Below are positions 1 through 64,000 of a stretch of 64,000 bases of DNA, piece by piece. The DNA is from Brumimicrobium glaciale (GTDB lineage Bacteria > Bacteroidota > Bacteroidia > Flavobacteriales_D > Crocinitomicaceae): NCBI RefSeq assembly GCF_004152935.1, contig NZ_SETE01000003.1, positions 124,001 through 188,000 of the forward strand. The letters run 5' to 3'. The position numbers and the translations under genes were made by a program. Every line of letters begins with the position of its first letter. Position 1 is the stretch's first letter. Under the pieces are notes generated by a model. The model ran no database searches. It worked only from the letters and a program-made list of their open reading frames with translations, and was not told the DNA's origin.

Positions 1-1264
1 AATCATCTGGCCAAGGATACCTCCAATTATTAGCATAAGCATATTGCTCATTTGATACACCCATTGCATAATCGCTATTTCCTTGATCCAAAATCCTAAC
101 CGATAAAGTATCCGATTCCAATTGTAAAAGGATATTTTCTTTCAGGTGTAAAACAGTTAATAAATTTTCATTTTGATCACGTTTTAATTCATTCAATTGC
201 TGTGGCTGCAAACGATTATTTTTATAATGCCATACATCAAGAACAGCTTTCTCATTGTCTAGCAAAGTATCTTTTTCTTCCTTAATAGGCATAGTTCTTA
301 ATCCAAAGAAAAGTTTTGACTCATCTAAAGAGAAATATACTCTTCCTTTGGGCGCTGGCGTAAGACCATCTGGCAAATCAGAACGTCCATCTGTTACCAA
401 AACTTCTGGTAATTCACTGTGTAATGACCATTGATAAACATCATAACTGCGCAGTGCTTTTGAAGTATCGGTTGAAGCCATAAAGACAAATTCATTTCCT
501 CTATCACTGAATCCGTAATTCCCCAACTCTGTAAATTGAGTCGATAACTTTTTTACCTTTTGATTAACAAAATCGTATAATTGAACAGTTGAAAGCTCAT
601 CACCTCCTTTTTTAATCACTTTTACAAAAAACAAATGCGTTCCTTGGTCATTAAATTTAAAATCAGTTACATTTTCAATTTTTTTACGTTCACCAGTTTC
701 TGTATTCAACAAGAATAATGTATTTCCTTCTTTGTTTGTTTCAATTTCTTTTTTGCTCCTAAACCAGCGTTTCTTTTTCTTTGGTTTATTCTTTTTGATA
801 TCCTTTATAGTATAAGCGAGAATATTTCCTTTTTTTGCGATTGCGTAATCTACAAGATTCGAAACTTTCACTAAACTATCTTTCTTAGTAAAATAAATCC
901 CTAAGGTATCCTTAACCCATTTGTCTTTTTCAATATCATTAAGCTTCATATAACGCAATGTGTCGAAACCTGCATCAATTGAAAACGCAACAATTTTCTC
1001 ATTATCACTAAAAACTGCGTTTTTCGCCTTAGCTATTTCAACTTTGGTTTTACTCTTTGCTGTATATACAATGAGTTTACCATCTCCACGGTGCGGATTA
1101 ATTTCATAAGTCACATAACTTCCTAAAGAAGATACATTTTGATTTCTCAGAGAATTCCAGCTATTATATACTGTATGGTCAATGATTTTCTTTTGTGCAA
1201 AAACGGTTGTTACACTAACGAATAAGAGAATTAGAGAAATAAATAATTTCTGAATAGAGATCAT
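1..1264 (-). CDS. S9 family (prolyl oligopeptidase-like) peptidase, N-terminal part, runs off the window
   Basis: An open frame starts at an ATG at 1262-1264 on the minus strand and continues past base 1, giving about 421 residues. It begins with a signal peptide (MISIQKLFISLILLFVSVTT, cleavage probably after VFAQ), so the product is exported. The rest is rich in short beta-strand segments such as YEINPHRGDGKL, AVFSDNEKIVAFSIDAGF and NYGFSDRGNEFVFMAS, which resemble the WD40-like blades of the N-terminal propeller of Bacteroidota S9 peptidases. The catalytic alpha/beta-hydrolase domain would lie beyond the window edge, so peptidase activity is inferred from the propeller alone. An imperfect -7 element lies about 50 bases upstream. 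It is divergent from the T9SS gene at 1405. Confidence 0.72.
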   Translation of the reverse strand, partial: MISIQKLFISLILLFVSVTTVFAQKKIIDHTVYNSWNSLRNQNVSSLGSYVTYEINPHRGDGKLIVYTAKSKTKVEIAKAKNAVFSDNEKIVAFSIDAGFDTLRYMKLNDIEKDKWVKDTLGIYFTKKDSLVKVSNLVDYAIAKKGNILAYTIKDIKKNKPKKKKRWFRSKKEIETNKEGNTLFLLNTETGERKKIENVTDFKFNDQGTHLFFVKVIKKGGDELSTVQLYDFVNQKVKKLSTQFTELGNYGFSDRGNEFVFMASTDTSKALRSYDVYQWSLHSELPEVLVTDGRSDLPDGLTPAPKGRVYFSLDESKLFFGLRTMPIKEEKDTLLDNEKAVLDVWHYKNNRLQPQQLNELKRDQNENLLTVLHLKENILLQLESDTLSVRILDQGNSDYAMGVSNEQYAYANNWRYPWPDD

Positions 1265-1374
1265 AAAAATTTAATTTTTGTTAAAATGTAGCTATAAATA
1301 CATTTTTCGACGAAAATATACATTTTTTAACTTAGTTAAGCCCCATTTCATTATTTAGATTCCTAAAAATTATG

Positions 1375-1382
1375 TATATTTG
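1375..1382 (+). promoter_or_regulatory. Bacteroidota -7 promoter element for the T9SS gene at 1405
   Basis: The sequence TATATTTG matches TAnnTTTG exactly and lies 22 bases before the ATG at 1405, predicting a leader of roughly 15 bases. Confidence 0.65.
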
Positions 1383-1404
1383 TTAAAAATTAAAAGATAA
1401 TATT

Positions 1405-3195
1405 ATGAAAAAGATTTACGTAATGGCAGCTTTTTTAGGGGCAACGTCATTTGCTTTTAACCAAAAAGCAATGAACAGTCCTTTACCAACAAAAGCACAA
1501 AATTCAAAAGCTATAGCTCAAACAGGTAATGTAGAGAAAGCACTTGGAGCGTCTTTATACACTAACGATTTCAGTACAGTTACTGATTGGACAGTGGGGA
1601 CAGATGAAATCCAAGGTAGCTGGGTTCTTGGTGTTGCGGCTGATTTGCCAAATGCACCTCAGTACTATGCAGCAATTAATTCAACGACTAAAGCAAACGG
1701 TTTTGCATTCTTTGAAGGAGTTCAGCATTTATTAAATGATCCAAATCCACCAGTAGCGAATCAAAACGCGTGGGTAGAGATGACGACATCAATTGATTTA
1801 TCAGGTGAAAGTTTCGTTACTTTTACATTCCAACAACGTTATAGATCATTCAACTCTGACATTACTTATGTTGAAGTAAGTTTAGATGGTGGTGTAACTT
1901 GGGAACAAGAAATCGATGTTAATGATGGTGTTATTGAAGCGGGAGCTCCAAACATTTCAGTTGATTTTGCTGTAAACAATTCTTCTACAGTTAAATTTAG
2001 ATTTAGATGGAACAGTATGTCAGCTAATGCTGGTTATGCTTGGCAAGTTGATGATGTTGAGATTTTCGCATTGTCTGATAACGATGTTGAGATAACTGCA
2101 AATTACAAAGGAACGGACGGTATGTATTACCACCAAATTCCTTTAGCTCAAGCTTCTCCTATCGCTTTCGAAGCAGATGTAAAAGGTAAAGGTATTGCAG
2201 CACAAACTAACGTTAAACTTCAAGTTTCACAAGTTGGTGGTGCTTATGTAGGAACATCTCAAGCAGTTTCTTTAGACTATGGTATCGCAGATACATTAAA
2301 AGTAACTCCACCATTTACTCCAAATGCTATTGGAGCATATGAAATGGAATTTGAATTACTTAATGATGCTACTGATGATATGCCAACTAACAACATGATT
2401 GCTAATTATGAATTCGAAGTTGGACAAAATATCTATGCACGTGATAACGGTATCGTAAACAGTCAAGTTGATGGTTTAGGATATTCTACACCTTTAACTG
2501 TAGAGCCTGGTGTTTTATATAAAGTTTTTGCTGATGCTGAATTAACAGCTATCAATGTAACTTTTGGTGATGCATTAGACAACGGAATTCAAGTATTCGG
2601 TAAAATTTATTTAGCAACTGATGTAATCGGACCTGGTGAAATAGCTGAAACTCTTCCTTATGTTACAACTGCAGCTGATGTTGAAGGAACAGAAGTTACT
2701 TTAATATTCGAAACTCCAGTTCAGTTAACTGCTGGTCAAGAATATGTAATTAGTGCTAAAGCTTTTGAAGTGAACTTCTCTGTACTTTGTGCAGGTGAAA
2801 GCCCACTAGGAACAGCATTTAAATTTGGTGCTTTAGGAGCAGGTGGAACTGAAGGTTGGTTTGTTCAACCATTCACTCCAATGATCCGCATGAACTTTGA
2901 TCCTTCATTAGGAGTAGAAAACAATGAGTTATCTAACCTTAATGTTTCTGCAAACTTCCCAAATCCTTTTGCTAACGAAACTACAGTTCAATTTAACTTG
3001 AAAGAAGCATCTACTGTTTCTTACAAAGTTATTGACATGACTGGTAAAGTTATGACAGAAGTTTCTGAAGGAAACACTATGGCTGGTGATCACCAAATCA
3101 CTATCGATGGTACTTCTTTCGCTAACGGAGTTTATTACTTAAACATTACAGCTGGTGAAACATCTGTTACACGTAAAATGATCGTGAACAAATAA
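1405..3195 (+). CDS. T9SS-secreted protein with a choice-of-anchor-J/MAM-like domain
   Basis: A 596-residue exported protein. The N-terminus (MKKIYVMAAFLGATSFAF) is a signal peptide. Residues about 50-225 form a jelly-roll region with the pattern TNDFS...W, AWVEMTTSIDLSG, YVEVSLDGGVTWE and YAWQVDDVEIF, typical of choice-of-anchor J/MAM-like carbohydrate or protein-binding domains. Residues about 225-500 are further beta-rich, Ig-like sequence. The last 80 residues are a T9SS type A sorting domain (NFPNPFANETTVQFNL, then GVYYLNI, ending RKMIVNK), which directs export through the outer membrane and surface attachment or release. It has its own promoter and a strong terminator, so it is monocistronic and probably well expressed. 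The ligand is unknown. Confidence 0.85.
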   Translation: MKKIYVMAAFLGATSFAFNQKAMNSPLPTKAQNSKAIAQTGNVEKALGASLYTNDFSTVTDWTVGTDEIQGSWVLGVAADLPNAPQYYAAINSTTKANGFAFFEGVQHLLNDPNPPVANQNAWVEMTTSIDLSGESFVTFTFQQRYRSFNSDITYVEVSLDGGVTWEQEIDVNDGVIEAGAPNISVDFAVNNSSTVKFRFRWNSMSANAGYAWQVDDVEIFALSDNDVEITANYKGTDGMYYHQIPLAQASPIAFEADVKGKGIAAQTNVKLQVSQVGGAYVGTSQAVSLDYGIADTLKVTPPFTPNAIGAYEMEFELLNDATDDMPTNNMIANYEFEVGQNIYARDNGIVNSQVDGLGYSTPLTVEPGVLYKVFADAELTAINVTFGDALDNGIQVFGKIYLATDVIGPGEIAETLPYVTTAADVEGTEVTLIFETPVQLTAGQEYVISAKAFEVNFSVLCAGESPLGTAFKFGALGAGGTEGWFVQPFTPMIRMNFDPSLGVENNELSNLNVSANFPNPFANETTVQFNLKEASTVSYKVIDMTGKVMTEVSEGNTMAGDHQITIDGTSFANGVYYLNITAGETSVTRKMIVNK

Positions 3196-3217
3196 TCATC
3201 AATTGATTACAATATAG

Positions 3218-3250
3218 AAAAGAGGAGCCAATTGGCTCCTCTTTTTTTTT
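3218..3250 (+). terminator. Rho-independent terminator of the T9SS gene
   Basis: A perfect 10-bp stem AAGAGGAGCC/GGCTCCTCTT (3220-3229 and 3234-3243) with loop AATT is followed by an unbroken T-tract to 3250, 25 bases after the stop codon. Confidence 0.9.
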
Positions 3251-3306
3251 AACTATAATTTAATAAACATACTAAAACATATTTGAAACTGGTGCGTTAT
3301 ATAGAT

Positions 3307-3372
3307 GTTAGGTTTCATAAGTAGTAGTGTTAAACAAGAGAGAAGGCGCCCGCTTTCTCTCTTGTTGTTTGT
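3307..3372 (+). ncRNA. Hairpin element copy 1 (candidate small RNA or repeat)
   Basis: The box GTTAGGTTTCATAAGTAGTA starts at 3307 and is followed by a 16-bp inverted repeat at 3333-3366 (AACAAGAGAGAAGGCG with CGCTTTCTCTCTTGTT, one G:U pair) and a short T-rich tail. The upstream part differs from copies 2-4: the CATATTTG box ends 22 rather than 46 bases before the element. Function unknown; the RNA interpretation rests on stem conservation. Confidence 0.45.
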
Positions 3373-4059
3373 ACGAGAATTTAAAATATGAATCTAATCA
3401 TCCCAATTAATCAATTAAGTTTCCAATTCATTAATTTGAATTAGATTCACTATTGCCCGATTGAACTATACTCCAAACTTCTAGAGTGAAGTCTACATAC
3501 AAACTTGCCTTTCTTTTATTCAATTCTTATTTATTCTTATTGCCCAACAAGCTAATTCGTAATTCTATAAAAAGAGATTCCATTCAATGCGTTTCAAATG
3601 TCATGCGCTGCACTGAGCCAACCAATGCGAGCTGTTCAATGATTATGCAGTAAATAGTTCTAGTTGGTTTTACGGGAAAGAGATTGCGTTCTAAATCACA
3701 ACCACTATTTGGAATATCACTCCCTTCTAGGAAAAGTAAAAAAGGGATTCCTAAATGCTATGTGTTATCGCAATAATGGCTCACTAGGTTTCATTTCTGC
3801 TAAATGTAATTCCACAAGAGAATTCATATTTCACATAAAAACCAAAAGCTTACGATATTTACATTTACGAAACCAAACCAATAGTTTCTAAATTCATCTG
3901 TAATCAATTTATGAAATAGAGATGAATTACTCAGAGAGAAAAGTTATGGACATTAGAAATTAATAAAATTAAATCAGATCAAAAATATGTTAGTTTAATC
4001 ATTAACATATTTTGTCACTTTAAAAATACGAAAACAAAAAACGAGGGGTTTATACCATT

Positions 4060-4125
4060 GTTAGGTTTCATAAGTAGTAGTGTTAAACAAGAGAGAAAAC
4101 GCCCGTTTTCTCTCTTGTTGTTTAT
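4060..4125 (+). ncRNA. Hairpin element copy 2
   Basis: The same 20-base box starts at 4060. The stem at 4086-4119 is perfect over 16 bp but carries AAAACG/CGTTTT where copy 3 has AAAGCG/CGCTTT, a compensatory A-T to G-C exchange. ATTAACATATTTTG ends 46 bases before the box, as in copies 3 and 4. Confidence 0.5.
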
Positions 4126-4319
4126 TAGAACTTCTATCATGATAGCTTGTCCAATTAAATAATCAATAGTTCCATTCAAGAGAGTGACTTGAGCTTGAAC
4201 AATAAAGAATTTTGAAGTATAAATAAGTACAGATTAGACAAAGCAGAGAATAGTATATTCATTAACATATTTTGCCAATTCAAAAATACTAAAACAAAAT
4301 ATAAGAGGTTTATAGCATT

Positions 4320-4385
4320 GTTAGGTTTCATAAGTAGTAGTGTTAAATAAGAGAGAAAGCGCCCGCTTTCTCTCTTGTTGCTTAT
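4320..4385 (+). ncRNA. Hairpin element copy 3
   Basis: The box starts at 4320 and the stem is at 4346-4379 (AATAAGAGAGAAAGCG with CGCTTTCTCTCTTGTT; one U:G pair). The flanks match copy 2 downstream (CTTCTATCATGAT.GCTTGTCC) and copy 4 upstream, so the family grew by segmental duplication while the stem stayed paired. Confidence 0.5.
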
Positions 4386-4934
4386 TAGAACTTCTATCAT
4401 GATGGCTTGTCCAATTAAACAATCAATAGTCCTATTCCAGAGGGTACTTTGAACTTGATCGATAAAGAATTTTGGTTCTATATGATTTTGTGTGGGTTGA
4501 TTTAAAATCCATGGTTTTAATTGAAGCTAAACGATTGTTAATTTGGTTCTACTTTTATTTAAATGGAAACTTTCTATTAAAATACATTTCGCTTAATTTT
4601 ATAAATTCCTGTTATTTAAGTCTTTATTATTCGAAAACCTCCAACTAGCGGACTAACCAACTGAAATACAGACAACCATATTCTTGTTTGTAAAAATAAA
4701 ATGGTGACTTGGATAATTACTTTAAAATACAACTCATGTAGGTTACAGTTAAATTCGTAATAGAACTATTAATTTTTCAAAGGATTAAAATTGATTACCC
4801 ACAGTATTTCATCTAGAGCCAGAATTTTGAAGTATAAATAAGTACAGATTAGACAAAGCAGAGAATAATATATTCATTAACATATTTTGCCAATTCAAAA
4901 ATACTAAAACAAAAAACAAGGAGTTAATAGCACT

Positions 4935-5000
4935 GTTAGGTTTCATAAGTAGTAGTGTTAAACAAGAGAGAAAACGCCCGTTTTCTCTCTTGTTGTTTAT
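4935..5000 (+). ncRNA. Hairpin element copy 4
   Basis: The box starts at 4935 and the stem is at 4961-4994 with the AAAACG/CGTTTT version. ATTAACATATTTTG ends 46 bases upstream of the box. Confidence 0.5.
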
Positions 5001-5086
5001 TGGAATACTTATCTAATAATCATTAACATTTTTTCACGAATTTATTACAACAAAAGAAATGAATTGCAGTTATAAGGAAAGTAGTA

Positions 5087-5154
5087 GTTAAGTTTCATAA
5101 ATAGTAGTGATAGTTTTAGAGAGGAGGGAATTAAATTTTCTTCCTCTCTTTTTG
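5087..5154 (+). ncRNA. Hairpin element copy 5, diverged
   Basis: The box is recognisable but changed (GTTAAGTTTCATAAATAGTA at 5087). The primary sequence of the stem is different (AGAGAGGAGGGAA at 5118-5130 against TTTCTTCCTCTCT ending at 5149), yet it still pairs with G:U wobbles and is followed by a T run. Retained hairpin geometry despite sequence change supports selection on structure. Confidence 0.4.
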
Positions 5155-5356
5155 TTGATAGAGATTTAAAGACAAAAACGATTCATAAAGCAAATTACAA
5201 TATCAAATAATCGAAAAATAATTTCATTGAATAGAGATAAAATATATTATAATGAGGGGTGATTATTCTAGAAGCCTACTAATAAGATAAACCGATTGCT
5301 ATTTCGCTATCGTTAACGTCTATTTTATTTCCAAATGAATTTGAGCTAACAGTAAA

Positions 5357-5701
5357 CTACTCTTCCTCCTGCTTTTTGTTTGGAATAATAATCCAAACAG
5401 CTACTAACAAAGCTCCCATTAACAAAAGGTATTTTGCATTAGGAATTCCTAAAGAACTTAATGAGAATCCGAAAATAATCGACAAAACGCTGGTGAGCAA
5501 TAAAAGCGCAGAACCATTTAGAGTATCAGATTTTAATAATGAAAACAAATGAATCATTACTCCTAAGCTTCCAAAAACAAGTGCAATCAAAGGAAAAAAA
5601 GGACTACTGCTAATATCAGTAGCTTCAAAAGCGATTAGTATAAAAGGAAGTAACATTGCGAGCAATGCAACAAAAATTGAATATGTCCCCCATTTTGTCA
5701 T
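5357..5701 (-). CDS. Small integral membrane protein of unknown function
   Basis: 114 residues, of which nearly all of 6-105 are hydrophobic. About four membrane segments can be seen (SIFVALLAMLLPFILIAF, LIALVFGSLGVMIHLFSLL, ALLLLTSVLSIIFGFSLSSL, YLLLMGALLVAVWIIIP), with a short charged tail KKQEEE. No family was recognised. A TACTTTTG -7 element at 5706-5713 lies just before the ATG, implying a leaderless or nearly leaderless mRNA, which supports the gene being real. It is divergent from the SAM riboswitch-metH unit. Confidence 0.65.
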   Translation of the reverse strand: MTKWGTYSIFVALLAMLLPFILIAFEATDISSSPFFPLIALVFGSLGVMIHLFSLLKSDTLNGSALLLLTSVLSIIFGFSLSSLGIPNAKYLLLMGALLVAVWIIIPNKKQEEE

Positions 5702-5802
5702 GTTTCAAAAGTACAGTTTTAATCGAAAACAACATCTCTTCGTGAATTTAGATTCTCAAACTCAAAAAAATCACCCAATAATATAATTCAGTATCTTCTT
5801 TT

Positions 5803-5829
5803 TTGTCTACAGATTAGTTCTTACATTTG
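5803..5829 (+). promoter_or_regulatory. Promoter of the riboswitch-metH transcript
   Basis: TTG at 5803-5805 and TACATTTG at 5822-5829 match the Bacteroidota -33/-7 pattern with a 16-base spacer. The predicted start, about 5835, falls some 20 bases before the first riboswitch helix. Confidence 0.6.
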
Positions 5830-5856
5830 AGAAGTTCTTTTAATGAATGCAGTAAT

Positions 5857-5972
5857 ACTTATAAAGAAAGGTGGAGGGACAGGCCCTACGAAACCTTGGC
5901 AACCTTTTATTCGATTTATGTCGTTTATTTCCGGTGCCAATTCCTTCCCCAATAAATTGGGGATTGATAAGT
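5857..5972 (+). promoter_or_regulatory. SAM-I (S-box) riboswitch
   Basis: The core has the SAM-I hallmarks in order: AAGAAAGGTGGAGGGAC, GGCCC, then CGAAACC, GGCAACC, a variable stem, and GGTGCCAATTCC. P1 can form between ACTTAT (5857-5862) and ATAAGT (5967-5972). The P4 hairpin is visible as TTCCCC/GGGGAT. It lies about 130 bases upstream of metH, so SAM binding should reduce methionine synthase expression. Downstream, at about 5984-6002, a weak hairpin (AGTC/GACT) followed by six Ts could be the terminator of the expression platform, although the stem is short. Short open frames overlapping this RNA are not genes. Confidence 0.92.
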
Positions 5973-6101
5973 TGAAAACTGAGTCGATTCTGACTTTTTT
6001 CTCCAAATTTCTTTTCTATTACGTAATACAAATACTTTCTATCAACTTTTAATGTTGCATAGTAATTTGTTGTGATCATTAATGAAATTAAAATTGAGAA
6101 G

Positions 6102-7106
6102 ATGAAGAAAAGAGATATACGTGAATTAGTGAAGGAAAGAATCTTAGTGCTCGACGGTGCTATGGGAACAATGATTCAACAATACGACTTAGAAGAAGAA
6201 GATTTTCGTAAAGGTTGGTTTGAAGACCATGTAAAACCTTTAAAAGGAAACAATGATTTACTTTCATTGACCCGTCCAGAAATCATTAAAGAAATTCACG
6301 CTAAGTATTTCGAAGCTGGAGCAGATATTTGTGAAACCAATACATTTTCTGGAACTACAGTCGCTCAGGCAGATTATGATTTAGAAAAAGCGGTTTACGA
6401 TATCAACTTTCAATCGGCTAAAATAGCCAAAGAAGTTGCAGATGAATTTTCAGCGAGAGAACCCAACAAACCAAGATATGTTGCAGGTGCAATTGGACCA
6501 ACCAACAGAACATGTTCAATTTCTCCAGATGTAAATGACCCAGCTTTTAGAGCAATAACTTTCGATGAATTGGTTGAAGCATATAGTTTGCAAGTCAAAG
6601 CTCTAATTGAAGGAGGAGTTGATCTATTACTTGTCGAAACAATCTTTGATACGCTGAATGCCAAAGCTGCTCTTTATGCAATTGATGTGGTGCAAGAAGA
6701 AATGAAAACTGATTTACCGATTATGATTTCTGGAACAATTACAGATGCTTCAGGAAGAACTTTAACCGGTCAAACGACAGAAGCTTTCTTGATTTCAATT
6801 TCACATCTTCCAGTATTTAGTGTTGGATTAAATTGTGCTTTGGGTGCAAAAGAATTAAGACAATATCTTAAAATAATGGACGATAAGGCTCCGTTTTATG
6901 TTTCAGCTCATCCCAATGCAGGATTACCCAACTCATTCGGAGAATATGAAGAAACTCCGGAAATAATGGGTGAACAAATTGAAGAGTTTTTAAAAGAAGG
7001 CTTGGTAAATATAATTGGCGGTTGTTGCGGAACAACTCCAGCTCATATTAGAGTGATTGCCGATTTAGCGAAGAAACACGAAGTGAGAAAAATAAAATCA
7101 CAGTAA
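6102..7106 (+). CDS. metH: Methionine synthase part 1: homocysteine S-methyltransferase domain
   Basis: 334 residues from the ATG at 6102; an in-frame ATG at 6072 would add ten residues, but homology to the domain begins at [20 protein letters not shown], so the later start is preferred. This is the homocysteine-binding TIM barrel of cobalamin-dependent methionine synthase: [55 protein letters not shown], and the zinc-ligand cysteines in GLNCALG and [11 protein letters not shown]. It transfers the methyl group from methylcobalamin on the partner to homocysteine. The rest of the enzyme is encoded by the next gene, so the enzyme works as a two-subunit complex, a split known in Bacteroidota. Control is by the SAM-I riboswitch. 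Confidence 0.92.
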
Positions 7107-7116
7107 ATTTCAGAGC

Positions 7117-7172
7117 GTCCTCCCCCTTTATCCCTCCCGATTATTTCGGGACAAGCTCTCCAAAGGGGAAAA
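7117..7172. repeat. Intergenic palindromic repeat between the metH halves
   Basis: A GC-richer island in the 105-base gap: TCCCCCTTTATCCC, then the hairpin CCCGA-TTATT-TCGGG (7136-7150), then CTCTCCAAAGGGG. The outer parts are also roughly complementary. It looks like a dispersed repeat inserted within the operon; it has no T-tract and need not stop transcription. Confidence 0.5.
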
Positions 7173-7211
7173 TAAAAAACATCTTTGAAAAACTGATATA
7201 ATATTTAGAAA

Positions 7212-9899
7212 ATGAACAAAAAGAAAATACTTCCTCCATTAAAATTATCAGGATTAGAACCTTTGATTGTTACTCCAGAATCGAATTTCATCAATGTTGG
7301 AGAACGTACAAATATGACGGGTTCTAAAAAATTCTTGCGTTTAATCAAAGAAGATAAATACGAAGAAGCTTTAGAAGTTGCCTTAGACCAAGTGCAAGGC
7401 GGAGCACAAATCATCGATGTAAACATGGATGAAGGAATGCTTGACGGAAAGGTTGCTATGGTTCGTTTCTTGAATTTAATCGCTTCTGAACCAGACATTG
7501 CAAGAGTTCCTATTATGGTCGATTCTTCGAAATGGGAAATTATTGAAGCAGGTCTTAAATGTGTTCAAGGAAAAGGTGTTGTGAACTCAATTTCTTTAAA
7601 GGATGGAGAAGATTTATTTATTGAAAGAGCAAAAATTGTTCGAAGATTAGGTGCAGCTGTAATTGTCATGGCATTTGACGAAACAGGTCAGGCAGATAAT
7701 TACGAACGCAGAATTGAAATTTGTAAACGTTCGTATGACATTCTAGTGGACAAAGTAAAATTCCCACCGCAAGACATCATTTTCGATCCTAATATTTTCC
7801 CTGTTGCAACGGGAATGGAAGAACACCGAAACAATGCCTTAGATTTCTTTAATGCGACAGAATGGATTCGTAAAAACCTTCCTGGAGCAAGTGTTTCTGG
7901 TGGAGTTTCTAACGTTTCTTTCTCTTTCCGTGGTAATGATTCTGTGCGAGAAGCAATGCACTCTGCATTCTTGTATCACGCGATTAAGCGAGGAATGAAT
8001 ATGGGAATTGTTAATCCAGCTTTATTGGGAGTTTATGATGATATCGACAAAGATTTATTAGAACGTGTTGAAGATGTTTTGTTGAACAGAAGAGATGATG
8101 CTACGGAAAGATTACTTGAATTTGCAGAGAATTTCTCAAGCGAAAGAAAAGAGAGAGTTGTTGACTTGGCTTGGAGAGAGAAACCCGTTCAAGAGAGATT
8201 AGCACATGCTTTAGTAAAAGGAATTACAGAATTCATTGATGAAGACACAGAAGAATGTCGCCACAACTATAAACGTCCAATTGAGGTGATTGAAGGCCCT
8301 TTAATGGATGGAATGAACATCGTTGGGGATTTGTTCGGAAGTGGTAAAATGTTCTTGCCGCAAGTAGTTAAATCGGCACGTGTAATGAAAAAGGCGGTTG
8401 CCTACTTATTGCCTTACATTGAGGACGACAAGCAAGAAGACGATAAACCGAATGGGAAAATCGTGATGGCAACTGTAAAAGGAGATGTTCACGATATTGG
8501 GAAAAACATTGTGGGTGTTGTGTTGGGTTGTAATAATTACGATGTTATTGATCTAGGAGTAATGGTTCCTGCCGAGAAAATCATCCAAACAGCAATTGAA
8601 GTAAATGCAGATGCAATTGGATTGAGTGGATTGATAACACCTTCCTTAGACGAAATGGTAACTGTTGCCAAAGAAATGGAACGTGCCAATATCAGTATTC
8701 CATTATTGATTGGTGGAGCAACAACTTCGCGCGTTCACACAGCGGTTAAAATCGAGCAGTTTTACACAAAAAACCAAACAGTTCATATCTTAGATGCTTC
8801 TCGATCTGTTACGGCTGTTGAGAGTTTATTAGGAAATAAACGTGATGTTTTTGTAGCGAATATTAAAGAAGAATACAAAAAACTGCGTGATCACCACGAG
8901 AAAAACAATGCAAGGAAAACTTATATATCATTAAAAGAAGCGCGAGAAAATAAATTCCCTATTGAATGGAAACAAAGCGATATCAAGGTTCCAAATCAGC
9001 TTGGTGTTTACAACTTTGAAGATTATAGTTTAGAAGAAATATTACAATACACAGACTGGACACCATTCTTCCAAGCATGGGAATTAGCAGGTAGATATCC
9101 AGCCATTTTAAAAGACGAAGTTGTTGGTGAAGCTGCAACGAAATTGTTTCAAGAAGCGCAAGAATTACTCAAAACAATCATTGAAGAAAAGTGGTTAACA
9201 GCCAAAGGAGTTTATGGATTATTTCCAGCGAACTCTATCAACGATGACGATATTGAGATCTATAAAGACGAAAGCAGAACGGAAGTTTTGTATACGCAAC
9301 TTTCTATGCGTTCGCAATTAAAGAAATCAAAAAAAGCACATAATATAGCATTAGCGGACTTTATTGCACCAAAAGAAAGCGGAATCAAGGATTATATCGG
9401 AGGATTTGTGGTGACCACTGGAATTGGAATTGACGAACACCTCAAGAAATTTAGAGATGATCATGACGACTACAATGCGATTATGTTACAAGCACTAGCT
9501 GATCGTTTAGCAGAATCTTTTGCCGAATTATTACATGCGAGAGTAAGAAAAGAATTCTGGGGTTATTCACCAGATGAAGAGTTAGACAACGAATCTTTGA
9601 TTAGAGAAAAATACAAAGGAATTCGTCCAGCTCCAGGTTATCCTGCGTGTCCAGACCATACAGAAAAGCCAGGTTTGTTCGAAATTTTAAACGCAACAGA
9701 ACATACCACAATTAAACTGACTGAACACATGGCGATGTATCCAACGGCAGCAGTTGCAGGTTGGTACTTCGGACATCCAGAAGCGAAATACTTTGGAGTT
9801 GGAAAAATTACCAAAGAACAAGTTGAAAGCATTGCAGAACGCAAAGGGAAAAGCTTTGAAGAAATGGAAAAATGGCTGGGATCGAATTTGAGTTATTAA
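7212..9899 (+). CDS. metH: Methionine synthase part 2: pterin, cobalamin and activation domains
   Basis: 895 residues carrying the remaining MetH modules. Residues about 10-290 are the pterin-binding barrel for methyltetrahydrofolate ([46 protein letters not shown]). About 320-410 is the cap helical domain. About 415-560 is the B12-binding Rossmann domain with [11 protein letters not shown], whose His (about residue 427) is the lower cobalt ligand, followed by [13 protein letters not shown] and IGGATTS. The C-terminal third is the SAM-dependent reactivation domain, including [15 protein letters not shown]. Together with the preceding gene it makes a complete MetH. It requires cobalamin, whose synthesis is not encoded in this window. 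Confidence 0.95.
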
Positions 9900-9993
9900 G
9901 AGTGGGGTTTGGTAAGTTCACAAATTGAAAACTGATTATTTGGCGCTGAATTGACGATTTTGCATATTTGGATGTGTAATATTTAACAATTAC

Positions 9994-10045
9994 TGCACTT
10001 CTTAATGTGCAATTAGTGCGAATACTTGCACAACAAGATGTGCAA
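9994..10045. promoter_or_regulatory. Paired TGCAC dyads in the metH-ATPase gap
   Basis: TTGCACA (10026-10032) and TGTGCAA (10039-10045) form an inverted repeat with a 6-base spacer. A related dyad TGCAC/GTGCA lies at 9994-10011. No T-tract follows, so an operator is more likely than a terminator. The rest of the 506-base gap holds the 33-bp iteron array and the promoter of the next gene. Confidence 0.4.
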
Positions 10046-10217
10046 TATGAAAGAATTAAGTAAACAAGTTGTGATTTATGAATTACTATGGCTTTCATAC
10101 TGAAGATACATGGCACAATATGATTAATAATTATCAATTAAAGAAATAGTTAAAACCTGATTAACACTGGAAAAATCATCAATTCAAAACAGTTGTTTTC
10201 GTATTTGACAATTAACA

Positions 10218-10350
10218 CTTGGTAAACACCCCTTACTTTAGTCAGTTTTTCATAGTATTTAACCCTTACTTTACTCTAAAATATTGTTAAATTAACCGTT
10301 ACTTATAACAACATATTGAGTTAATTAACCCTTACCCGAAATAATTTCCG
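10218..10350 (+). repeat. Four direct repeats at an exact 33-bp period upstream of the DUF4143 ATPase gene
   Basis: The core CCCTTAC starts at 10230, 10263 and 10329, and the variant CCGTTAC starts at 10296, so successive starts are each 33 bases apart. The wider unit reads roughly TTAACCCTTACTTTA. The sequence between cores is AT-rich and not conserved. The last copy ends 15 bases before the -7 element of the ATPase gene and so occupies its -33 region. A 33-bp period is about three helical turns and would place the sites on one DNA face, as expected of an operator array. Confidence 0.75.
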
Positions 10351-10358
10351 TATATTTG
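10351..10358 (+). promoter_or_regulatory. -7 promoter element of the ATPase gene
   Basis: TATATTTG is an exact TAnnTTTG match 48 bases before the ATG. No TTG is seen at the -33 position, where the fourth iteron lies, suggesting a regulated promoter. Confidence 0.65.
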
Positions 10359-10405
10359 TACTATAGAATACCTAAAAAAGCACAAGACACTAAATTCAAA
10401 AGAAT

Positions 10406-12079
10406 ATGTTTTACCGAAGAATGATAAAAGAATTAGAGCGTTGGCGAACAGATAGTTTCCGCAAACCACTTGTTATTCGTGGCGCTCGACAAGTAGGTAA
10501 AACAACCTTGGTAGATGAATTTGGGAAACAATTTAAACAATATATCCATCTCAACCTCGAATCTGCACAGGACCGTTCTTTTTTCGAAAACTTTCGCGAT
10601 ATCCATCAATTATTTGCAAAAATTCTTCTACACCATAGAATGAAAAAAGAACTTGTAAATGATACCTTACTTTTCATTGATGAAATTCAAGAGATGCCAG
10701 AAGCAGTAAATATCTTGCGTTATTTTAAAGAAGATTTGCCAGAACTAGCAGTAATTTCAGCAGGAAGCATGTTAGAAACTTTACTAGGTAAGAACGTTAC
10801 CTTTCCAGTGGGAAGAGTAGAATACAAAGTACTGCGTCCCGTTTCATTTGAAGAATATTTAACTGCAATGGGAGAAGAACAATTATTAGAAGAATATGCA
10901 AAATTACCAATTGAAAATTACGCCCATTCAAGTTTGCTCGAATCTTTCCACATTTACGCACTAATTGGCGGAATGCCAGAGATAATTCAGCATTATCGAA
11001 AAAACAAAGATATAACAGCACTTGGTCCACTATACGATAGTTTGATTCAATCATATATTCAAGATGCAGAGAAATATGCGAAATCAGATCATCAATTACA
11101 ATTGATTAGATTTTGTATATACCAAACCCTTAAAAAAGCAGGAAGTAGAACATCCCTCACCGGTTTTGGAAATTCGAATTACAGTTCCAAAGAAATTGGA
11201 GAAGTACTGCGTGCATTAGAAAAAACGTATTTAATGCATATATTGTATCCAGTAACTGGCACCACATTACCATTGGAACCAGATCAAAAGAAAACACCAC
11301 GAATTCAATTTCTAGACACTGGTTTAATCAACTATTTTTTAGGATTACAAAAAGACATTATTGGCACACAAGACCTGCACAATGTTTATAAAGGCACATT
11401 AATAGAACATTTAACAGGACAAGAATTACTTGCGCAAAAGACCCTCAGTTTAGATAAACTCCATTTTTGGATTCGTCAAAAAAAACAGTCTGATGCTGAA
11501 ATTGATTTCTTACACGTATATCAAGGAAAAATCATTCCAATTGAGGTGAAATCTGGAGCAAAAGGCACATTAAAATCACTTCAGGTTTTTATGGACAAAT
11601 CGCCACTTCATTTTGCAATACGACTTTACGCAGGTCAAATTCAATTAGATGAATTAAAAACTCAGAATGGAAAGTCTTTTCATTTATTAAGCCTCCCATA
11701 TTATCTTACTGGCAAGTTAGACAAATATATAGAATGGCTTTTTGATAAATTAGGAGACATTCCAGAAACTCAATTTATAGTTGAGGAAAAAAAGGAAAGG
11801 TACGGCAAGAAAAAAAGTGTAAATAAAACATGGAAAATTGATGAATTGGGTAAAAAACACGTCCAAGTTTTAGTGTCCTGTATGAAATCACCTCAAAAAG
11901 GAAGAGTTCTTATTGAAGAGACATTGGGATTGAGCTACCAATCAGTTAATAAACGAAAATACCTTAATTCTTTGCGAGATTTAGAACTATTAGAATTTAC
12001 CGATAAAGAAAATGAAAAAAGCAAAAAACAACGTTATCAATTAACTGAAAAAGGAAGAAGGTATTTAGAAGAGAAATAG
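10406..12079 (+). CDS. AAA_14/DUF4143 ATPase with C-terminal winged-helix domain
   Basis: 557 residues. An AAA_14 ATPase core occupies about 1-190: Walker A GARQVGKTT (residues 26-34), Walker B LLFIDEIQE (about 89-97), then a sensor-like SAGS. The DUF4143 region follows (about 200-400), ending in a PD-(D/E)xK-like motif DAEIDF...IPIEVKSG seen in this family. Most family members stop near 400-450 residues; here a further segment (about 470-557) reads as a winged helix-turn-helix (HVQVLVSCMKSPQKGRVLIE, SYQSVNKRKYLNSLRDLELL, then RYQLTEKGRRYLEEK). Cellular roles of DUF4143 ATPases are poorly defined. The iteron array directly upstream makes DNA binding and self-regulation by the winged helix plausible, but this is inference. 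Confidence 0.85.
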   Translation: MFYRRMIKELERWRTDSFRKPLVIRGARQVGKTTLVDEFGKQFKQYIHLNLESAQDRSFFENFRDIHQLFAKILLHHRMKKELVNDTLLFIDEIQEMPEAVNILRYFKEDLPELAVISAGSMLETLLGKNVTFPVGRVEYKVLRPVSFEEYLTAMGEEQLLEEYAKLPIENYAHSSLLESFHIYALIGGMPEIIQHYRKNKDITALGPLYDSLIQSYIQDAEKYAKSDHQLQLIRFCIYQTLKKAGSRTSLTGFGNSNYSSKEIGEVLRALEKTYLMHILYPVTGTTLPLEPDQKKTPRIQFLDTGLINYFLGLQKDIIGTQDLHNVYKGTLIEHLTGQELLAQKTLSLDKLHFWIRQKKQSDAEIDFLHVYQGKIIPIEVKSGAKGTLKSLQVFMDKSPLHFAIRLYAGQIQLDELKTQNGKSFHLLSLPYYLTGKLDKYIEWLFDKLGDIPETQFIVEEKKERYGKKKSVNKTWKIDELGKKHVQVLVSCMKSPQKGRVLIEETLGLSYQSVNKRKYLNSLRDLELLEFTDKENEKSKKQRYQLTEKGRRYLEEK

Positions 12080-12162
12080 TTAAGCGCTTCAGAATATTTC
12101 TTCATAAATATAAATCACAACAAACTAAAGTAAGAGAGTGAAAAAGAGAATGAGAGCGAAGG

Positions 12163-12573
12163 ATGGGATTCGAATTTACACATAGAGCAAACCTCAATCC
12201 AACAAAATTTACTTATCTTTCTTTCATGTTTTCAGATAAAACCAGAAAATATCACTTAGCGGATACTCGAGAAGAGTTTTTAAAAAACTTTCCTGAGAGT
12301 AAAGAACTGACCAAAACTTTTCCTTTTGGTGAAGTGCTTTTTGTATTGAAAGAAGATGAAATTTATGCGTTTATTAATAATTGTCCGCACCAAGATCAAA
12401 AAATGCAAGGCTGCACTATTCATGATGGACGTGTAACTTGTCCAGTTCATAAGTATAAATTTGATGTAGAAACTGGTCGCGGACACGGCCTGTATCTGGA
12501 CTTTTACCCTCTGGAAGAAGACGAAGATGGCTTTTTCCTTTTGCGTACTTATTTCAGTTGGTTTGGAGAATGA
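12163..12573 (+). CDS. Rieske [2Fe-2S] ferredoxin-like protein
   Basis: 136 residues with one Rieske domain. The cluster ligands are C74-P-H76 (NNCPHQDQ) and C93-P-V-H96 (TCPVHKYKFD), with a following G-rich turn. The short soluble form with no membrane anchor resembles Rieske ferredoxins that pass electrons to oxygenases or act as NirD-like subunits. The first 21 residues are not conserved-looking, and an in-frame ATG at 12226 (MFSDKTRKYHLAD) is an alternative start; the purine-rich GCGAAGG just before 12163 favours the longer form. No partner oxygenase is adjacent. Confidence 0.8.
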   Translation: MGFEFTHRANLNPTKFTYLSFMFSDKTRKYHLADTREEFLKNFPESKELTKTFPFGEVLFVLKEDEIYAFINNCPHQDQKMQGCTIHDGRVTCPVHKYKFDVETGRGHGLYLDFYPLEEDEDGFFLLRTYFSWFGE

Positions 12574-12586
12574 TTGAAATCAATTT

Positions 12587-13951
12587 CTAACTAAACAATT
12601 CCTTTAAAACCTCTTCTATTCTTGTACAACCAATAATCTCAATTTTGAAATTCTCTTGCTTGATTCCTTTATTGTCTTTTGAAATTATAATTTTGTCGAA
12701 GCCTAATTTTTCTGCTTCTGAAATACGTTGATCAACGCGATTCACCGGTCGAATTTCTCCAGACAAACCAACTTCAGCCGAAAGACACACATTTTTTTCA
12801 ATTGCCAAGTCAGCATTAGAAGATAATATTGATGCTACAACAGCTAAATCAATTGCTGGGTCGCTCACTTTTATTCCTCCCGCGATATTCAAAAAGACAT
12901 CTTTTGCTCCAAGTTTAAATCCACATCTTTTTTCCATTACAGCTAAAAGCATATTCAATCTACGTAAGTCAAAACCTGTGGCACTTCTTTGAGGAGTTCC
13001 ATAAGCTGCTGTACTCACCAAGGCTTGTACTTCAATCAACATCGGTCGCAATCCTTCTAGTGTTGCAGCAATTGCACTTCCTGAAAGCTTATCCTTGTTG
13101 TCTGAGATTAAAATTTCTGATGGATTTTCAACTTGACGTAATCCTGTTCCTAACATTTCGTAGATTCCTAACTCGTTTGTCGAACCAAATCTATTTTTGA
13201 TGCTTCTCAATAATCTATAAACGTGATTTCGATCTCCTTCAAATTGTAAAACAGTATCTACCATGTGCTCCAAAACCTTTGGTCCAGCCAATGATCCTTC
13301 TTTTGTAATGTGTCCAATTAAAAATACTGGTGTATCAGTTTGTTTGGCAAAACGCAATAATTGCGCAGTACTTTCTCGAATTTGAGAAATACTTCCCGGA
13401 GAACTTTCTATGATATCTGTATGAATTGTTTGGATAGAATCAATCACCAACATGGTCGGTTGCAATTCTTCAGCATGTTTAAAAATACTTTCCAATTGCG
13501 TTTCAGTCAACAAATAACAAGTTTCATTCAACTCCCCTATTCTACTGGCGCGCATTTTAATTTGTTGCTCGCTTTCTTCTCCAGAAACGTATAATATTTT
13601 ATGATTGGTTTCTTGCATTGCTACCTGCAACATCAGAGTTGATTTTCCAATTCCAGGTTCTCCTCCAAAGAGAATCAATGATCCAGGGACCAAACCTCCT
13701 CCTAAAACTCGATTCATTTCTAAATCGACCATTTGAATGCGTTGTTGTGGAATATCTTGAATTTCATGAATGGCACGTGGAACGGCAGTACGCTTCGTAC
13801 TTTTAGAAAAAATAGTGACTTCATTTTTTCCTTTACTGATTACTTCTTCCACAAACGTATTCCACTCATTACAAGATGGACAACGCCCTAACCATTTAGC
13901 AGATTCGTGACCACAATTTTGACAGAAATGCGCTGTTTTTACCTTTGCCAT
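12587..13951 (-). CDS. radA: DNA repair protein RadA
   Basis: 454 residues, normal full length. It has an N-terminal zinc finger (C10, C13, C24, C27), Walker A GEPGIGKST (97-105), the RadA-specific KNRFG motif (KNRFGSTNE, about 250), and a C-terminal Lon-protease-like domain (GGIKVSDPAIDLAVVASILSS, SAEVGLSGEIRPV) that lacks protease function in this family. RadA is a RecA-like ATPase and helicase that extends recombination intermediates by branch migration. It converges on the Rieske gene with only 13 bases between stop codons, and no terminator is visible in that gap. Confidence 0.96.
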   Translation of the reverse strand: MAKVKTAHFCQNCGHESAKWLGRCPSCNEWNTFVEEVISKGKNEVTIFSKSTKRTAVPRAIHEIQDIPQQRIQMVDLEMNRVLGGGLVPGSLILFGGEPGIGKSTLMLQVAMQETNHKILYVSGEESEQQIKMRASRIGELNETCYLLTETQLESIFKHAEELQPTMLVIDSIQTIHTDIIESSPGSISQIRESTAQLLRFAKQTDTPVFLIGHITKEGSLAGPKVLEHMVDTVLQFEGDRNHVYRLLRSIKNRFGSTNELGIYEMLGTGLRQVENPSEILISDNKDKLSGSAIAATLEGLRPMLIEVQALVSTAAYGTPQRSATGFDLRRLNMLLAVMEKRCGFKLGAKDVFLNIAGGIKVSDPAIDLAVVASILSSNADLAIEKNVCLSAEVGLSGEIRPVNRVDQRISEAEKLGFDKIIISKDNKGIKQENFKIEIIGCTRIEEVLKELFS

Positions 13952-14177
13952 GCTATAAATTTTTAGAAAAATACAAGTTATGATTTTACTCTATTTAAAG
14001 CGAAACCAACAAGAAATAAAAGTACGGTTTTCTAATGAATTAGTTCATTGAAAATTCAAAATACGTTAATTAATCAACATCATCTATTTCTCTTTCAAAT
14101 CTAAATTGACCTATTATCAATTTAATTAGAACACTCAATATCACTAGATTTAATTACATAAAAACCAATAATATTTA

Positions 14178-14185
14178 TATTTTTG
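14178..14185 (+). promoter_or_regulatory. -7 promoter element of the TPR/kinase locus
   Basis: TATTTTTG matches TAnnTTTG and lies 24 bases before the ATG at 14210. It therefore supports that start over a TTG at 14183, which overlaps the element. Confidence 0.6.
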
Positions 14186-14209
14186 GTTGAACAAACAAAT
14201 CAAAAGTTC

Positions 14210-15184
14210 ATGCTAAAAAGAATTTCACTTCTCGTCTTTTTACTTTTTGGATCAATGATTCATTCCCAAACTGAATTTTTCAAAGAATTTGATCAGCACT
14301 TATTGAAACTAAATTCCACTCAGCAAATTGACACTATTATTGCCATTCCATTTGAAATAATGAACAGTCAAGGTCAAAAGACTATTGAGAAATATAAACT
14401 TGCCCTTAAACTTGCAAAGGAAATAAAGGATGAAAACCGAATAGGCAATGTCTATGCGAAAATGGGGTTAGCCTTTTATTATTCAGGAGATTATGAGACT
14501 TCAGTTCTATCTATGACCAAGGCAATTCAAGCTTTCGAAAAAAGCGGAAATCAAGTAGGAATTGGTTCTACCTATGCATCAATGGGTTATCAAATGAAAA
14601 GAAGAAACTTGCCTAAAGCGATGGAGTATATGCATCAAGGTATTGAAGTTTTGAAAACCACGGATGACGAAATAGCTTTGTCTGCTGCTTATAATAATAT
14701 CGGCGTTTTGTATCAGTATAATGATGAAATGGATCGGGCTCTCGAGTATTTCTATTTAGGTTATGAAATTGTAAAAGCAAACAAAGATAGTTTAGGAATT
14801 CCTTACAGCTTGAATAATATTGGACAAGCATTTTTCGCAAAAGAAAATTATGAAAAAGCATTAGATTACTATCTAAAAGCTTTTGAAATTCGGAAAATCA
14901 AGAATGATCTCAACGGTTTAGCAGAGAATTACGGATTTATTGGCTCAGTATATTTCGAGCAAAATAAAGTTGATAAAGCAATAGAAAACTACCTTGCATC
15001 TTTGGCAATAAGTGAGGAAATAAAATACACTTATCTCTGTCAAGTCAATTGTGATCAACTGGCAATTGCTTATGAGAAAATCGGCAATTATCAACAAGCA
15101 TTATTCTACAGAAATAAACATCAGAATATAAAAGATCAAATAATTGATGAGCAAAACTATTGCACAATTAGAAGTTCAATTTGA
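14210..15184 (+). pseudogene. TPR sensor half of a frameshifted TPR-histidine kinase
   Basis: About 324 residues from the ATG at 14210: a signal peptide (MLKRISLLVFLLFGSMIHSQ) followed by six or so tetratricopeptide repeats (AKMGLAFYYSGDYETSVLS, YNNIGVLYQYNDEMDRALEYF, NNIGQAFFAKENYEKALDYY, YGFIGSVYFEQNKVDKAIENY). The frame ends abruptly in a non-homologous tail NYCTIRSSI. Family members continue without a break through a coiled coil into a membrane helix and kinase, and that continuation is present one frame over. Removing one A from the AAAA run at 15153-15156 gives IIDEQTIAQLEVQFDTEKK, restoring the usual fusion. It could be a true pseudogene, a sequencing or assembly error, or a split gene with a coupled downstream start. 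Confidence 0.7.
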
Positions 15185-16019
15185 TACTGAAAAGAAAGAA
15201 AAAGATTTAGTGATTGAAACAGCTAATGTGCTGCTAGAAAAAACCAAAGTAAGGCGACGGACTTCTATTTTAATCGGCGTTTTACTGACGGTTGCTTTAC
15301 TCTTATTTATCGCAATATTGATTTATAGACAGTTAAAAACGAAGCAACAACACCTTCAAAAAGAAAATCAACTGAAAGATATTATTGCCGAAGAAGAAAC
15401 GAAAAACAAAGTCTATAAAGAAAGAATGCGAATTTCAAGAGATTTACATGACAACATTGGATCGCAATTGACCTTTTTAATTTCTTCTATGGACAATATG
15501 AAATACATCGCTAAAGAAGATAAATTAAAATATAAACTCACAGATCTTTCTACTTTTGCACGTGTTACCATTTCTCAATTACGCGATACTATATGGGCCA
15601 TGAACAAGGATAAATTATCCATAGAAGATATGCAAATACGGATTTTAAGCTTTTTAGAAATAGCCAAAGAAAACACCAAGGATATTGAATTTATTTTTGA
15701 GAATCAAGTTGAAAATATTGAATTTATATTCTCACCTGCTGACGGAATAAATTTATTTAGAATCCTACAAGAATCTGTAAATAACGCACTTAAATATGCC
15801 TCTCCGACACGTATTGAGATCAACATGAAAGAGGAGCGCAATGTGATAATTTTTACGGTGAAAGACAATGGAGTTGGCTTTGATTTGTCTTCCATAAAAC
15901 ATGGTTTTGGTTTGCAAAATATGAAAACCAGATCTGAGGAAATCAATGCTATTTATGAATTGAAATCTGAAGTAGGAAAAGGCACACAGATTAAAATTGA
16001 ATTTCTAAAAAATAGGTAA
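15144..16019 (+). pseudogene. Membrane histidine kinase half (HisKA_3/HATPase) of the frameshifted gene
   Basis: About 290 residues: coiled coil (IAQLEVQFDTEKKEKDL), one membrane helix (TSILIGVLLTVALLLFIAILIY), a second coiled coil, the HisKA_3 dimerisation/phosphorylation helix with ERMRISRDLHDNIGSQLT (His in DLHD is the phospho-acceptor), and a HATPase_c domain (LQESVNNALKYA, VKDNGVGFD, HGFGLQNMKTRSEEI). This is the NarX/DesK-like class that pairs with LuxR-type regulators, such as the one 55 bases downstream. The first 41 bases overlap the end of the TPR frame; possible own starts are TTG 15144 or ATG 15147. If translated alone it would lack the sensor domain. Confidence 0.75.
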
Positions 16020-16074
16020 TTTGACTTATTACAAACTATATTAGAAACCTCTATATTTACAAAAACTCCTGATT

Positions 16075-16722
16075 ATGATAAGAATAGCAGTTGCAGAAGA
16101 CAATTCATTTTTAGCCAAAGCCATCACTGAAAAGATTGCTCTTTTTGATGAATTAAAATTGAAATTCATTGCCCAAAATGGAACAGAATTAATTAAAATG
16201 CTAGGCGATGATCTCAATGTAGATGTTATTTTAATGGACATTCAAATGCCTCAGATGGATGGAATAGAAGCAACTGAAATTGTTCGTTCAAAATATCCTC
16301 AAATTAAAATTGTGATGCTTACGGTTTTTGACGACGATGAAAATATTTACAATGCGATTAAAGCTGGAGCAAATGGCTATTTACTTAAAGATACTGATCC
16401 TGAAACGCTTTTTAATGGACTAAAAGAAGTATTAAATGGCGGAGCGTCAATGAATCCATCAATTGCTTTAAAAGCTTTGAACTTATTAAGAAATCCTATT
16501 CAAAATCAGTCAGAAAGTGATACGGAAGAAATTATTTTAACGAAGAGAGAAAAAGAAGTATTAGAACAAATTGCCAAAGGATTAAATCACCACCAAATTG
16601 CAGAAAACTTAGTAATTAGTTCCTCAACAGTGAGAAAGCATATTGAGAATGTTTACAAAAAAATGCAAGTTCACAATAAAGTTGAAGCCATTCAAAAAGG
16701 TTTAAAGAACAATTTGATTTAG
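16075..16722 (+). CDS. NarL/FixJ-type (LuxR family) response regulator
   Basis: 215 residues. The receiver domain (1-120) has the acidic pocket E8-D9, phospho-acceptor D55 (LMDIQMPQMDG), Thr in MLTVF and Lys in LLKDTDP. The C-terminal LuxR helix-turn-helix (about 150-210) reads LTKREKEVLEQIAKGL, HHQIAENLVISSSTVRKHIENVYKKM. It is the cognate regulator of the HisKA_3 kinase just upstream. An imperfect -7 element (TATATTTA) precedes it, so it may be transcribed both with and without the kinase. Targets are unknown. Confidence 0.9.
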   Translation: MIRIAVAEDNSFLAKAITEKIALFDELKLKFIAQNGTELIKMLGDDLNVDVILMDIQMPQMDGIEATEIVRSKYPQIKIVMLTVFDDDENIYNAIKAGANGYLLKDTDPETLFNGLKEVLNGGASMNPSIALKALNLLRNPIQNQSESDTEEIILTKREKEVLEQIAKGLNHHQIAENLVISSSTVRKHIENVYKKMQVHNKVEAIQKGLKNNLI

Positions 16723-17023
16723 TAGATTTTGTTCGTTCGGAACTTCCTTGAATTAAAGAAAAGGTTCTACCTTCGTTTGAATGAAATGAAAAGAGGGAAA
16801 TAGAAATCATTCAAAAAAGGCCCTGTGATTAGAGTTGATTTACTCAGTTTAATAGTCCAAAATTATGACTTTGGTATTCGTTTATCAATAAGACGTATAT
16901 TGAAGTAGAATGAAATGCTCTAAAAAAGTCAATCTACTTTAGTAAATAACATTTCAGATAAGACCGTGAAAGAACAAAGTAAAAAAGCCTACAGCTTAAA
17001 GCTTATTGCATAAAGCATATAGC
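16723..17023. other. Gap with short AGCTTAAAGC-type direct repeats
   Basis: About 300 bases without a gene. The end (16985-17035) is an irregular direct and inverted repeat (CAGCTTAAAGCTTATTGCAT, AAAGCATATAGCCTAATGC) running into the 3' end of rdgB. No clear terminator is seen for either convergent gene. Confidence 0.4.
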
Positions 17024-17614
17024 CTAATGCTCACCCAAAAACTCACCCAAAGCTTCAATTGCTCTTCCTCTGTGACTGCGTTCATTTTTCTCGGCTAAAG
17101 TCATTTCTGCAAAGGTTTTTCCGTAATTTTCTGGTTCGAAAATCGGGTCATAGCCAAAGCCTTTTTCTCCGCTGCGTTCATGTCGAATTTCACCCATTAC
17201 TTTTCCTTCGAAGAGATATTCTTTTCCATCTAAGATCAATGCAATTGCTGTTCTGAATTGTGCTTTTCTAGATGATTTATCTTCTAACTTATCTAAAACT
17301 AAGTCCATGTTTTTCTCACTGTCTCTTTCTGGGCCAGCATAGCGCGCACTGTAAACTCCTGGTTCATTGTTTAACGCTTCAATTTCTAATCCTGTATCAT
17401 CAGCAAAACAATTCACATTGAATTTTCCATAAACATAGCGTGCTTTCTGCAACGCATTTCCAGCTAAATCGGGTTGATCTTCAGGAATATCATCACCACA
17501 TCCAATATCTTGCAAAGTTTTTACAATTATATTTGAAGGTAAAAGTCCTTGAATTTCGTAAGCTTTATTCTTATTTTGAGTTGCAAAAACGAGTTCAATT
17601 TTTTGTGATGTCAT
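17024..17614 (-). CDS. rdgB: dITP/XTP pyrophosphatase (HAM1/RdgB family)
   Basis: 196 residues, normal for the family. Motifs: FATQNKNKAYEI near the N-terminus (nucleotide triphosphate binding), FADDTGLEIEAL with the metal-binding Asp, PGVYSARYAG, FGYDPIFEP and the C-terminal SHRGRA. It hydrolyses non-canonical purine nucleoside triphosphates (dITP, XTP) to monophosphates, keeping them out of DNA and RNA. It is probably the last gene of a minus-strand run beginning near 19969, with 36 bases between it and the hydrolase gene. Confidence 0.95.
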   Translation of the reverse strand: MTSQKIELVFATQNKNKAYEIQGLLPSNIIVKTLQDIGCGDDIPEDQPDLAGNALQKARYVYGKFNVNCFADDTGLEIEALNNEPGVYSARYAGPERDSEKNMDLVLDKLEDKSSRKAQFRTAIALILDGKEYLFEGKVMGEIRHERSGEKGFGYDPIFEPENYGKTFAEMTLAEKNERSHRGRAIEALGEFLGEH

Positions 17615-17650
17615 GGTGTTTAATTTTTGGTAAAGATTGATAAACTATAT

Positions 17651-18574
17651 TTATTCAACGCTTTCAATAAAATTCCTTAAAGCCTTATTAAAGTCTTTGG
17701 GTTGTTCTGAGGGCAAACCATGTCCCGCCTTTGGAATAATTATCAATTGAGCGCCTAGCTGCTCTTGAAGTTGTTTAGCATCTTCGATTAAGAATACTTC
17801 ATCGTCTTCTCCCCAAAGAATTAAAACTGGTTTTTCAATTTTTAATTCTTGAAATTGCTTGCGGTTTTCTGGCAGATTATTGAGCATTTTCCTTTGTTCA
17901 ATTGGATTTTTACTCATGTAAATTCCTAAAGTTTGCTTTCTAATAAATCCTGGAAGTTTTGGCGGTTTTCTAAAAGCAAAATCCAACATTCTTTTTACCT
18001 CATCGCTATTTTGAGGAATAAAAGCATCAGAAATGCTATCCACTCCTATTTTATCACAAAATGCCTGGGATTCTGCATCTGTGAAATGTATTCCCGGAGA
18101 ATCGACAATAGTAAGAGAAGCCAGTTTACCTCCGTTTTTCTGGGCAACACCTAAGCCGATGAAACCTCCATAAGAAATCCCAACCAGATGAATTTTTTCA
18201 ACTTTAAGGTATTCAATTAAGTCAATAATTGCATCCACTTGAGTTTGTAGTTCTGGAGTAGCTGTACTTTTACTCTTTCCAAACCAAAGAATATCTGGAA
18301 TTATAACACGGTAATCATCTTCAAAAGCTTTTGCTTGGTCTTTCCAAGAAATCTTCCCGTCCCCTCCAAAACCATGAACCAACAACAAAACGGGAGCATT
18401 CTCCCGCTTGTTGTCGTAATAAAATATATTGTGATTACCGAGTTCAACAGTTTGACTTGAAAAATCTTTTCGTTGATACGATTTGTGTACACGTGTATCG
18501 TATTTTCTAACGATGTTTTTACAACTTACTAGACTAAATAAACCAAGCAAGAGGACAGCCAAAAATCTAAACAT
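17651..18574 (-). CDS. Alpha/beta-hydrolase lipoprotein
   Basis: 307 residues. The N-terminus MFRFLAVLLLGLFSLVSCK has a lipobox (LVSC), so this is a membrane-anchored lipoprotein. The alpha/beta-hydrolase fold is clear: oxyanion-hole LLVHGFGGDG, nucleophile elbow GISYGGFIG with the serine, acid in LILWGEDDEVF, and His in KAGHGLPSEQP. The substrate cannot be told; esterase, lipase or epoxide/haloalkane-like activity are all possible. It is 19 bases downstream of the exported protein at 18594-19259, on the same strand. Confidence 0.85.
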   Translation of the reverse strand: MFRFLAVLLLGLFSLVSCKNIVRKYDTRVHKSYQRKDFSSQTVELGNHNIFYYDNKRENAPVLLLVHGFGGDGKISWKDQAKAFEDDYRVIIPDILWFGKSKSTATPELQTQVDAIIDLIEYLKVEKIHLVGISYGGFIGLGVAQKNGGKLASLTIVDSPGIHFTDAESQAFCDKIGVDSISDAFIPQNSDEVKRMLDFAFRKPPKLPGFIRKQTLGIYMSKNPIEQRKMLNNLPENRKQFQELKIEKPVLILWGEDDEVFLIEDAKQLQEQLGAQLIIIPKAGHGLPSEQPKDFNKALRNFIESVE

Positions 18575-18593
18575 TATAGCGTATGATTTTTAT

Positions 18594-19259
18594 TTATTGC
18601 CCCATTTTTTTCATTTCCTCAGTCGTCTTCAAAGTAAATCCTTCTGGAATTTTTGTACTAAAAATCTCATCCGTTTTCTTTAATTTTCCTTTAAATTCAA
18701 AAGCAACCATTTTTAGGTTCATTTTTCCCCATGTAGAATACATTTCCAAAGGAGTTCCAGGAATTTCCTCAAAAAGATATTGTCCATCTCTGAAAGTTGG
18801 AAGAATTTCCTCCGTATACCAAACTATTGATTCCGCAGCATCACCAGCTGTTAAAATAGCTTTTTTACAAGTATAACCCATGATTTCTTTAGTTTCATCA
18901 GTCAAGTCGATTTCTCTATTTTCAAAAGCCAATCGTTCCTCTTCATCCATGTCATTTTTGGTCACCTTCATTGCGATTTTACCCATCATTCCATCCAAAA
19001 GAACCAACGAAGTATCTTGCCCCTTTATGCTAACCGCTGTGGTTGTCATCATTTGACCAACATACATATCAGATCTTATTTTTCCATCAACGAAAGTCAA
19101 GTCTAATGTGCTTCCTTCCATTTGATCAACATACGCTGAAATAGCTGGATCATCAGAGGAAACATATACATCGTAAGAAATCTTTCCTTTCGTAACTTGC
19201 GAAATTGCAGTAAACGATAACATCATTACTGCTAAACCTAAAATTGCTTTAATTTTCAT
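18594..19259 (-). CDS. Exported DUF4412/GLPGLI-like protein, paralog 1
   Basis: 221 residues with a signal peptide (MKIKAILGLAVMMLSFTAIS-Q). The mature part has the pattern KGKISYDVYV, MTTTAVSIKGQDTSLVLLDGMMGK, DETKEIMGYTCKKAILT, IVWYTEEILPTF and EEIPGTPLEMYS, resembling DUF4412/GLPGLI-type Bacteroidota periplasmic proteins. A single Cys in GYTCKKA is shared with the paralog upstream. Molecular function is not known. It is 47 bases from its paralog on the same strand, so it arose by tandem duplication and is probably co-transcribed. Confidence 0.75.
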   Translation of the reverse strand: MKIKAILGLAVMMLSFTAISQVTKGKISYDVYVSSDDPAISAYVDQMEGSTLDLTFVDGKIRSDMYVGQMMTTTAVSIKGQDTSLVLLDGMMGKIAMKVTKNDMDEEERLAFENREIDLTDETKEIMGYTCKKAILTAGDAAESIVWYTEEILPTFRDGQYLFEEIPGTPLEMYSTWGKMNLKMVAFEFKGKLKKTDEIFSTKIPEGFTLKTTEEMKKMGQ

Positions 19260-19306
19260 TTGTGTGTTTTTATTGATTAGCGACTAATTGACGCTTGAAT
19301 TATTAG

Positions 19307-19969
19307 TTACTGTCCAGACATATTACTGATTTCTTTAAAAGATTTCTCTGTATAACCAGCTGGTACATTAAGATTAAATAAACCTTTTACATCGTTTAAA
19401 CTTGTTTTCAATTCCACAGCAACAAATTTCATTGTTACATCAGACTGCTCAATTCCATATTCAAGCGCTACTCCTGGAATTCCAAATTTTGAATATTCTC
19501 CTAAATAAGCTTTAGAAGTTTTCAAGTTTTCAGTGTACCAAAATGTCATTTCAACATTGTCTTCTTCCATATACATAACTGCTTTCTTACACTTATATCC
19601 TAAGATTACTCTTGTTTCGTCAGTGTACTCAATTTTTGAATCATTCTCTTTAGATTTATATTTATCAAAATCTGTTCCTCCAAAAGGTGCTGCTTGTTTT
19701 CCAAGCATTCCGTCCATGAGCATGAGTCCTTTCTTCTTTTCGACATCCAGAATAGTGGTTGTTTTCATTAGCCCTCCCATGTTCATTTCTGTCCTAGAAA
19801 GAGCGTCTTTAACAAAAACCGTTAGTGATGAACCTTCAATCATTTGCAATTGGGCTTGCATTTCAGGATCATTAGATTTCATAGAAATATCATACTTAAT
19901 CTTCATTTCCTGAGCGAATGAAAAGTTAAGTAAAAGTAAGAAAGTGATAAAAAGTGCAGTAACTTTCAT
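19307..19969 (-). CDS. Exported DUF4412/GLPGLI-like protein, paralog 2
   Basis: 220 residues with a signal peptide (MKVTALFITFLLLLNFSFA-Q). It aligns along its length with its neighbour: KIKYDISMKSNDPEMQAQLQ, MKTTTILDVEKKKGLMLMDGML, DETRVILGYKCKKAVMY, MTFWYTENLKTS and GIPGVALEYG. The two have diverged strongly, so the duplication is old. A TAAATTTG -7 element at 19990-19997 (minus) lies just upstream, making this the likely first gene of a unit that runs through its paralog, the hydrolase and rdgB. Confidence 0.75.
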   Translation of the reverse strand: MKVTALFITFLLLLNFSFAQEMKIKYDISMKSNDPEMQAQLQMIEGSSLTVFVKDALSRTEMNMGGLMKTTTILDVEKKKGLMLMDGMLGKQAAPFGGTDFDKYKSKENDSKIEYTDETRVILGYKCKKAVMYMEEDNVEMTFWYTENLKTSKAYLGEYSKFGIPGVALEYGIEQSDVTMKFVAVELKTSLNDVKGLFNLNVPAGYTEKSFKEISNMSGQ

Positions 19970-19989
19970 AATTATGGATTTAATAGAAT

Positions 19990-19997
19990 CAAATTTA
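19990..19997 (-). promoter_or_regulatory. -7 promoter element for the 19969-17024 unit
   Basis: The minus-strand sequence TAAATTTG is an exact TAnnTTTG match 20 bases before the ATG of the first gene. Confidence 0.55.
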
Positions 19998-20087
19998 CGT
20001 CTTTAAACTCATTCTTGAGGTTAAAAATTGATTTTTTTGGCTATTAAATGTGATTATTCCTATTTTATTACCTATTTATCTGAAATC

Positions 20088-20840
20088 TCACTTTTCTACT
20101 GAAGTGTTTTTTGAGATTGAAAATTTATAAATTAAACCTAGAGTTAAATCAAAGCTAACGACATTCTTTACGTTTTTAAAATTGATTGGTTTCGAGATCT
20201 CTATTTCTGGTTGTCTATCAAATGGATCACCTAAAAATAGCTCCTCGTCATCTATACTCCAAGATGTTTTCTGCGCCTTAAAAGCACGAAAGTATGCTCC
20301 TAATCCAAGATTAATACTCAGACTTTTGGAAACCTTAAATTCATTTTCTATCGCAAGTCTTCCTATTAATGGAGAAGAAATATAGTATATTCCTGAGTAA
20401 ACAGTATAATTTTTACCATATTCATGAACCCTTTTAGTGAAATATTTTGGTCTAGGATGGTAATCTTCATTAACAAATTCCCCTCTGTAATCAGAAGCTA
20501 TTTCTGTTTGAAAAGACAAAGATATCGATGGGCTATAAAACGTATTTTCATTGAACATTCTATGTTTTAAACCGAATCCTAAAAAGTGAGAAGTCATTGT
20601 GTAAGCTGGAATGTACTGACCTGTGTTCGTCATCTTTGAATTTCCATTATAAGAATAATGAATAAGAATTGAAAAGCTCTCATCTGCCTTTGGAAATGTA
20701 ATTCCAGCTTTTAGGTTCGTCTCCGTAAAATTGTCTGTATGAATGGACTGAGAAACCTCAGCAAATCCTTGAAGATTGTTTTGAGAGAAGGAGGTAAAAC
20801 ACAATATAATTGCTAAAAATGTAATTTGAATCTTTTTCAT
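20088..20840 (-). CDS. Outer-membrane beta-barrel protein, paralog A
   Basis: 250 residues with a signal peptide (MKKIQITFLAIILCFTSFS-Q). The rest alternates polar and aromatic residues in strands of barrel length (SFSILIHYSYNG, HFLGFGLKHRMF, SPSISLSFQTEIASDY, SLSINLGLGAYFRAF, VVSFDLTLGLIYKFSI), as in small OmpW/PorT-like barrels. It shares the layout HFLG.G.KH, LFTEIAS/TNY and a late GLKY-type strand with the genes at 20873 and 23366. Function unknown. It ends in SKNTSVEK rather than an aromatic residue, so a few residues extend beyond the last strand. Confidence 0.72.
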   Translation of the reverse strand: MKKIQITFLAIILCFTSFSQNNLQGFAEVSQSIHTDNFTETNLKAGITFPKADESFSILIHYSYNGNSKMTNTGQYIPAYTMTSHFLGFGLKHRMFNENTFYSPSISLSFQTEIASDYRGEFVNEDYHPRPKYFTKRVHEYGKNYTVYSGIYYISSPLIGRLAIENEFKVSKSLSINLGLGAYFRAFKAQKTSWSIDDEELFLGDPFDRQPEIEISKPINFKNVKNVVSFDLTLGLIYKFSISKNTSVEK

Positions 20841-20872
20841 AATAAAGCTATTTTCGAATCAATAGAAATCAA

Positions 20873-21580
20873 TTATTTACTGCCTTTAAAACCAAATGAA
20901 TATTTTAATCCAAGCTGTAACTCAAGCATATTAGGACGACTTTCAATTGTAGGGTAATTATTCAAGTCATCGAATACTTTATCAGCATTATTGCTATTCC
21001 AAGATTTGGTTCTATATAACATTTTTCTTTTCGTAAATCCAACAGCCACACCTAAGTTTAGGTTTCTGGAAAGTCTGACATCCATACCAACAAGGTATTT
21101 ACCAAGGAAAGGAGTTGAATCATAAAAATTAGAGCTATAACCTCCATTATAGTTATTATAATTATTATCATAAGCTTTATCGGTGGGGGTTAATTGATAA
21201 AGTCTCAAATAACCATCTTTATAATTTGTAGCTATTTCTGTGAACAAATTGATTTCAATAAATGGTCTGAATCTTTTATCTTTATTCATGATGACGTATT
21301 TTATAGCACCTCCTAAAAAATGACTTTGAAATTGTATAAAATTATTAGGCCAATCAGCAGTAGACATTATATAACTAGCTTTAATTTCTATACTCCCCCA
21401 TTGTTTTTCAAATTGTGGTCCTACTGCTAAATTAAAAGAACGATATAGCTGATCTGAATCATCAGTAAAAATCTCTTTGGATATTGACTTATTAATTTCA
21501 ATTATCATCTTCGTTTGAGATTGAGCAAAACTAGAAATGCTAAATCCAAATAATAAGCTTATGCAAAGTAGTTGTTTCAT
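20873..21580 (-). CDS. Outer-membrane beta-barrel protein, paralog B
   Basis: 235 residues with a signal peptide (MKQLLCISLLFGFSISSFA-Q). The strands HFLGGAIKYVIMNKDKRFRP, FIEINLFTEIATNYKDGY, YLVGMDVRLSRNLNLGVAVG and MLELQLGLKYSFGF parallel those of the genes on either side. It is 32 bases upstream of paralog A on the same strand. A loop rich in Asn and Tyr (AYDNNYNNYNGGYSS) is peculiar to this copy and may be exposed at the surface. Confidence 0.72.
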   Translation of the reverse strand: MKQLLCISLLFGFSISSFAQSQTKMIIEINKSISKEIFTDDSDQLYRSFNLAVGPQFEKQWGSIEIKASYIMSTADWPNNFIQFQSHFLGGAIKYVIMNKDKRFRPFIEINLFTEIATNYKDGYLRLYQLTPTDKAYDNNYNNYNGGYSSNFYDSTPFLGKYLVGMDVRLSRNLNLGVAVGFTKRKMLYRTKSWNSNNADKVFDDLNNYPTIESRPNMLELQLGLKYSFGFKGSK

Positions 21581-21688
21581 AAAAGTATTTTTTTCACTAT
21601 AATATTAAACCGTTAAACCAAATCAAAATTTTTAAACTTTTCATAAAATTTAAACAAACTAAGAAGTCATTCTTTTTCCGACCAGGCA

Positions 21689-22501
21689 CTATTTAATCAT
21701 GACTTGTAATGTGTCAATTTTTTGATTTAAAAAGTAATACATTTGACCGCCATTTGCTTGAACATCGTATTTCATAGAAACCGCACGAATTACCGCATTA
21801 CCTCTACCAAGCGATTCTATTTCGTTTTGACTAAAAGTATGATTTGATAAATCAGCAGAAATTACTTTTGACAATTTATTTCTTTGTCCATAAATATCTA
21901 AGGCAATAGAATCGGCGGTTGGAGCTGGACTAACATCAAAAATGTAATTCTGTCCATAAAGTGGGGCGGCAGATTGAATTAAACTTCTTTCTGAAAAACC
22001 TACTGAAGTAGACAAGTTAAAAGCTGGCCATTGACTCCCTGTAGCTTCCCAAACAATCGTATCAGGAAAGAACTTTGGAAATCCAACGCCCAACCACCCA
22101 TGACCGTCATAAAAATTGTTTTCATCTTGCTTTAATTTTTCCGTGAATGGAGGTAGATTAATGAAAATCATAAAAACATCGCCCGCTGAGATTAGTTGGT
22201 TTTTATTATTACCATAAAAAACGGCTTTCTTATCGCAGTCCCACTTCTCAGTCCACCCACTAGAGTGTAAAAACACTTCATAAAACCCTCTATCAATAGC
22301 TGTTAAAGTGGTTGTATTTGGTCCATGATAAGGTATGTAATCGCCTGCTATTGGAGTTTTATAAAAGCAAAAACCTTCAATTTCTTTTTTGGCTGAAGCA
22401 TCATAGTTCGCTGCATACTCATCCATGCATCCTTGTTTTTTGCAACTAAAAGCAAAACAAGTTGTAATTAAAATAAGAATTAATTTTACTCTTTTTTTCA
22501 T
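21689..22501 (-). CDS. Lipoprotein with CMDEYAANYD motif, paralog 1
   Basis: 270 residues. Lipobox FAFSC in MKKRVKLILILITTCFAFSC. Immediately after it comes KKQGCMDEYAANYDASAKKE...FC, a short Cys-flanked module like the CTD.xAxNYxPxAxxDDGSC modules found in Bacteroidota surface proteins. The remainder is beta-rich with no recognised family: TTTLTAIDRGFYEVF, GDVFMIFINLPPF, TADSIALDIYGQRNKLSKVI, SLGRGNAVIRAVSMKYD. It is a tandem paralog of the next gene (6 bases apart) and lies between barrel genes, so a shared surface complex is possible. Confidence 0.7.
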   Translation of the reverse strand: MKKRVKLILILITTCFAFSCKKQGCMDEYAANYDASAKKEIEGFCFYKTPIAGDYIPYHGPNTTTLTAIDRGFYEVFLHSSGWTEKWDCDKKAVFYGNNKNQLISAGDVFMIFINLPPFTEKLKQDENNFYDGHGWLGVGFPKFFPDTIVWEATGSQWPAFNLSTSVGFSERSLIQSAAPLYGQNYIFDVSPAPTADSIALDIYGQRNKLSKVISADLSNHTFSQNEIESLGRGNAVIRAVSMKYDVQANGGQMYYFLNQKIDTLQVMIK

Positions 22502-22507
22502 GATGTT

Positions 22508-23338
22508 CTAGTTAATAAAAACTTCTTTCGAAGTTCTTTTTTGGTTTAACATGAAATACGTCTTTCCTCCTACACTTTGCTTTTCATACCTCACAGAAAC
22601 AACACGAAGAACTGAGTTTCCTCTTCCAACAGATTCAATTTCTTGTTGACTAAAAACATAAGAAGATAAGTTTGAAGGAATTACTTTTGTGATGTGTTTT
22701 CTTTGTCCAATTATTTCAAGAACTAATGAATCTGCTGAGCTCATTGGTTTTACTTCGAAAGTATAGGCCGTTGATGTACTTGGATCATCAGATATTACAT
22801 TACTTTTTCCTGAAAAACCACTCGAATTAGTAGTATTAAATAATGGCCAATCATCTCCTGTTCCTTTCCATTCTATAGGATTAGGAAAATAAGATGGAGG
22901 TAAAAAAACCTGGTTGGTATGACTTTTTTGATAATAATTATTTAAGTTCTTGTTAAGTGGCATAAAGTATTTATTATAGGGTGTAACCGGTTCTTGCGAA
23001 TAAACACTCGCCGAAACATTACCAGCTGAAACCAACTTTTCTCCATTTAAAGAAAAACCAGCGTATAAACTAAACATCCATGACGATAACTCAGGTCCGT
23101 ATTTATTGTATTCATATTTAGTCCCCCTGTCAATAGCAACTAAGGTTGCAGTATTCGCTCCGTAATTTGGAAGATACTCACTAATTTCAGGTGTCTTATA
23201 AAGGCAAAATTTGTTGTCTTCTTTTTTGGCAGAAACATCATAATTCAATGCATATTCATCCATACAACCTTGTTTTTTACAACTAAAAGTCATTAAAGAA
23301 GTGACGAGTATTAATAAAGTTATTGATTTAATTTTCAT
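22508..23338 (-). CDS. Lipoprotein with CMDEYALNYD motif, paralog 2
   Basis: 276 residues. Lipobox MTFSC in MKIKSITLLILVTSLMTFSC, followed by KKQGCMDEYALNYDVSAKKE. It aligns with paralog 1 through NTATLVAIDRG, the PxxxWKGTGDDWPLFN segment (EATGSQWPAFN in paralog 1), SSADSLVLEIIGQRKHITKVI and SVGRGNSVLRVVSVRYE. Divergence is clear, but the protein architecture is unchanged. Function unknown. Confidence 0.7.
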   Translation of the reverse strand: MKIKSITLLILVTSLMTFSCKKQGCMDEYALNYDVSAKKEDNKFCLYKTPEISEYLPNYGANTATLVAIDRGTKYEYNKYGPELSSWMFSLYAGFSLNGEKLVSAGNVSASVYSQEPVTPYNKYFMPLNKNLNNYYQKSHTNQVFLPPSYFPNPIEWKGTGDDWPLFNTTNSSGFSGKSNVISDDPSTSTAYTFEVKPMSSADSLVLEIIGQRKHITKVIPSNLSSYVFSQQEIESVGRGNSVLRVVSVRYEKQSVGGKTYFMLNQKRTSKEVFIN

Positions 23339-23365
23339 CTTTCATAACATTAATTGGTCTTTATT

Positions 23366-24046
23366 TTATCTCTCATTTTTATATGAAAAATTGTAATTCA
23401 AACCTATCCGCAATCCCAACCTATCAACCACAACAGTTTTTAATTCTTGATCATTAATTACTTCATCTAATGTTCTGCCATCAAAATCTTCTATTGCTAA
23501 AGTGGTCGATCTCATCTTAAGAATTCTAAAATTATTTTCGATTGAAATATTCAAATGAAGCGATTTATATATTTTTACATCAGCGCCTAAATAGACACTG
23601 TTTGCAAATGGTGTAGAATGGTAAAAATTGTTTACCTCACCTAAAGTAGGATAAGATGGATAAGCTCCACGCATATAACCATTTTCAAAGTTTGAAGCTA
23701 TCTCAGTCAGCAAGTTTGCACCAATAAATAAGGATACTCTTTTCGTTTTGCTTATTCGCTGTTCTACTCCTACACCAAGAAGGTGACTGGCAAATAGATA
23801 ATTCGAAAATTCCTTGCTATTCACATTTCCAAACAATTGGTAGATTCCATAAGCATTTAAAGTACTTGATTCTAATTCAAATTGCATTCCTATTTGAACA
23901 TCTGTTTTAGAATAAGCATCCAAGTTTCTAAATATTGATTCTTGCAGATATACTCCTTCGGTTATTCCAACATGGATTGCATTCTTATTTTGGGAAACAG
24001 CTAAAAGTGAAAAAAAGGTCAAAAAGATTAAAGATATATGTTTCAT
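23366..24046 (-). CDS. Outer-membrane beta-barrel protein, paralog C
   Basis: 226 residues with a signal peptide (MKHISLIFLTFFSLLAVS-Q). It aligns with paralogs A and B: FASHLLGVGVEQRISKTKRVS, LFIGANLLTEIASNFENGYM, SVYLGADVKIYKSLHLNIS and RLGLRIGLNYNFSYK. It is probably the first gene of a five-gene minus-strand run down to 20088, with gaps of 27, 6, 108 and 32 bases. No consensus -7 element was seen directly upstream. Confidence 0.7.
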   Translation of the reverse strand: MKHISLIFLTFFSLLAVSQNKNAIHVGITEGVYLQESIFRNLDAYSKTDVQIGMQFELESSTLNAYGIYQLFGNVNSKEFSNYLFASHLLGVGVEQRISKTKRVSLFIGANLLTEIASNFENGYMRGAYPSYPTLGEVNNFYHSTPFANSVYLGADVKIYKSLHLNISIENNFRILKMRSTTLAIEDFDGRTLDEVINDQELKTVVVDRLGLRIGLNYNFSYKNER

Positions 24047-24240
24047 AATTTGTGTTTAAACAATTTAAAAACCTAGTAAAGAAAGGTTTAAAACCTGATC
24101 CATTTAGAATCTAATTGTAATAGTGTTCTTTAAAACTACAATTTATATTTCTAAATAAAAAGCTTTTTGGGATTATAGTTCGGTGAGTAGAAGGACAATC
24201 AATTACGAATAAGAGTAATTAAATTAATAAAAAAAAGCAT

Positions 24241-24766
24241 TTGTACTCCATAGAATTTTACAGTGATACCATCAGAGGTCAAGTTCAAGTTGGAAGCACT
24301 GGAAACACTAAACTAATTACCCATTTTTGTTATTTGACCAAGATCCATTTGATGAAATTGTTAAAATCCCAAACCCCAATAATGGTATCTTCACTTTATA
24401 TTTCAGATCCTAATTTTACAGAACAATTCACTTTACATTGCGATTCCGCTAAGATTTATTTTGATGATACTGCAATAAATCCATTAAAAACTAATAAATT
24501 AGACATGAATGACTTTACAGTTAATTTGTACCCCAACCCGGGAAGAGAGGATTTCACAATTTCATTTAGTCAATCAGAAATTGTAAATAATATTACTATC
24601 TATTCCTCAGATGGAAAAATAATAACTGAATTACCACCCAAAGGCAATACTTTAAACGTTAAAGTAAACAGTTGGGCAAAAGGAGTGTATTACATTAAAT
24701 TGAATGGCGATTCTTTAAATTGAATGGCGATTCTTTTTCTAAAACTTTAAAATACTTAAAACAATG
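24241..24766 (+). pseudogene. Degenerate remnants of two T9SS genes
   Basis: Two C-terminal sorting-domain remnants lie in different frames. In one frame, about 24321-24413, the sequence reads FDQDPFDEIVKIPNPNNGIF and ends in a stop, with no gene body before it. In another frame, the second remnant begins near MNDFTVNLYPNPGREDFTIS and ends LNVKVNSWAKGVYYIKLNGD. That frame is broken by an exact 20-bp tandem duplication (24695-24714 repeated at 24715-24734), causing an early stop. Without the extra unit it would continue SFSKTLKYLKQ and stop at the TGA overlapping the next ATG. There is no signal peptide, so neither is functional. Confidence 0.75.
24695..24734 (+). repeat. 20-bp perfect tandem duplication disrupting a T9SS tail
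   Basis: TTAAATTGAATGGCGATTCT occurs twice head to tail. The single-unit version is present at the equivalent place in the next repeat unit (about 26098-26117), which shows that the duplication is the derived state. Confidence 0.9.
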
Positions 24767-25972
24767 AAAAACTTATTCTACATTTTACTCATATTCGTTT
24801 CTTTTCCTTTGCATTCACAATGGATTACTATTAAAGGAGAAAACTATCATAATCACTCGGCTTTTAACCATTTTTCCATTGATCCTTACACCAATAACAT
24901 CTGGTTGGTGAGTCCTTTTCTTGCTTCAGTTTTTGAACCAAATGGAACTGTTATTACCTTTGGAGAAAATGAACTAGGGGACAGAGAACCCGGTGATGAA
25001 TTTAATTTTGGTTTTACCGAAGGACATACGTTCTTTACAAAAAATATTTATGGCTTGTTTTCGTTTGACAATTATCAAAAACAACTATTATATTCAAGTG
25101 TTAGTTTTAATGAAATAACAACTGATAAAGATACTCTTTTTATAACGGGCATAAGTGGTTATGTTTTGAAGTATAGATTAATTTCTGGTATCGAAAATAC
25201 CAATCTAAACGCAACACAATGTGCTGCTAAAAATGGATTTTTGTACACAAATAGAGGGTCATACTTTTATGTTGATAATAATGGAATTGACAGTCCAATT
25301 TGGCAAGATTCTTTCTCGCTGGGGGCGCCAACAGATTTAATGGAATTTGATAATGAAACTGATACGGTGTTTTTAGGTTTTAATAATGGCATTACAAAGT
25401 TTTACGATGGAATTGGTTACGACACCATCACCCCAAACAACACTACCAACATGCCTTCACCCAACATTCTAGAAATAGAATTTGACAAAGACAATAATTT
25501 ATGGGTTGCTTTTGGAGATGTTAATGATGATTTTATTGCGCTTGGAAAATTAGAAAATTCAGATTGGTCAGAGGTTTATACAGCTGCAAATAGTCCAATC
25601 AATTTTGATGAGTTTTATGGTTTTGAGTTTGATACTTTAGGAAATATTTGGGTGGCATCTGGCAAAGACTTGCACACATTAGAAAATAGTAATTCGCCTG
25701 CTTGGTTGTCAAATATTGAGTATGCGATGGATGAACCTCAGATAAGTGTTTATCCCAATCCTGCGAGTGATGCTTTAAATATTCAGCTTCCTGCATCTGT
25801 TCAAAAAGCAGAAGTTTTGATTGGTGATATTAATGGGAAAGTTGTTTTAAAGCAAATATTAAATTCACAGGGAATTAATTCAATAAATATTGAAAAACTA
25901 GAAAAAGGAATTTATATTTTAAATGTAATTGCTGAGGATAATCAATGGCAGGAGAAATTTATTAAAAAATAA
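24764..25972 (+). CDS. T9SS propeller-like protein, tandem copy 1
   Basis: 402 residues with a signal peptide (MKNLFYILLIFVSFPLHS-Q). The body resembles two-component-regulator-propeller or Kelch-like repeats, with phrases such as SIDPYTNNIWLVSPF, LEIEFDKDNNLWVAFG and GFEFDTLGNIWVAS. The T9SS type A sorting domain begins at ISVYPNPASDALNIQLP and ends LEKGIYILNVIAEDNQWQEK. Its ATG overlaps the stop of the upstream remnant (ATGA). It is the first of three tandem copies at 1383-1384-base spacing. Surface-exposed or secreted; ligand unknown. Confidence 0.85.
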   Translation: MKNLFYILLIFVSFPLHSQWITIKGENYHNHSAFNHFSIDPYTNNIWLVSPFLASVFEPNGTVITFGENELGDREPGDEFNFGFTEGHTFFTKNIYGLFSFDNYQKQLLYSSVSFNEITTDKDTLFITGISGYVLKYRLISGIENTNLNATQCAAKNGFLYTNRGSYFYVDNNGIDSPIWQDSFSLGAPTDLMEFDNETDTVFLGFNNGITKFYDGIGYDTITPNNTTNMPSPNILEIEFDKDNNLWVAFGDVNDDFIALGKLENSDWSEVYTAANSPINFDEFYGFEFDTLGNIWVASGKDLHTLENSNSPAWLSNIEYAMDEPQISVYPNPASDALNIQLPASVQKAEVLIGDINGKVVLKQILNSQGINSINIEKLEKGIYILNVIAEDNQWQEKFIKK

Positions 25973-26029
25973 ATTTAATTAGGGATTAGGTAATTACGAA
26001 TTGAAAAGAGATTGGCTTGATGAGAAGGA

Positions 26030-26150
26030 TCAAACCCCAACCAAAGGAAACACTATAAACGTCAAAGTAAACAGTTGGTCAAAAGGAGTGTATTACATTA
26101 AATTGAATGGCGATTCTTTTTCTAAAACTTTAAAATACTTAAAACAATGA
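26030..26150 (+). pseudogene. T9SS tail remnant between tandem copies 1 and 2
   Basis: A frame reads NVKVNSWSKGVYYIKLNGDS then FSKTLKYLKQ and stops at the TGA overlapping the next ATG. It is only the last 35 or so residues of a sorting domain with nothing in front, matching the remnants before copies 1 and 3. It is a passenger of the duplicated unit. Confidence 0.75.
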
Positions 26151-27352
26151 AGAATTTACTCTATATATTAATCATAGTAATTTCATTACCTCTCCATTCA
26201 CAATGGATTACTATTAAAGGAGAAAACTATCATAATCACTCGGCTTTTAACCATTTTTCCATTGATCCTTACACCAATAACATCTGGTTGGTGAGTCCTT
26301 TTCTTGCTACAGTTTTTGAACCAGACGGAAATATCATCACATTTGGCGAAAATGAATTGGGAGATAGAGAACCAGGCGATGAACTTAACTTTGGCTTTAC
26401 CAATGGACATACATTTTTTACAAAAAAACTCTATGGTTTGTATTCATTTGATAATTTTCAAAAGCAATTATTGTATTCAAGTACTAGTTTTAATGAAATA
26501 ACAAATGATAATGACACTATTTTTGTCACAAGTAGTAATAACTATTTGATTAAATATATAATTGGAACAGGCGTTTTAAATACAAATATCACTTCTAGGC
26601 AATGTGCTGCTAAAAATGGTCAACTTTACACCAACAGAGGTCCCTATTTGTTTGTTGAAAACAATACTGATAATCCGTTATCAATTGACCCTTATTATCT
26701 TTGGGGCCCAACAGACGTAATGCAGTTTGATAAAGAATCTGATACAGTTTATCTAGGTTTCATTCACGGAATCACAAAATTCTACGATGGAATTGGCTAC
26801 GACACCATCACCCCGAACAACACCACCAACATGCCATCGCCCAACGTTCTAGAAATAGAATTTGATAAAGACAACAACTTATGGGTGGCTTTTGGAGATG
26901 TTAATGATGAATTTATTGCGTTTGGAAAATTAGAAAATTCAGATTGGTCAGAGGTTTATACAGCTGCCAATAGTCCAATTAATTTTGAAGAGTTTTATGG
27001 TTTTGAGTTTGATACTTTAGGAAATATTTGGGTGGCATCAGGCAAAGATTTACATACTTTAGATAATATCAATTCTCCTGCTTGGTTGTCTAATCATGAA
27101 TATGTGATGGATGAGCCTGAGATAAGTTTTTACCCTAATCCAGTAACTGATGTTTTGAATGTTCAGCTTCCAGCATCTGTTCAAAAAGCAGAAGTTTTGA
27201 TTAGTGATATCAATGGAAAAGTCGTTAAAAACCAAATATTGAACTCACAGGAAATTTATCAATTAGACGTCGGGAAACTAGAAAAAGGGATTTATATTTT
27301 GAATGTAGTTGGTGAGGAGCATCGATGGCAGGAGAAATTGGTGAAGGAATAG
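26147..27352 (+). CDS. T9SS propeller-like protein, tandem copy 2
   Basis: 401 residues with a signal peptide (MKNLLYILIIVISLPLHS-Q). The first 90 residues are nearly identical to copy 1 (KGENYHNHSAFNHFSIDPYT), the middle (about 115-200) has diverged, and the second half is again nearly identical (DTITPNNTTNMPSP onward). The sorting domain starts ISFYPNPVTDVLNVQLP. This conserved-variable-conserved mosaic suggests gene conversion at the ends with diversification in the middle blades. Confidence 0.85.
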   Translation: MKNLLYILIIVISLPLHSQWITIKGENYHNHSAFNHFSIDPYTNNIWLVSPFLATVFEPDGNIITFGENELGDREPGDELNFGFTNGHTFFTKKLYGLYSFDNFQKQLLYSSTSFNEITNDNDTIFVTSSNNYLIKYIIGTGVLNTNITSRQCAAKNGQLYTNRGPYLFVENNTDNPLSIDPYYLWGPTDVMQFDKESDTVYLGFIHGITKFYDGIGYDTITPNNTTNMPSPNVLEIEFDKDNNLWVAFGDVNDEFIAFGKLENSDWSEVYTAANSPINFEEFYGFEFDTLGNIWVASGKDLHTLDNINSPAWLSNHEYVMDEPEISFYPNPVTDVLNVQLPASVQKAEVLISDINGKVVKNQILNSQEIYQLDVGKLEKGIYILNVVGEEHRWQEKLVKE

Positions 27353-27537
27353 AATTGAATAATTACGAATGTTTTAATTATGAATTGAAAAGAAATTGCC
27401 TTAATGAAATCACTCAAATCCCAACCAATGGAGCAAGTTTAAACGTTAATGTGAATAGCTGGGCAAAAGGTGTGTATTATATCAAAGTAAATGGCTCATC
27501 ATTTTCTAAAACCTTAAAATATTTAAAACAATGAAAA
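27340..27537 (+). pseudogene. T9SS tail remnant between tandem copies 2 and 3
   Basis: The frame reads ITQIPTNGASLNVNVNSWAK, GVYYIKVNGSSFSKTLKYLKQ and ends in a TGA overlapping the ATG of copy 3. It corresponds to the tails at about 24650-24766 and 26030-26150 but differs from them by several substitutions, so the three units did not arise very recently. Confidence 0.7.
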
Positions 27538-28736
27538 ATTTTCTCTACATATTGGTCATAGTATTTTCTCTTCCCTTGCATTCTCAATGGATTACTGTGC
27601 AAGGCGAAAATTATCACAATCATTCAGCTTACGACCAATTCACCATAGACCCTTACACAAATAGTATGTGGTGCGTGAGTCTTTATTTTACATCAGTTTT
27701 TGATTCTAATGGTACTTTTACAACTTTTGACGAAAATGAATTAGGAGATAGAGAGGCTGGAGATGAAATTAACTTTGGCTTCACTCAAGGGAATATATTT
27801 TTCACGAAAAAGCTTTTTGGCTTGTATTCTTTTAATAATTATCAAAAGCAATTATTGTATCAAAGTAATAGTTTTAATGAAATAACAAATGATATTGATA
27901 CCCTATTTGTAACAAGTAGTAATGATTATTTATTAAAGTATAGATTAGGATTTGGAGCAGAAAACACAACTCTAAATGCTACACAATGCGCTGCTAAAAA
28001 CGGTCAGCTTTACACGAATAGAGGCCCATATTTTCATGTTGAAAATAGTATTGATAATTGGTTGGGGAACGACTCATTTTATCTCACTGGCGCAACTGAC
28101 ATCATGGAATTCGACAATGAATCAGACACAATTTATCTAGGTTTCGTTTTTGGTATTTCAAAGTTCCACAACGGAATTGGTTACGACACCATCACCCCAA
28201 ACAACACCACCAACATGCCTTCTCCTAACGTTCTAGAAATAGAATTCGATAAAAACAACAACTTATGGGTTGCTTTTGGAGATGTTAATGATGATTTTAT
28301 TGCGCTTGGCAAGTTAGAGAATTCAGATTGGTCAGAGGTTTACACAGCTGCCAATAGTCCAATCAATTTTGATGAGTTTTATGGTTTTGAGTTTGATACT
28401 TCAGGTAATATTTGGGTGGCATCTCGCAAAGACTTGCACACTTTAGAAAATAGTAATTCTCCAGCGTGGTTGTCAAATGTTGAGTATGCGATGGATGCTC
28501 CGCAAATTAGTGTTTATCCAAATCCAGTAATTGATGTTTTGAATGTTCAGCTTCCTGCATCAGTTCAAAAAGCAGAAGTATTGATTAGTGATATTAATGG
28601 GAAAGTTGTTTTAAAGCAAATATTAAATTCACAGGAAATTAATCAATTAGACATTAGGAAATTAGAAAAAGGGATTTATATTTTGAATGTAGTTGGTGAG
28701 GAGAATCAATGGCAGGAGAAATTTATTAAAAAATAA
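27531..28736 (+). CDS. T9SS propeller-like protein, tandem copy 3
   Basis: 401 residues with a signal peptide (MKNFLYILVIVFSLPLHS-Q). It is more diverged from copies 1 and 2 at the N-terminus (VQGENYHNHSAYDQFTIDPY, SMWCVSLYFTSVFDSNG) but nearly identical to copy 1 after DTITPNNTTNMPSP. The sorting domain starts ISVYPNPVIDVLNVQLP and its end matches copy 1 (NQWQEKFIKK). No separate promoter was identified; the three genes may be read from the region near 24.2 kb or each from within the preceding copy. Confidence 0.85.
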   Translation: MKNFLYILVIVFSLPLHSQWITVQGENYHNHSAYDQFTIDPYTNSMWCVSLYFTSVFDSNGTFTTFDENELGDREAGDEINFGFTQGNIFFTKKLFGLYSFNNYQKQLLYQSNSFNEITNDIDTLFVTSSNDYLLKYRLGFGAENTTLNATQCAAKNGQLYTNRGPYFHVENSIDNWLGNDSFYLTGATDIMEFDNESDTIYLGFVFGISKFHNGIGYDTITPNNTTNMPSPNVLEIEFDKNNNLWVAFGDVNDDFIALGKLENSDWSEVYTAANSPINFDEFYGFEFDTSGNIWVASRKDLHTLENSNSPAWLSNVEYAMDAPQISVYPNPVIDVLNVQLPASVQKAEVLISDINGKVVLKQILNSQEINQLDIRKLEKGIYILNVVGEENQWQEKFIKK

Positions 28737-28863
28737 ATTTAATTACGAAAGGTGAAGCCCTCAGCGCAATGTCGAGAGCTTGTTGAACTGAAGTTAATTT
28801 CGAATTGAATAAGGAAAGATAATTATGAATTCACAGTTAAGTGACAAATTGATGAATGAAACC

Positions 28864-28908
28864 AAAAAAGCACCTAAGCACGTTCAGAAAACGATTGCCT
28901 AGGTGCTT
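28864..28908 (-). terminator. Terminator of rseP (minus strand)
   Basis: AAGCACCTA (28868-28876) pairs with TAGGTGCTT (28900-28908), and the interior adds GCA/TGC and CGTT/AACG pairs. On the minus strand the hairpin is followed by six Ts. It lies 34 bases past the rseP stop. Confidence 0.8.
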
Positions 28909-28941
28909 AATATTTTATATGACAGCATTTAAAAACGCTAT

Positions 28942-30273
28942 TTACTGAAAAAATGCCCGATAAACATCGTTTCCATTGGCGTACAAGAACAAGGTCATCA
29001 AGACTACAAATCCTATCAATTGAGCGTATTCTAAAACCTTTTGTGGTGCTTCTTTTCCTGTGATCATTTCATACAACAGGAACATAATGTGTCCACCATC
29101 CAATGCTGGAATTGGGAGGATATTCATAATTGCTAAAACCAAAGAAATGAATGCGGTATTTGCCCAGAAAACTTGCCAGTCCCATGCTGGAGGAAAAAGA
29201 CTTCCTATCGCACCAAAACCACCAACACTTTGCGCTCCTTTTGCTGTTAAAATCAAGGGTAATTGTGCTAGATAATCGTGCATTGTCCAGCCGGCTTTCT
29301 CCATCCCTTTTGTGATTGATTCTCCGAAAGTATAATCTGTATGTGTTGCTTCTAACCATTCAGGTCGATTTGGTTGGAAACCTATAGTTTTATTTGCATC
29401 CGTGTAAACATCCAATTCCTTGTATTCACCATTTCTGTATAATCCAACAGTTGCCAAGGTAGAATCGCCTTCTTGTTTAGCTAATTGCGCTTGTAGGTCA
29501 TGGAAGAAAGGTGTTGCGACTCCATTAATACTTACGATGCTGTCTCCTTTACTTAATCCTTTTTTGAAAGCATCTCTGTTTTGCATTACAGAATCAACAA
29601 TTGTTGGCATTCTAGCAGTGAAAGCCATTACCGCATCATTTTCCCACATCCAGTCATTGATGTCCTTATCTAAAATAATGATTTTCTTTTCTCCAGAAGG
29701 CTTCAGTACTTCTAATTCTCTGTAACCTCGCAAGAAAACTTGCAGATTTACGAGTTGTGCGTTTTCTACAGTTTCTCCATCAACAGCAGTAATGAGATCT
29801 CCATCTTCAATTCCTAAATTTAATTCATTGAAATTTTTGTTGACTGCAATTCCATATTTTAGAGAATCATTTGTTAGAGAATCTGTTCCCCAAGCAGAAA
29901 CAACTAAAATATAAATAAGGAAACCAGCTATTATGTTTACGACAACCCCTGCAACCATTACAATCAATCGTTGCCAGGCAGGTTTTGAACGAAATTCATC
30001 GTCTTTTGGAGGCAAAGCCATTTGGTCTTTGTCCATTGATTCATCAACCATTCCTGCAATTTTTACATAACCACCCAATGGAAGCCAACCAATTCCCCAT
30101 TCTGTATCTCCAATTTTCTTTTTCAATAAAGAAAACCAAGGATCAAAGAATAGATAGAATTTCTCAACGCGAATTTTGAATGCACGAGCGGCCAAATAAT
30201 GACCAAATTCGTGAATCGTAACAAGAATTGCAAGTGAAAGTAAAAGTTGTGCGGCTTTAATCCAAAAATCCAT
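28942..30273 (-). CDS. rseP: RseP-type site-2 zinc metalloprotease
   Basis: 443 residues, family-typical. The zinc site H21-E22-F-G-H25 lies in the first membrane helix, and the second conserved motif (LPIPALDGGH) supplies the Asp ligand near residue 390. Two PDZ-like segments lie between (about 125-200 with GIEDGDLITAVDGE, and 220-300 with GLSKGDSIVSINGV). It cleaves transmembrane substrates such as anti-sigma factors within the membrane, and releases signal-peptide remnants. No anti-sigma gene is adjacent. Both PDZ modules and both catalytic motifs are intact. Confidence 0.95.
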   Translation of the reverse strand: MDFWIKAAQLLLSLAILVTIHEFGHYLAARAFKIRVEKFYLFFDPWFSLLKKKIGDTEWGIGWLPLGGYVKIAGMVDESMDKDQMALPPKDDEFRSKPAWQRLIVMVAGVVVNIIAGFLIYILVVSAWGTDSLTNDSLKYGIAVNKNFNELNLGIEDGDLITAVDGETVENAQLVNLQVFLRGYRELEVLKPSGEKKIIILDKDINDWMWENDAVMAFTARMPTIVDSVMQNRDAFKKGLSKGDSIVSINGVATPFFHDLQAQLAKQEGDSTLATVGLYRNGEYKELDVYTDANKTIGFQPNRPEWLEATHTDYTFGESITKGMEKAGWTMHDYLAQLPLILTAKGAQSVGGFGAIGSLFPPAWDWQVFWANTAFISLVLAIMNILPIPALDGGHIMFLLYEMITGKEAPQKVLEYAQLIGFVVLMTLFLYANGNDVYRAFFQ

Positions 30274-30465
30274 AATCTGCTTAAAAATTTAAAGTACAAA
30301 TATGAGGATTAGTAATTGATAATTCACAATTGAAAATGGATAATTAGATCCTCTTAGTGGTTTAATTAACATTTATGGATTTTTTAACTGAATTATAAAA
30401 AATACCCCCTTTTTATTTGTTGCATTATAATCAACTTCTACTGCGCTAATCATGATATTTCATAA

Positions 30466-32289
30466 TTATCGAACGATCAACTTTAAGGTTTCTATTTTTC
30501 CGTTTTCTTGATTCACTTTCACAAAATAGACTCCTGAGTTAAGTTCTAAATCAATGAATTTTGAATTCACTTCTCCAGGCAATAAAGTGATTTCTTTGAC
30601 GAATCTTCCCATTGAACTATAAATTGATACAGCTGTATTGCCTTCGGTAGGAATCGCACTTTTCAATTTAAAAATGCCATTTGTTGGATTAGGAACTAGA
30701 ACAAAAGATTGATCTTGTTTTCTATTCACTGAAATTGGCGCATAATTCGTTGTTCTTCCATCAAAATCAACTTGCGTTAATTGGTAATATGAAATACCTG
30801 AATATGGAGTTTCGTCTCTCTCTTTATAATTGGAAATAGTAGATTTTGTACCATTGGCTTTTACTTGAGCGAAATTTTCAAATGATTTTCCTTCTTTACT
30901 TTTTGAAAGAAGGAAATAATCAGCATTTAACTCAGAAGCTGTTGTCCAAAGTACATCAACATTTTTTGCATTGGACCTTAAATAAAAATCTGTGAGTTCT
31001 ACAGGCAGTGGTGTTTGATTAAAATTAATAGAGCCTAAAGTGAACCTATCTTTATCTGAAAATTTGACTCCACTAAAAGTGATTGTTGTTCCGGAAACGG
31101 TTCCAGGGATAGGCACAACATCGTTATCAGAAAAGCCGTTTCCATTTCTATCAATTAATAATCTCACATCGGAAGCTGTTAAAGGATCAAAACCAGAAAG
31201 GTCAAATATCACATTTACGGTTCCCAAGTCATTGGTTTTGGTCACTGCCCAAACTCTTGACATACGTGATTCGATTATTAAACCATCAACATCTATACTA
31301 TTATTCGTATCAAGTGAAGATTCGTTGTGTCCCCAAATCATGAAGTCACCATCATTTAAACTTGAAGGAGTATTTATTCGAACCATTGCTGAACCTTGCG
31401 CATCATTATGAGAATTTGAAGCATCATCTTGACCTATTCCTGCAACTTCGCCAGCATAAGCAGCTTGAAATTCATATAAGTCAGTGGCAATTGGAATGGC
31501 GTATTTAGCTCCTAAATAGTTTTCTACGATTTTTCTTTCTGCAGTGTTTAAAGAACGATTATAGTGAATGACTTCGGCATAATCTCCTCCTAAACGTTTT
31601 TGACCACCATTGTTATAGTCTTTATTTAATCCTCCAAGAACCAAAGGCTCTTTTGACGTTGGTAAAATTATTGAACTTTCAGAAGATTGCTTTATGACAT
31701 TCCCTGCATTTATTATTCTAGATCTATCATTCGTTGCTCTAGCACCATCAAAATCGAATCCCAACATGTAATTAGTATTATTAAAAAAGGCGGTTGGAGA
31801 TGTACTGAACCTATTATTTTGTCGATCTAAATCGAGATTCAAATAATCAGAAGAAAAGAAGAAAAAAGTATAAGCGTAATCCGAGGAAGTACCCTGATTC
31901 GTTCTTTTTCCTAAAACACCTCTTGGAGCTGAGTCTAAATTATCAGGACGAATAACAGTAAGGAAAGTTATTCCACTCGTTCCATCTAAAATGTCATCAT
32001 CTGCAATAATCATTTGATCTAAAGCTCCATCAAAATAAACAGAGGGTCTCCCATTGATTGAACTACTAGATCTAAACACTGGCTGCTCAGCTATATCAGA
32101 GTTTATCGCATGATTATTATTCCCAGAGCGATCGTCCCATCTTTCCACCAAGGTTCCATGGCTCAAATTAATGTCATCCGCCTTAAGCCAAAGTCCATTA
32201 TTTGAAGAATTTCCTACACCTCCTGGACCAAATTGAGAAAAAAGGACAGTAGGAATTAAAAATAGTATTAAAATAACTGAGTTTCTCAT
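30466..32289 (-). CDS. T9SS LamG-like protein, tandem paralog 1
   Basis: 607 residues with a signal peptide (MRNSVILILFLIPTVLFS-Q). Mature start GPGGVGNSSNNGLWLKADDI, then a concanavalin/LamG-like fold (RPSVYFDGALDQMIIADDDI, VIHYNRSLNTAERKIVENYL), a DUF8202-like middle (AYAGEVAGIGQDDASNSHND), a fibronectin-like segment (LTDFYLRSNAKNVDVLWTTA), and a T9SS type A domain (VLVPNPTNGIFKLKSA ... GVYFVKVNQENG). LamG-like domains usually bind glycans, so a surface adhesin or glycan-binding role is inferred. It has its own -7 element (TATTTTTG, minus, 32315-32322). Confidence 0.87.
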   Translation of the reverse strand: MRNSVILILFLIPTVLFSQFGPGGVGNSSNNGLWLKADDINLSHGTLVERWDDRSGNNNHAINSDIAEQPVFRSSSSINGRPSVYFDGALDQMIIADDDILDGTSGITFLTVIRPDNLDSAPRGVLGKRTNQGTSSDYAYTFFFFSSDYLNLDLDRQNNRFSTSPTAFFNNTNYMLGFDFDGARATNDRSRIINAGNVIKQSSESSIILPTSKEPLVLGGLNKDYNNGGQKRLGGDYAEVIHYNRSLNTAERKIVENYLGAKYAIPIATDLYEFQAAYAGEVAGIGQDDASNSHNDAQGSAMVRINTPSSLNDGDFMIWGHNESSLDTNNSIDVDGLIIESRMSRVWAVTKTNDLGTVNVIFDLSGFDPLTASDVRLLIDRNGNGFSDNDVVPIPGTVSGTTITFSGVKFSDKDRFTLGSINFNQTPLPVELTDFYLRSNAKNVDVLWTTASELNADYFLLSKSKEGKSFENFAQVKANGTKSTISNYKERDETPYSGISYYQLTQVDFDGRTTNYAPISVNRKQDQSFVLVPNPTNGIFKLKSAIPTEGNTAVSIYSSMGRFVKEITLLPGEVNSKFIDLELNSGVYFVKVNQENGKIETLKLIVR

Positions 32290-32314
32290 CTTTGTTCTGG
32301 GAATTTAATGAGCT

Positions 32315-32322
32315 CAAAAATA
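32315..32322 (-). promoter_or_regulatory. -7 element of LamG-like paralog 1
   Basis: The minus strand reads TATTTTTG, an exact TAnnTTTG match 26 bases before the ATG. Confidence 0.55.
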
Positions 32323-32417
32323 AACATTACTCTCGTCTAAGTCAACATTATTGTAGATAAACTTACGTTTTGTCTCGACGAATGAATTCTTTCGTTAACC
32401 ATTCTAGCACGATTCGT

Positions 32418-34226
32418 TTATTTCACCACCAATTTTAAAGACGAGTAAAATTCAATTTCTCCAAACAATTTTATATAGTAAACTCCAGATTCTAAGCCTA
32501 AATCGATATACTTAGAATTCACTTCTCCAGGCAATAAAGTGATTTCCTTGACGAATCTTCCCATTGAACTATAAATTGATACAGTTGTACTGCCTTCGGT
32601 AGGAATCGCACTTTTCAATTTAAAAATGCCATTTGTTGGATTCGGCACCAATACAAAAGATTGGTCTTGTTGTCTGTTTACTGAGATTGGTCCGTAAACT
32701 GTTGTTCTTCCATCAAAATCAACTTGCGTTAATTGGTAATATGAAATACCTGAATATGGAGTTTCGTCTCTCTCCTTATAGTTGGAAATAGTAGATTTTG
32801 TGCCATTGGCTTTTACTTGAGCGAAATTTTCAAATGATTTCCCAGATTTACTTTTTGAAAGAAGGTAGTAATCTGCATTTAACTCCGATGCCGTTGTCCA
32901 AAGTACATCTACAGTTCTTTCTTTAGATTTCAAATGGAAGTCTGTGAGTTCTACTGGAAGTGGTGTTTGATTAAAATTAATAGAGCCTAAGGTAAATTTA
33001 TCATTATCATTAAGTTTTACACCTGAAAATGTAATTCTTGGTCCCGATACTGCTCCCACAATTGGAGCCACATCATTGACTACAAAACCATTATTATTTC
33101 TGTCGATTAATAAACGAACATCAGTTGGTGTAATTGGAGAAAAACTTGAAAGATCAAAAGTAATGTCAATACTTCCTAATTCTTTAGTTGCGGTAACTGC
33201 CCAAACTCTCTCCATACGCGATTGAATAATCGCACCATCAACATCTATGATATTATTAACAGTTTGCGGCTTTTCATTATGTCCCCAGATCAAATAACTT
33301 CCATCAACTAAATTTGAAGGATTATTAATTCTAACAATCGCGGATCCTTGCGCATCATTATGAGAATTTGAATCATCATCCTGCCCTATTCCCGCAACTT
33401 CTCCTGCGTAATCAGCTTGGTGAGTGTATAAGTCGTTTGCAATGGTTATTCCATATTTAGCACCTAGATAGTTTTCTACGATTTTTCTTTCTGCGGTGTT
33501 TAATGCACGGTTATAGTGAATTACCTCAGAGAAATCGCCTCCAAGACGTGTAGTATAATTCCTATTCAATCCTCCCAATACAAGTTCCGCACTACTATTA
33601 TTTAAAATATCTGAAAATTCATCAGATTGTTTTACAAGGTTCCCAGCATTAAAAATTCTTGATCTTTCACCTTCAATCAAACTTCCATTAAAATCAAATC
33701 CTAGCATGTATGCCTTATTGTTTGAATATGCACTCGGACTGGTTGTGAATCGATTATTTTGAGTGTTTATATCAAGGTTTAAAAAATTGCTTTTCCAGAA
33801 GAAAAATGTATATGAATAATCTAAATTACCAGTCTGACTATCTCTTTTTCCCAAAATTCCACGAGGGCTTCCATTCAAATTATTTGGTTTAACCACAGTA
33901 TAATAAGTTATTCCAACAGAGCCATCCAGAATGGGATGATCAGCAATAATCATCTGATCATTGCTCCCATCAAATAGCAAACTTGGTCTTCCATTAATAC
34001 CATTTATTTGATATTTAGGCTGTTCACTGAGAGTTGCAATTGCATGGTTCCCATTCCCAGAGTCATCACCCCATTTCACAACAGGAGCTCCATCAGCTAA
34101 ACCTTTAATGGCATCAGCTTTTAGCCACAACCCATTATCAGATGAATTCCCAACACCACCTGGCCCCGTTTGAGAAAAGAGTGCAATTGGAATAAAAAAG
34201 GCGAATAAAAAGGATTTAAGGTTCAT
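32418..34226 (-). CDS. T9SS LamG-like protein, tandem paralog 2
   Basis: 602 residues from the ATG at 34224-34226, which starts the signal peptide MNLKSFLFAFFIPIALFS-Q. An upstream in-frame start at 34256 would place ten charged residues before the signal peptide and would overlap the -7 element, so it is rejected. The architecture is that of paralog 1. The segment from LTDFHLKSKERTVDVLWTTA through SNYKERDETPYSGISYYQ is nearly identical to paralog 3, and the sorting domain nearly identical to paralog 1 up to the last 30 residues, which differ (GLESGVYYIKLFGEIEFYSS). This is a mosaic consistent with gene conversion. Confidence 0.87.
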   Translation of the reverse strand: MNLKSFLFAFFIPIALFSQTGPGGVGNSSDNGLWLKADAIKGLADGAPVVKWGDDSGNGNHAIATLSEQPKYQINGINGRPSLLFDGSNDQMIIADHPILDGSVGITYYTVVKPNNLNGSPRGILGKRDSQTGNLDYSYTFFFWKSNFLNLDINTQNNRFTTSPSAYSNNKAYMLGFDFNGSLIEGERSRIFNAGNLVKQSDEFSDILNNSSAELVLGGLNRNYTTRLGGDFSEVIHYNRALNTAERKIVENYLGAKYGITIANDLYTHQADYAGEVAGIGQDDDSNSHNDAQGSAIVRINNPSNLVDGSYLIWGHNEKPQTVNNIIDVDGAIIQSRMERVWAVTATKELGSIDITFDLSSFSPITPTDVRLLIDRNNNGFVVNDVAPIVGAVSGPRITFSGVKLNDNDKFTLGSINFNQTPLPVELTDFHLKSKERTVDVLWTTASELNADYYLLSKSKSGKSFENFAQVKANGTKSTISNYKERDETPYSGISYYQLTQVDFDGRTTVYGPISVNRQQDQSFVLVPNPTNGIFKLKSAIPTEGSTTVSIYSSMGRFVKEITLLPGEVNSKYIDLGLESGVYYIKLFGEIEFYSSLKLVVK

Positions 34227-34253
34227 TTCAGTGATTTTGATTTCTTGGTCAGA

Positions 34254-34261
34254 CAAAAGTA
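34254..34261 (-). promoter_or_regulatory. -7 element of LamG-like paralog 2
   Basis: The minus strand reads TACTTTTG, 28 bases before the chosen ATG at 34226, and helps to decide that start. Confidence 0.55.
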
Positions 34262-34396
34262 AGCATTAAATACAATTTACCAAATTATTTTGCCTATTCA
34301 ATTGACACACCAACAATCAAAGCACTGATTTACAACACTAAATACAATACGACTCAGGGAATACCCTTAAAGTTTTGTTTTGAGAACAAAAAGAAA

Positions 34397-36223
34397 CTAG
34401 TTTACTACTAATTTCAGTGAAGTACTGTATCCATTTTCTTGATTCACTTTCACAAAATAGACTCCTAATTTAAGATCTAAATCGATGAATTTATTGTTTA
34501 TATCTTCTGGTATTAAAGTCAATTGGTTCATCAATTTCCCCACCGAACTAAAAATGGTTAAATTGGTATTTCCATCTGTTGAAATTGCGCTTTTCAATTG
34601 GAAAGCTCCAGTTGTTGGATTCGGTACCAATACAAAAGATTGCCCTTGTTGCCTATTCACTGAGATTGGCGCATATTCTGTTGCTCTCCCATCAAAATCT
34701 ACTTGCGTTAATTGGTAATATGAAATACCTGAAAATGGAGTTTCATCTCTCTCCTTATAATTAGAAACAGTTGATTTTGTGCCATTGGCTTTTACTTGAG
34801 CGAAATTTTCAAATGATTTTCCTTCTTTACTTTTTGAAAGAAGGTAGTAATCTGCATTTAACTCCGAAGCAGTTGTCCAAAGTACATCTACAGTTCTTTC
34901 TTTAGATTTCAAATGGAAGTCTGTGAGTTCTACTGGAAGTGGTGTCTGGGCAAAATTAATTGAGCCTAAAGTAAATTTATCATTGTTTACAAAAGTAACA
35001 CCTGTAAAAGTAATTGTTGAACCAGAAACAGTTCCTGCTAATGGAGCAACATCATTATCGGCAAAGCCATCACCATCACGGTCTATTAATAGTCTAACAT
35101 CGGAAGCTATTATAGGATCAAAGTCCGAAAGATCAAATGTTACGTTTACAGTTCCCACATCATTTGTTTTGGTCACTGCCCAAACTCTTGACATACGTGA
35201 TTCAATTATTGTTTTGTCCACATCTAGGGTGTCATAAACATCAAGTGAAGATTCATTGTGGCCCCAAATCATGAAGTCACCATCACTTAAACTTGAAGGA
35301 TTATTAATTCTAACAATCGCGGATCCTTGCGCATCATTATGAGAATTTGAACCATCATCTTGTCCTATTCCAGCGACCTCGCCGGCATAAACTGCTTGAT
35401 GCGTGTATAAATCATTAGCAATGGTTATTCCATATTTAGCACCTAGATAATTTTCTACGATTTTTCTTTCTGCTGTATTTAAGGCTCTGTTATAATGTAT
35501 CAACTCTGACATATCACCACTATATCTTCTAGGACCACTAGGATTATAATCTAAATTCAATCCTCCTAAAATAAGATCTTGATTACTATTTAATATCGCT
35601 GTGGAAGTTTCCTTAACTTCCTTAATCACATTTCCTGCACTCAAAAACCTAGACCTTATTGCTTCGGGTCGACTTCCATCAAAATCAAAGCCTAACATAT
35701 AATTTGTGTTGTTTGAAAAAGTGATTGGAGATGAACTAATTCGGTCATTCAAATTTTGAACATCAAGCCAAACATATCTACTTGTGTAAAAGAAAAAAGT
35801 ATAAGCGTAATTTGCGGCATTATTGAAATCGATCCTTTTACCTATAATCGCTCTAGCCTGACCATCCATCTTATTGGGTCTAACAACAGAATAATAAGTA
35901 ATACCGCTACTACCATCTAAAATATCTGCATCCGCGACAATCATTTGGTCAATATTTCCATCGAAATAAACACTTGGTCTAGAATTTATAGAGCTATTGA
36001 GATTAAAAGTAGTTTGTTCAGCAATAACAGGATTTGTTGCATGATTATTATTCCCAGAACGATCATTCCAGTTTACCACTGGAGTCCCATCGCTTAATGT
36101 TATGTCATCAGCTTTTAACCAAAGTCCGTTATTGGATGAATTACCCACGCCACCTGGTCCAAATTGAGAAAACAGTAAAGTAGGAAATAAAAATAGTATT
36201 GAAACAATTGTGTTTCTTATCAT
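34397..36223 (-). CDS. T9SS LamG-like protein, tandem paralog 3
   Basis: 608 residues with a signal peptide (MIRNTIVSILFLFPTLLFS-Q). Same order of domains: GPGGVGNSSNNGLWLKADDI, LamG-like region, VAGIGQDDGSNSHNDAQGSA, WTTASELNADYYLLSKSK and sorting domain VLVPNPTTGAFQLKSA. The LamG part has drifted most between the three copies, whereas the 60 residues around the FEN-FAQVKANGTKST block are almost invariant. Variable ligand-binding regions on a constant export tail would suit binding of different glycans, but this is inference. Confidence 0.87.
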   Translation of the reverse strand: MIRNTIVSILFLFPTLLFSQFGPGGVGNSSNNGLWLKADDITLSDGTPVVNWNDRSGNNNHATNPVIAEQTTFNLNSSINSRPSVYFDGNIDQMIVADADILDGSSGITYYSVVRPNKMDGQARAIIGKRIDFNNAANYAYTFFFYTSRYVWLDVQNLNDRISSSPITFSNNTNYMLGFDFDGSRPEAIRSRFLSAGNVIKEVKETSTAILNSNQDLILGGLNLDYNPSGPRRYSGDMSELIHYNRALNTAERKIVENYLGAKYGITIANDLYTHQAVYAGEVAGIGQDDGSNSHNDAQGSAIVRINNPSSLSDGDFMIWGHNESSLDVYDTLDVDKTIIESRMSRVWAVTKTNDVGTVNVTFDLSDFDPIIASDVRLLIDRDGDGFADNDVAPLAGTVSGSTITFTGVTFVNNDKFTLGSINFAQTPLPVELTDFHLKSKERTVDVLWTTASELNADYYLLSKSKEGKSFENFAQVKANGTKSTVSNYKERDETPFSGISYYQLTQVDFDGRATEYAPISVNRQQGQSFVLVPNPTTGAFQLKSAISTDGNTNLTIFSSVGKLMNQLTLIPEDINNKFIDLDLKLGVYFVKVNQENGYSTSLKLVVN

Positions 36224-36245
36224 AGTTCTGGTCTTTTAGCGAATT

Positions 36246-36253
36246 CAAAAATA
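36246..36253 (-). promoter_or_regulatory. -7 element of LamG-like paralog 3
   Basis: The minus strand reads TATTTTTG, 23 bases before the ATG. All three paralogs therefore have separate promoters rather than forming one operon. Confidence 0.55.
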
Positions 36254-36467
36254 AAAATTCTCTAAGACCAATCCTACATAATTAAAGCTTAAATGCTATA
36301 ATTCTTCGACTAACGATTAATTAAAGCATTCCCTCAGTTAAATAGTCATCAAATTAATGGACAAGTAAAAATGATTTTCTCTGTAAAACTTAACATTGTA
36401 AGCACCTGGTTGAAGTCTAAATCAATATACTTTTATTTTACTTCTTACTTACGAACTCAAAAGAAAA

Positions 36468-36643
36468 CTGAACCACTATGGACTAAAAGTGCCTTAGAAC
36501 CATTTGAGAATATAATTCTATAGCTATTGATATATTTAGATAGTAGACTTTTTGTCCTTTTTCTAACATTAAAAATCTAATGTTTGATATAAAAGGTATT
36601 AGAAGGCAAAGTGCTTATTTCTAACTATTTTCGAGACCAATAA
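36468..36643. repeat. Dispersed intergenic repeat, copy 1
   Basis: It begins CTGAACCACTATGGACTAAA and ends TTTCGAGACCAATAAA, 7 bases before the stop of the minus-strand gene at 36650. It shares both ends and the internal AAAATCTAATGTTTGATATA block with copies 2 and 4 but lacks the internal CCCGAT/ATCGGG hairpin. Confidence 0.7.
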
Positions 36644-36649
36644 AATCTA

Positions 36650-37327
36650 TTACTCCTCCTCGAAACCAGAGAAATACACTTGCTTATCATCAACATTTAC
36701 TCTTAAAAGTCGCATAAACTCTTCTTGCCTATCTTGTGGAATAGTATTGAGTTGAAAATCTAACACTAAGTCATTGTTGTATTCAAAAAAAAGTTGATCT
36801 TTTGTAATCGAGATGCGTTTTAAGCCTTTGAAATAAATAGCAACAACCTCTCTATCAACAGAAACAATTGCTTTCTTAGTCATTCCAACACGGTATTTTT
36901 TACCTAAAATTCCACGTAAACTATTAATTATTGAATCAACAATGAAAATAACGAAAATCAAAGAGATGAAAACAGCGTCTTTTGAGAATATAATAAAAAC
37001 TGTTCCTATCAGAAAAAAACCAAGCACCTCAATGCTGTTATTCAAAATAACACGTTGTTTCCGTTCTGAACTAATAGTAGTATTGAACTGAAAACGATCA
37101 AGTTGGTTTACAATTTTAATTCCTGACCATTTTCTTGAAGAGCGAGTTGCTCCGAGTAAGAAAATCAAACCTGCTGAAATTCCGAAGACCAGTTCTTTAT
37201 ATTCGAACCGATCTCCGTGAATTTTAAGCCCAAAAATACCAAAGACCTCATTTAACCCAACTGCGAATGCAAAAGGCAGTGTTAACAGTGAGATGATGAA
37301 AATCCAAGTATTGTATATTTTATTCAT
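36650..37327 (-). CDS. Hypothetical membrane protein with a PH-like C-terminal part
   Basis: 225 residues. Two N-terminal membrane segments (WIFIISLLTLPFAFAVGL, FGISAGLIFLLGAT) and two in the middle (VLGFFLIGTVFIIFSKDAVF, ISLIFVIFIVDSIIN) are followed by a soluble tail of short strands (AIVSVDREVVAIYFKGLKRI, DQLFFEYNNDLVLDFQL). The tail has the look of a bacterial PH-like domain, but no family can be named with certainty. Its start overlaps the end of the DUF349 gene by 8 bases, so the two are translationally coupled. Confidence 0.6.
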   Translation of the reverse strand: MNKIYNTWIFIISLLTLPFAFAVGLNEVFGIFGLKIHGDRFEYKELVFGISAGLIFLLGATRSSRKWSGIKIVNQLDRFQFNTTISSERKQRVILNNSIEVLGFFLIGTVFIIFSKDAVFISLIFVIFIVDSIINSLRGILGKKYRVGMTKKAIVSVDREVVAIYFKGLKRISITKDQLFFEYNNDLVLDFQLNTIPQDRQEEFMRLLRVNVDDKQVYFSGFEEE

Positions 37328-39023
37328 TTGGTATCATTTTAAGCCTTGCTTTAAGTGCTATCAACTTATCTTGCTCTGCTTTAATATTATTCTCAACCTG
37401 ATCTTTCAGTGCATTTGCACCTTTAGAGTTGGCAAAGAAACCAAGGTTATTCTCAAATTGAATAATCTCTTGTTGAATTGTATTGATGTCGTTGCGAATT
37501 GCTTGTTTTTCTTTTTCAAACAATTCCGCAGCATTTCCACTCCCTTGTAAAGTCTTGATGCGCGCTTCGAACATAACCGTTTCTTTCTCTTCACCTTTCA
37601 TATCAAGAGAATCGTAATGTTTGTCTAGCGCTGCTTTATAAGCTTTAAAAATACCATCTTTTTGTTTACCTGGAACAAATCCAATTGCTGAAAAACGTTC
37701 AGAGAAACCGTGTAAAACTTCAATTGCTTCTTTTTTATCTGTTGGAAGTTCGAAAGCCGAAATTTCTACAATCAGTGCTTCTTTGTCTTTTAAGTTGTCT
37801 TCAAAAGCTTTGTCTTTCTCGTCGAAATGAGCTTGTTTAGCATCAAAAAATGAATCGCAAGCTGCACGGAATTCTTTCCATAAACTTTGTTCGTTTTTTT
37901 GACCAGCGCTCCCTGCATTCTTCCATTGTTTTTGAAGTTCAATAATGGATTTTGTTGTTGGCCCCCAATCCATATTCTCTCTGATTGCATTTACTTTATC
38001 AATCAACTTCTTTTTGCCTTCAGCAATTTTATCATACTCTTGTTGAATGTCTTTAAAGAAATCACTTTTTAGAGCAAAGAAATCGTCACATAAACCACGG
38101 AATTTCTTCCATACCTCATCGTTTTCTTTCTTAGGACCAAAACCAATAGTTTTCCATTCTTTTTGAAGTTCAAGAACATCTTTCGTTTGGTTAGACCAAG
38201 ATTTTACAGAATCGCGTTCTAATCCTAGAATAGCCTCAGCTCTTTGGATTAATTCGTTTTTCTTCACGATATTCTCCTGCATTTTCTCACGTCTTTCGTC
38301 GTAAAAAGAACGAATTCGGTCATAAATTTTATTTACAGTAGACCAATATTCATTTTTTTGCTCTTCCCAATGCTCTTGTTTGGTTGGACCAACGTCTTCC
38401 CATTCATTTTGCAATTGTTTGATTGCAGCTTCCACTTCTTTGATTTTCTCAATCTTGCTCAGCTCTTTTATTTGCTCAATCAGAATTTTCTTCGCTTCAT
38501 AATTCTTTTTGAAATCATAATCTTTGATCTCTTTATAGATATTCATGTTATAGAAGAACTGCTCTAACAAACGGCTGTATTCTTGTTGAATATCGTTGCG
38601 TTTTTCACGAGGAATGTCACCAACTTTTTTCCATTTCTCATTAATTTCTTTGTGAGCAGAAAAAGCAGCACCAATGTTTTCTTCATTCGTGATGACAGTT
38701 TGCAATTGTGTAATCAATGCTCTTTTCTTCTTAAGATTTTCATCCTCTTCTAAGCGTTTAGCATCAATAACAGCTTTGCGTTTTTCTTTATATGGAGAAA
38801 ATATTTCATAAAACTCTTCTTTCAATGCGTTCATCCACTCTTCTTGAGTAAATTCTTCATTTCTATCTTTAGCTTCTAATTCAGCAATTTGAAATTGTCT
38901 TGTTGCTTCAATTAAATAGTCTTCGAATTGCCCACGCAGTTCATTTACTTCTCTTCCTGTACTTAAGACATTTTCTTTTTCCGTAAGCACTATAAGCGCT
39001 TCAATAAATTCTCTTTTCTCCAT
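37320..39023 (-). CDS. DUF349 repeat protein
   Basis: 567 residues, highly charged and almost entirely alpha-helical. At least five DUF349 repeats can be seen through their signature LQxxWKxxG-P: NEKWKKVGDIPREKRNDIQQ, LQNEWEDVGPTKQEHWEE, LQKEWKTIGFGPKKENDEVW, LQKQWKNAGSAGQKNEQSLW and FSAIGFVPGKQKDGIFKAY. A coiled coil ends the protein. Proteins with DUF349 are common in Bacteroidota and Actinobacteria, and their biochemical role is not established. It lies 11 bases downstream of the PfkB kinase gene on the same strand. Confidence 0.88.
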   Translation of the reverse strand: MEKREFIEALIVLTEKENVLSTGREVNELRGQFEDYLIEATRQFQIAELEAKDRNEEFTQEEWMNALKEEFYEIFSPYKEKRKAVIDAKRLEEDENLKKKRALITQLQTVITNEENIGAAFSAHKEINEKWKKVGDIPREKRNDIQQEYSRLLEQFFYNMNIYKEIKDYDFKKNYEAKKILIEQIKELSKIEKIKEVEAAIKQLQNEWEDVGPTKQEHWEEQKNEYWSTVNKIYDRIRSFYDERREKMQENIVKKNELIQRAEAILGLERDSVKSWSNQTKDVLELQKEWKTIGFGPKKENDEVWKKFRGLCDDFFALKSDFFKDIQQEYDKIAEGKKKLIDKVNAIRENMDWGPTTKSIIELQKQWKNAGSAGQKNEQSLWKEFRAACDSFFDAKQAHFDEKDKAFEDNLKDKEALIVEISAFELPTDKKEAIEVLHGFSERFSAIGFVPGKQKDGIFKAYKAALDKHYDSLDMKGEEKETVMFEARIKTLQGSGNAAELFEKEKQAIRNDINTIQQEIIQFENNLGFFANSKGANALKDQVENNIKAEQDKLIALKARLKMIPNE

Positions 39024-39034
39024 AATAGTAGGGT

Positions 39035-39961
39035 TTAAACAGATTTAACCATGTCAAAATTTGTCAATTGTACAAATTCTTGAATACGGTCTTCTATTTC
39101 ACTTTTTGATAAATTTTCTAATCTTTCTGTTCCAAATTTCTCTACACAAAAAGATGCCATTGCAGATCCTGCGATAATTCCTCTTTTCATATTTTCAAAA
39201 GAAATGTCATCAGTTGAAGCTAAATAACCCATAAATCCACCTGCGAAAGTATCTCCAGCTCCTGTTGGATCGAAAACATCTTCTAATGGTAATGCTGGTG
39301 CGAAAAATGCATTTTCACCATGGAACAATAAAGCTCCGTGCTCACCCTTCTTAATGATTAAATATTTTGGTCCCATTTCACGAATTTTCTTCGCTGCCCT
39401 AACCAATGAATATTCACCTGAAAGTTGACGTGCTTCTTCGTCGTTGATAATTAAAATATCGATTGCTGCGATTGCTTTTATTAAATCATCCATTGCAATA
39501 TCCATCCAGAAATTCATGGTATCCATTGCAACTAATTTAGGGCGCTTTTCCATTCTGTTGATTACTTTCAACTGAACATCTGGACTTAAGTTACCTAACA
39601 TTAAATATTCACATCCTTGGTAAGACGCTGGAATAATTGGATCAAAATGCTCTAAAACATTAAGTTCAGTCACTAAAGTGTCTCTTGAATTCATGTCGTT
39701 GTGGTACTTACCTGACCAAAAGAAAGATTTCTCTCCTTTTATAATTTGAAGTCCTTCTAGGTTAACCCCTTTGTTACTTAATTTGTCAAGCATTTCTTGC
39801 GGAAAATCTTCTCCAACAACAGAAACGATGTTTTGATTTTTCATAAAATAAGAAGATGAAAAAGCGATATATGTTCCTGCTCCTCCAATTATTTTATCTG
39901 TTTTACCAAAAGGTGTTTCAATAGCATCAAACGCGACACTTCCAACTGTTACTAAACTCAT
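39035..39961 (-). CDS. PfkB-family sugar/nucleoside kinase
   Basis: 308 residues. It has the ribokinase-fold pattern: N-terminal IIGGAGTYIAFSSSYF (substrate glycine pair), central DTMNFWMD and NDEEARQL, and the C-terminal PfkB signature DPTGAGDTFAGGFMGYLA, in which Asp of GAGD is the catalytic base and the Gly residues form the anion hole. The family phosphorylates sugars, adenosine or related nucleosides; this subgroup is commonly annotated only as a sugar kinase and the substrate cannot be told. It is the first gene of a three-gene unit (kinase, DUF349, membrane protein). Confidence 0.88.
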   Translation of the reverse strand: MSLVTVGSVAFDAIETPFGKTDKIIGGAGTYIAFSSSYFMKNQNIVSVVGEDFPQEMLDKLSNKGVNLEGLQIIKGEKSFFWSGKYHNDMNSRDTLVTELNVLEHFDPIIPASYQGCEYLMLGNLSPDVQLKVINRMEKRPKLVAMDTMNFWMDIAMDDLIKAIAAIDILIINDEEARQLSGEYSLVRAAKKIREMGPKYLIIKKGEHGALLFHGENAFFAPALPLEDVFDPTGAGDTFAGGFMGYLASTDDISFENMKRGIIAGSAMASFCVEKFGTERLENLSKSEIEDRIQEFVQLTNFDMVKSV

Positions 39962-39978
39962 AATCTATAATTTTGATG

Positions 39979-39986
39979 CAAATATA
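39979..39986 (-). promoter_or_regulatory. -7 element of the pfkB-DUF349 unit
   Basis: The minus strand reads TATATTTG, an exact TAnnTTTG match 17 bases before the ATG. Confidence 0.6.
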
Positions 39987-40065
39987 TTGTTAAATATACA
40001 GATACGCCATTTAGTAGGCTTCTTTCGTCATCTTTTTATACACAAAGTTGAAAGTAATTTTAATT

Positions 40066-40743
40066 TTAGAGTTTTTCCCATACCTCTAGGGCCAATTTTT
40101 TGGCGATTAGAATATTGGTTTCGGTATCCATTTCGGTTTCAATAAAAACAGAAAAGGACAAGGTTCCGAAACGCACACCCAAAGATTTATTTTGGTGGTC
40201 ATAAAAAGCTTGATCTCCCACGCCATAAACTTCTGTAAGTCTTAAACCGACTTTAGATGTAACTTGGAAATCATCACTTAAATTCTTTAATTTTTCATTT
40301 AGTACATCACGGCTTTCTTCACTATTTAAAGCAACACCTCCTTTTTTAACATTCTCATTTGAAGTAACCCAGTATGTTTTTTTGAAATCACTAGCTGCTG
40401 AAATAATATCATCGTATGTTCTAAAATTTCCGATTTTAATGTGATTGTTTTTAGATTTCCGATTGGTGTGAAAAGTATTTCCTGCATCATTTACATTTGA
40501 CTTCTTCCAACTGTATCCACATTGAGCAGTGATATTACTTGATTCATTGTTGAGATCTTGAAATTTCAATTTTGTATTGGACATACCGAAATGACATACA
40601 ATCATTTGTTTATCAATATAATCACATGGACTTATTGATTTACTGATGCTTTTGGAGAATTGAGAATTATCTGAATTGTTACTTTTATTACATGAAGTAA
40701 AGGATAAAACTATGACTGTAATGATTAAAATTAGGTTTTTCAT
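40066..40743 (-). CDS. Hypothetical lipoprotein
   Basis: 225 residues. Lipobox SFTSC within MKNLILIITVIVLSFTSC, then a Ser/Asn-rich linker (NKSNNSDNSQFSKSISKSIS) and a domain beginning CDYIDKQMIVCHFG with two Cys residues and a third in AQCGYSW. The C-terminal half resembles DUF3558-like or other small exported domains (VGDQAFYDHQNKSLGVRFGT, ILIAKKLALEVWEKL), but I do not recognise the family firmly. It has a -7 element on the minus strand (TATATTTG, 40768-40775) and appears monocistronic. Confidence 0.65.
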   Translation of the reverse strand: MKNLILIITVIVLSFTSCNKSNNSDNSQFSKSISKSISPCDYIDKQMIVCHFGMSNTKLKFQDLNNESSNITAQCGYSWKKSNVNDAGNTFHTNRKSKNNHIKIGNFRTYDDIISAASDFKKTYWVTSNENVKKGGVALNSEESRDVLNEKLKNLSDDFQVTSKVGLRLTEVYGVGDQAFYDHQNKSLGVRFGTLSFSVFIETEMDTETNILIAKKLALEVWEKL

Positions 40744-40767
40744 ATCTGATTTGACTTAGGATCGCAA

Positions 40768-40775
40768 CAAATATA
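40768..40775 (-). promoter_or_regulatory. -7 element of the 40743 lipoprotein gene
   Basis: The minus strand reads TATATTTG, 24 bases before the ATG. Confidence 0.55.
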
Positions 40776-41448
40776 AGTCAAAAAACTGTAACAGCAATAG
40801 AAATTCACATTATAATATATTAACATACAGCTAAATAAGATCTGAAAACTCAAAGGATGAAGCACACCTAGGCATGTTAACATTTCGGAAAAATCAGTAA
40901 TATTTAACTTTGATGAACGAAATTCACAATTAAAACTCATGATTTTAACAAGCTAGTTCGCAAACAACTCACTAATTCACTAATATCATCAATCCATTTT
41001 TAGATAACTGAGTCTTGCAACTGAACCACTATGGACTAAAGTGCCATAGGTTCATTTAAGAATAAAATTCAATATATAGCGCAATATTTAGATATTAGAC
41101 GTTAGACATTTTTGTCTTTCTTTTAACATCAAAATCTAATGTTGGATATAAAGGTTTTTAGAAGCTAAAGCTAGATGCACTAATCCCGATGGCTTATCGG
41201 GAGCATAGTTTTAACTATTTCTGAGACCAAAAAAAACAACATTTTTCTGGAGCCAAAATTATAGATTTAAACAATTGGATTAAGTAACTATTGCTTTAAT
41301 GCAGTCCAGTGTTAGCTTCAATACCAAACTTTAACATCTCCATAAATCATTCAATTCGAAGCCCTCAAAACTCACTACTAAAAACTCATTACTGCCTTCA
41401 TGTACCATTATAAAACATTCCACGTTAATAAGTATAGCTGTCCGACAG
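40776..41448. other. Gap holding dispersed-repeat copy 2
   Basis: Besides the repeat at 41021-41230 I see only AT-rich sequence. A phrase near 41370 (CTCACTACTAAAAACTCATT) resembles motifs in the 58.7-kb gap. No gene is supported. Confidence 0.4.
41021..41230. repeat. Dispersed intergenic repeat, copy 2
   Basis: Starts CTGAACCACTATGGACTAAA and ends TTTCTGAGACCAA. It contains TTAGAC direct repeats (about 41095-41110) opposed by ATCTAATGTTGGAT, and the hairpin CCCGAT-GGCTT-ATCGGG (41185-41201). The right half is almost identical to copy 4. Confidence 0.75.
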
Positions 41449-41469
41449 ATGTCTGTCCAAAATTGCTGT

Positions 41470-41477
41470 TATTTTTG
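41470..41477 (+). promoter_or_regulatory. -7 element deciding the AsmA start
   Basis: TATTTTTG is an exact TAnnTTTG match ending 4 bases before the ATG at 41482. The transcript should start at or next to that ATG, implying a leaderless mRNA and excluding the upstream ATG at 41449. Confidence 0.55.
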
Positions 41478-41481
41478 TTTT

Positions 41482-44136
41482 ATGAATTGGAGAAAAGCTT
41501 TTAAAATATTCAAATGGGTTGCAGGGATTGTGGTTTCCTTGATGCTCTTGATCAGTGCTTTGCTCTTGGTTTTTAAAGATGATATTAAATCCTACGCGCT
41601 AGAAGAAGCGAATAAATACCTCAATAAACGTGTGCATATTGGATTTATTGACGTTGGAATTTGGAAAAGCTTTCCAGATTTAACCCTCTCTTTTGATGAT
41701 GTTCTAGTTTACAGTAAATTTGATTCAATCCAAACCAGTGACACGGCAATTTTTGCTAAGAAAATTGATTTGAGACTAAATCCTTTGGACTTTTTTGGAA
41801 GTAAATTAGATGTTCATAGAATTGATATTGAACAAGCGAAACTCAATTTGAAAATCCTAAAAAATGGAAGCGTCAATTATGATTTTCTAAAACCAAGTGA
41901 AGACAACACGGTAACTCCATTTGAATTCAACTTAAAGAAAATCAATCTTAAAACTACAGATTTTACTTACCAAAACGAATCGACAGAACAATTCTATTCA
42001 GCTTTTTTTAACACCTTAGAATTTCAAGGTTCATTCAATGAAAAACAATTTATATTAAATGCTCAAACGCAATTTGATATTAAATCAATTCAGTCAAAAT
42101 CTGTTAGATTAATTGAAAATAAGAAGGCAAAATGCGATATTTCCATTCAAATGGATCAAATTAATGATGTTTTTGAAATTATTTCGGCGGATTTAACTAT
42201 TAATAAACTCCCTTTCTTGATTAAAGGAAAAGTGAGCAGTAAAACTTTGGACTTTTATATTGGAGCAAAGAATCTTGACTTAGCTGATGTTGCCAAGAAT
42301 TTCACTTTGGAAGAACTTAATGTTGTAGATGAAATAAATGGTCAAGGAAAAGTGAATTTTGAGTTGTTCATTAAAGGTTCCAATGAAAAAACAGCTTCTC
42401 CAGCCATTAATGCCACTTTTGACGTGAAAAACGGAAGTTTAGCTGACCAAGGATTTTCTTTGTCTCAAATTAATCTAGAAGGAAAATATTCGAATGGAGT
42501 AATTGATGGAAAAGAACAACTCTCACTTTCAACTTTAGAATTTTATACGTTAAATGAAAAATTCACAGGAAATTTATTAGTTGCTGATTTCGACAAACCT
42601 CGCTTAACAGGAAAAGCAGATGGTTTATTAGATTTGAAAGCTATTCACCGTTTATTTGGTCCTTTTTCATTGCAAGAACTCTCTGGAAGTATCGCATTGA
42701 AAGGCGATTTTGATTTGAGATTAAACAATCCAAAAACAAATCAAAAAGACATCACCATTTATGATTTAAGAGCAACTTTGGATCTTCAAAATATAAGCGC
42801 TCAATTTATTGACGATCAACGAAAATTGAATATTAGCAATGGAGCTATCACCATCAGAAATCAATATGCTGGAATTACAGATTTAGCATTGTCGTTGGAC
42901 AATTCATCTTTGGTTTTGGATGGTCAATTTAATAATCTAGCAGATTACTTTAAAGGAGCTGGAAATTTGTCTGTCGATGCCAATGTGACTAGCGAAGCTT
43001 TAAACTTGGATGATCTTTCAACAACAAACGTTGAAGAAGTAAAAACTAAATCATGGATTTTACCGAATGATATCGATGGGAAAATAATTTTATCGTTGAA
43101 TAAAGTTCAATACAGTGGACATCAATATACAGACATAAAGGGAAGAATGGATTTTGGGAGACGTCAATTGTCCTTCCCACTTATTGAAGGAATAAGCGCG
43201 ACTTCTAAAATAAATGGGAACTTAAAAATTACGGAAGAACAACCAATGTATTTAGTGGTTGAAACATCCTTAAGCTCCGATGCTGTAAATTTCAAACCTT
43301 TATTTGAAGAGTGGAACAACTTTGATCAAACAGTAATTACTTCGGAAAACATAAGGGGGAGAGCAGCTATTCAACTTAATCTCAAAGGTCCGTTTGACAT
43401 TTACGAAGAGAAAATATTGAAAGAAGAATTTGATGTAAGCGCTCGCCTTAAAATCACAGATGGAGCTTTAATAAATGTCTTGCCATTCAAAGAAATCACA
43501 AAAAGCCTGAAAGCTTCTGGTGGGAAATTAGTTATCGCAAGATCAAAAATAGATGAATTTGAAAAGCGATTATTGAACTTGCAATTTGATTCTTTTGAGA
43601 ATGAATTTACAGTGAAAAATGGAATAATTACCATTCCAAAAATGACGATTAATTCCAATGCTTTGGATGTTAATCTTTCAGGAACACATTCATTCGACAA
43701 TGACATTGATTACTCATTTGATTTTAGATTTAGAGAAATAAAAGGATCAGAAAGCTCAGAGTTTGGAGATGTTTTAGATGATGGAACAGGATTTAGAATC
43801 TTCTTGAGAATGTTTGGAACCATTGATGAACCAAAATTCTCGTGGGACAAAGAAGCTAAAAAAGTGGTAAAGGAAGAGCAAAGAGAACAAGCCAAAGACG
43901 ACTTAAAAAGCGCCCTAAAAACAGGTTTTGGTTTCAACAAAAAAGACTCAACAATTCAAGATTTAAAAGCAAAAGATAAGCAAGAAGAAAAGATAATTAT
44001 GGACTTCGGAAAAGATACAATCCAAGATGAATTCTCTCCTGAAACCAAGAAGAAGAAAAAGAATGCTTTGCAAAGAAAAATTGACGCTTGGAAGAAAGAA
44101 AACGAAGAAGAGAAATCTACATTTGAGATTGAATGA
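41482..44136 (+). CDS. AsmA-like protein
   Basis: 884 residues from the ATG at 41482. An N-terminal signal anchor (FKWVAGIVVSLMLLISALLLVF) is followed by the AsmA_N pattern (VHIGFIDVGIWKSFPDLTLSFDDV, FAKKIDLRLNPLDFF, VHRIDIEQAKLNLKI) and long beta-rich stretches ending in an AsmA C-terminal region (GTHSFDNDIDYSFDFRFREI, GFRIFLRMFGTIDEPKFSWD). AsmA-like proteins are bridge-type lipid carriers between inner and outer membranes and affect outer-membrane composition. The last 110 residues are very lysine-rich and probably disordered. The final seven codons and stop form one arm of a 27-bp hairpin. Confidence 0.88.
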   Translation: MNWRKAFKIFKWVAGIVVSLMLLISALLLVFKDDIKSYALEEANKYLNKRVHIGFIDVGIWKSFPDLTLSFDDVLVYSKFDSIQTSDTAIFAKKIDLRLNPLDFFGSKLDVHRIDIEQAKLNLKILKNGSVNYDFLKPSEDNTVTPFEFNLKKINLKTTDFTYQNESTEQFYSAFFNTLEFQGSFNEKQFILNAQTQFDIKSIQSKSVRLIENKKAKCDISIQMDQINDVFEIISADLTINKLPFLIKGKVSSKTLDFYIGAKNLDLADVAKNFTLEELNVVDEINGQGKVNFELFIKGSNEKTASPAINATFDVKNGSLADQGFSLSQINLEGKYSNGVIDGKEQLSLSTLEFYTLNEKFTGNLLVADFDKPRLTGKADGLLDLKAIHRLFGPFSLQELSGSIALKGDFDLRLNNPKTNQKDITIYDLRATLDLQNISAQFIDDQRKLNISNGAITIRNQYAGITDLALSLDNSSLVLDGQFNNLADYFKGAGNLSVDANVTSEALNLDDLSTTNVEEVKTKSWILPNDIDGKIILSLNKVQYSGHQYTDIKGRMDFGRRQLSFPLIEGISATSKINGNLKITEEQPMYLVVETSLSSDAVNFKPLFEEWNNFDQTVITSENIRGRAAIQLNLKGPFDIYEEKILKEEFDVSARLKITDGALINVLPFKEITKSLKASGGKLVIARSKIDEFEKRLLNLQFDSFENEFTVKNGIITIPKMTINSNALDVNLSGTHSFDNDIDYSFDFRFREIKGSESSEFGDVLDDGTGFRIFLRMFGTIDEPKFSWDKEAKKVVKEEQREQAKDDLKSALKTGFGFNKKDSTIQDLKAKDKQEEKIIMDFGKDTIQDEFSPETKKKKKNALQRKIDAWKKENEEEKSTFEIE

Positions 44137-44180
44137 ATCACGCCCTTTTAGCTCGTGATTCATTCAATTTCAAATGTAGA
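44116..44180 (+). terminator. 27-bp inverted repeat overlapping the AsmA stop codon
   Basis: The arms at 44116-44142 and 44154-44180 are complementary over all 27 positions except one G:U pair, with an 11-base loop CCCTTTTAGCT. The left arm encodes the last seven residues (STFEIE region) and the stop. Only a weak T-rich tail follows, so it may act as a transcript-end stabiliser or as a bidirectional terminator rather than a classic Rho-independent terminator. Confidence 0.7.
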
Positions 44181-44360
44181 TAATTACGAATTAGGGAAAT
44201 TACGAATTACGAATTGGTGGGAAATCACAAGTAACTTAGACTAACTAAGTAAAGTTGTGATTGTAATTCGTCAATTAGAAAGTTCTTGTAATACTATTCA
44301 CGAATGATTCGACTATTTATTAATCATAACCTATTTCCGAAAGTGCTTCGTAATTCGTAA

Positions 44361-45281
44361 TTAATTTAAAATATAAATTAAAGAAAATATGGAAATGAAA
44401 ACCCACAGTATTGTAGAAAACAAAATCGGTTTTATTCCCGTTTCTTTTAGGTCTTTTATTGTTAGCGTTGTTCCTACCAAAAATAAAGTAATCACCAAAA
44501 GTCTTTTAGAAATATCAACTATGGTGAGTGAAACAGTTTCAGGAACAAATCCTGTGCTATTGAGTAACATTGCTCCAATAAACCCAAGAATAAATAGTGG
44601 AAACTTGATTTTTTGACCTTTATTTTTGAAGACAAACATTGCAAAAATCGACAGAGGAATAATCCACAAAGTTCTGGCTAGTTTTACGGTTGTTGCTACT
44701 TGAAGTGCTTCGTCACCATAAACCAAAGCTGCTCCTACAACCGAACTTGTGTCATGAATGGCAATTGCCGCCCAAATTCCAAATTGATTTTGTGTTAATT
44801 CGAAGAAATGTCCGATGGATGGAAATATAAATAGCGCAACGGAATTCAGTAAAAACACAACTCCGATAGCAATACTTATGGTTTTGCTGTTGGCTTTAAT
44901 TACTGGAGCGACTGCGGCAATTGCGCTTCCTCCACAAATTGCAGTTCCGGAAGTCATTAAGAAACCAAGCTTTTTGTCGATTTTCAATGCTTTAATTAGC
45001 AATAAACCGATGGAAACTGTCAGAAATATAGAAAGCATCGTGATCACAAAACCTTCTTTACTTGTTTTGATAGTTTCTGTGAGTGACATTCCAAAACCAA
45101 GGCCAATAACTGCAGCTTTCAACAAATAACTGATGGCTTTTTTGGTGAATGTAGGAAAAGGGTTTCCTAAAGTTAAGGTAAAGACAAATCCAAGAATTAA
45201 AGCTACTGGACTTGTAATTAGGTTGAATGCTCCTAAAGCTATAATCGCGACATAAGCTGCGATTTGGATGTTTCTTTTCAT
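44361..45281 (-). CDS. YeiH/UPF0324 family membrane protein (putative sulfate/anion exporter)
   Basis: 306 residues with nine or ten membrane segments. Family marks: LGNPFPTF near residue 40, KAAVIGLGFGMSL, TSGTAICGGSAIAAVAPVI, and AIHDTSSVVGAALVYGDEAL followed by VKLARTLWIIPLSIF. This is the PF03601 (Cons_hypoth698) family; some members are linked to sulfate or sulfolactate export and YeiH in E. coli is uncharacterised. No LysR regulator (YeiE-like) is adjacent. It stands alone on the minus strand between two stretches of AATTACGAATT repeats. Confidence 0.88.
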   Translation of the reverse strand: MKRNIQIAAYVAIIALGAFNLITSPVALILGFVFTLTLGNPFPTFTKKAISYLLKAAVIGLGFGMSLTETIKTSKEGFVITMLSIFLTVSIGLLLIKALKIDKKLGFLMTSGTAICGGSAIAAVAPVIKANSKTISIAIGVVFLLNSVALFIFPSIGHFFELTQNQFGIWAAIAIHDTSSVVGAALVYGDEALQVATTVKLARTLWIIPLSIFAMFVFKNKGQKIKFPLFILGFIGAMLLNSTGFVPETVSLTIVDISKRLLVITLFLVGTTLTIKDLKETGIKPILFSTILWVFISIFSLIYILN

Positions 45282-45342
45282 TGTAAATTTCTTCTTAAAT
45301 AATTACAAATTAGTAATTGCTAATTGACTAATTCGGAATTGA

Positions 45343-46437
45343 TTATTCTTCTTCTAGATAACCTTCAACAATTGAAACTATTTCTTGTTCTTCTGCCATT
45401 TCTAATAATGATCTGTTGATTTCATAAACCAAATCAGACTTAAATGGAAACGCAAATCCATATCCTTGTTTGTAATATTCTGCTTGGGCAATATGGAAAT
45501 CCTCTTTTTGATTACCTGACAAATAATACAACAACTGAGGTCTATCATAAACAACTGCATCGACCTCTTTACTTTTTAATAGTTCCATTGCTTCCCCCAA
45601 AGAATTCACTCCGACTGTTTTCACTTTACTTTCTTTTAAAAATCCTGCGGAAGGTGAGGAAGAAATCGTTGCTGCTTTTTTTCCTGACAACTCTTCAATA
45701 TTTGAAATTGTAGAAGATCCAAGTGAAGAAAGCGTCAATGTACTGGCAATTCCTGCGACCATGGAAGTAGCGAAAATAATGGAGATTATCATCCAAGAAC
45801 CAGCTATAATTCTACCCGGCAATGTGATTGGAGCTTTGTCACCGTAACCAACAGTTGTCATGGTCACAATCGCAAGCCACATTCCATTTCCTATTCCGTT
45901 TAAAGGGTCTTGGGGAAATTGATCAGGCGATGCCTTTCGTTCTGCAAGCCATAAAAAAGTTCCTACAATAGCTAAAATGAAGACAAAAACGAAAACTGCA
46001 TAGATTAAGTTTAGGCTAAAAAACGGTTTTATTTTATCCCATAAGTTCAATTTATCTGCACGAGAAACGATGGCTAAACTTGAATTATAAAACGGTTGAG
46101 AAAAGCGCAAATATTCCACTCGTTGGGAAGTAATACTAATTGGGCCAACCACCACATCAAGTCCTTCACTATCCAAAGCGTGAATGGCTTCATCAACAGT
46201 TTCAAAATATTTATAAGTGTAAATCCAATCCTTTTTATCAGCCAAAGTCTCCCAAATCTCAACTGCTATTCCTTTTTCATCGCTGTCTTCGCCATAAACA
46301 AAAGGCGCACTTCCGGCGATACCAACCAACAAAGTATCCACTTCTGGAACATTCTGTAGATCCTGAGCCTTTGAAATTGAAGTGAAAAATAAAAATGATA
46401 AAATGGTTAAGAAAGTAAAAAGGTACTTATTAGACAT
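45343..46437 (-). CDS. GluR0-like ionotropic receptor: periplasmic-binding domain split by a K+ channel pore
   Basis: 364 residues. A signal peptide (MSNKYLFTFLTILSFLFFTS...KAQ) is followed by binding lobe S1 (LLVGIAGSAPFVY, DVVVGPISITSQRVEYLRFS; the Arg of SQR matches the ligand carboxylate-binding Arg of the SBP_bac_3 family). Then come helix M1 (LIYAVFVFVFILAIVGTFLW), pore loop with selectivity filter TVGYGD, helix M2 (IIAGSWMIISIIFATSMVAG) and lobe S2 (GKKAATISSSPSAGFL, DAVVYDRPQLLYYL). This S1-M1-P-M2-S2 order is that of the cyanobacterial receptor GluR0. It should be an inner-membrane potassium channel opened by a small ligand, probably an amino acid; the ligand is not evident. It lies 61 bases upstream of the YeiH gene. 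Confidence 0.9.
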   Translation of the reverse strand: MSNKYLFTFLTILSFLFFTSISKAQDLQNVPEVDTLLVGIAGSAPFVYGEDSDEKGIAVEIWETLADKKDWIYTYKYFETVDEAIHALDSEGLDVVVGPISITSQRVEYLRFSQPFYNSSLAIVSRADKLNLWDKIKPFFSLNLIYAVFVFVFILAIVGTFLWLAERKASPDQFPQDPLNGIGNGMWLAIVTMTTVGYGDKAPITLPGRIIAGSWMIISIIFATSMVAGIASTLTLSSLGSSTISNIEELSGKKAATISSSPSAGFLKESKVKTVGVNSLGEAMELLKSKEVDAVVYDRPQLLYYLSGNQKEDFHIAQAEYYKQGYGFAFPFKSDLVYEINRSLLEMAEEQEIVSIVEGYLEEE

Positions 46438-46487
46438 AAAATGATGCTTTTTTTGAATTTAAATGAATAAAACCCTAATATAATCAA

Positions 46488-46530
46488 TTACGAATTAAAA
46501 AAAACAACAATTCGTAATTCGTAATTAAAC
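46488..46530. repeat. Palindromic AATTACGAATT/AATTCGTAATT cluster in a divergent promoter region
   Basis: AATTACGAATT (about 46489) is faced by AATTCGTAATTCGTAATT (about 46513), so the two can form a hairpin. The same unit occurs in other gaps, including about 44185-44216, 44347-44360, 48091-48122 and 50561-50590. Confidence 0.6.
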
Positions 46531-46565
46531 CATTCTTAATTGTATCAATTGTTTATTTTCGCGCT

Positions 46566-47186
46566 GTGGAAATAATAAATGAAGTAGTTCAAGGGTTAAT
46601 TGATACATCAGCATTGGAGTGGGCTGGCGTAATTATCGGTACATTTTACTTAATATTCATAGCTAAGAAAAACAGATTTGGTTGGTTTTTCGCGATGGTT
46701 AGCACCTCAATTTATATTTATCTTTGTTATCACGCCGGACTTTACATTGAATCTGCATTACAAGTTTTCTATTTTGTAATGGCAATTTATGGTTGGTTCT
46801 CATGGAATAAAGTTTCATCCAAAGAAAGATTCATTATTCGCTGGCCATTAAAATATCATTTGATTAATATTCTCGTTAGTTCGATAATTACCGTTTTATT
46901 GGGTTACATAATGGTGGTTTTTACCGACCAGAAAAACCCATATTTAGATGCTTTTAGCACCGTTTTTAGTTTGGTAGCGACATTTATGGTGACCCAGCGT
47001 GTTTTAGAAAACTGGATTTATTGGATTGTTATTGACGCAGCATTAATCTTCCTTTATAGTGCCCGCGGATTACATCTGACAGGATTCCATTATTTAGTTT
47101 ATACCATTATTGCTATTTTTGCTTTTTTCTCATGGTATAAATTGTATAAAGCTCAAAAAATTGAAAATCACATTCACAGGACCTGA
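46566..47186 (+). CDS. pnuC: PnuC nicotinamide mononucleotide/riboside transporter
   Basis: 206 residues from a GTG at 46566 (no suitable in-frame ATG nearby). Seven or so membrane segments; PnuC marks include LEWAGVIIGTFYLIFIAKKN, WFFAMVSTSIYIYLCYHAGLY, ESALQVFYFVMAIYGWFSW (WxxxN-like region) and ENWIYWIVIDAALIFLYSARG. PnuC moves nicotinamide riboside into the cell by facilitated diffusion; trapping needs a kinase, which is encoded by the next, overlapping gene. No thiamine or other riboswitch was seen upstream, only a weak TATTTTCG -7-like box. Confidence 0.9.
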   Translation: MEIINEVVQGLIDTSALEWAGVIIGTFYLIFIAKKNRFGWFFAMVSTSIYIYLCYHAGLYIESALQVFYFVMAIYGWFSWNKVSSKERFIIRWPLKYHLINILVSSIITVLLGYIMVVFTDQKNPYLDAFSTVFSLVATFMVTQRVLENWIYWIVIDAALIFLYSARGLHLTGFHYLVYTIIAIFAFFSWYKLYKAQKIENHIHRT

Positions 47187-47688
47187 AAGTTCAGGTAAAT
47201 CGACAATTTCTAAAGCTGTTGCCAATCATTTTGATGCGCACTGGTTTGCTGAACATGCTAGAGTTTATCTTTTGGAGCGTGACGGAAAATATGATTTCGA
47301 AGACATTGAAAAAATTGCAATTGAACAGGATCAAATTAGAATCTCTGATGAAAAAAGTGGAATTAAAATTTACGATACTGACAATACAGTACTCTATATT
47401 TGGTCGACTTTCAAATACAAAAAATGTGCTGACAGTATTCAATCCTTAATGGAAAGTCAGCGTTTTGCCCATTATTTCTTGTGTAGCCCGGAAGGTATTC
47501 CATGGGAAGAAGATCCCTTGAGAGAAAGTCCAAATCACAGAGAAGAATTATTTGAATTGTATTTGGATGAATTAAAAAAACAGAAGGTTGATTTTACCAT
47601 CCTTGAAGGAGGCTTTGAAGAACGCAAAGAAAAAGCGATTGAAATTATAGAGGAGATTATGCTTTCGAAAGGTGGGTTTTGTGTTTAG
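47161..47688 (+). CDS. NadR-like ribosylnicotinamide kinase (AAA_28 family)
   Basis: 176 residues from a TTG at 47161, chosen because the P-loop follows directly (MKITFTGPESSGKST); longer starts would add residues coded inside pnuC in another frame. Walker A is GPESSGKST (residues 7-15). Other marks: HARVYLLERDGKYDFEDIE, KIYDTDNTVLYIWS and FLCSPEGIPWEEDPLRESPN with an Asp/Arg pair typical of NadR kinase domains. It lacks the NadR adenylyltransferase domain. It probably phosphorylates nicotinamide riboside imported by PnuC. It overlaps pnuC by 26 bases, so expression is coupled. Confidence 0.86.
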   Translation: MKITFTGPESSGKSTISKAVANHFDAHWFAEHARVYLLERDGKYDFEDIEKIAIEQDQIRISDEKSGIKIYDTDNTVLYIWSTFKYKKCADSIQSLMESQRFAHYFLCSPEGIPWEEDPLRESPNHREELFELYLDELKKQKVDFTILEGGFEERKEKAIEIIEEIMLSKGGFCV

Positions 47689-47809
47689 GTTTTGTAAGGA
47701 AATCAGCACCGTAAACATTCAGCTACCGCGAGATTTTATTTCGCGACAACAGTTAGTCTTCAACTGATCAAAATCACTTTTTATTTTATGGTTTGACGCA
47801 CTTATTCCC

Positions 47810-47817
47810 TATCTTTG
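47810..47817 (+). promoter_or_regulatory. -7 element directly before the 47822 ATG
   Basis: TATCTTTG ends only 4 bases before the ATG, giving the pattern TATCTTTGcattATG and predicting a leaderless mRNA. Confidence 0.6.
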
Positions 47818-47821
47818 CATT

Positions 47822-48088
47822 ATGAAAAAATGGCTTCCTTTTATTATATTATTAGTTGCTTTTATTTTTTTCTTCACCGGAGATGTAGAAGCACAATGTT
47901 CACAATGTAAATTACTGGCTGAACAAAGTGGTGACTCAGTTGATGACAGTATTCTTGATAACACAAACGGAAACAACATCAATTCGGCGATTTTATATAT
48001 CATGGCCTCCCCTTATATTCTGCTGGCTGTTCTTGCGGTTTTATTCCGTAAGAAAATTAAGTTAATGTTTAAGAAGAAATTTGGTTAG
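47822..48088 (+). CDS. Small membrane protein with CSQCK motif
   Basis: 88 residues. An N-terminal hydrophobic segment (LPFIILLVAFIFFFTGDVEA) could be a signal peptide cleaved before QCSQCK. A CxxC pair follows, then a polar loop (DSVDDSILDNTNGNNINSAI), a second membrane helix (LYIMASPYILLAVLAVLFR) and a basic tail. No family was recognised. The CxxC pair on the periplasmic side could bind a metal or be redox active. The strong -7 element supports it as a real gene. Confidence 0.65.
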   Translation: MKKWLPFIILLVAFIFFFTGDVEAQCSQCKLLAEQSGDSVDDSILDNTNGNNINSAILYIMASPYILLAVLAVLFRKKIKLMFKKKFG

Positions 48089-48487
48089 ACAATTACGAAT
48101 TGTAAATTACGAATTACGAATTGGGGTGACTAAGAAATTGATGCTGCTTTAATAAAATCTTTGCTCTCAAAAAAGATCCTTCCATCTGTAAAATCAATAA
48201 TTTTAAAGATGTTCAGGATGACGTTCTTATATAGTGATTAAGTGAAAAAAGTGGGGTTAAAAACACCCCACTAACGACTTGTCATCCTTCGAAAATTGCT
48301 TCCAACAACTCGTTGTAAAGCAATTCTTCGGAGAATCTTTTTGGTATTAAAACCCAAATTTAAATTGTCTCTCAAGTAATGATTACATCTTCTATTGTGG
48401 TAGAATTAGTTTTGATTATTAATGTTCATCTAAGCATAATGTGCTATTGATTAGAACTAAGTCTTAAGAATTAAAAAAAAATAATCA
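48089..48487. other. Gap with AATTACGAATT repeats and the photolyase terminator
   Basis: The 399 bases contain repeat units near 48091-48122, a minus-strand terminator at 48244-48272, and otherwise AT-rich sequence without a gene. Confidence 0.5.
48244..48272 (-). terminator. Minus-strand terminator downstream of photolyase
   Basis: AGTGGGGT (48250-48257) pairs perfectly with ACCCCACT (48265-48272) across a 7-base loop. On the minus strand the stem is followed by at least six Ts. It lies about 215 bases past the photolyase stop and probably ends the light-response transcript. Confidence 0.75.
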
Positions 48488-49777
48488 TTACTTAAGCGCT
48501 TCTTTATAAGTATCTATTGCGTTTTGCCTCGCTTTTTTATGTTCTACTATTGGTTCAGGATATTTACTGGTTCCGTATTCTGGAATCCATTTTTTGATGT
48601 ATTTATCTTCTGGATCAAATTTTTCATGCTGACTTGTTGGATTGAAAACCCGGAAATACGGTTGTGCATCTACTCCAGATGAAGCTGCCCATTGCCATCC
48701 GCCAACATTGCTAGCCATTTCATAATCAAGGAGTTTTTCTGCGAAATAGGCTTCTCCTAATCGCCAATCGGTCATTAAATGCTTGGTTAAGAAACTCGCA
48801 ACAACCATTCTTACTCTATTGTGCATAAATCCTGTGGCGTTGAGTTCACGCATTCCTGCATCAACAATCGGATAGCCTGTTTTCCCTTCGCGCCATGCTT
48901 CAAAATGCGCTTCATTGTTTTCCCACGGAATATTATCGTATTTTGGTTTAAATGATTTATCTGCTGTTTCTGGAAAGTGTTCTAAAATCATCTGGTAGAA
49001 ATCTCTCCAAATTAATTCATTGTAATATTTTTCGTTTTTACTTCCTTGTCGGCACAATTCTCTAATGGAAACTGTTCCAAAACGAAGGTGTAAACTCATT
49101 CTTGTTGTTCCTCGAATTGAAGGAATATCTCTTGTTTTCTCGTAATCTTTTATGATTTTATCACTTGCTTCTATTGGAGGAAAATCTTGTGTTTGTTCGT
49201 CAGAAAAGCCCATTTCTTTCAATGAAATCAATTCCGAAATTTCTTTCGATTGATTCAAATTATTGAAATACTTTTCAGTTGGATAGGACTTCAAATGAAA
49301 AGGAGCCAATTCTTTTTTCCATTGATTCATATAAGGCGTAAAAACACGGTAAGGAGTTCCATCCCCTTTCAAAACTTCATTTCTTTCGAAAATCACATGG
49401 TCTTTTAAGGTGCGGAAAGAAATGTCTTGAGTTGCTAATAATTTCTCGATTTCCTCATCTCGTAATTTTGCATAAGGTTCGTAATCACGATTTGTAAAAA
49501 CGGCGTTAACTTTATGCTCTTTAGTTAATTGTTGAAAAACATTTATTGGCTGATCAAAAAAGACCCATAAATCACTTCCTTGCTCATTGTAAGCTTTTTT
49601 CAGTGCTTGAATGTGCTGATAAATATATAAAACTCGTTGGTCGCCAGAATTGAGATCTTCAAGAATGTTTTTATCGAATATAAAAATTGGTTGAACATCT
49701 TTTTCCTTGCGCAAAGCCGCAAATAATCCAGCGTTATCGTTAGTGCGTAAGTCTCTTCTGTGCCAAAAAATTGTCAT
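48488..49777 (-). CDS. phr: Deoxyribodipyrimidine photolyase (class I cryptochrome/photolyase family)
   Basis: 429 residues. An N-terminal DNA_photolyase antenna domain (MTIFWHRRDLRTNDNAGL) is followed by the FAD-binding domain: RGTTRMSLHLRFGTVSIREL, ELIWRDFYQMILEHFP, GKTGYPIVDAGMRELNATGF, MHNRVRMVVASFLTKHL, and YEMASNVGGWQWAASSGVDA with the tryptophans of the electron-transfer chain. It repairs UV pyrimidine dimers using blue light. A partial WQWAA..G.D motif matching CPD enzymes favours repair over cryptochrome signalling. It is the last gene of a minus-strand series including pterin, flavin and carotenoid genes. Confidence 0.93.
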   Translation of the reverse strand: MTIFWHRRDLRTNDNAGLFAALRKEKDVQPIFIFDKNILEDLNSGDQRVLYIYQHIQALKKAYNEQGSDLWVFFDQPINVFQQLTKEHKVNAVFTNRDYEPYAKLRDEEIEKLLATQDISFRTLKDHVIFERNEVLKGDGTPYRVFTPYMNQWKKELAPFHLKSYPTEKYFNNLNQSKEISELISLKEMGFSDEQTQDFPPIEASDKIIKDYEKTRDIPSIRGTTRMSLHLRFGTVSIRELCRQGSKNEKYYNELIWRDFYQMILEHFPETADKSFKPKYDNIPWENNEAHFEAWREGKTGYPIVDAGMRELNATGFMHNRVRMVVASFLTKHLMTDWRLGEAYFAEKLLDYEMASNVGGWQWAASSGVDAQPYFRVFNPTSQHEKFDPEDKYIKKWIPEYGTSKYPEPIVEHKKARQNAIDTYKEALK

Positions 49778-49922
49778 ACTTTTTTAATTATTAATGGTAA
49801 ATTATTAATGGTTAACGCGATAGGGGTGGAAATAATGGTTAATGTTTAATTATTAACGAGGTTTCTAATGACAATATTCATAATTCATAATTCATAATTC
49901 ATAATTATTTCCATAATTATTG
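49778..49922. repeat. TTAATGGTTAA and TTCATAA short repeats between photolyase and flavin reductase genes
   Basis: Left half: direct repeats of ATTATTAATGGT and an inverted repeat GTTAAT-N8-ATTAAC (49838-49857). Right half: four tandem TTCATAA units (about 49878-49905). No TAnnTTTG element was found, so photolyase is probably read from further upstream. Confidence 0.45.
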
Positions 49923-50555
49923 TCAAATTTTCTCCAAAGGAAGGTCTGGTTTTGCGTAGCTGTATCTTCCAATTTCGTTAGTAGATAAATAACTATCTAA
50001 GCCTGTTCCTCCTACTACTCCTTGGTCGTGTAAGGATAAGAAACCGTCAGATTTGAGAAATTCTTCATTCAATTGAATCAGCTTTACTTTTCCAATTATT
50101 AGTTGTGTATTATTGATTGGAATGGGAATCACTTCCACACATTCTAAACCGATTTTCAAAGGAGACTTCGCTACAAATGGGGCATAAAAATCATTAATAT
50201 ATGCTGTTTCTAAAGATGTTTCATCAAATTCACTTTCTTCTCTTTCATATCGAGCTGCAGTTTGATGTGCTTGTTTATGAATTTCCTCTGTGACAGAATT
50301 TATAGTGAAATAAGAAGTTTCCTTTATATTTTCAAAAGTATGTCTTTCCACAGATGCTGGACGTTGAATAAAACCCATTAAAGCAGGGTGAGCACCCAAA
50401 TGAATCACGGAATTAAAAATTGCAAGATTGGTTTGACCTTTTTTATTTTTCGTCCCGATCAAATTCATGCTTTTTATTCCACTCAAACAATTGATTAAAT
50501 TCGTTCGGTAGCGTTTATCAAGATCATTAATTTCTTCTAAGGTGAAAGTTCTCAT
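49923..50555 (-). CDS. Flavin reductase-like FMN-binding split-barrel protein
   Basis: 210 residues. It has the split-barrel flavin-binding fold of the flavin reductase-like domain: NCLSGIKSMNLIGTKNKKGQ, TNLAIFNSVIHLGAHPALMG, FIQRPASVERHTFENIKETS, YFTINSV and IGKVKLIQL. Members bind FMN and reduce flavins or act as oxidoreductases of unknown substrate. The position between the pterin enzyme and photolyase genes is notable because FMN-binding proteins of this type occur in LitR/CarH-controlled light regulons in other bacteria; membership here is inference. Confidence 0.82.
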   Translation of the reverse strand: MRTFTLEEINDLDKRYRTNLINCLSGIKSMNLIGTKNKKGQTNLAIFNSVIHLGAHPALMGFIQRPASVERHTFENIKETSYFTINSVTEEIHKQAHQTAARYEREESEFDETSLETAYINDFYAPFVAKSPLKIGLECVEVIPIPINNTQLIIGKVKLIQLNEEFLKSDGFLSLHDQGVVGGTGLDSYLSTNEIGRYSYAKPDLPLEKI

Positions 50556-50634
50556 ATTTAATTACGAATTACGAATGATCAATTACGAATTATATCCAAT
50601 TCAAAATTATCAATTATCAATTGTCAATTATCAA

Positions 50635-51042
50635 TTACCCCGTGTATTCTACAATATTGTTTTGCGTTTCGTACAATCTAATCGTCAATTCGTATTGTTT
50701 CAATCTTGGTTTTAATTTTTCATAAATCACTTTAGCTATATTTTCAGCTGTTGGATTTAGATTTTTGAAAGCAGGAACATCTAAATTTAAATTTCTATGA
50801 TCAAACTCATCCTCTATTTCTTCTTTGATGATTTTTTTAAGATCAGTAAGGTTAATCACAAATCCGGTATCTGGATCAATATCACCTTTCACCCAAGTTT
50901 CCATAACGTAATTGTGACCGTGGAAATTTGGAGAATTACATTTTCCAAAAACTTCATTGTTTTTATCCTCTGACCATTTTGCATTGTGCAAGCGATGGGC
51001 TGCATTAAAAGTCGTTCTACGTCCTATTTTAATCATATTCAA
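50635..51042 (-). CDS. 6-pyruvoyl-tetrahydropterin synthase family (PTPS-like rather than QueD-like)
   Basis: 135 residues. Zinc ligands are H16 (NAAHRLH) and H41/H43 (FHGHNY); the catalytic Cys is C35. The spacing C-x5-HGH (GKCNSPNFHGH) matches eukaryote-type PTPS, whereas queuosine-pathway QueD has C-x3-HGH. Other conserved pieces are DEFDHRNLN, NPTAENIAKVIY and the C-terminal Glu in RLYETQNN. It probably converts dihydroneopterin triphosphate to 6-pyruvoyl-tetrahydropterin. No queC/queE genes are near, which also argues against queuosine. It lies 45 bases downstream of idi. Confidence 0.82.
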   Translation of the reverse strand: MNMIKIGRRTTFNAAHRLHNAKWSEDKNNEVFGKCNSPNFHGHNYVMETWVKGDIDPDTGFVINLTDLKKIIKEEIEDEFDHRNLNLDVPAFKNLNPTAENIAKVIYEKLKPRLKQYELTIRLYETQNNIVEYTG

Positions 51043-51087
51043 TTAATTCTTACAATAATAATATTTTGTCCGCTACCCAATGATAGT

Positions 51088-51612
51088 CTACACATTCCAA
51101 CCCACGTAATCTGCGACAATTTTTTTAAACCAAACTGTATAATTCTGTGGTGATTTTTCAATATCTAACTTAAGTTCATCGATTCCAATATATTTAAAAT
51201 CCTCAACCTCTTCAGGGTTTGGTTTTGGCTCTCCATTAAACTTACCCATAAAAAGATGATCTAGTTCATGTTCAATCAATCCATTTTCGAATTCAGTTTT
51301 ATAAATAAATTGTCCAATATATTCGATTGAAGTTGTGAAACCCATTTCTTCTTGCATTCTTCGCAAAGCTGCGTCCTTTACAGCTTCATTTAATCGTGGA
51401 TGTGAGCAACAAGCATTCGTCCACAAACCTCCACAATGGTACTTATCGCTGGCTCTTTTATGAATCAGCATTTCATCGTTATCATTGAAAATAATCACAG
51501 AAAAAGCACGGTGCAGCCTACCTTCTTGGTGTGCTTGCAGCTTTTCCATCGTTCCAAGAACGTGATCGTTTTCATCAACGAGCACTACATTTTTTGTACC
51601 TGTCAACTCCAT
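51088..51612 (-). CDS. idi: Isopentenyl-diphosphate delta-isomerase, type 1
   Basis: 174 residues. Nudix-fold type 1 Idi: LHRAFSVIIFNDNDEMLIHK, CGGLWTNACCSHPRLNEAV (catalytic Cys in TNACCSHP), AALRRMQEEMGF, and EHELDHLFMG with the metal/catalytic Glu residues. It interconverts IPP and DMAPP, supplying precursor for carotenoids. Its start codon shares one base with the crtB stop, so it is translated from the same mRNA as crtI-crtB. Confidence 0.95.
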   Translation of the reverse strand: MELTGTKNVVLVDENDHVLGTMEKLQAHQEGRLHRAFSVIIFNDNDEMLIHKRASDKYHCGGLWTNACCSHPRLNEAVKDAALRRMQEEMGFTTSIEYIGQFIYKTEFENGLIEHELDHLFMGKFNGEPKPNPEEVEDFKYIGIDELKLDIEKSPQNYTVWFKKIVADYVGWNV

Positions 51613-52448
51613 TATATCATATTGAGTTTATGTCGAACTAAAGAAGAAAAGAACAACATATATTTCTTGTTATTCGGGATTCTTACACGCTCATTTAAGA
51701 TAGATTCTGCTTTAGTATTTTTGATTTTTACAAACAACTTATAGTAATAAATATACGCCATATAAGTTCCAAATCGAGCTTTTTTCGGTAGTTTTTTAAT
51801 TCCTTCTAATCCTTTTTGGAAATCTATTTCAATGTCTTTTTCAATTTCCTTTTTGATCTCATCATTGAAATTAGACAAATCTACGCCCGGAAAATATGTT
51901 CTGTCTAATTCTTTAAAATCGGCTTGTAGATCTCTCAAGAAATTAATTTTTTGAAATGCTGAACCTAAGCTCATCGCATCTGGCTTTAATCTTTGAAATT
52001 CTTTTTCATTTCCATCTAAAAATATTTTCAAACACATTAGCCCAACTACTTCAGCAGAACCTAATATATATTTTTCATATTCTTTTTGACTGTATTCACA
52101 TTTTTTGAGATCCATTTCCATGCTATCAAGGAAACAATCAATTAAATCTGGGGTAATATTGTAACGGTGAACGGTTTCTTGAAAAGAATTTAAAATTGGA
52201 TTTAAAGAGATTTTTCTATCAATAGCCAATTTTGTGCTTACTCTAAATTCTTTTAATAATTCACTTTTTTCAAAATCGTGGAAAGAATCTACTATCTCGT
52301 CAGCTAACCTAACAAAACCATAAACATTGTAAATTGGCTGTTGAATTTCTTTACTTAAGAATCTAATTCCCATAGAAAAACTAGTGCTATAGGCGCGTGT
52401 AGTACGCTTGCTTATATCCTTCGAAAGATTGTCATAGAGTAGTTTCAT
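51612..52448 (-). CDS. crtB: Phytoene synthase
   Basis: 278 residues. It has the two aspartate-rich motifs of squalene/phytoene synthases (RLADEIVDSFHDF at about 50 and NFLRDLQADFKELDRTYFP at about 160), the YAFVRLADE-like context (VYGFVRLADE), and the QKINFLRDL signature. It condenses two geranylgeranyl diphosphates to phytoene. It directly abuts crtI (no gap) and overlaps idi by one base. Confidence 0.95.
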   Translation of the reverse strand: MKLLYDNLSKDISKRTTRAYSTSFSMGIRFLSKEIQQPIYNVYGFVRLADEIVDSFHDFEKSELLKEFRVSTKLAIDRKISLNPILNSFQETVHRYNITPDLIDCFLDSMEMDLKKCEYSQKEYEKYILGSAEVVGLMCLKIFLDGNEKEFQRLKPDAMSLGSAFQKINFLRDLQADFKELDRTYFPGVDLSNFNDEIKKEIEKDIEIDFQKGLEGIKKLPKKARFGTYMAYIYYYKLFVKIKNTKAESILNERVRIPNNKKYMLFFSSLVRHKLNMI

Positions 52449-53936
52449 TTATATTTTGTTAGCGTAAATTCGTTTATTTATTTCTTCAGCAACGACTTTC
52501 CCAGAAATTATACTCGGCGGTACACCTGGACCAGGAGTTGTCAACTGTCCTGTATAAAACAAGTTTTTTATATGTTTGTTTATAATTTTCGGTTTAAAAA
52601 ATGCCGTTTGCTTTAAAGTATTTGCTAAACCGTAGGCATTTCCTTTATATGCATGATAATCTGATTTAAAATCTTTTAAACAATAACTTCTTTTATAAAC
52701 AATGTGCGATTTAATTTCAGAACCAGTTTTCTCTTCCAGTCGCTTCATTATAATATCAAAATATTCTTCTCTCAATTCTTCTGTGTCCTCTAAATCTGGA
52801 GCTATTGGAATCAACAAAAACAAATTCTCTTTTCCCTCTGGAGCTACCGAATCGTCAGTTTTTGAAGGACAACAAGCGTAAAACAAAGGTTGTGATGGCC
52901 ATTGAGGATCTTTGTAAATTTCCTCAGCATGAATTTTGAAATCTGTATCAAAAAACAAGTTATGATGAAGCAAATTATCGATTTTTTTATCAATACCCAA
53001 ATAAAACAATAAAGAAGAAGGCGCCATTAAACGTTTGTCCCAATATTCTTCTGAATAATTAGAGCTTCCTGTGGCTAATTGACGATCGGTATGGTGATAA
53101 TCTGCACCTGAAACAACAATATCGGATTGAATTGTACCGTTGTTTTCAGTATTCACTTCATAAATTAATCCGTCTTTATAGGTAAAGCTTTTTGCTTCGC
53201 AGTCAGTGATGATTCTTACACCTTGTGAAATGGCAACTTTTTCAAAAGCTTCAATTATCTTGTACATTCCTCCCATTGGATACCACGTTCCCAATTTAAT
53301 GTCAGCATAGTTCATCAAAGAATATAGTGCTGGAGTATCTTTCGGCATTGCACCTAAAAACAGAATCGGGAACTCTAGTAATTCGATAATTTTAGGATGA
53401 GAAAAATAAGACCTAATATATTTCGAGAACGAAGAAAACAAATGCAATTTAATTGTGCCTTTAACAATGCGCATATCCGCAAACTCCGTAATTTTTAGAC
53501 TTGGTTTGTGCACCAAATCATTCATCCCAACATCATACTTATAAGCGGCTTCTTTTAAAAATTTATCTAACTTTTTTGATGAACCAGGTTCTAAATCTTC
53601 AAACCATTTATAGAATTCATCAATATTTGCTGGAACATCATCCTGTGTATTGTCTTGCCAAAAAACACGGTAACTTGGATCTAACCTTTCCAGTTGATAA
53701 AAATCTTTTGTTGTAAATCCGAAAGCATTGTAAAATTGCTCAAAAACATCTGGCATCCAATACCAGCTTGGCCCCATATCAAAGGAGAAACCATCCACAC
53801 TAAAGCTTCTGGCACGCCCACCTATGGTTGTGTTTTTTTCAATAAGTGTAACATCATGTCCTTCTTTGGCTAAATAACTAGCCGCTGATAAACCTGCTAC
53901 CCCACTTCCTATCACTGTGACTTTCTTCTTTTCCAT
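52449..53936 (-). CDS. crtI: Phytoene desaturase
   Basis: 495 residues. An N-terminal FAD-binding motif (VIGSGVAGLSAASYLAKEGH, then IEKNTTIGGRARSF) and the C-terminal CrtI signature (LFYTGQLTTPGPGVPPSIIS) are clear. It desaturates phytoene to lycopene. No downstream cyclase, ketolase or hydroxylase gene is in this operon, so the final pigment (for example zeaxanthin, flexixanthin or a saproxanthin-type) must depend on genes elsewhere. Its ATG shares one base with the stop of the sigma factor gene. Confidence 0.96.
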   Translation of the reverse strand: MEKKKVTVIGSGVAGLSAASYLAKEGHDVTLIEKNTTIGGRARSFSVDGFSFDMGPSWYWMPDVFEQFYNAFGFTTKDFYQLERLDPSYRVFWQDNTQDDVPANIDEFYKWFEDLEPGSSKKLDKFLKEAAYKYDVGMNDLVHKPSLKITEFADMRIVKGTIKLHLFSSFSKYIRSYFSHPKIIELLEFPILFLGAMPKDTPALYSLMNYADIKLGTWYPMGGMYKIIEAFEKVAISQGVRIITDCEAKSFTYKDGLIYEVNTENNGTIQSDIVVSGADYHHTDRQLATGSSNYSEEYWDKRLMAPSSLLFYLGIDKKIDNLLHHNLFFDTDFKIHAEEIYKDPQWPSQPLFYACCPSKTDDSVAPEGKENLFLLIPIAPDLEDTEELREEYFDIIMKRLEEKTGSEIKSHIVYKRSYCLKDFKSDYHAYKGNAYGLANTLKQTAFFKPKIINKHIKNLFYTGQLTTPGPGVPPSIISGKVVAEEINKRIYANKI

Positions 53937-54448
53937 TAATTGTTGTAATGCTTATATTCTGGTAGTAAATCCATTAATTTTTTACGTGCAATAAAGATTC
54001 TACTTTTAACTGTTCCTAAAGGGATATCCAATTTCTCAGCGATTTCTTTGTACTTATAACCTTTGTAATGCATTTCAAAAGGCTCTTTGTATTCATCACT
54101 TAAAGTATCCAATTTCGCATTAACTTCGTTATCTGCAATGTAATTATAAGGAGAATCTCTGTTTTCTGTTGAATTATTCAATAAATATAAATCTGTTGAA
54201 TTATCAAAGATAGTTTTTGACCTCACTTTTCTTCTGTACTGATTAATAAAAGTGTTTTTCATAATCGTAAAGATCCAAGCTTTGAAATTGGTCTTTGGCT
54301 TGTAATAATCTTTGTATCGGATTGCTTTTAACATAGTTTCCTGAGTTAAATCTTTAGCATCCTCAAGATTTTTAGTGTAATTCATCGCAAAAGCCAATAA
54401 ATAGGACTCCATCGATGTTAGTGTATTATTAAATTCTATTGTAGACAT
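53936..54448 (-). CDS. ECF-family RNA polymerase sigma factor heading the crt operon
   Basis: 170 residues. Region 2 is seen as DAKDLTQETMLKAIRYKDYY and FKAWIFTIMKNTFINQYRRK; region 4 as EPFEMHYKGYKYKEIAEKLD followed by PLGTVKSRIFIARKKLMDLL. No anti-sigma factor gene is adjacent, and the next gene in the operon is crtI with a one-base overlap. Bacteroidota crt clusters often have such a sigma gene. It may activate its own operon or other light or oxidative stress genes; direct evidence is absent. Confidence 0.92.
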   Translation of the reverse strand: MSTIEFNNTLTSMESYLLAFAMNYTKNLEDAKDLTQETMLKAIRYKDYYKPKTNFKAWIFTIMKNTFINQYRRKVRSKTIFDNSTDLYLLNNSTENRDSPYNYIADNEVNAKLDTLSDEYKEPFEMHYKGYKYKEIAEKLDIPLGTVKSRIFIARKKLMDLLPEYKHYNN

Positions 54449-54456
54449 TTTATTTT

Positions 54457-54486
54457 TGTTTAGAGTTATGTCAATATTGTTAAACA
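54457..54486. promoter_or_regulatory. Palindrome in the crt operon leader (candidate operator)
   Basis: TGTTTA (54457-54462) and TAAACA (54481-54486) are inverted repeats separated by 18 bases. They fall just downstream of the predicted transcription start (about 54490, minus strand), where a bound MerR/CarH-type repressor could block transcription. Confidence 0.45.
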
Positions 54487-54495
54487 GAACTGTGC

Positions 54496-54525
54496 CAAAG
54501 ATACGTCTTTTTTAATAATACGCAA
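54496..54525 (-). promoter_or_regulatory. Promoter of the sigma-crtI-crtB-idi operon
   Basis: On the minus strand TTG (54525-54523), a 19-base spacer, and TATCTTTG (54503-54496) match the Bacteroidota -33/-7 consensus exactly in sequence and spacing. The leader to the sigma ATG is about 40 bases. Confidence 0.75.
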
Positions 54526-55058
54526 TAAAATCAAGAAAAATAGGTCATTAAAATGACTAAAGGAAGAGGTTGTGTATAACTATGGACAAATTAAAATCAA
54601 TATTGTGTATAATAATCCCTAAAAACGTAGAACATATTACACGATTATAGCTGAAATTAAAAAATTAACAATTTACTTTAAACAATAAGAACATTGGGAA
54701 ATTAAAGAATCGTACTGATCAAGAATGGTTAATGCTGATTTAGGTTAACAGAACCACTATAGAATAAAAGCGCCAAAGCTTCATTTGAGAATGAAATTCT
54801 ATAACTAGTGCTCTAATTCATAAATTCCATCGCTCATTTCACTCCTCTTTTTACTTTATACTTCGTTAAAATTTTAAACCGTAGATATACTTCGGCAGGC
54901 TCTGCACAGGTGGCCTATGCTTGAAATTTTAGCCTTGTCCAAAGTAAAGATCTAAGCACCATTATTAATGAGTTACAGCATTAGTGTTCGCAAAAAAAAC
55001 TATATAGGGGAACAATAAAAAAGTGGTATTACACCTTAAAAGCTATTGATGTTGCATT
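54526..55058. other. Gap between the crt operon and the carH-like gene
   Basis: Contains truncated dispersed-repeat copy 3 (54751-54816) and, at about 54860-54945, a GC-richer island (CTTCGGCAGGCTCTGCACAG, then GTGGCCTATGC) flanked by ATTTTAAACC/GAAATTTTAG, which looks like another short dispersed repeat. No gene is seen. Confidence 0.4.
54751..54816. repeat. Dispersed intergenic repeat, copy 3, truncated
   Basis: GAACCACTATAGAATAAAAG, then TTCATTTGAGAATGAAATTC and TATAACTA match the left 65 bases of copies 1, 2 and 4. The similarity stops after that, leaving no right half. Confidence 0.6.
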
Positions 55059-55913
55059 TTAGTTGCCGATCCAATCTTGAATTGGAAAAACTCTTTCAGA
55101 TTTTGGCAAACCATAACTGTCAATCATTCCTCCGCCCAAGAAAATTGGAAGATTAACTTGCTCCAATAGCTGATCCATATAATCCTTGTAATAAGACTCG
55201 CTAATATTTGCAATCATTGAAACAATAAGATTCTTTGGGTTCATGGTAGGTATAGAATTTTTCAAATCACCTATTGGAAGATTTACGCCAAGATACAGAG
55301 TACGATAGTTCCTTTTCTTTAATATGTAATTGTAATAAAGTAAACTGATTTCATGAAATTCACCTTCTGGAGTAAATAGAACTGCATCAAACCTTCTTTT
55401 TTCAACATTAGGAAGCTTATCCGTTTCAACAATAATTTTTTGGCGAATAATATTAGAAACGAAATGCTCTTGAACGGGACTTATGGTTCCAACAACCCAA
55501 AGCACTCCAATTCTATTTAAAAAAGAAACCAGGTAATTTTTATAAACCACTTCCAAACCTTCTTTTTCAATTGTTTTGGTAATTACACGCTCAAAAGTAT
55601 CGTAATCAATTTCTACCATTGACTGAATCAATAAGCTAACAACCGCACTAAAAGTATGGGTGGTGTCGCATATTTCTCGAACTTGTGTACGTATTTCGCC
55701 TTCTGAACATTCTGCAATTTTGGATATTTTCAATCCACTATCATAAAGAATAGCTATGTTTAAAAGCTTCACCAGGTCTTCATCCGAATAGCTTCTGATT
55801 TTAGTTTCAGTTCGGGCAGGAGACAATAACCCATAACGCTTTTCCCAAACCCGCAATGTGTGGGCCTTGATCCCTGTTAAGGTTTCTAAATCTTTAATTT
55901 TGTATTCTGCCAT
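55059..55913 (-). CDS. CarH/LitR-like MerR regulator with cobalamin-binding domain
   Basis: 284 residues. The N-terminal MerR winged helix (KIKDLETLTGIKAHTLRVWE, RYGLLSPAR) is followed by a helical bundle with W139-x9-E149-H150, which matches the W-x9-EH signature lining the upper face of adenosylcobalamin in CarH. The C-terminal Rossmann domain has H187 in PEGEFHEIS, at the lower-ligand position (E-x-H-x-x-S instead of D-x-H-x-x-G), then LGVNLPIGDL and IFLGGGMID. CarH-type proteins repress in the dark and release DNA when light breaks the cobalt-carbon bond. It is encoded 611 bases upstream of the crt promoter, on the same strand. Light response is inferred. Confidence 0.85.
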   Translation of the reverse strand: MAEYKIKDLETLTGIKAHTLRVWEKRYGLLSPARTETKIRSYSDEDLVKLLNIAILYDSGLKISKIAECSEGEIRTQVREICDTTHTFSAVVSLLIQSMVEIDYDTFERVITKTIEKEGLEVVYKNYLVSFLNRIGVLWVVGTISPVQEHFVSNIIRQKIIVETDKLPNVEKRRFDAVLFTPEGEFHEISLLYYNYILKKRNYRTLYLGVNLPIGDLKNSIPTMNPKNLIVSMIANISESYYKDYMDQLLEQVNLPIFLGGGMIDSYGLPKSERVFPIQDWIGN

Positions 55914-55995
55914 AAGGGATAAACATCTTGCTAGTGGTTTGGTTCAGTTTTAAGTCTATTTCTGTATTTTTTTATGCATTTAATTGAAATTTTTC

Positions 55996-56003
55996 CAAAG
56001 ATA
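55996..56003 (-). promoter_or_regulatory. -7 element of the carH-like gene
   Basis: The minus strand reads TATCTTTG, the same octamer as the crt promoter, 83 bases before the ATG. No matching TTG was seen at -33. Confidence 0.55.
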
Positions 56004-56440
56004 GCTTTTCAAATATAAGGCATCTAAATTATTCTATTTTAGTATTACAGTTTGTAAATATAAAACACCCGTTCCAGAGAAGTGAAATATGATTGACTCC
56101 ACTTATAGTTGCCAGCAGCCTCAATTTACAACTGAGAAGCTTTCAAATCCATAGCTAGATCTTCTTATTGGTTAACTATCATTACAGACTTTGATTTGAG
56201 CGCTAATGAACATTTACTTTTCAGAAAACGAAAAATGGGGATTCCTCCTCCGATTATTTCATAAGGACGAGGAATGACATTCGGTTGATTTTTATAACAA
56301 TGCCGAGGAATCCATTCAGAGAAGGAGAACGCACTTCTTTTCAATCAATAAAACTTATTCTTATCTGTTTTGATAATGGAAATAGGGATAATAAAAAGGG
56401 ATCAAAAATATAATTAATCAAGGATACAATTCTCGATACA

Positions 56441-56673
56441 AAACACTGTGGACTAAAAGCATCATAGGTTCGAATGAGAATAAAATTCTACAACTATCAG
56501 AATATTTAGATACTTAATGTTAGACATTAGACAGTTAGACGTTAGACAAAAGACGAAAAGTCTAATGTCTAATATCTATTGTTTGATTTAAACTTTTTAG
56601 AAGCTAGAGTTAGATGCACTAATCCCGATGGCTTATCGGGAGCATAGTTTTAACTATTTCTGAGACCAATAAA
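56441..56673. repeat. Dispersed intergenic repeat, copy 4 (longest)
   Basis: Starts AACACTGTGGACTAAAAGC and ends TTTCTGAGACCAATAAA, 3 bases before the stop of the minus-strand epimerase gene. Internally it has four TTAGAC units (GTTAGACATTAGACAGTTAG...) faced by GTCTAATGTCTAA, able to form a hairpin, and CCCGAT-GGCTT-ATCGGG (56624-56640). Confidence 0.75.
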
Positions 56674-56675
56674 CC

Positions 56676-57623
56676 TTACAAATTATTCAATTCCTTATAT
56701 ACAGGCGAATTGATTACTTTTTCGATTCCTTCTTTTAATGGTAAAAACTCTCTATCCAATAGGCTTCTAACTTTTTCAGTACTTGGCTGTCTTCTTGTCA
56801 TATCACCTTCTTTTAGTGGTGGCAAGAAAATGATTTTAGATTTTGAATTGGTTTGTTTGATAACCAATTTCGCTAACTCGAGAATAGTCGTTTCTATGTC
56901 ATTCCCAACATTAATAACGTCATTAACGAATTTATCATCCTCAAATGCTGTCATACAAGCTGAAACATTATCATCAATATAACAGAAAGTACGTGTTTGA
57001 GATCCATCACCATAAATAGTAATGTCTTTATTATTTAACGCTTGTTTTATAAATTTACTCATCACGAAATCTGGACTTTGCTTTGGCCCGAACGTATTAA
57101 AGAAACGGAAAACAGTATACTTTAAGCCAAACTCGTGGAAATAAGATCTACAATATGCTTCACCAAGATTCTTTACGATTGCGTAAGGCAATTTAGAATT
57201 TAATGGTGTTGTTTGTTCGTGTTGCGGCAACTCTACCGGCTCTCCATAAACCTCAGAAGAAGAAGAAAAGAAAATACGTTTTACTTTAGAGTTTGCACTT
57301 AATTTAAAAATATGATTCATTCCATCGATGTCCTCTAACACCTGCAATGGATGATCAGTTGTTCTTTTGACACCAACAACAGCAGCATAATGAAAAACAT
57401 AATCAAATTGATTGTCATCAAAAATCGCTTTCATTTGATCATAATTATTACAATCTGCTTCTATGAACTGAAAGTTATCAAATTCGCTTGTTGAAATTTT
57501 AAGTTTGTGACCTGTTAGAAAATTATCTACAGCTACAACTTTATAATTCGGGTTTTTAACCATCTCACTTGTTAAGCAGCTTGGAATAAAGCCTGCACCA
57601 CCAGTAACTAGAATATTTATCAT
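56676..57623 (-). CDS. NAD-dependent sugar epimerase/decarboxylase (extended SDR)
   Basis: 315 residues from the ATG at 57621-57623; a longer start at 57638 adds five residues before the dinucleotide motif. Motifs: N-terminal ILVTGGAGFIPSCL, acidic VAVDNFL, HYAAVVGVKRTTDHP, catalytic FFSSSSEVYGEP, PYAIVKN (Y-x3-K), and FFNTFGPKQSPDFVM. It resembles UDP-glucuronate decarboxylases and UDP-sugar epimerases of polysaccharide clusters. The third glycine of GxxGxxG is replaced by proline (codon CCA), which is very unusual and could weaken NAD binding. It lies in a minus-strand surface polysaccharide region. Confidence 0.85.
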   Translation of the reverse strand: MINILVTGGAGFIPSCLTSEMVKNPNYKVVAVDNFLTGHKLKISTSEFDNFQFIEADCNNYDQMKAIFDDNQFDYVFHYAAVVGVKRTTDHPLQVLEDIDGMNHIFKLSANSKVKRIFFSSSSEVYGEPVELPQHEQTTPLNSKLPYAIVKNLGEAYCRSYFHEFGLKYTVFRFFNTFGPKQSPDFVMSKFIKQALNNKDITIYGDGSQTRTFCYIDDNVSACMTAFEDDKFVNDVINVGNDIETTILELAKLVIKQTNSKSKIIFLPPLKEGDMTRRQPSTEKVRSLLDREFLPLKEGIEKVINSPVYKELNNL

Positions 57624-57662
57624 ATATGTTGGATTCACGAATGATTAAAAGGTATTAAAAGA

Positions 57663-57670
57663 CAAATTTA
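57663..57670 (-). promoter_or_regulatory. -7 element of the epimerase gene
   Basis: The minus strand reads TAAATTTG, 39 bases before the ATG at 57623. Confidence 0.5.
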
Positions 57671-57909
57671 AAATTTTTATGTAATAAAAGGAGACATATC
57701 ATAATTAATACTTTTAAATCATGCGATTTTGCGTGATTCGTAGTGTAAATAAAGCGTTTGGTCTATTTTTCGATGATTGAATATGGCTATGGAGTGTATA
57801 AAAACGCGAAACCTCTAAATGATCTTTTTGGAAGCAACATGTTTTAAATCTATCTATAGTAATGATATAATACATTCATTGAAAAATAGACTAAACGCCG
57901 GGCCCTAAA

Positions 57910-58710
57910 TTACTCCTTAACAAATCGCTCTACAAGAACATTCCCGGAAGTTGTTGAAATTCTTACGAAATAAACACCTTTATTTAAAGTGCTTAAATCT
58001 AATTGAGTGGAAATACTTTTTTGAATTGAGGTCAATAAAGATTGTCCAAAAGTATTGTAAACTTCAACTTTATTTATCATTCCATTATCCAATTGAATAT
58101 TTAATTTATTAGCAGTTGGATTTGGGAAGATTGATGCAAATAACTCCTCCTTTTCAATTGAAGCTGGATTGTTGTAAACTAGATCATAACGCTGATTCTC
58201 CAAAACGCCATGCATCAATTCAACCTGACCTTTTGTAAATGAATTTTGACATGTTTCATTTGAATAATCCATGTAGTTTTCAAGCATATCAGGCAAATAA
58301 AATCCCTGAATATTGTCTGTACAAGTGTTTGCTGTAGTGTCGCATCCTACAGATTGTTCCAATGCATTTGGCGTGTCATCAATTCCATCTTGGTTTGTAC
58401 AATCTCCGTCGCCCCAGATATGACGCAATCCTAAGTAGTGTCCAACTTGGTGAGTTAAAGTTCTTCCCAAAACATCATGAGAACCACCACCTAAAAGTAA
58501 ATCATTAGGATTATTTGAACCAAAAGCCTGGTATTGAATTACGACACCATCACTCATTCCAGCGGTAGCACCACCTGGCCAATTCGGCAGATTCGCAGGT
58601 GGTGTTGCATATCCCAACAAAGAAGTAAAACCAAGTATTTCCATGTTCCCAACCCAAATATTCATGTAACGAGTTTGATCATTTCTATGAAAAGCTTGAT
58701 GAACTCTCAC
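57910..58710 (-). pseudogene. Decayed M43 (pappalysin/cytophagalysin) metalloprotease with T9SS domain
   Basis: About 266 codons remain. The zinc motif reads HQVGHYLGLRH: the three zinc His are kept, but the catalytic Glu of HExxH is Gln (codon CAA). The M43 surroundings are clear (MNIWVGNMEILGFTSLLGYA, ENYMDYSNETCQNSFTKGQV) and the T9SS type A tail is intact (ASIFPNPTANKLNIQL ... VLVERFVKE). The signal peptide and the first part of the protease are missing: upstream of the GTG at 58710 the frame meets TAG within five codons and homology stops at FVRVHQAFHRNDQTRYMNIW. It is a 5'-truncated, catalytically dead remnant. Confidence 0.82.
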
Positions 58711-58722
58711 GAATGTTATTTT

Positions 58723-58885
58723 CTATGATTAAGCAAGGTTGATTTCAGTAGTGAGTGCCGAGTATTGAGTAAAGAGGCGAATTGAACAAGTGAATTGCTA
58801 AACTCCAAACTCTCGAAAAAACTAAAACTTGAAAATACCAGTTCATCATTAAAAGCTAACGTCAGCTCAATACTCACTACTCGAG
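58723..58885. repeat. Inverted AGTAGTGAGTATTGAG motifs around the truncation point
   Basis: AGTAGTGAGTGCCGAGTATTGAGT near 58750 is faced by CTCAATACTCACTACTC near 58866, so the motif lies in opposite orientation on both sides of the 160-base gap. It may mark the junction at which the protease gene was cut. Confidence 0.5.
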
Positions 58886-58902
58886 ACTGGCTACTGATTA
58901 TG

Positions 58903-59742
58903 CTAAACATAATCCGCCATATCCCCTTCTACTTTCCTAAAGTAAAACAAGCCACTCACAAATATCACCAAGATCATAATTATTGAAACGAACATCAATG
59001 GTCCAGGAGCATCACCTCCAAACATTGACCAACGGAAACCTTGAACAACTCCAGCCATTGGATTCAAATAATAAAGTGTAGCTGCCCATTCTGGAAGTTG
59101 CTTTACGGCAAATTCTGCTGGATAAGCAACAGGAGTGATGTACAAACCAATCTGCACCATAAAAGGAACAATGTGCTGAAAATCTCTATAACGAACTGTT
59201 AAAGCACTTAACCAAATACCAACCGCTAAAGCTGCAATCACTCCGATTAAAATAAATACTGGTGCCAACCAAACATTTGCTGATGGTGGAACTTGAAAAT
59301 AAATCATTAAGACTATCATGATTAATAAAGCCACTCCGAAATCAATGAAACCAACAACTGCTTTGGACAATGGTATAATTAATCGTGGAAAATAAATTTT
59401 CTTAATCATATTCTGACTCGCAATTATCGAGCTTCCCGAGTTCGTCATTACATAAGAAAAATAACTCCACACGCTTAATCCCGCAACAGTAAATAGAATA
59501 TGAGGAACTTCTCCAGTTTCTACTCCAACAAAGCGTCCAAATACCAAAGAAAGAATTAACAGAGTAATTATAGGCTGTAAAATTGCCCAAAGAAAACCAA
59601 TGGTGGTTTGTGCATAGCGCACTCTAAAATCTCTCCACGCTAAAGTGACAAATAAATCTTTGTATTGGTATAATTCCTTGAAATCTGGAATGATGGATTT
59701 CTTGTCGGCGTCTATTATTGTTTTGTGGACTGGTTTGCTCAT
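58903..59742 (-). CDS. Wzm/TagG-type ABC transporter permease for polysaccharide export
   Basis: 279 residues with six membrane segments. ABC2_membrane marks: YKDLFVTLAWRDFRVRYAQT (N-terminal amphipathic region), TTIGFLWAILQPIITLLILS, AALAVGIWLSALTVRYRDFQH, YITPVAYPAEF and YYLNPMAGVVQGFRWSMFG. Such permeases export O-antigen or other lipid-linked polysaccharides with an ATP-binding partner. No partner gene is adjacent: downstream on the same strand is the decayed protease, so the ATPase gene was lost from here or lies elsewhere. The promoter -7 element (TACTTTTG) is at 59782-59789. Confidence 0.9.
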   Translation of the reverse strand: MSKPVHKTIIDADKKSIIPDFKELYQYKDLFVTLAWRDFRVRYAQTTIGFLWAILQPIITLLILSLVFGRFVGVETGEVPHILFTVAGLSVWSYFSYVMTNSGSSIIASQNMIKKIYFPRLIIPLSKAVVGFIDFGVALLIMIVLMIYFQVPPSANVWLAPVFILIGVIAALAVGIWLSALTVRYRDFQHIVPFMVQIGLYITPVAYPAEFAVKQLPEWAATLYYLNPMAGVVQGFRWSMFGGDAPGPLMFVSIIMILVIFVSGLFYFRKVEGDMADYV

Positions 59743-59781
59743 AGGTGAGTTAAATTTTTAAGCCTTTTATGTATTGGAAGG

Positions 59782-59789
59782 CAAAAGTA
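59782..59789 (-). promoter_or_regulatory. -7 element of the ABC permease gene
   Basis: The minus strand reads TACTTTTG, 39 bases before the ATG. Confidence 0.55.
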
Positions 59790-59847
59790 AGCATTTTTAA
59801 AGTTTAAAGTTGAGTTCTTCATGAATTGGTTTTTCCTATAAATCATC

Positions 59848-60927
59848 TTAATAATTCAAATCATCATCAGAGAAAACGAGGCTTACCTTTTCTGGAGGAA
59901 TTCCCTTGAATGGAAGATAGTAAACTCGTTTATCTACCGCTTTCTTGAAACACTTGAATCTCTTTGATATAATCTCAGAATAAATTTCCTCTAGTCCGAA
60001 AAACATAAGTGAATTAAAACCAAAGTGCTTTAATTCATTTAAAGCAGCATTTATCAAAGAGTAAGTTATTTCAGATCTATTATTAACAGTGGTTTGAATA
60101 TCACTTATAATAAACCTTTTATAGTCTCTCACTTTTTTCAAAACTATACTTCCGACTATTTGATTCTCCTCATAACAACAAATGTGAATTACCTCATTTT
60201 CTTTAATATTCGTTCTATTTGCATTTAACTTATTTGAGAACTTATTTTTTAAAAGTTCTTGTGTCCAATCAACAACAAACAAATCCGAGTTCCGTGCTTT
60301 ATAATCGATCTCAATTCTTGAATAATCATTATTGAAATTAATCATTAATTTTGATTTTAACTTGGACTTATTTGTAGTATTTTTATAAATCAAGTTGAAT
60401 AATACAGCAATAGGTAACACCACCAACTTAAGAACTCGTCTATTTTTAAAAAGTTCTCTTGAAAAGCTCAAGTAATCCTGAACAATATAATTGTTGCTCT
60501 TAAATCGTTTTGTATCTACTTCGACAAAACCCATTTTCTCAAATGAATTAAAAATCTTCGGAACAGGAAATATTGTGAATATTGGTACGTTCTTATTTGT
60601 CTCTATAAAATGCTTGACCAGTTTCTTAAAGTTACCAGGGTATTCCTTATTCACAAAAGCGGAAGAAGTTTGAACGCAAAAATAGTTTTTAGACTTATAG
60701 CTAGCAGGTAGAGCTAGCGTACCCAAAAAACCAACTATCTTAGATTTACCGTTTAACATCACTGAACCTCTAATTTGTCCGAAATTATTGGTCTTGTTTT
60801 GATATTCTAAAATACTAGCAATAACACTATCAGCAGAACTAGCTGATTTAGGCATGAAATCATCAGTGCTCAAAAACTCAATTAACGCTTCGTTATTTTC
60901 ACCAGTATAACTTTCTATTTTAACCAT
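59848..60927 (-). CDS. GNAT-like acyltransferase family protein in a polysaccharide cluster
   Basis: 359 residues. The first 160 residues (IESYTGENNEALIEFLSTDD, GQIRGSVMLNGKSKIVGFLG, FVNKEYPGNFKKLVKHFIET, PIFTIFPVPKIFNSFEKMGF) and a second half (VIHICCYEENQIVGSIVLKK, ISDIQTTVNNRSEITYSLIN) both look like GNAT-fold halves, so a tandem GNAT (FemAB-like) arrangement is likely. Neighbours suggest acylation of a sugar or lipid carrier. It overlaps the start of the deacetylase gene region by 13 bases (ends of one and start of the next), so the two are coupled. Confidence 0.65.
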   Translation of the reverse strand: MVKIESYTGENNEALIEFLSTDDFMPKSASSADSVIASILEYQNKTNNFGQIRGSVMLNGKSKIVGFLGTLALPASYKSKNYFCVQTSSAFVNKEYPGNFKKLVKHFIETNKNVPIFTIFPVPKIFNSFEKMGFVEVDTKRFKSNNYIVQDYLSFSRELFKNRRVLKLVVLPIAVLFNLIYKNTTNKSKLKSKLMINFNNDYSRIEIDYKARNSDLFVVDWTQELLKNKFSNKLNANRTNIKENEVIHICCYEENQIVGSIVLKKVRDYKRFIISDIQTTVNNRSEITYSLINAALNELKHFGFNSLMFFGLEEIYSEIISKRFKCFKKAVDKRVYYLPFKGIPPEKVSLVFSDDDLNY

Positions 60928-61823
60928 CTTCTGATCTTATTGTGAAAGTTATTTATTCTAAAAATATTTTTATAATGATTATTAGAATAAATAAGAATTC
61001 GGTCTAATACTTTTAATTCTTTTTTGTGCTTGAACTCTGCAATATCGTTATCTACCAATAAAAGATACTTATACCCTGCTTCTTTTGCTAATTCCAAACC
61101 TAATTCAGAATACATACCGTTTGGAAATGCAAATACCTCAACTGGTTTATTTAATATCTTTTCTAATTGGGTCTTACTTTCTGAAAGTTCCTGTTTTAAG
61201 AATTCAGATTGATTATCTTCAATCTTTAAATTTGGGTGAGATAAACTGTGACTACCAATTAAAATTCCAGCATCAGAAACTTCTTTTAGCTGTTTAGTGT
61301 TCATCATTTTAGTTCTGTTTATTTTAGTGGGAGCCTCCTCTTCTAATTTAAAAACTATTAATTCTCTTTTTTCAGTCGTTAAAGATAACAGTTTTTTAAA
61401 TATTTCTAAAGCAAGCTTTTCAGCATTTTCTATATTAATATTATATTCAAAAGTGTCTTCTCCTATCTGAATTTCAAAACCTTTGCTTTCTTTAGCATAA
61501 GCGTCTAAAGTGTCATTCAATTGTTGTGTCCAGATTTGATAATCAGTCTTTATGCAATTAACGACTACATTTAATACCGCAGGAATATTATGCTTTTTTA
61601 ATAGAGGAAATGCATTATAATAAAAATCTTCAAACCCATCATCAAAAGTCAGAATCAACTGTTTTTTGATTACATTTTCTTTAACATCGCTGGGCAAGCA
61701 TATTTCGTAGTTTTTAGAGATAAATTTCAGTAGTTTTTCAAAAGTTTTTATTGACATTCCTGGCCATGATGGGAAATGTTCATCTGTGATTTTATGAAGA
61801 CATAGAATGGTAACTTTTGACAT
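60915..61823 (-). CDS. Polysaccharide deacetylase (NodB domain)
   Basis: 302 residues. NodB motifs: LTFDDGFEDFY (metal and catalytic Asp pair), IGSHSLSHPNLK (metal His pair), and FAFPNGMYSELG. It removes N-acetyl or other acyl groups from a surface polysaccharide or a lipid-linked intermediate. There is no signal peptide, so a cytoplasmic action on a precursor is likely. It is followed 13 bases into its end by the GNAT-like gene and preceded 2 bases away by the glycosyltransferase, so all three are one operon. Confidence 0.88.
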   Translation of the reverse strand: MSKVTILCLHKITDEHFPSWPGMSIKTFEKLLKFISKNYEICLPSDVKENVIKKQLILTFDDGFEDFYYNAFPLLKKHNIPAVLNVVVNCIKTDYQIWTQQLNDTLDAYAKESKGFEIQIGEDTFEYNINIENAEKLALEIFKKLLSLTTEKRELIVFKLEEEAPTKINRTKMMNTKQLKEVSDAGILIGSHSLSHPNLKIEDNQSEFLKQELSESKTQLEKILNKPVEVFAFPNGMYSELGLELAKEAGYKYLLLVDNDIAEFKHKKELKVLDRILIYSNNHYKNIFRINNFHNKIRRWLK

Positions 61824-61825
61824 GG

Positions 61826-63163
61826 TTAATTATTTTTGTTGCAAACATCTAAAATTATCTTTGAAAGCTTCTCAACTTGAAATTTACGTGAATAAATTTC
61901 TGTATTTGTAGTTTCACATTTTATTTGCCCTGTGTTTCTAAACTCTTCTGACAAAGATATAAGTGTTTCTAAAAGATGCTTTTGATTTTTAACAATAGTT
62001 CCAGAATTTGTTAAGCTTAATATTTCTTCTTGCACTTTGAAGTTTACTTTATTTACATCTTCGTCTTGATAAAGAAAATTGAAGTATTCATCTCCTTTTT
62101 CTTCACTAAAGCAAAATAATATCTTACGCTGTAATGCCATGTAGTCAAACATTTTACTACCTACTATACAATAATCATTAAACAATAACATAACATTGTG
62201 TTTCGCTAATATTTTAAATAAATCTTGGTTATTTAATTTTGGATAAATATTTACTAATGAATTTAAAGAGGGAAACTCTGAATTAATTAATCTTTGAACT
62301 TCTTTTTTCTTATTTATACCATAAAAATTCAATTCAAATGAAAAGTCGTTATATAACAAGACAAAGTCATTAAATTGGCTTAAGACTACTTTCAATGGGT
62401 GCCAAGGATATACCGTACCAACAAAAGCAAACTTTAGAACCTCATTGTTCTGTTTTAAGTTCTTTATTGCTTCTTTGTTATCAGGATTATAACCGTTTGA
62501 TATAATCTCGATATTTTTGTCTAGAATTAGACTTGATATCTTATTGGAATGAAAATCAGAAACAGCAACAATTCTTAAAGCACTTTTTATATATCTTTTC
62601 TCAAAAAACTCATTCCATTTTCTAAGGAAAGTGTTTACACTGCGTGATTTGCTTTGAGACCAGGGATCTCTATAATCAGCAATCCACGGAGGATTGTTTT
62701 TTTTACTCAGCTTCGATGCATATTTAAACAAGATGTGCGGAGCACCGGTTGCAATTATTAAATCTACATCATTATCTTTCAAATACTCTTTAGCTCCAAA
62801 ATACAATCCAGATTTAGTACCTACAAAACACAAAAACTGCATCATCTCATAATAAGCAGTAATTGCTTTGCGAATGATTCTAAACTTACCTTCTCCGTAT
62901 TTTAACAGTAAACGATTTGATAAATTTGGTTTGTAGGGCGTACGAATAACTGTACCATATTCCGTCTCTTCAATAATTGTTTTATCTGATTCTCCTGGTG
63001 CAATATAATCTAAATGATTCCCATATTTATTCCCCCACTGACGAGTAACGACCACAGGGTGAATTCCAAATTCATTAAAGTATTTATACCAGGAATATGG
63101 ACGCAGACCCCCTACAGAGACATAAGGCGGAAAATCATAGGCGAGGATAAGGACTTTTTTCAT
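61826..63163 (-). CDS. Glycosyltransferase (GT4-like, GT-B fold)
   Basis: 445 residues from the ATG at 63161-63163, chosen because MKKVLILAYDFPPYVSVGGL is the conserved beginning; an upstream start at 63205 adds 14 non-conserved residues. Other marks: DLIIATGAPHILFKYASKLS, PPWIADYRDPWSQSKSR, VAVSDFHSNKI, SNGYNPDN and KFAFVGTVYPWHPLKVVLSQ. The C-terminal acceptor-side Glu motif is poorly conserved (NDYCIVGSKMFDYMALQRKI). It adds a sugar to a surface glycan; donor unknown. Divergent from the next glycosyltransferase gene, with 77 bases between start codons. Confidence 0.87.
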   Translation of the reverse strand: MKKVLILAYDFPPYVSVGGLRPYSWYKYFNEFGIHPVVVTRQWGNKYGNHLDYIAPGESDKTIIEETEYGTVIRTPYKPNLSNRLLLKYGEGKFRIIRKAITAYYEMMQFLCFVGTKSGLYFGAKEYLKDNDVDLIIATGAPHILFKYASKLSKKNNPPWIADYRDPWSQSKSRSVNTFLRKWNEFFEKRYIKSALRIVAVSDFHSNKISSLILDKNIEIISNGYNPDNKEAIKNLKQNNEVLKFAFVGTVYPWHPLKVVLSQFNDFVLLYNDFSFELNFYGINKKKEVQRLINSEFPSLNSLVNIYPKLNNQDLFKILAKHNVMLLFNDYCIVGSKMFDYMALQRKILFCFSEEKGDEYFNFLYQDEDVNKVNFKVQEEILSLTNSGTIVKNQKHLLETLISLSEEFRNTGQIKCETTNTEIYSRKFQVEKLSKIILDVCNKNN

Positions 63164-63240
63164 AATTGGCGTAAATATAGAAAAATGTAAAACTAATGAA
63201 TTCATTATCTTTCATTAACTTTAAACTCTCAATTGAAACA

Positions 63241-64000
63241 ATGAAAAAAAGATTAGTCTTAATAAGCTCTGGCTTTCCTTATGGGAAAAGCGAAACCTTC
63301 CTTGAAAGTGAAATCAAGTATTTGGCTAATGTTTTTGAAGAGATAAATATTCTATGCCCAGAACCAAAGGATACTCATTTGCGAAGCTTACCTTCAAACT
63401 GTTCTGTAGCATTTTATTCCAAAGAAATTTCAAATTTAGATAAACTAAAAGCTCTTCTAGGATTATTTTCTTCAACAGTTAGAAAAGAGTTAAATATCAT
63501 AAAAAACACTTATCAACTTAGACTATCCAAAGGAATTCTCTCTACACTTCTAATTTCAATTTATCAAGCAAAAAAAATAGCGGAAACGTGTCGAAATAAA
63601 TATTTAAAGGAACAACAAAAAGATAGTGAAACAGTTTTTTACTCCTATTGGTGCGATGATACCGCTTTGGCATTGGCACTTTTAAAACAAGAGTATCCGG
63701 AAATTAAATGTGTTTCGAGAACTCATGGGTGGGATGTCTATTTTGGGGTGCATGAACTAAACTATTTACCTTTTAGACATTTTATAGCAGATAATCTCAA
63801 TTCAATATTTACTATTTCTAATAAAGGGAAAGAGGAGATTAGAGAGACTTGGAAAGTAAAAGATTTAAGCACAATACAAGTCTCGAGATTAGGTGTAGAA
63901 AGACAAGAGATACAAACGAACCAGAACTCATCAGTTTTTACTTTGGTAAGTTGCTCTAATGTAATCCCCCTAAAACGTGTGAATCTAATTGCAGAAGCAG
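63241..64000 (+). CDS. Glycosyltransferase family 4 protein, N-terminal part, runs off the window
   Basis: The ATG at 63241 opens a frame that continues past the end of the window (253 codons seen). It starts MKKRLVLISSGFPYGKSETF (KSETFxxxE is typical of GT4 enzymes of colanic acid/amylovoran type), then FYSYWCDDTALALALLKQEY, SRTHGWDVYF (conserved RxHGxD), FIADNLNSIFTISNKGKEEI and VSRLGVE, reaching LVSCSNVIPLKRVNLIAEA, the start of the donor-binding domain. A TATCTTTC box at about 63204-63211 could be its -7 element. It begins a plus-strand part of the polysaccharide region. Confidence 0.85.
   Translation, partial: MKKRLVLISSGFPYGKSETFLESEIKYLANVFEEINILCPEPKDTHLRSLPSNCSVAFYSKEISNLDKLKALLGLFSSTVRKELNIIKNTYQLRLSKGILSTLLISIYQAKKIAETCRNKYLKEQQKDSETVFYSYWCDDTALALALLKQEYPEIKCVSRTHGWDVYFGVHELNYLPFRHFIADNLNSIFTISNKGKEEIRETWKVKDLSTIQVSRLGVERQEIQTNQNSSVFTLVSCSNVIPLKRVNLIAEA

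Follow-up and report, generated by a model that had tools for sequence, protein, structure and literature searches.

Phased repeats at the promoter of a DUF4143 ATPase gene in Brumimicrobium glaciale: a probable self-operator in a candidate defence family

The direct repeats that precede a DUF4143 ATPase gene in Brumimicrobium glaciale are probably a self-operator of a PDC-S01-type ATPase, serving autoregulation and probably repression. They were studied in a window of 64,000 nucleotides (the whole stretch of DNA that was analysed) together with related genes from many genomes. A sequence-only reading of this DNA had suggested an ATP-dependent self-regulating switch or an iteron-like, DNA-organising element. 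The autoregulatory part of the first suggestion is backed by comparison, as arrays or dyads occur at promoters across the family and their sequence tracks the protein, but the role that it gave to a C-terminal winged helix is not.

The array is made up of four copies of a short motif, with CCCTTAC starting at 10230, 10263 and 10329 and CCGTTAC at 10296, and both these coordinates and the 33-bp pitch had been read exactly. The lag-33 self-match score of positions 10206-10405 is 23.2, against a maximum of 9.4 in 2000 shuffles at lag 33 and of 15.5 in 300 shuffles scored at all lags from 9 to 69. Tandem Repeats Finder run on the window reports a period of 33 at 10259-10335. In the whole 4.27 Mb genome, the spaced pattern CCSTTAC-N26-CCSTTAC has three matches, every one inside the window array; its reversed-pattern control has 0 matches, and no second array of the motif was found elsewhere in the genome. 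The lone CCSTTAC heptamer is unremarkable (6 in the window against 4.3 expected). The 11-mer TTAACCSTTAC is found 10 times genome-wide and its reversed control 18 times, which gives no sign of a wider regulon. The last copy, at 10329, lies in the -33 region of the predicted TATATTTG promoter, whose -7 element is at 10351, as the sequence-only reading had proposed; TATATTTG was called a promoter element on the basis of TAnnTTTG, which we take to be the Bacteroidota -7 consensus. Another tandem repeat is present in the window at 3991-4474 (period 260, 1.9 copies, 88% matches).

Table 1 Features of the window discussed in the text
Feature	Position	Strand	Basis or details
Putative fossil operator	9951..10059	+	Match to L241; three units from 9961, 9994 and 10027 (33 bp apart), ATG at 10047
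Operator unit 1	10226..10258	+	Core ACACCCCTTACTTTAG; CCCTTAC at 10230
Operator unit 2	10259..10291	+	Core TTAACCCTTACTTTA; CCCTTAC at 10263
Operator unit 3	10292..10324	+	Core TTAACCGTTACTTAT; CCGTTAC at 10296
Operator unit 4	10325..10357	+	Core TTAACCCTTAC; CCCTTAC at 10329; overlaps predicted promoter
Predicted -7 promoter element TATATTTG	10351..10358	+	TAnnTTTG match
AAA_14/DUF4143 ATPase, 557 aa	10406..12079	+	ORF; PADLOC PDC-S01 model PDLC04788, E 7e-176
AAA_14 domain, residues 19-152	10460..10861	+	Pfam 92.3 bits, cut-off 27
DUF4143 match, residues 232-384	11099..11557	+	Pfam 73.4 bits, cut-off 28.1
Extra C-terminal winged-helix-like region, about residues 481-557	11846..12076	+	Weak profile and structure matches

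The orthologues of the window ATPase (L004) have arrays of the same kind. There are four copies in L005 (89% identical) and three in L006 (87%), both genes lying directly after metH, and L007 to L010 (55-67% identical) have three or four copies each, so that copy number varies among orthologues (3-4) at a constant pitch. The spacers are indeed unconserved, as had been claimed: the window array and that of L005 agree at 41/44 core positions and at 41/88 other positions. The refined core, based on 24 units from seven orthologues, is approximately TTAACCCTTACTTTA and is longer than CCCTTAC; in these units, positions 3, 5, 6, 8 and 10 of the 33-bp unit are invariant, and agreement is at least 92% at positions 7, 9 and 12. 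Counted from the last CCC, the -7 element is 22, 22, 21 and 22 bp away in L004, L005, L006 and L007, respectively, and at a different distance in L008 and L010. No TAnnTTTG element was found upstream of the L009 ATPase. The array could instead be an iteron for replication or transfer, or else a tandem repeat without meaning, since 33-bp direct repeats are iteron-like and slippage makes small repeats. Nevertheless, the cores are kept while the spacers diverge, the number of copies varies without a change of pitch, sites recur across the family well above controls (see below) and no replication-initiator family matches the window protein above its Pfam cut-off (there is a weak Replic_Relax match, E 0.07). 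This explanation is barely credible, and the iteron or DNA-organising role is unsupported, the genome having no second array of this motif either.

The gene that follows the array had been correctly recognized as an AAA_14/DUF4143 ATPase, both domains scoring above the curated Pfam cut-offs (Table 1). Among 62 sequences, residues G31, K32, T34, D92 and E93 of AAA_14 are invariant, as are D367 and K382 of the DUF4143 stretch, and E380 is at least 90% conserved. The DUF4143 match starts with a winged-helix-like segment and continues with the stretch bearing D367, E380 and K382, which we take to be a PD-(D/E)XK motif. The structural model of the window protein (mean pLDDT 78.6) has the same order, a winged-helix-like run inside DUF4143 and then strands with the conserved D...ExK. 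The model of L198, a relative from the main multi-phylum clade (mean pLDDT 93.8), resembles it: a helix-helix-helix-strand-strand run compatible with a winged helix at residues 187-256 precedes the strands carrying D...ExK. The combination of AAA_14 and DUF4143 is that of PDC-S01 in PADLOC and makes the window protein, judged by its sequence, a candidate phage-defence enzyme of this type, its antiviral activity having the same candidate status. According to PMC12988326, S01 is an ATPase fused to PD-(D/E)XK and ranks fourth among the most common defences of prokaryotes, validation being pending for most PDCs.

The Foldseek neighbours of the models include 2qen, 2qby, 1l8q, 1z6t, ORC/Cdc6, Apaf-1 and TnsC, with low TM-scores (0.52 at most, for 2qen, among the 50 rows per search). 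Some of them, namely ORC/Cdc6, the replication initiation factor 1l8q and TnsC, assemble on DNA, and the phasing of the repeats is near whole helical turns. Both observations would suit an array that acts as an activator or nucleation site, on whose phased sites the ATPase would polymerise, activating or marking the DNA. Yet the sites overlap core promoter elements, an arrangement that usually corresponds to repression, and the motif forms only this one array in the genome; we thus regard nucleation or activation as improbable.

The sequence-only reading had ascribed the regulation to the extra C-terminal winged helix. The presence of this domain is plausible but the matches are weak: HTH_45 and Fic-like_C remain below their Pfam cut-offs, PDB 4rgl is matched at E 6e-4 and the model has low confidence in this part. 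When the survey ORFs were searched with residues 479-557, eight ATPases of the family proved to have the domain (L004-L010 and L012), and L595 is a ninth. As L012 starts at a contig end, upstream DNA is readable in 8/9 of these ATPases, and a check for array-less homologues with the winged helix found arrays in all eight (L004-L010 and L595). However, arrays also precede ATPases that are too short to have the domain (L011, L013, L014, L015, L020, L032 and L033), with a pitch of 32 or 33 bp in L011, L014, L020 and L032, whereas L596 and L597, two Schlafen/AlbA_2 proteins with a similar domain at their end, lack an array within the 220 bp examined upstream. The arrays thus go with the ATPase-DUF4143 part. 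The C-terminal winged helix was rejected as the array binder, the regulatory role proposed for it is not sustained and its presence is incidental to the array. In the light of the models, DNA binding is more likely to fall to the winged-helix-like segment that lies within DUF4143.

The distribution of such sites was surveyed across the family. PF13635 was sought in 148 evenly drawn genomes of the phylum to which the window belongs, 71 of which match at E 1e-10. The loci taken were 30 among the matches listed and 80 fetched stretches, which, together with the relatives of the window protein, provided 136 upstream regions. At a score of at least 11, the best lag is 32 in 26 genes, 33 in 18, 22 in 8 and 23 in 3; other lags are found in 28 genes and none in 53. 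These other lags thus concern 28/83 repeat-bearing genes and some of them come from GC-rich or simple repeats. One gene with a long simple repeat (L123) was left out before the counts on 135 genes. A best lag of 31-34 in 200-bp windows is found in 41/135 DUF4143 genes, against 6/609 other ORFs and 0/405 shuffles, and a best lag of 21-23 in 13/135, against 9/609 and 0/405; the 609 control ORFs may include windows near DUF4143 genes, of which the 483 and 369 controls used below were cleared. A dyad with a score of at least 14 or a phased repeat is present in 78/135 genes of this phylum (13/483 controls, 0/135 shuffles) and in 35/91 genes from named genomes and plasmids (10/369 controls, 0/91 shuffles), counts that are not independent because the genes of the family, and also their pairs, are kin. 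The other 57/135 and 56/91 DUF4143 genes are without a site at the thresholds used. The sample from other phyla was made up of the best 80 loci of named genomes among the matches listed and eight plasmid loci, five of them with an anchorable gene; the plasmid genes of Criblamydia (L225) and Acinetobacter towneri (L227) both have a best lag of 32, with scores of 19 and 16.

The repeat motifs differ between DUF4143 ATPase subfamilies. Inspection by eye reveals inverted half-sites in some units, for instance 21 and 11 bp apart in L020, from which a lag of 32 would correspond to about three helical turns and one of 22 to about two. Also by eye, several array-less genes have a single large dyad near their start. 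Related ATPases in many phyla carry other repeats or dyads at what are predicted to be their own promoters. The main clade, made up of 116 genes whose identity to L198 is 36% or more, has an odd-centred dyad with a half-site of approximately TACAAATT, whose centre lies a median of 27 bp before an anchor near the start codon. The dyad scores at least 12 in 70/116 genes and at least 8 in 0/116 shuffles, the model and the data being the same set in this case. A held-out dyad model (36 training genes, 22 of them used) recovered 48/80 genes of named records, a set that spans many phyla and has some Bacteroidota in it, against 0/366 controls; the other 32/80 held-out genes fail the model at a score of 6. 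A recognizable sigma-70-like promoter accompanies 27/49 strong dyads of the held-out set, and 22 of these 27 overlap the -35 box, whereas 200 shuffles have means of 5.8 promoters and 2.4 overlaps with the -35 box, with at most 7 overlapping. Leaderless transcripts are suggested for L198, L153, L151, L193 and other genes, in which no more than a few bases separate the end of the predicted -10 box from the start codon.

The position of the sites is also relevant to a function in mRNA, where repeats or dyads would act as translational operators or hairpins. In L037, L053 and L180 the dyad extends to the start codon, and a hairpin would look alike there. Nevertheless, the window array consists of direct repeats upstream of or on the predicted -7 element, and the 22/27 dyads that overlap a -35 box lie upstream of the transcript, so that an action in mRNA seems very improbable.

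If the ATPase recognizes its own operator, the operator sequence is expected to follow the protein. Operators are similar in 62% of 112 cross-genome pairs at 60-75% protein identity (1% of 98 for the far-upstream control) and in 82% of 44 pairs at 75-90% identity (7% of 42). Same-genome pairs are similar in 8% of 65 cases below 30% identity and in 10% of 20 at 30-35%, against 1% and 2% of the cross-genome pairs at those identities; at 40-45% they are similar in 6% of 17 cases and in the other bins up to 75% in 0/21. Self-recognition is favoured since operator similarity rises with protein identity and that of far-upstream DNA does not, and the comparison, in which same-genome pairs above 50% identity are few, favours an operator sequence that tracks the ATPase rather than the host genome. 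The genome of the window offers an example: its second family ATPase (L032, L244:3246-4601 on contig C4) lacks the C-terminal domain and has its own 33-bp array with a different motif, GTTCTGTTACA. Naming the binding domain by domain-level covariation was tried and dropped, the covariation with the operator being too weak (0.15 for the recognition helix and 0.04-0.10 for other domains, in 965 pairs at 45-55% identity).

Alternatively, a different host-encoded regulator could bind the sites and control a class of defence ATPases. Separate regulators of defence genes exist, as described for BrxR (PMC9122601) and RptR (PMC12255303), and the low-identity pairs from the same genome share operators slightly more than cross-genome pairs do. 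Such a regulator is unlikely, since the spaced array occurs once in the genome, the two ATPases of this genome (L004 and L032) have unlike arrays and cross-genome homologues share operators far more than same-genome paralogues, few of whose pairs exceed 50% identity.

In the self-operator scenario, the ATPase itself would bind sites of about 15 bp that are three helical turns (33 bp) apart, presumably by means of the winged helix inside DUF4143, and its protomers would probably form a cooperating row on one DNA face. The bound array would most likely repress its own promoter, since the last site covers the -33 region, and would keep a potentially harmful effector at a low level; the nucleotide state or an infection might relieve this repression. 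We infer both the binding by the ATPase and the repression of its own promoter from the sequence comparisons.

A functional parallel is found in autoregulated toxin-antitoxin operators, in which a gene product bound to repeats over its own promoter keeps a harmful effector low; by contrast, a single gene seems to be involved here and the sites are phased at 22 or 32/33 bp. The WYL-domain protein BrxR, which according to PMC9122601 is a repressor bound to inverted repeats that precede its own gene, and RptR likewise control defence genes through DNA binding. They are separate regulator proteins, whereas the suspected regulator here is the ATPase effector itself, which has no Pfam match to a WYL domain up to E 1. 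Cdc6/Orc1, DnaA-type and STAND ATPases also combine an AAA+ core with a winged helix, and 2qby is bound to origin DNA, but the window protein differs from them by its PD-(D/E)XK-like part and by sites at promoters, and the TM-scores to them are low (at most 0.52 among the 50 rows shown per search). The consulted portions of PMC12988326 and PMC13356809 contain nothing on operators or regulation. A literature search that left most subscription journals and bioRxiv outside found no description of such operators and, for DUF4143, only a domain listing in a table of one paper.

The surroundings of the window gene add some history. It is located between metH, which encodes the domains of B12-dependent methionine synthase, and a Rieske-domain gene. 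metH was found in 9/10 genomes of the genus and is followed by a window-type ATPase in G000, G003 and G004, by other AAA ATPases in G005 and G009, by a Rieske-type gene directly in G001 and by the same type of gene in G006 and G008, where some 900 bp of other sequence lie in between; neither an AAA ATPase nor a Rieske-type gene was seen after metH in G002. The site downstream of metH is a small hotspot for different AAA ATPases. The stretch upstream of the present array (Table 1) resembles the operator and the beginning of the ATPase gene at the same metH site in G005 (L241), with a score of 25.4, the best of 200 shuffles reaching 16.5. It is probably a fossil operator, left by another ATPase of this kind that has since been lost.

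Arrays that look like family operators were also found in viral contigs. The 17-mer TTTTACCCTTACTTTGT, which is close to the operator units of L014/L032 relatives, occurs in 61 distinct viral contexts; in 41 of these it recurs at a distance of 32-34 or 65-67 bp, and only two further lags were seen, with one instance each. When each array is counted once, 35/55 contexts are so spaced, and 50/80 viral loci with the 17-mer (of 83 stretches found) have a 32-34-bp neighbour. The reversed 17-mer occurs in 17 viral stretches, against 83 for TTTTACCCTTACTTTGT, and none has a 33-bp partner. These counts should be read knowing that TTTTACCCTTACTTTGT was picked from viral matches, only the pitch and the ACCCTTAC core having been fixed beforehand. 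Stand-alone 33-bp arrays close to the L014/L032 operators are present in L288, L247, L271, L312, L321, L459 and other viral contigs. No DUF4143 gene was found in 23 whole viral records (possibly fragments) or in the other fetched stretches, the window protein has no match in viral contigs and a minority of the viral arrays at most are directed towards a phage gene. A stretch of 129 bp in L288 matches Riemerella phages at 72%, and records of Vibrio, Streptococcus and Shigella phages appear in the same search, so that the matches point to no single host. Named phages, searched with a short array query, yielded five weak matches. After the array, L443, L446, L459, L461, L470 and L478 have other short repeated motifs (ACCCGAAAAGGTG and ACCCGATTAGGTA, for example) that may be additional operator-like sites. 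Two other viral signals were rejected. The bare ACCCTTAC pair occurs in 92 stretches at 33 bp, 78 at 36 and 5 at 37, and much of the 92 is coding background since 33 and 36 are both multiples of three; the extended motif alone is informative. The dyad of the main clade is not enriched among viral contigs, its natural spacing being found in 44 stretches and a control spacing in 45.

A broader and more speculative scenario, which we hold to be rather doubtful, is that each DUF4143/PDC-S01 gene forms a defence switch by itself, with an effector that also serves as its sequence-specific repressor, and that some phages carry matching 33-bp arrays as decoys or as co-opted control sites. The presence of a self-operator in many lineages would be the way in which PDC-S01 genes are probably held in check. 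The operators name the DNA that each PDC-S01 protein should bind, which makes binding, derepression and triggering by phages testable. The viral arrays, if bound, would point to counter-defence by decoy and, if this is true, operator recognition itself would belong to the conflict between phages and their hosts.
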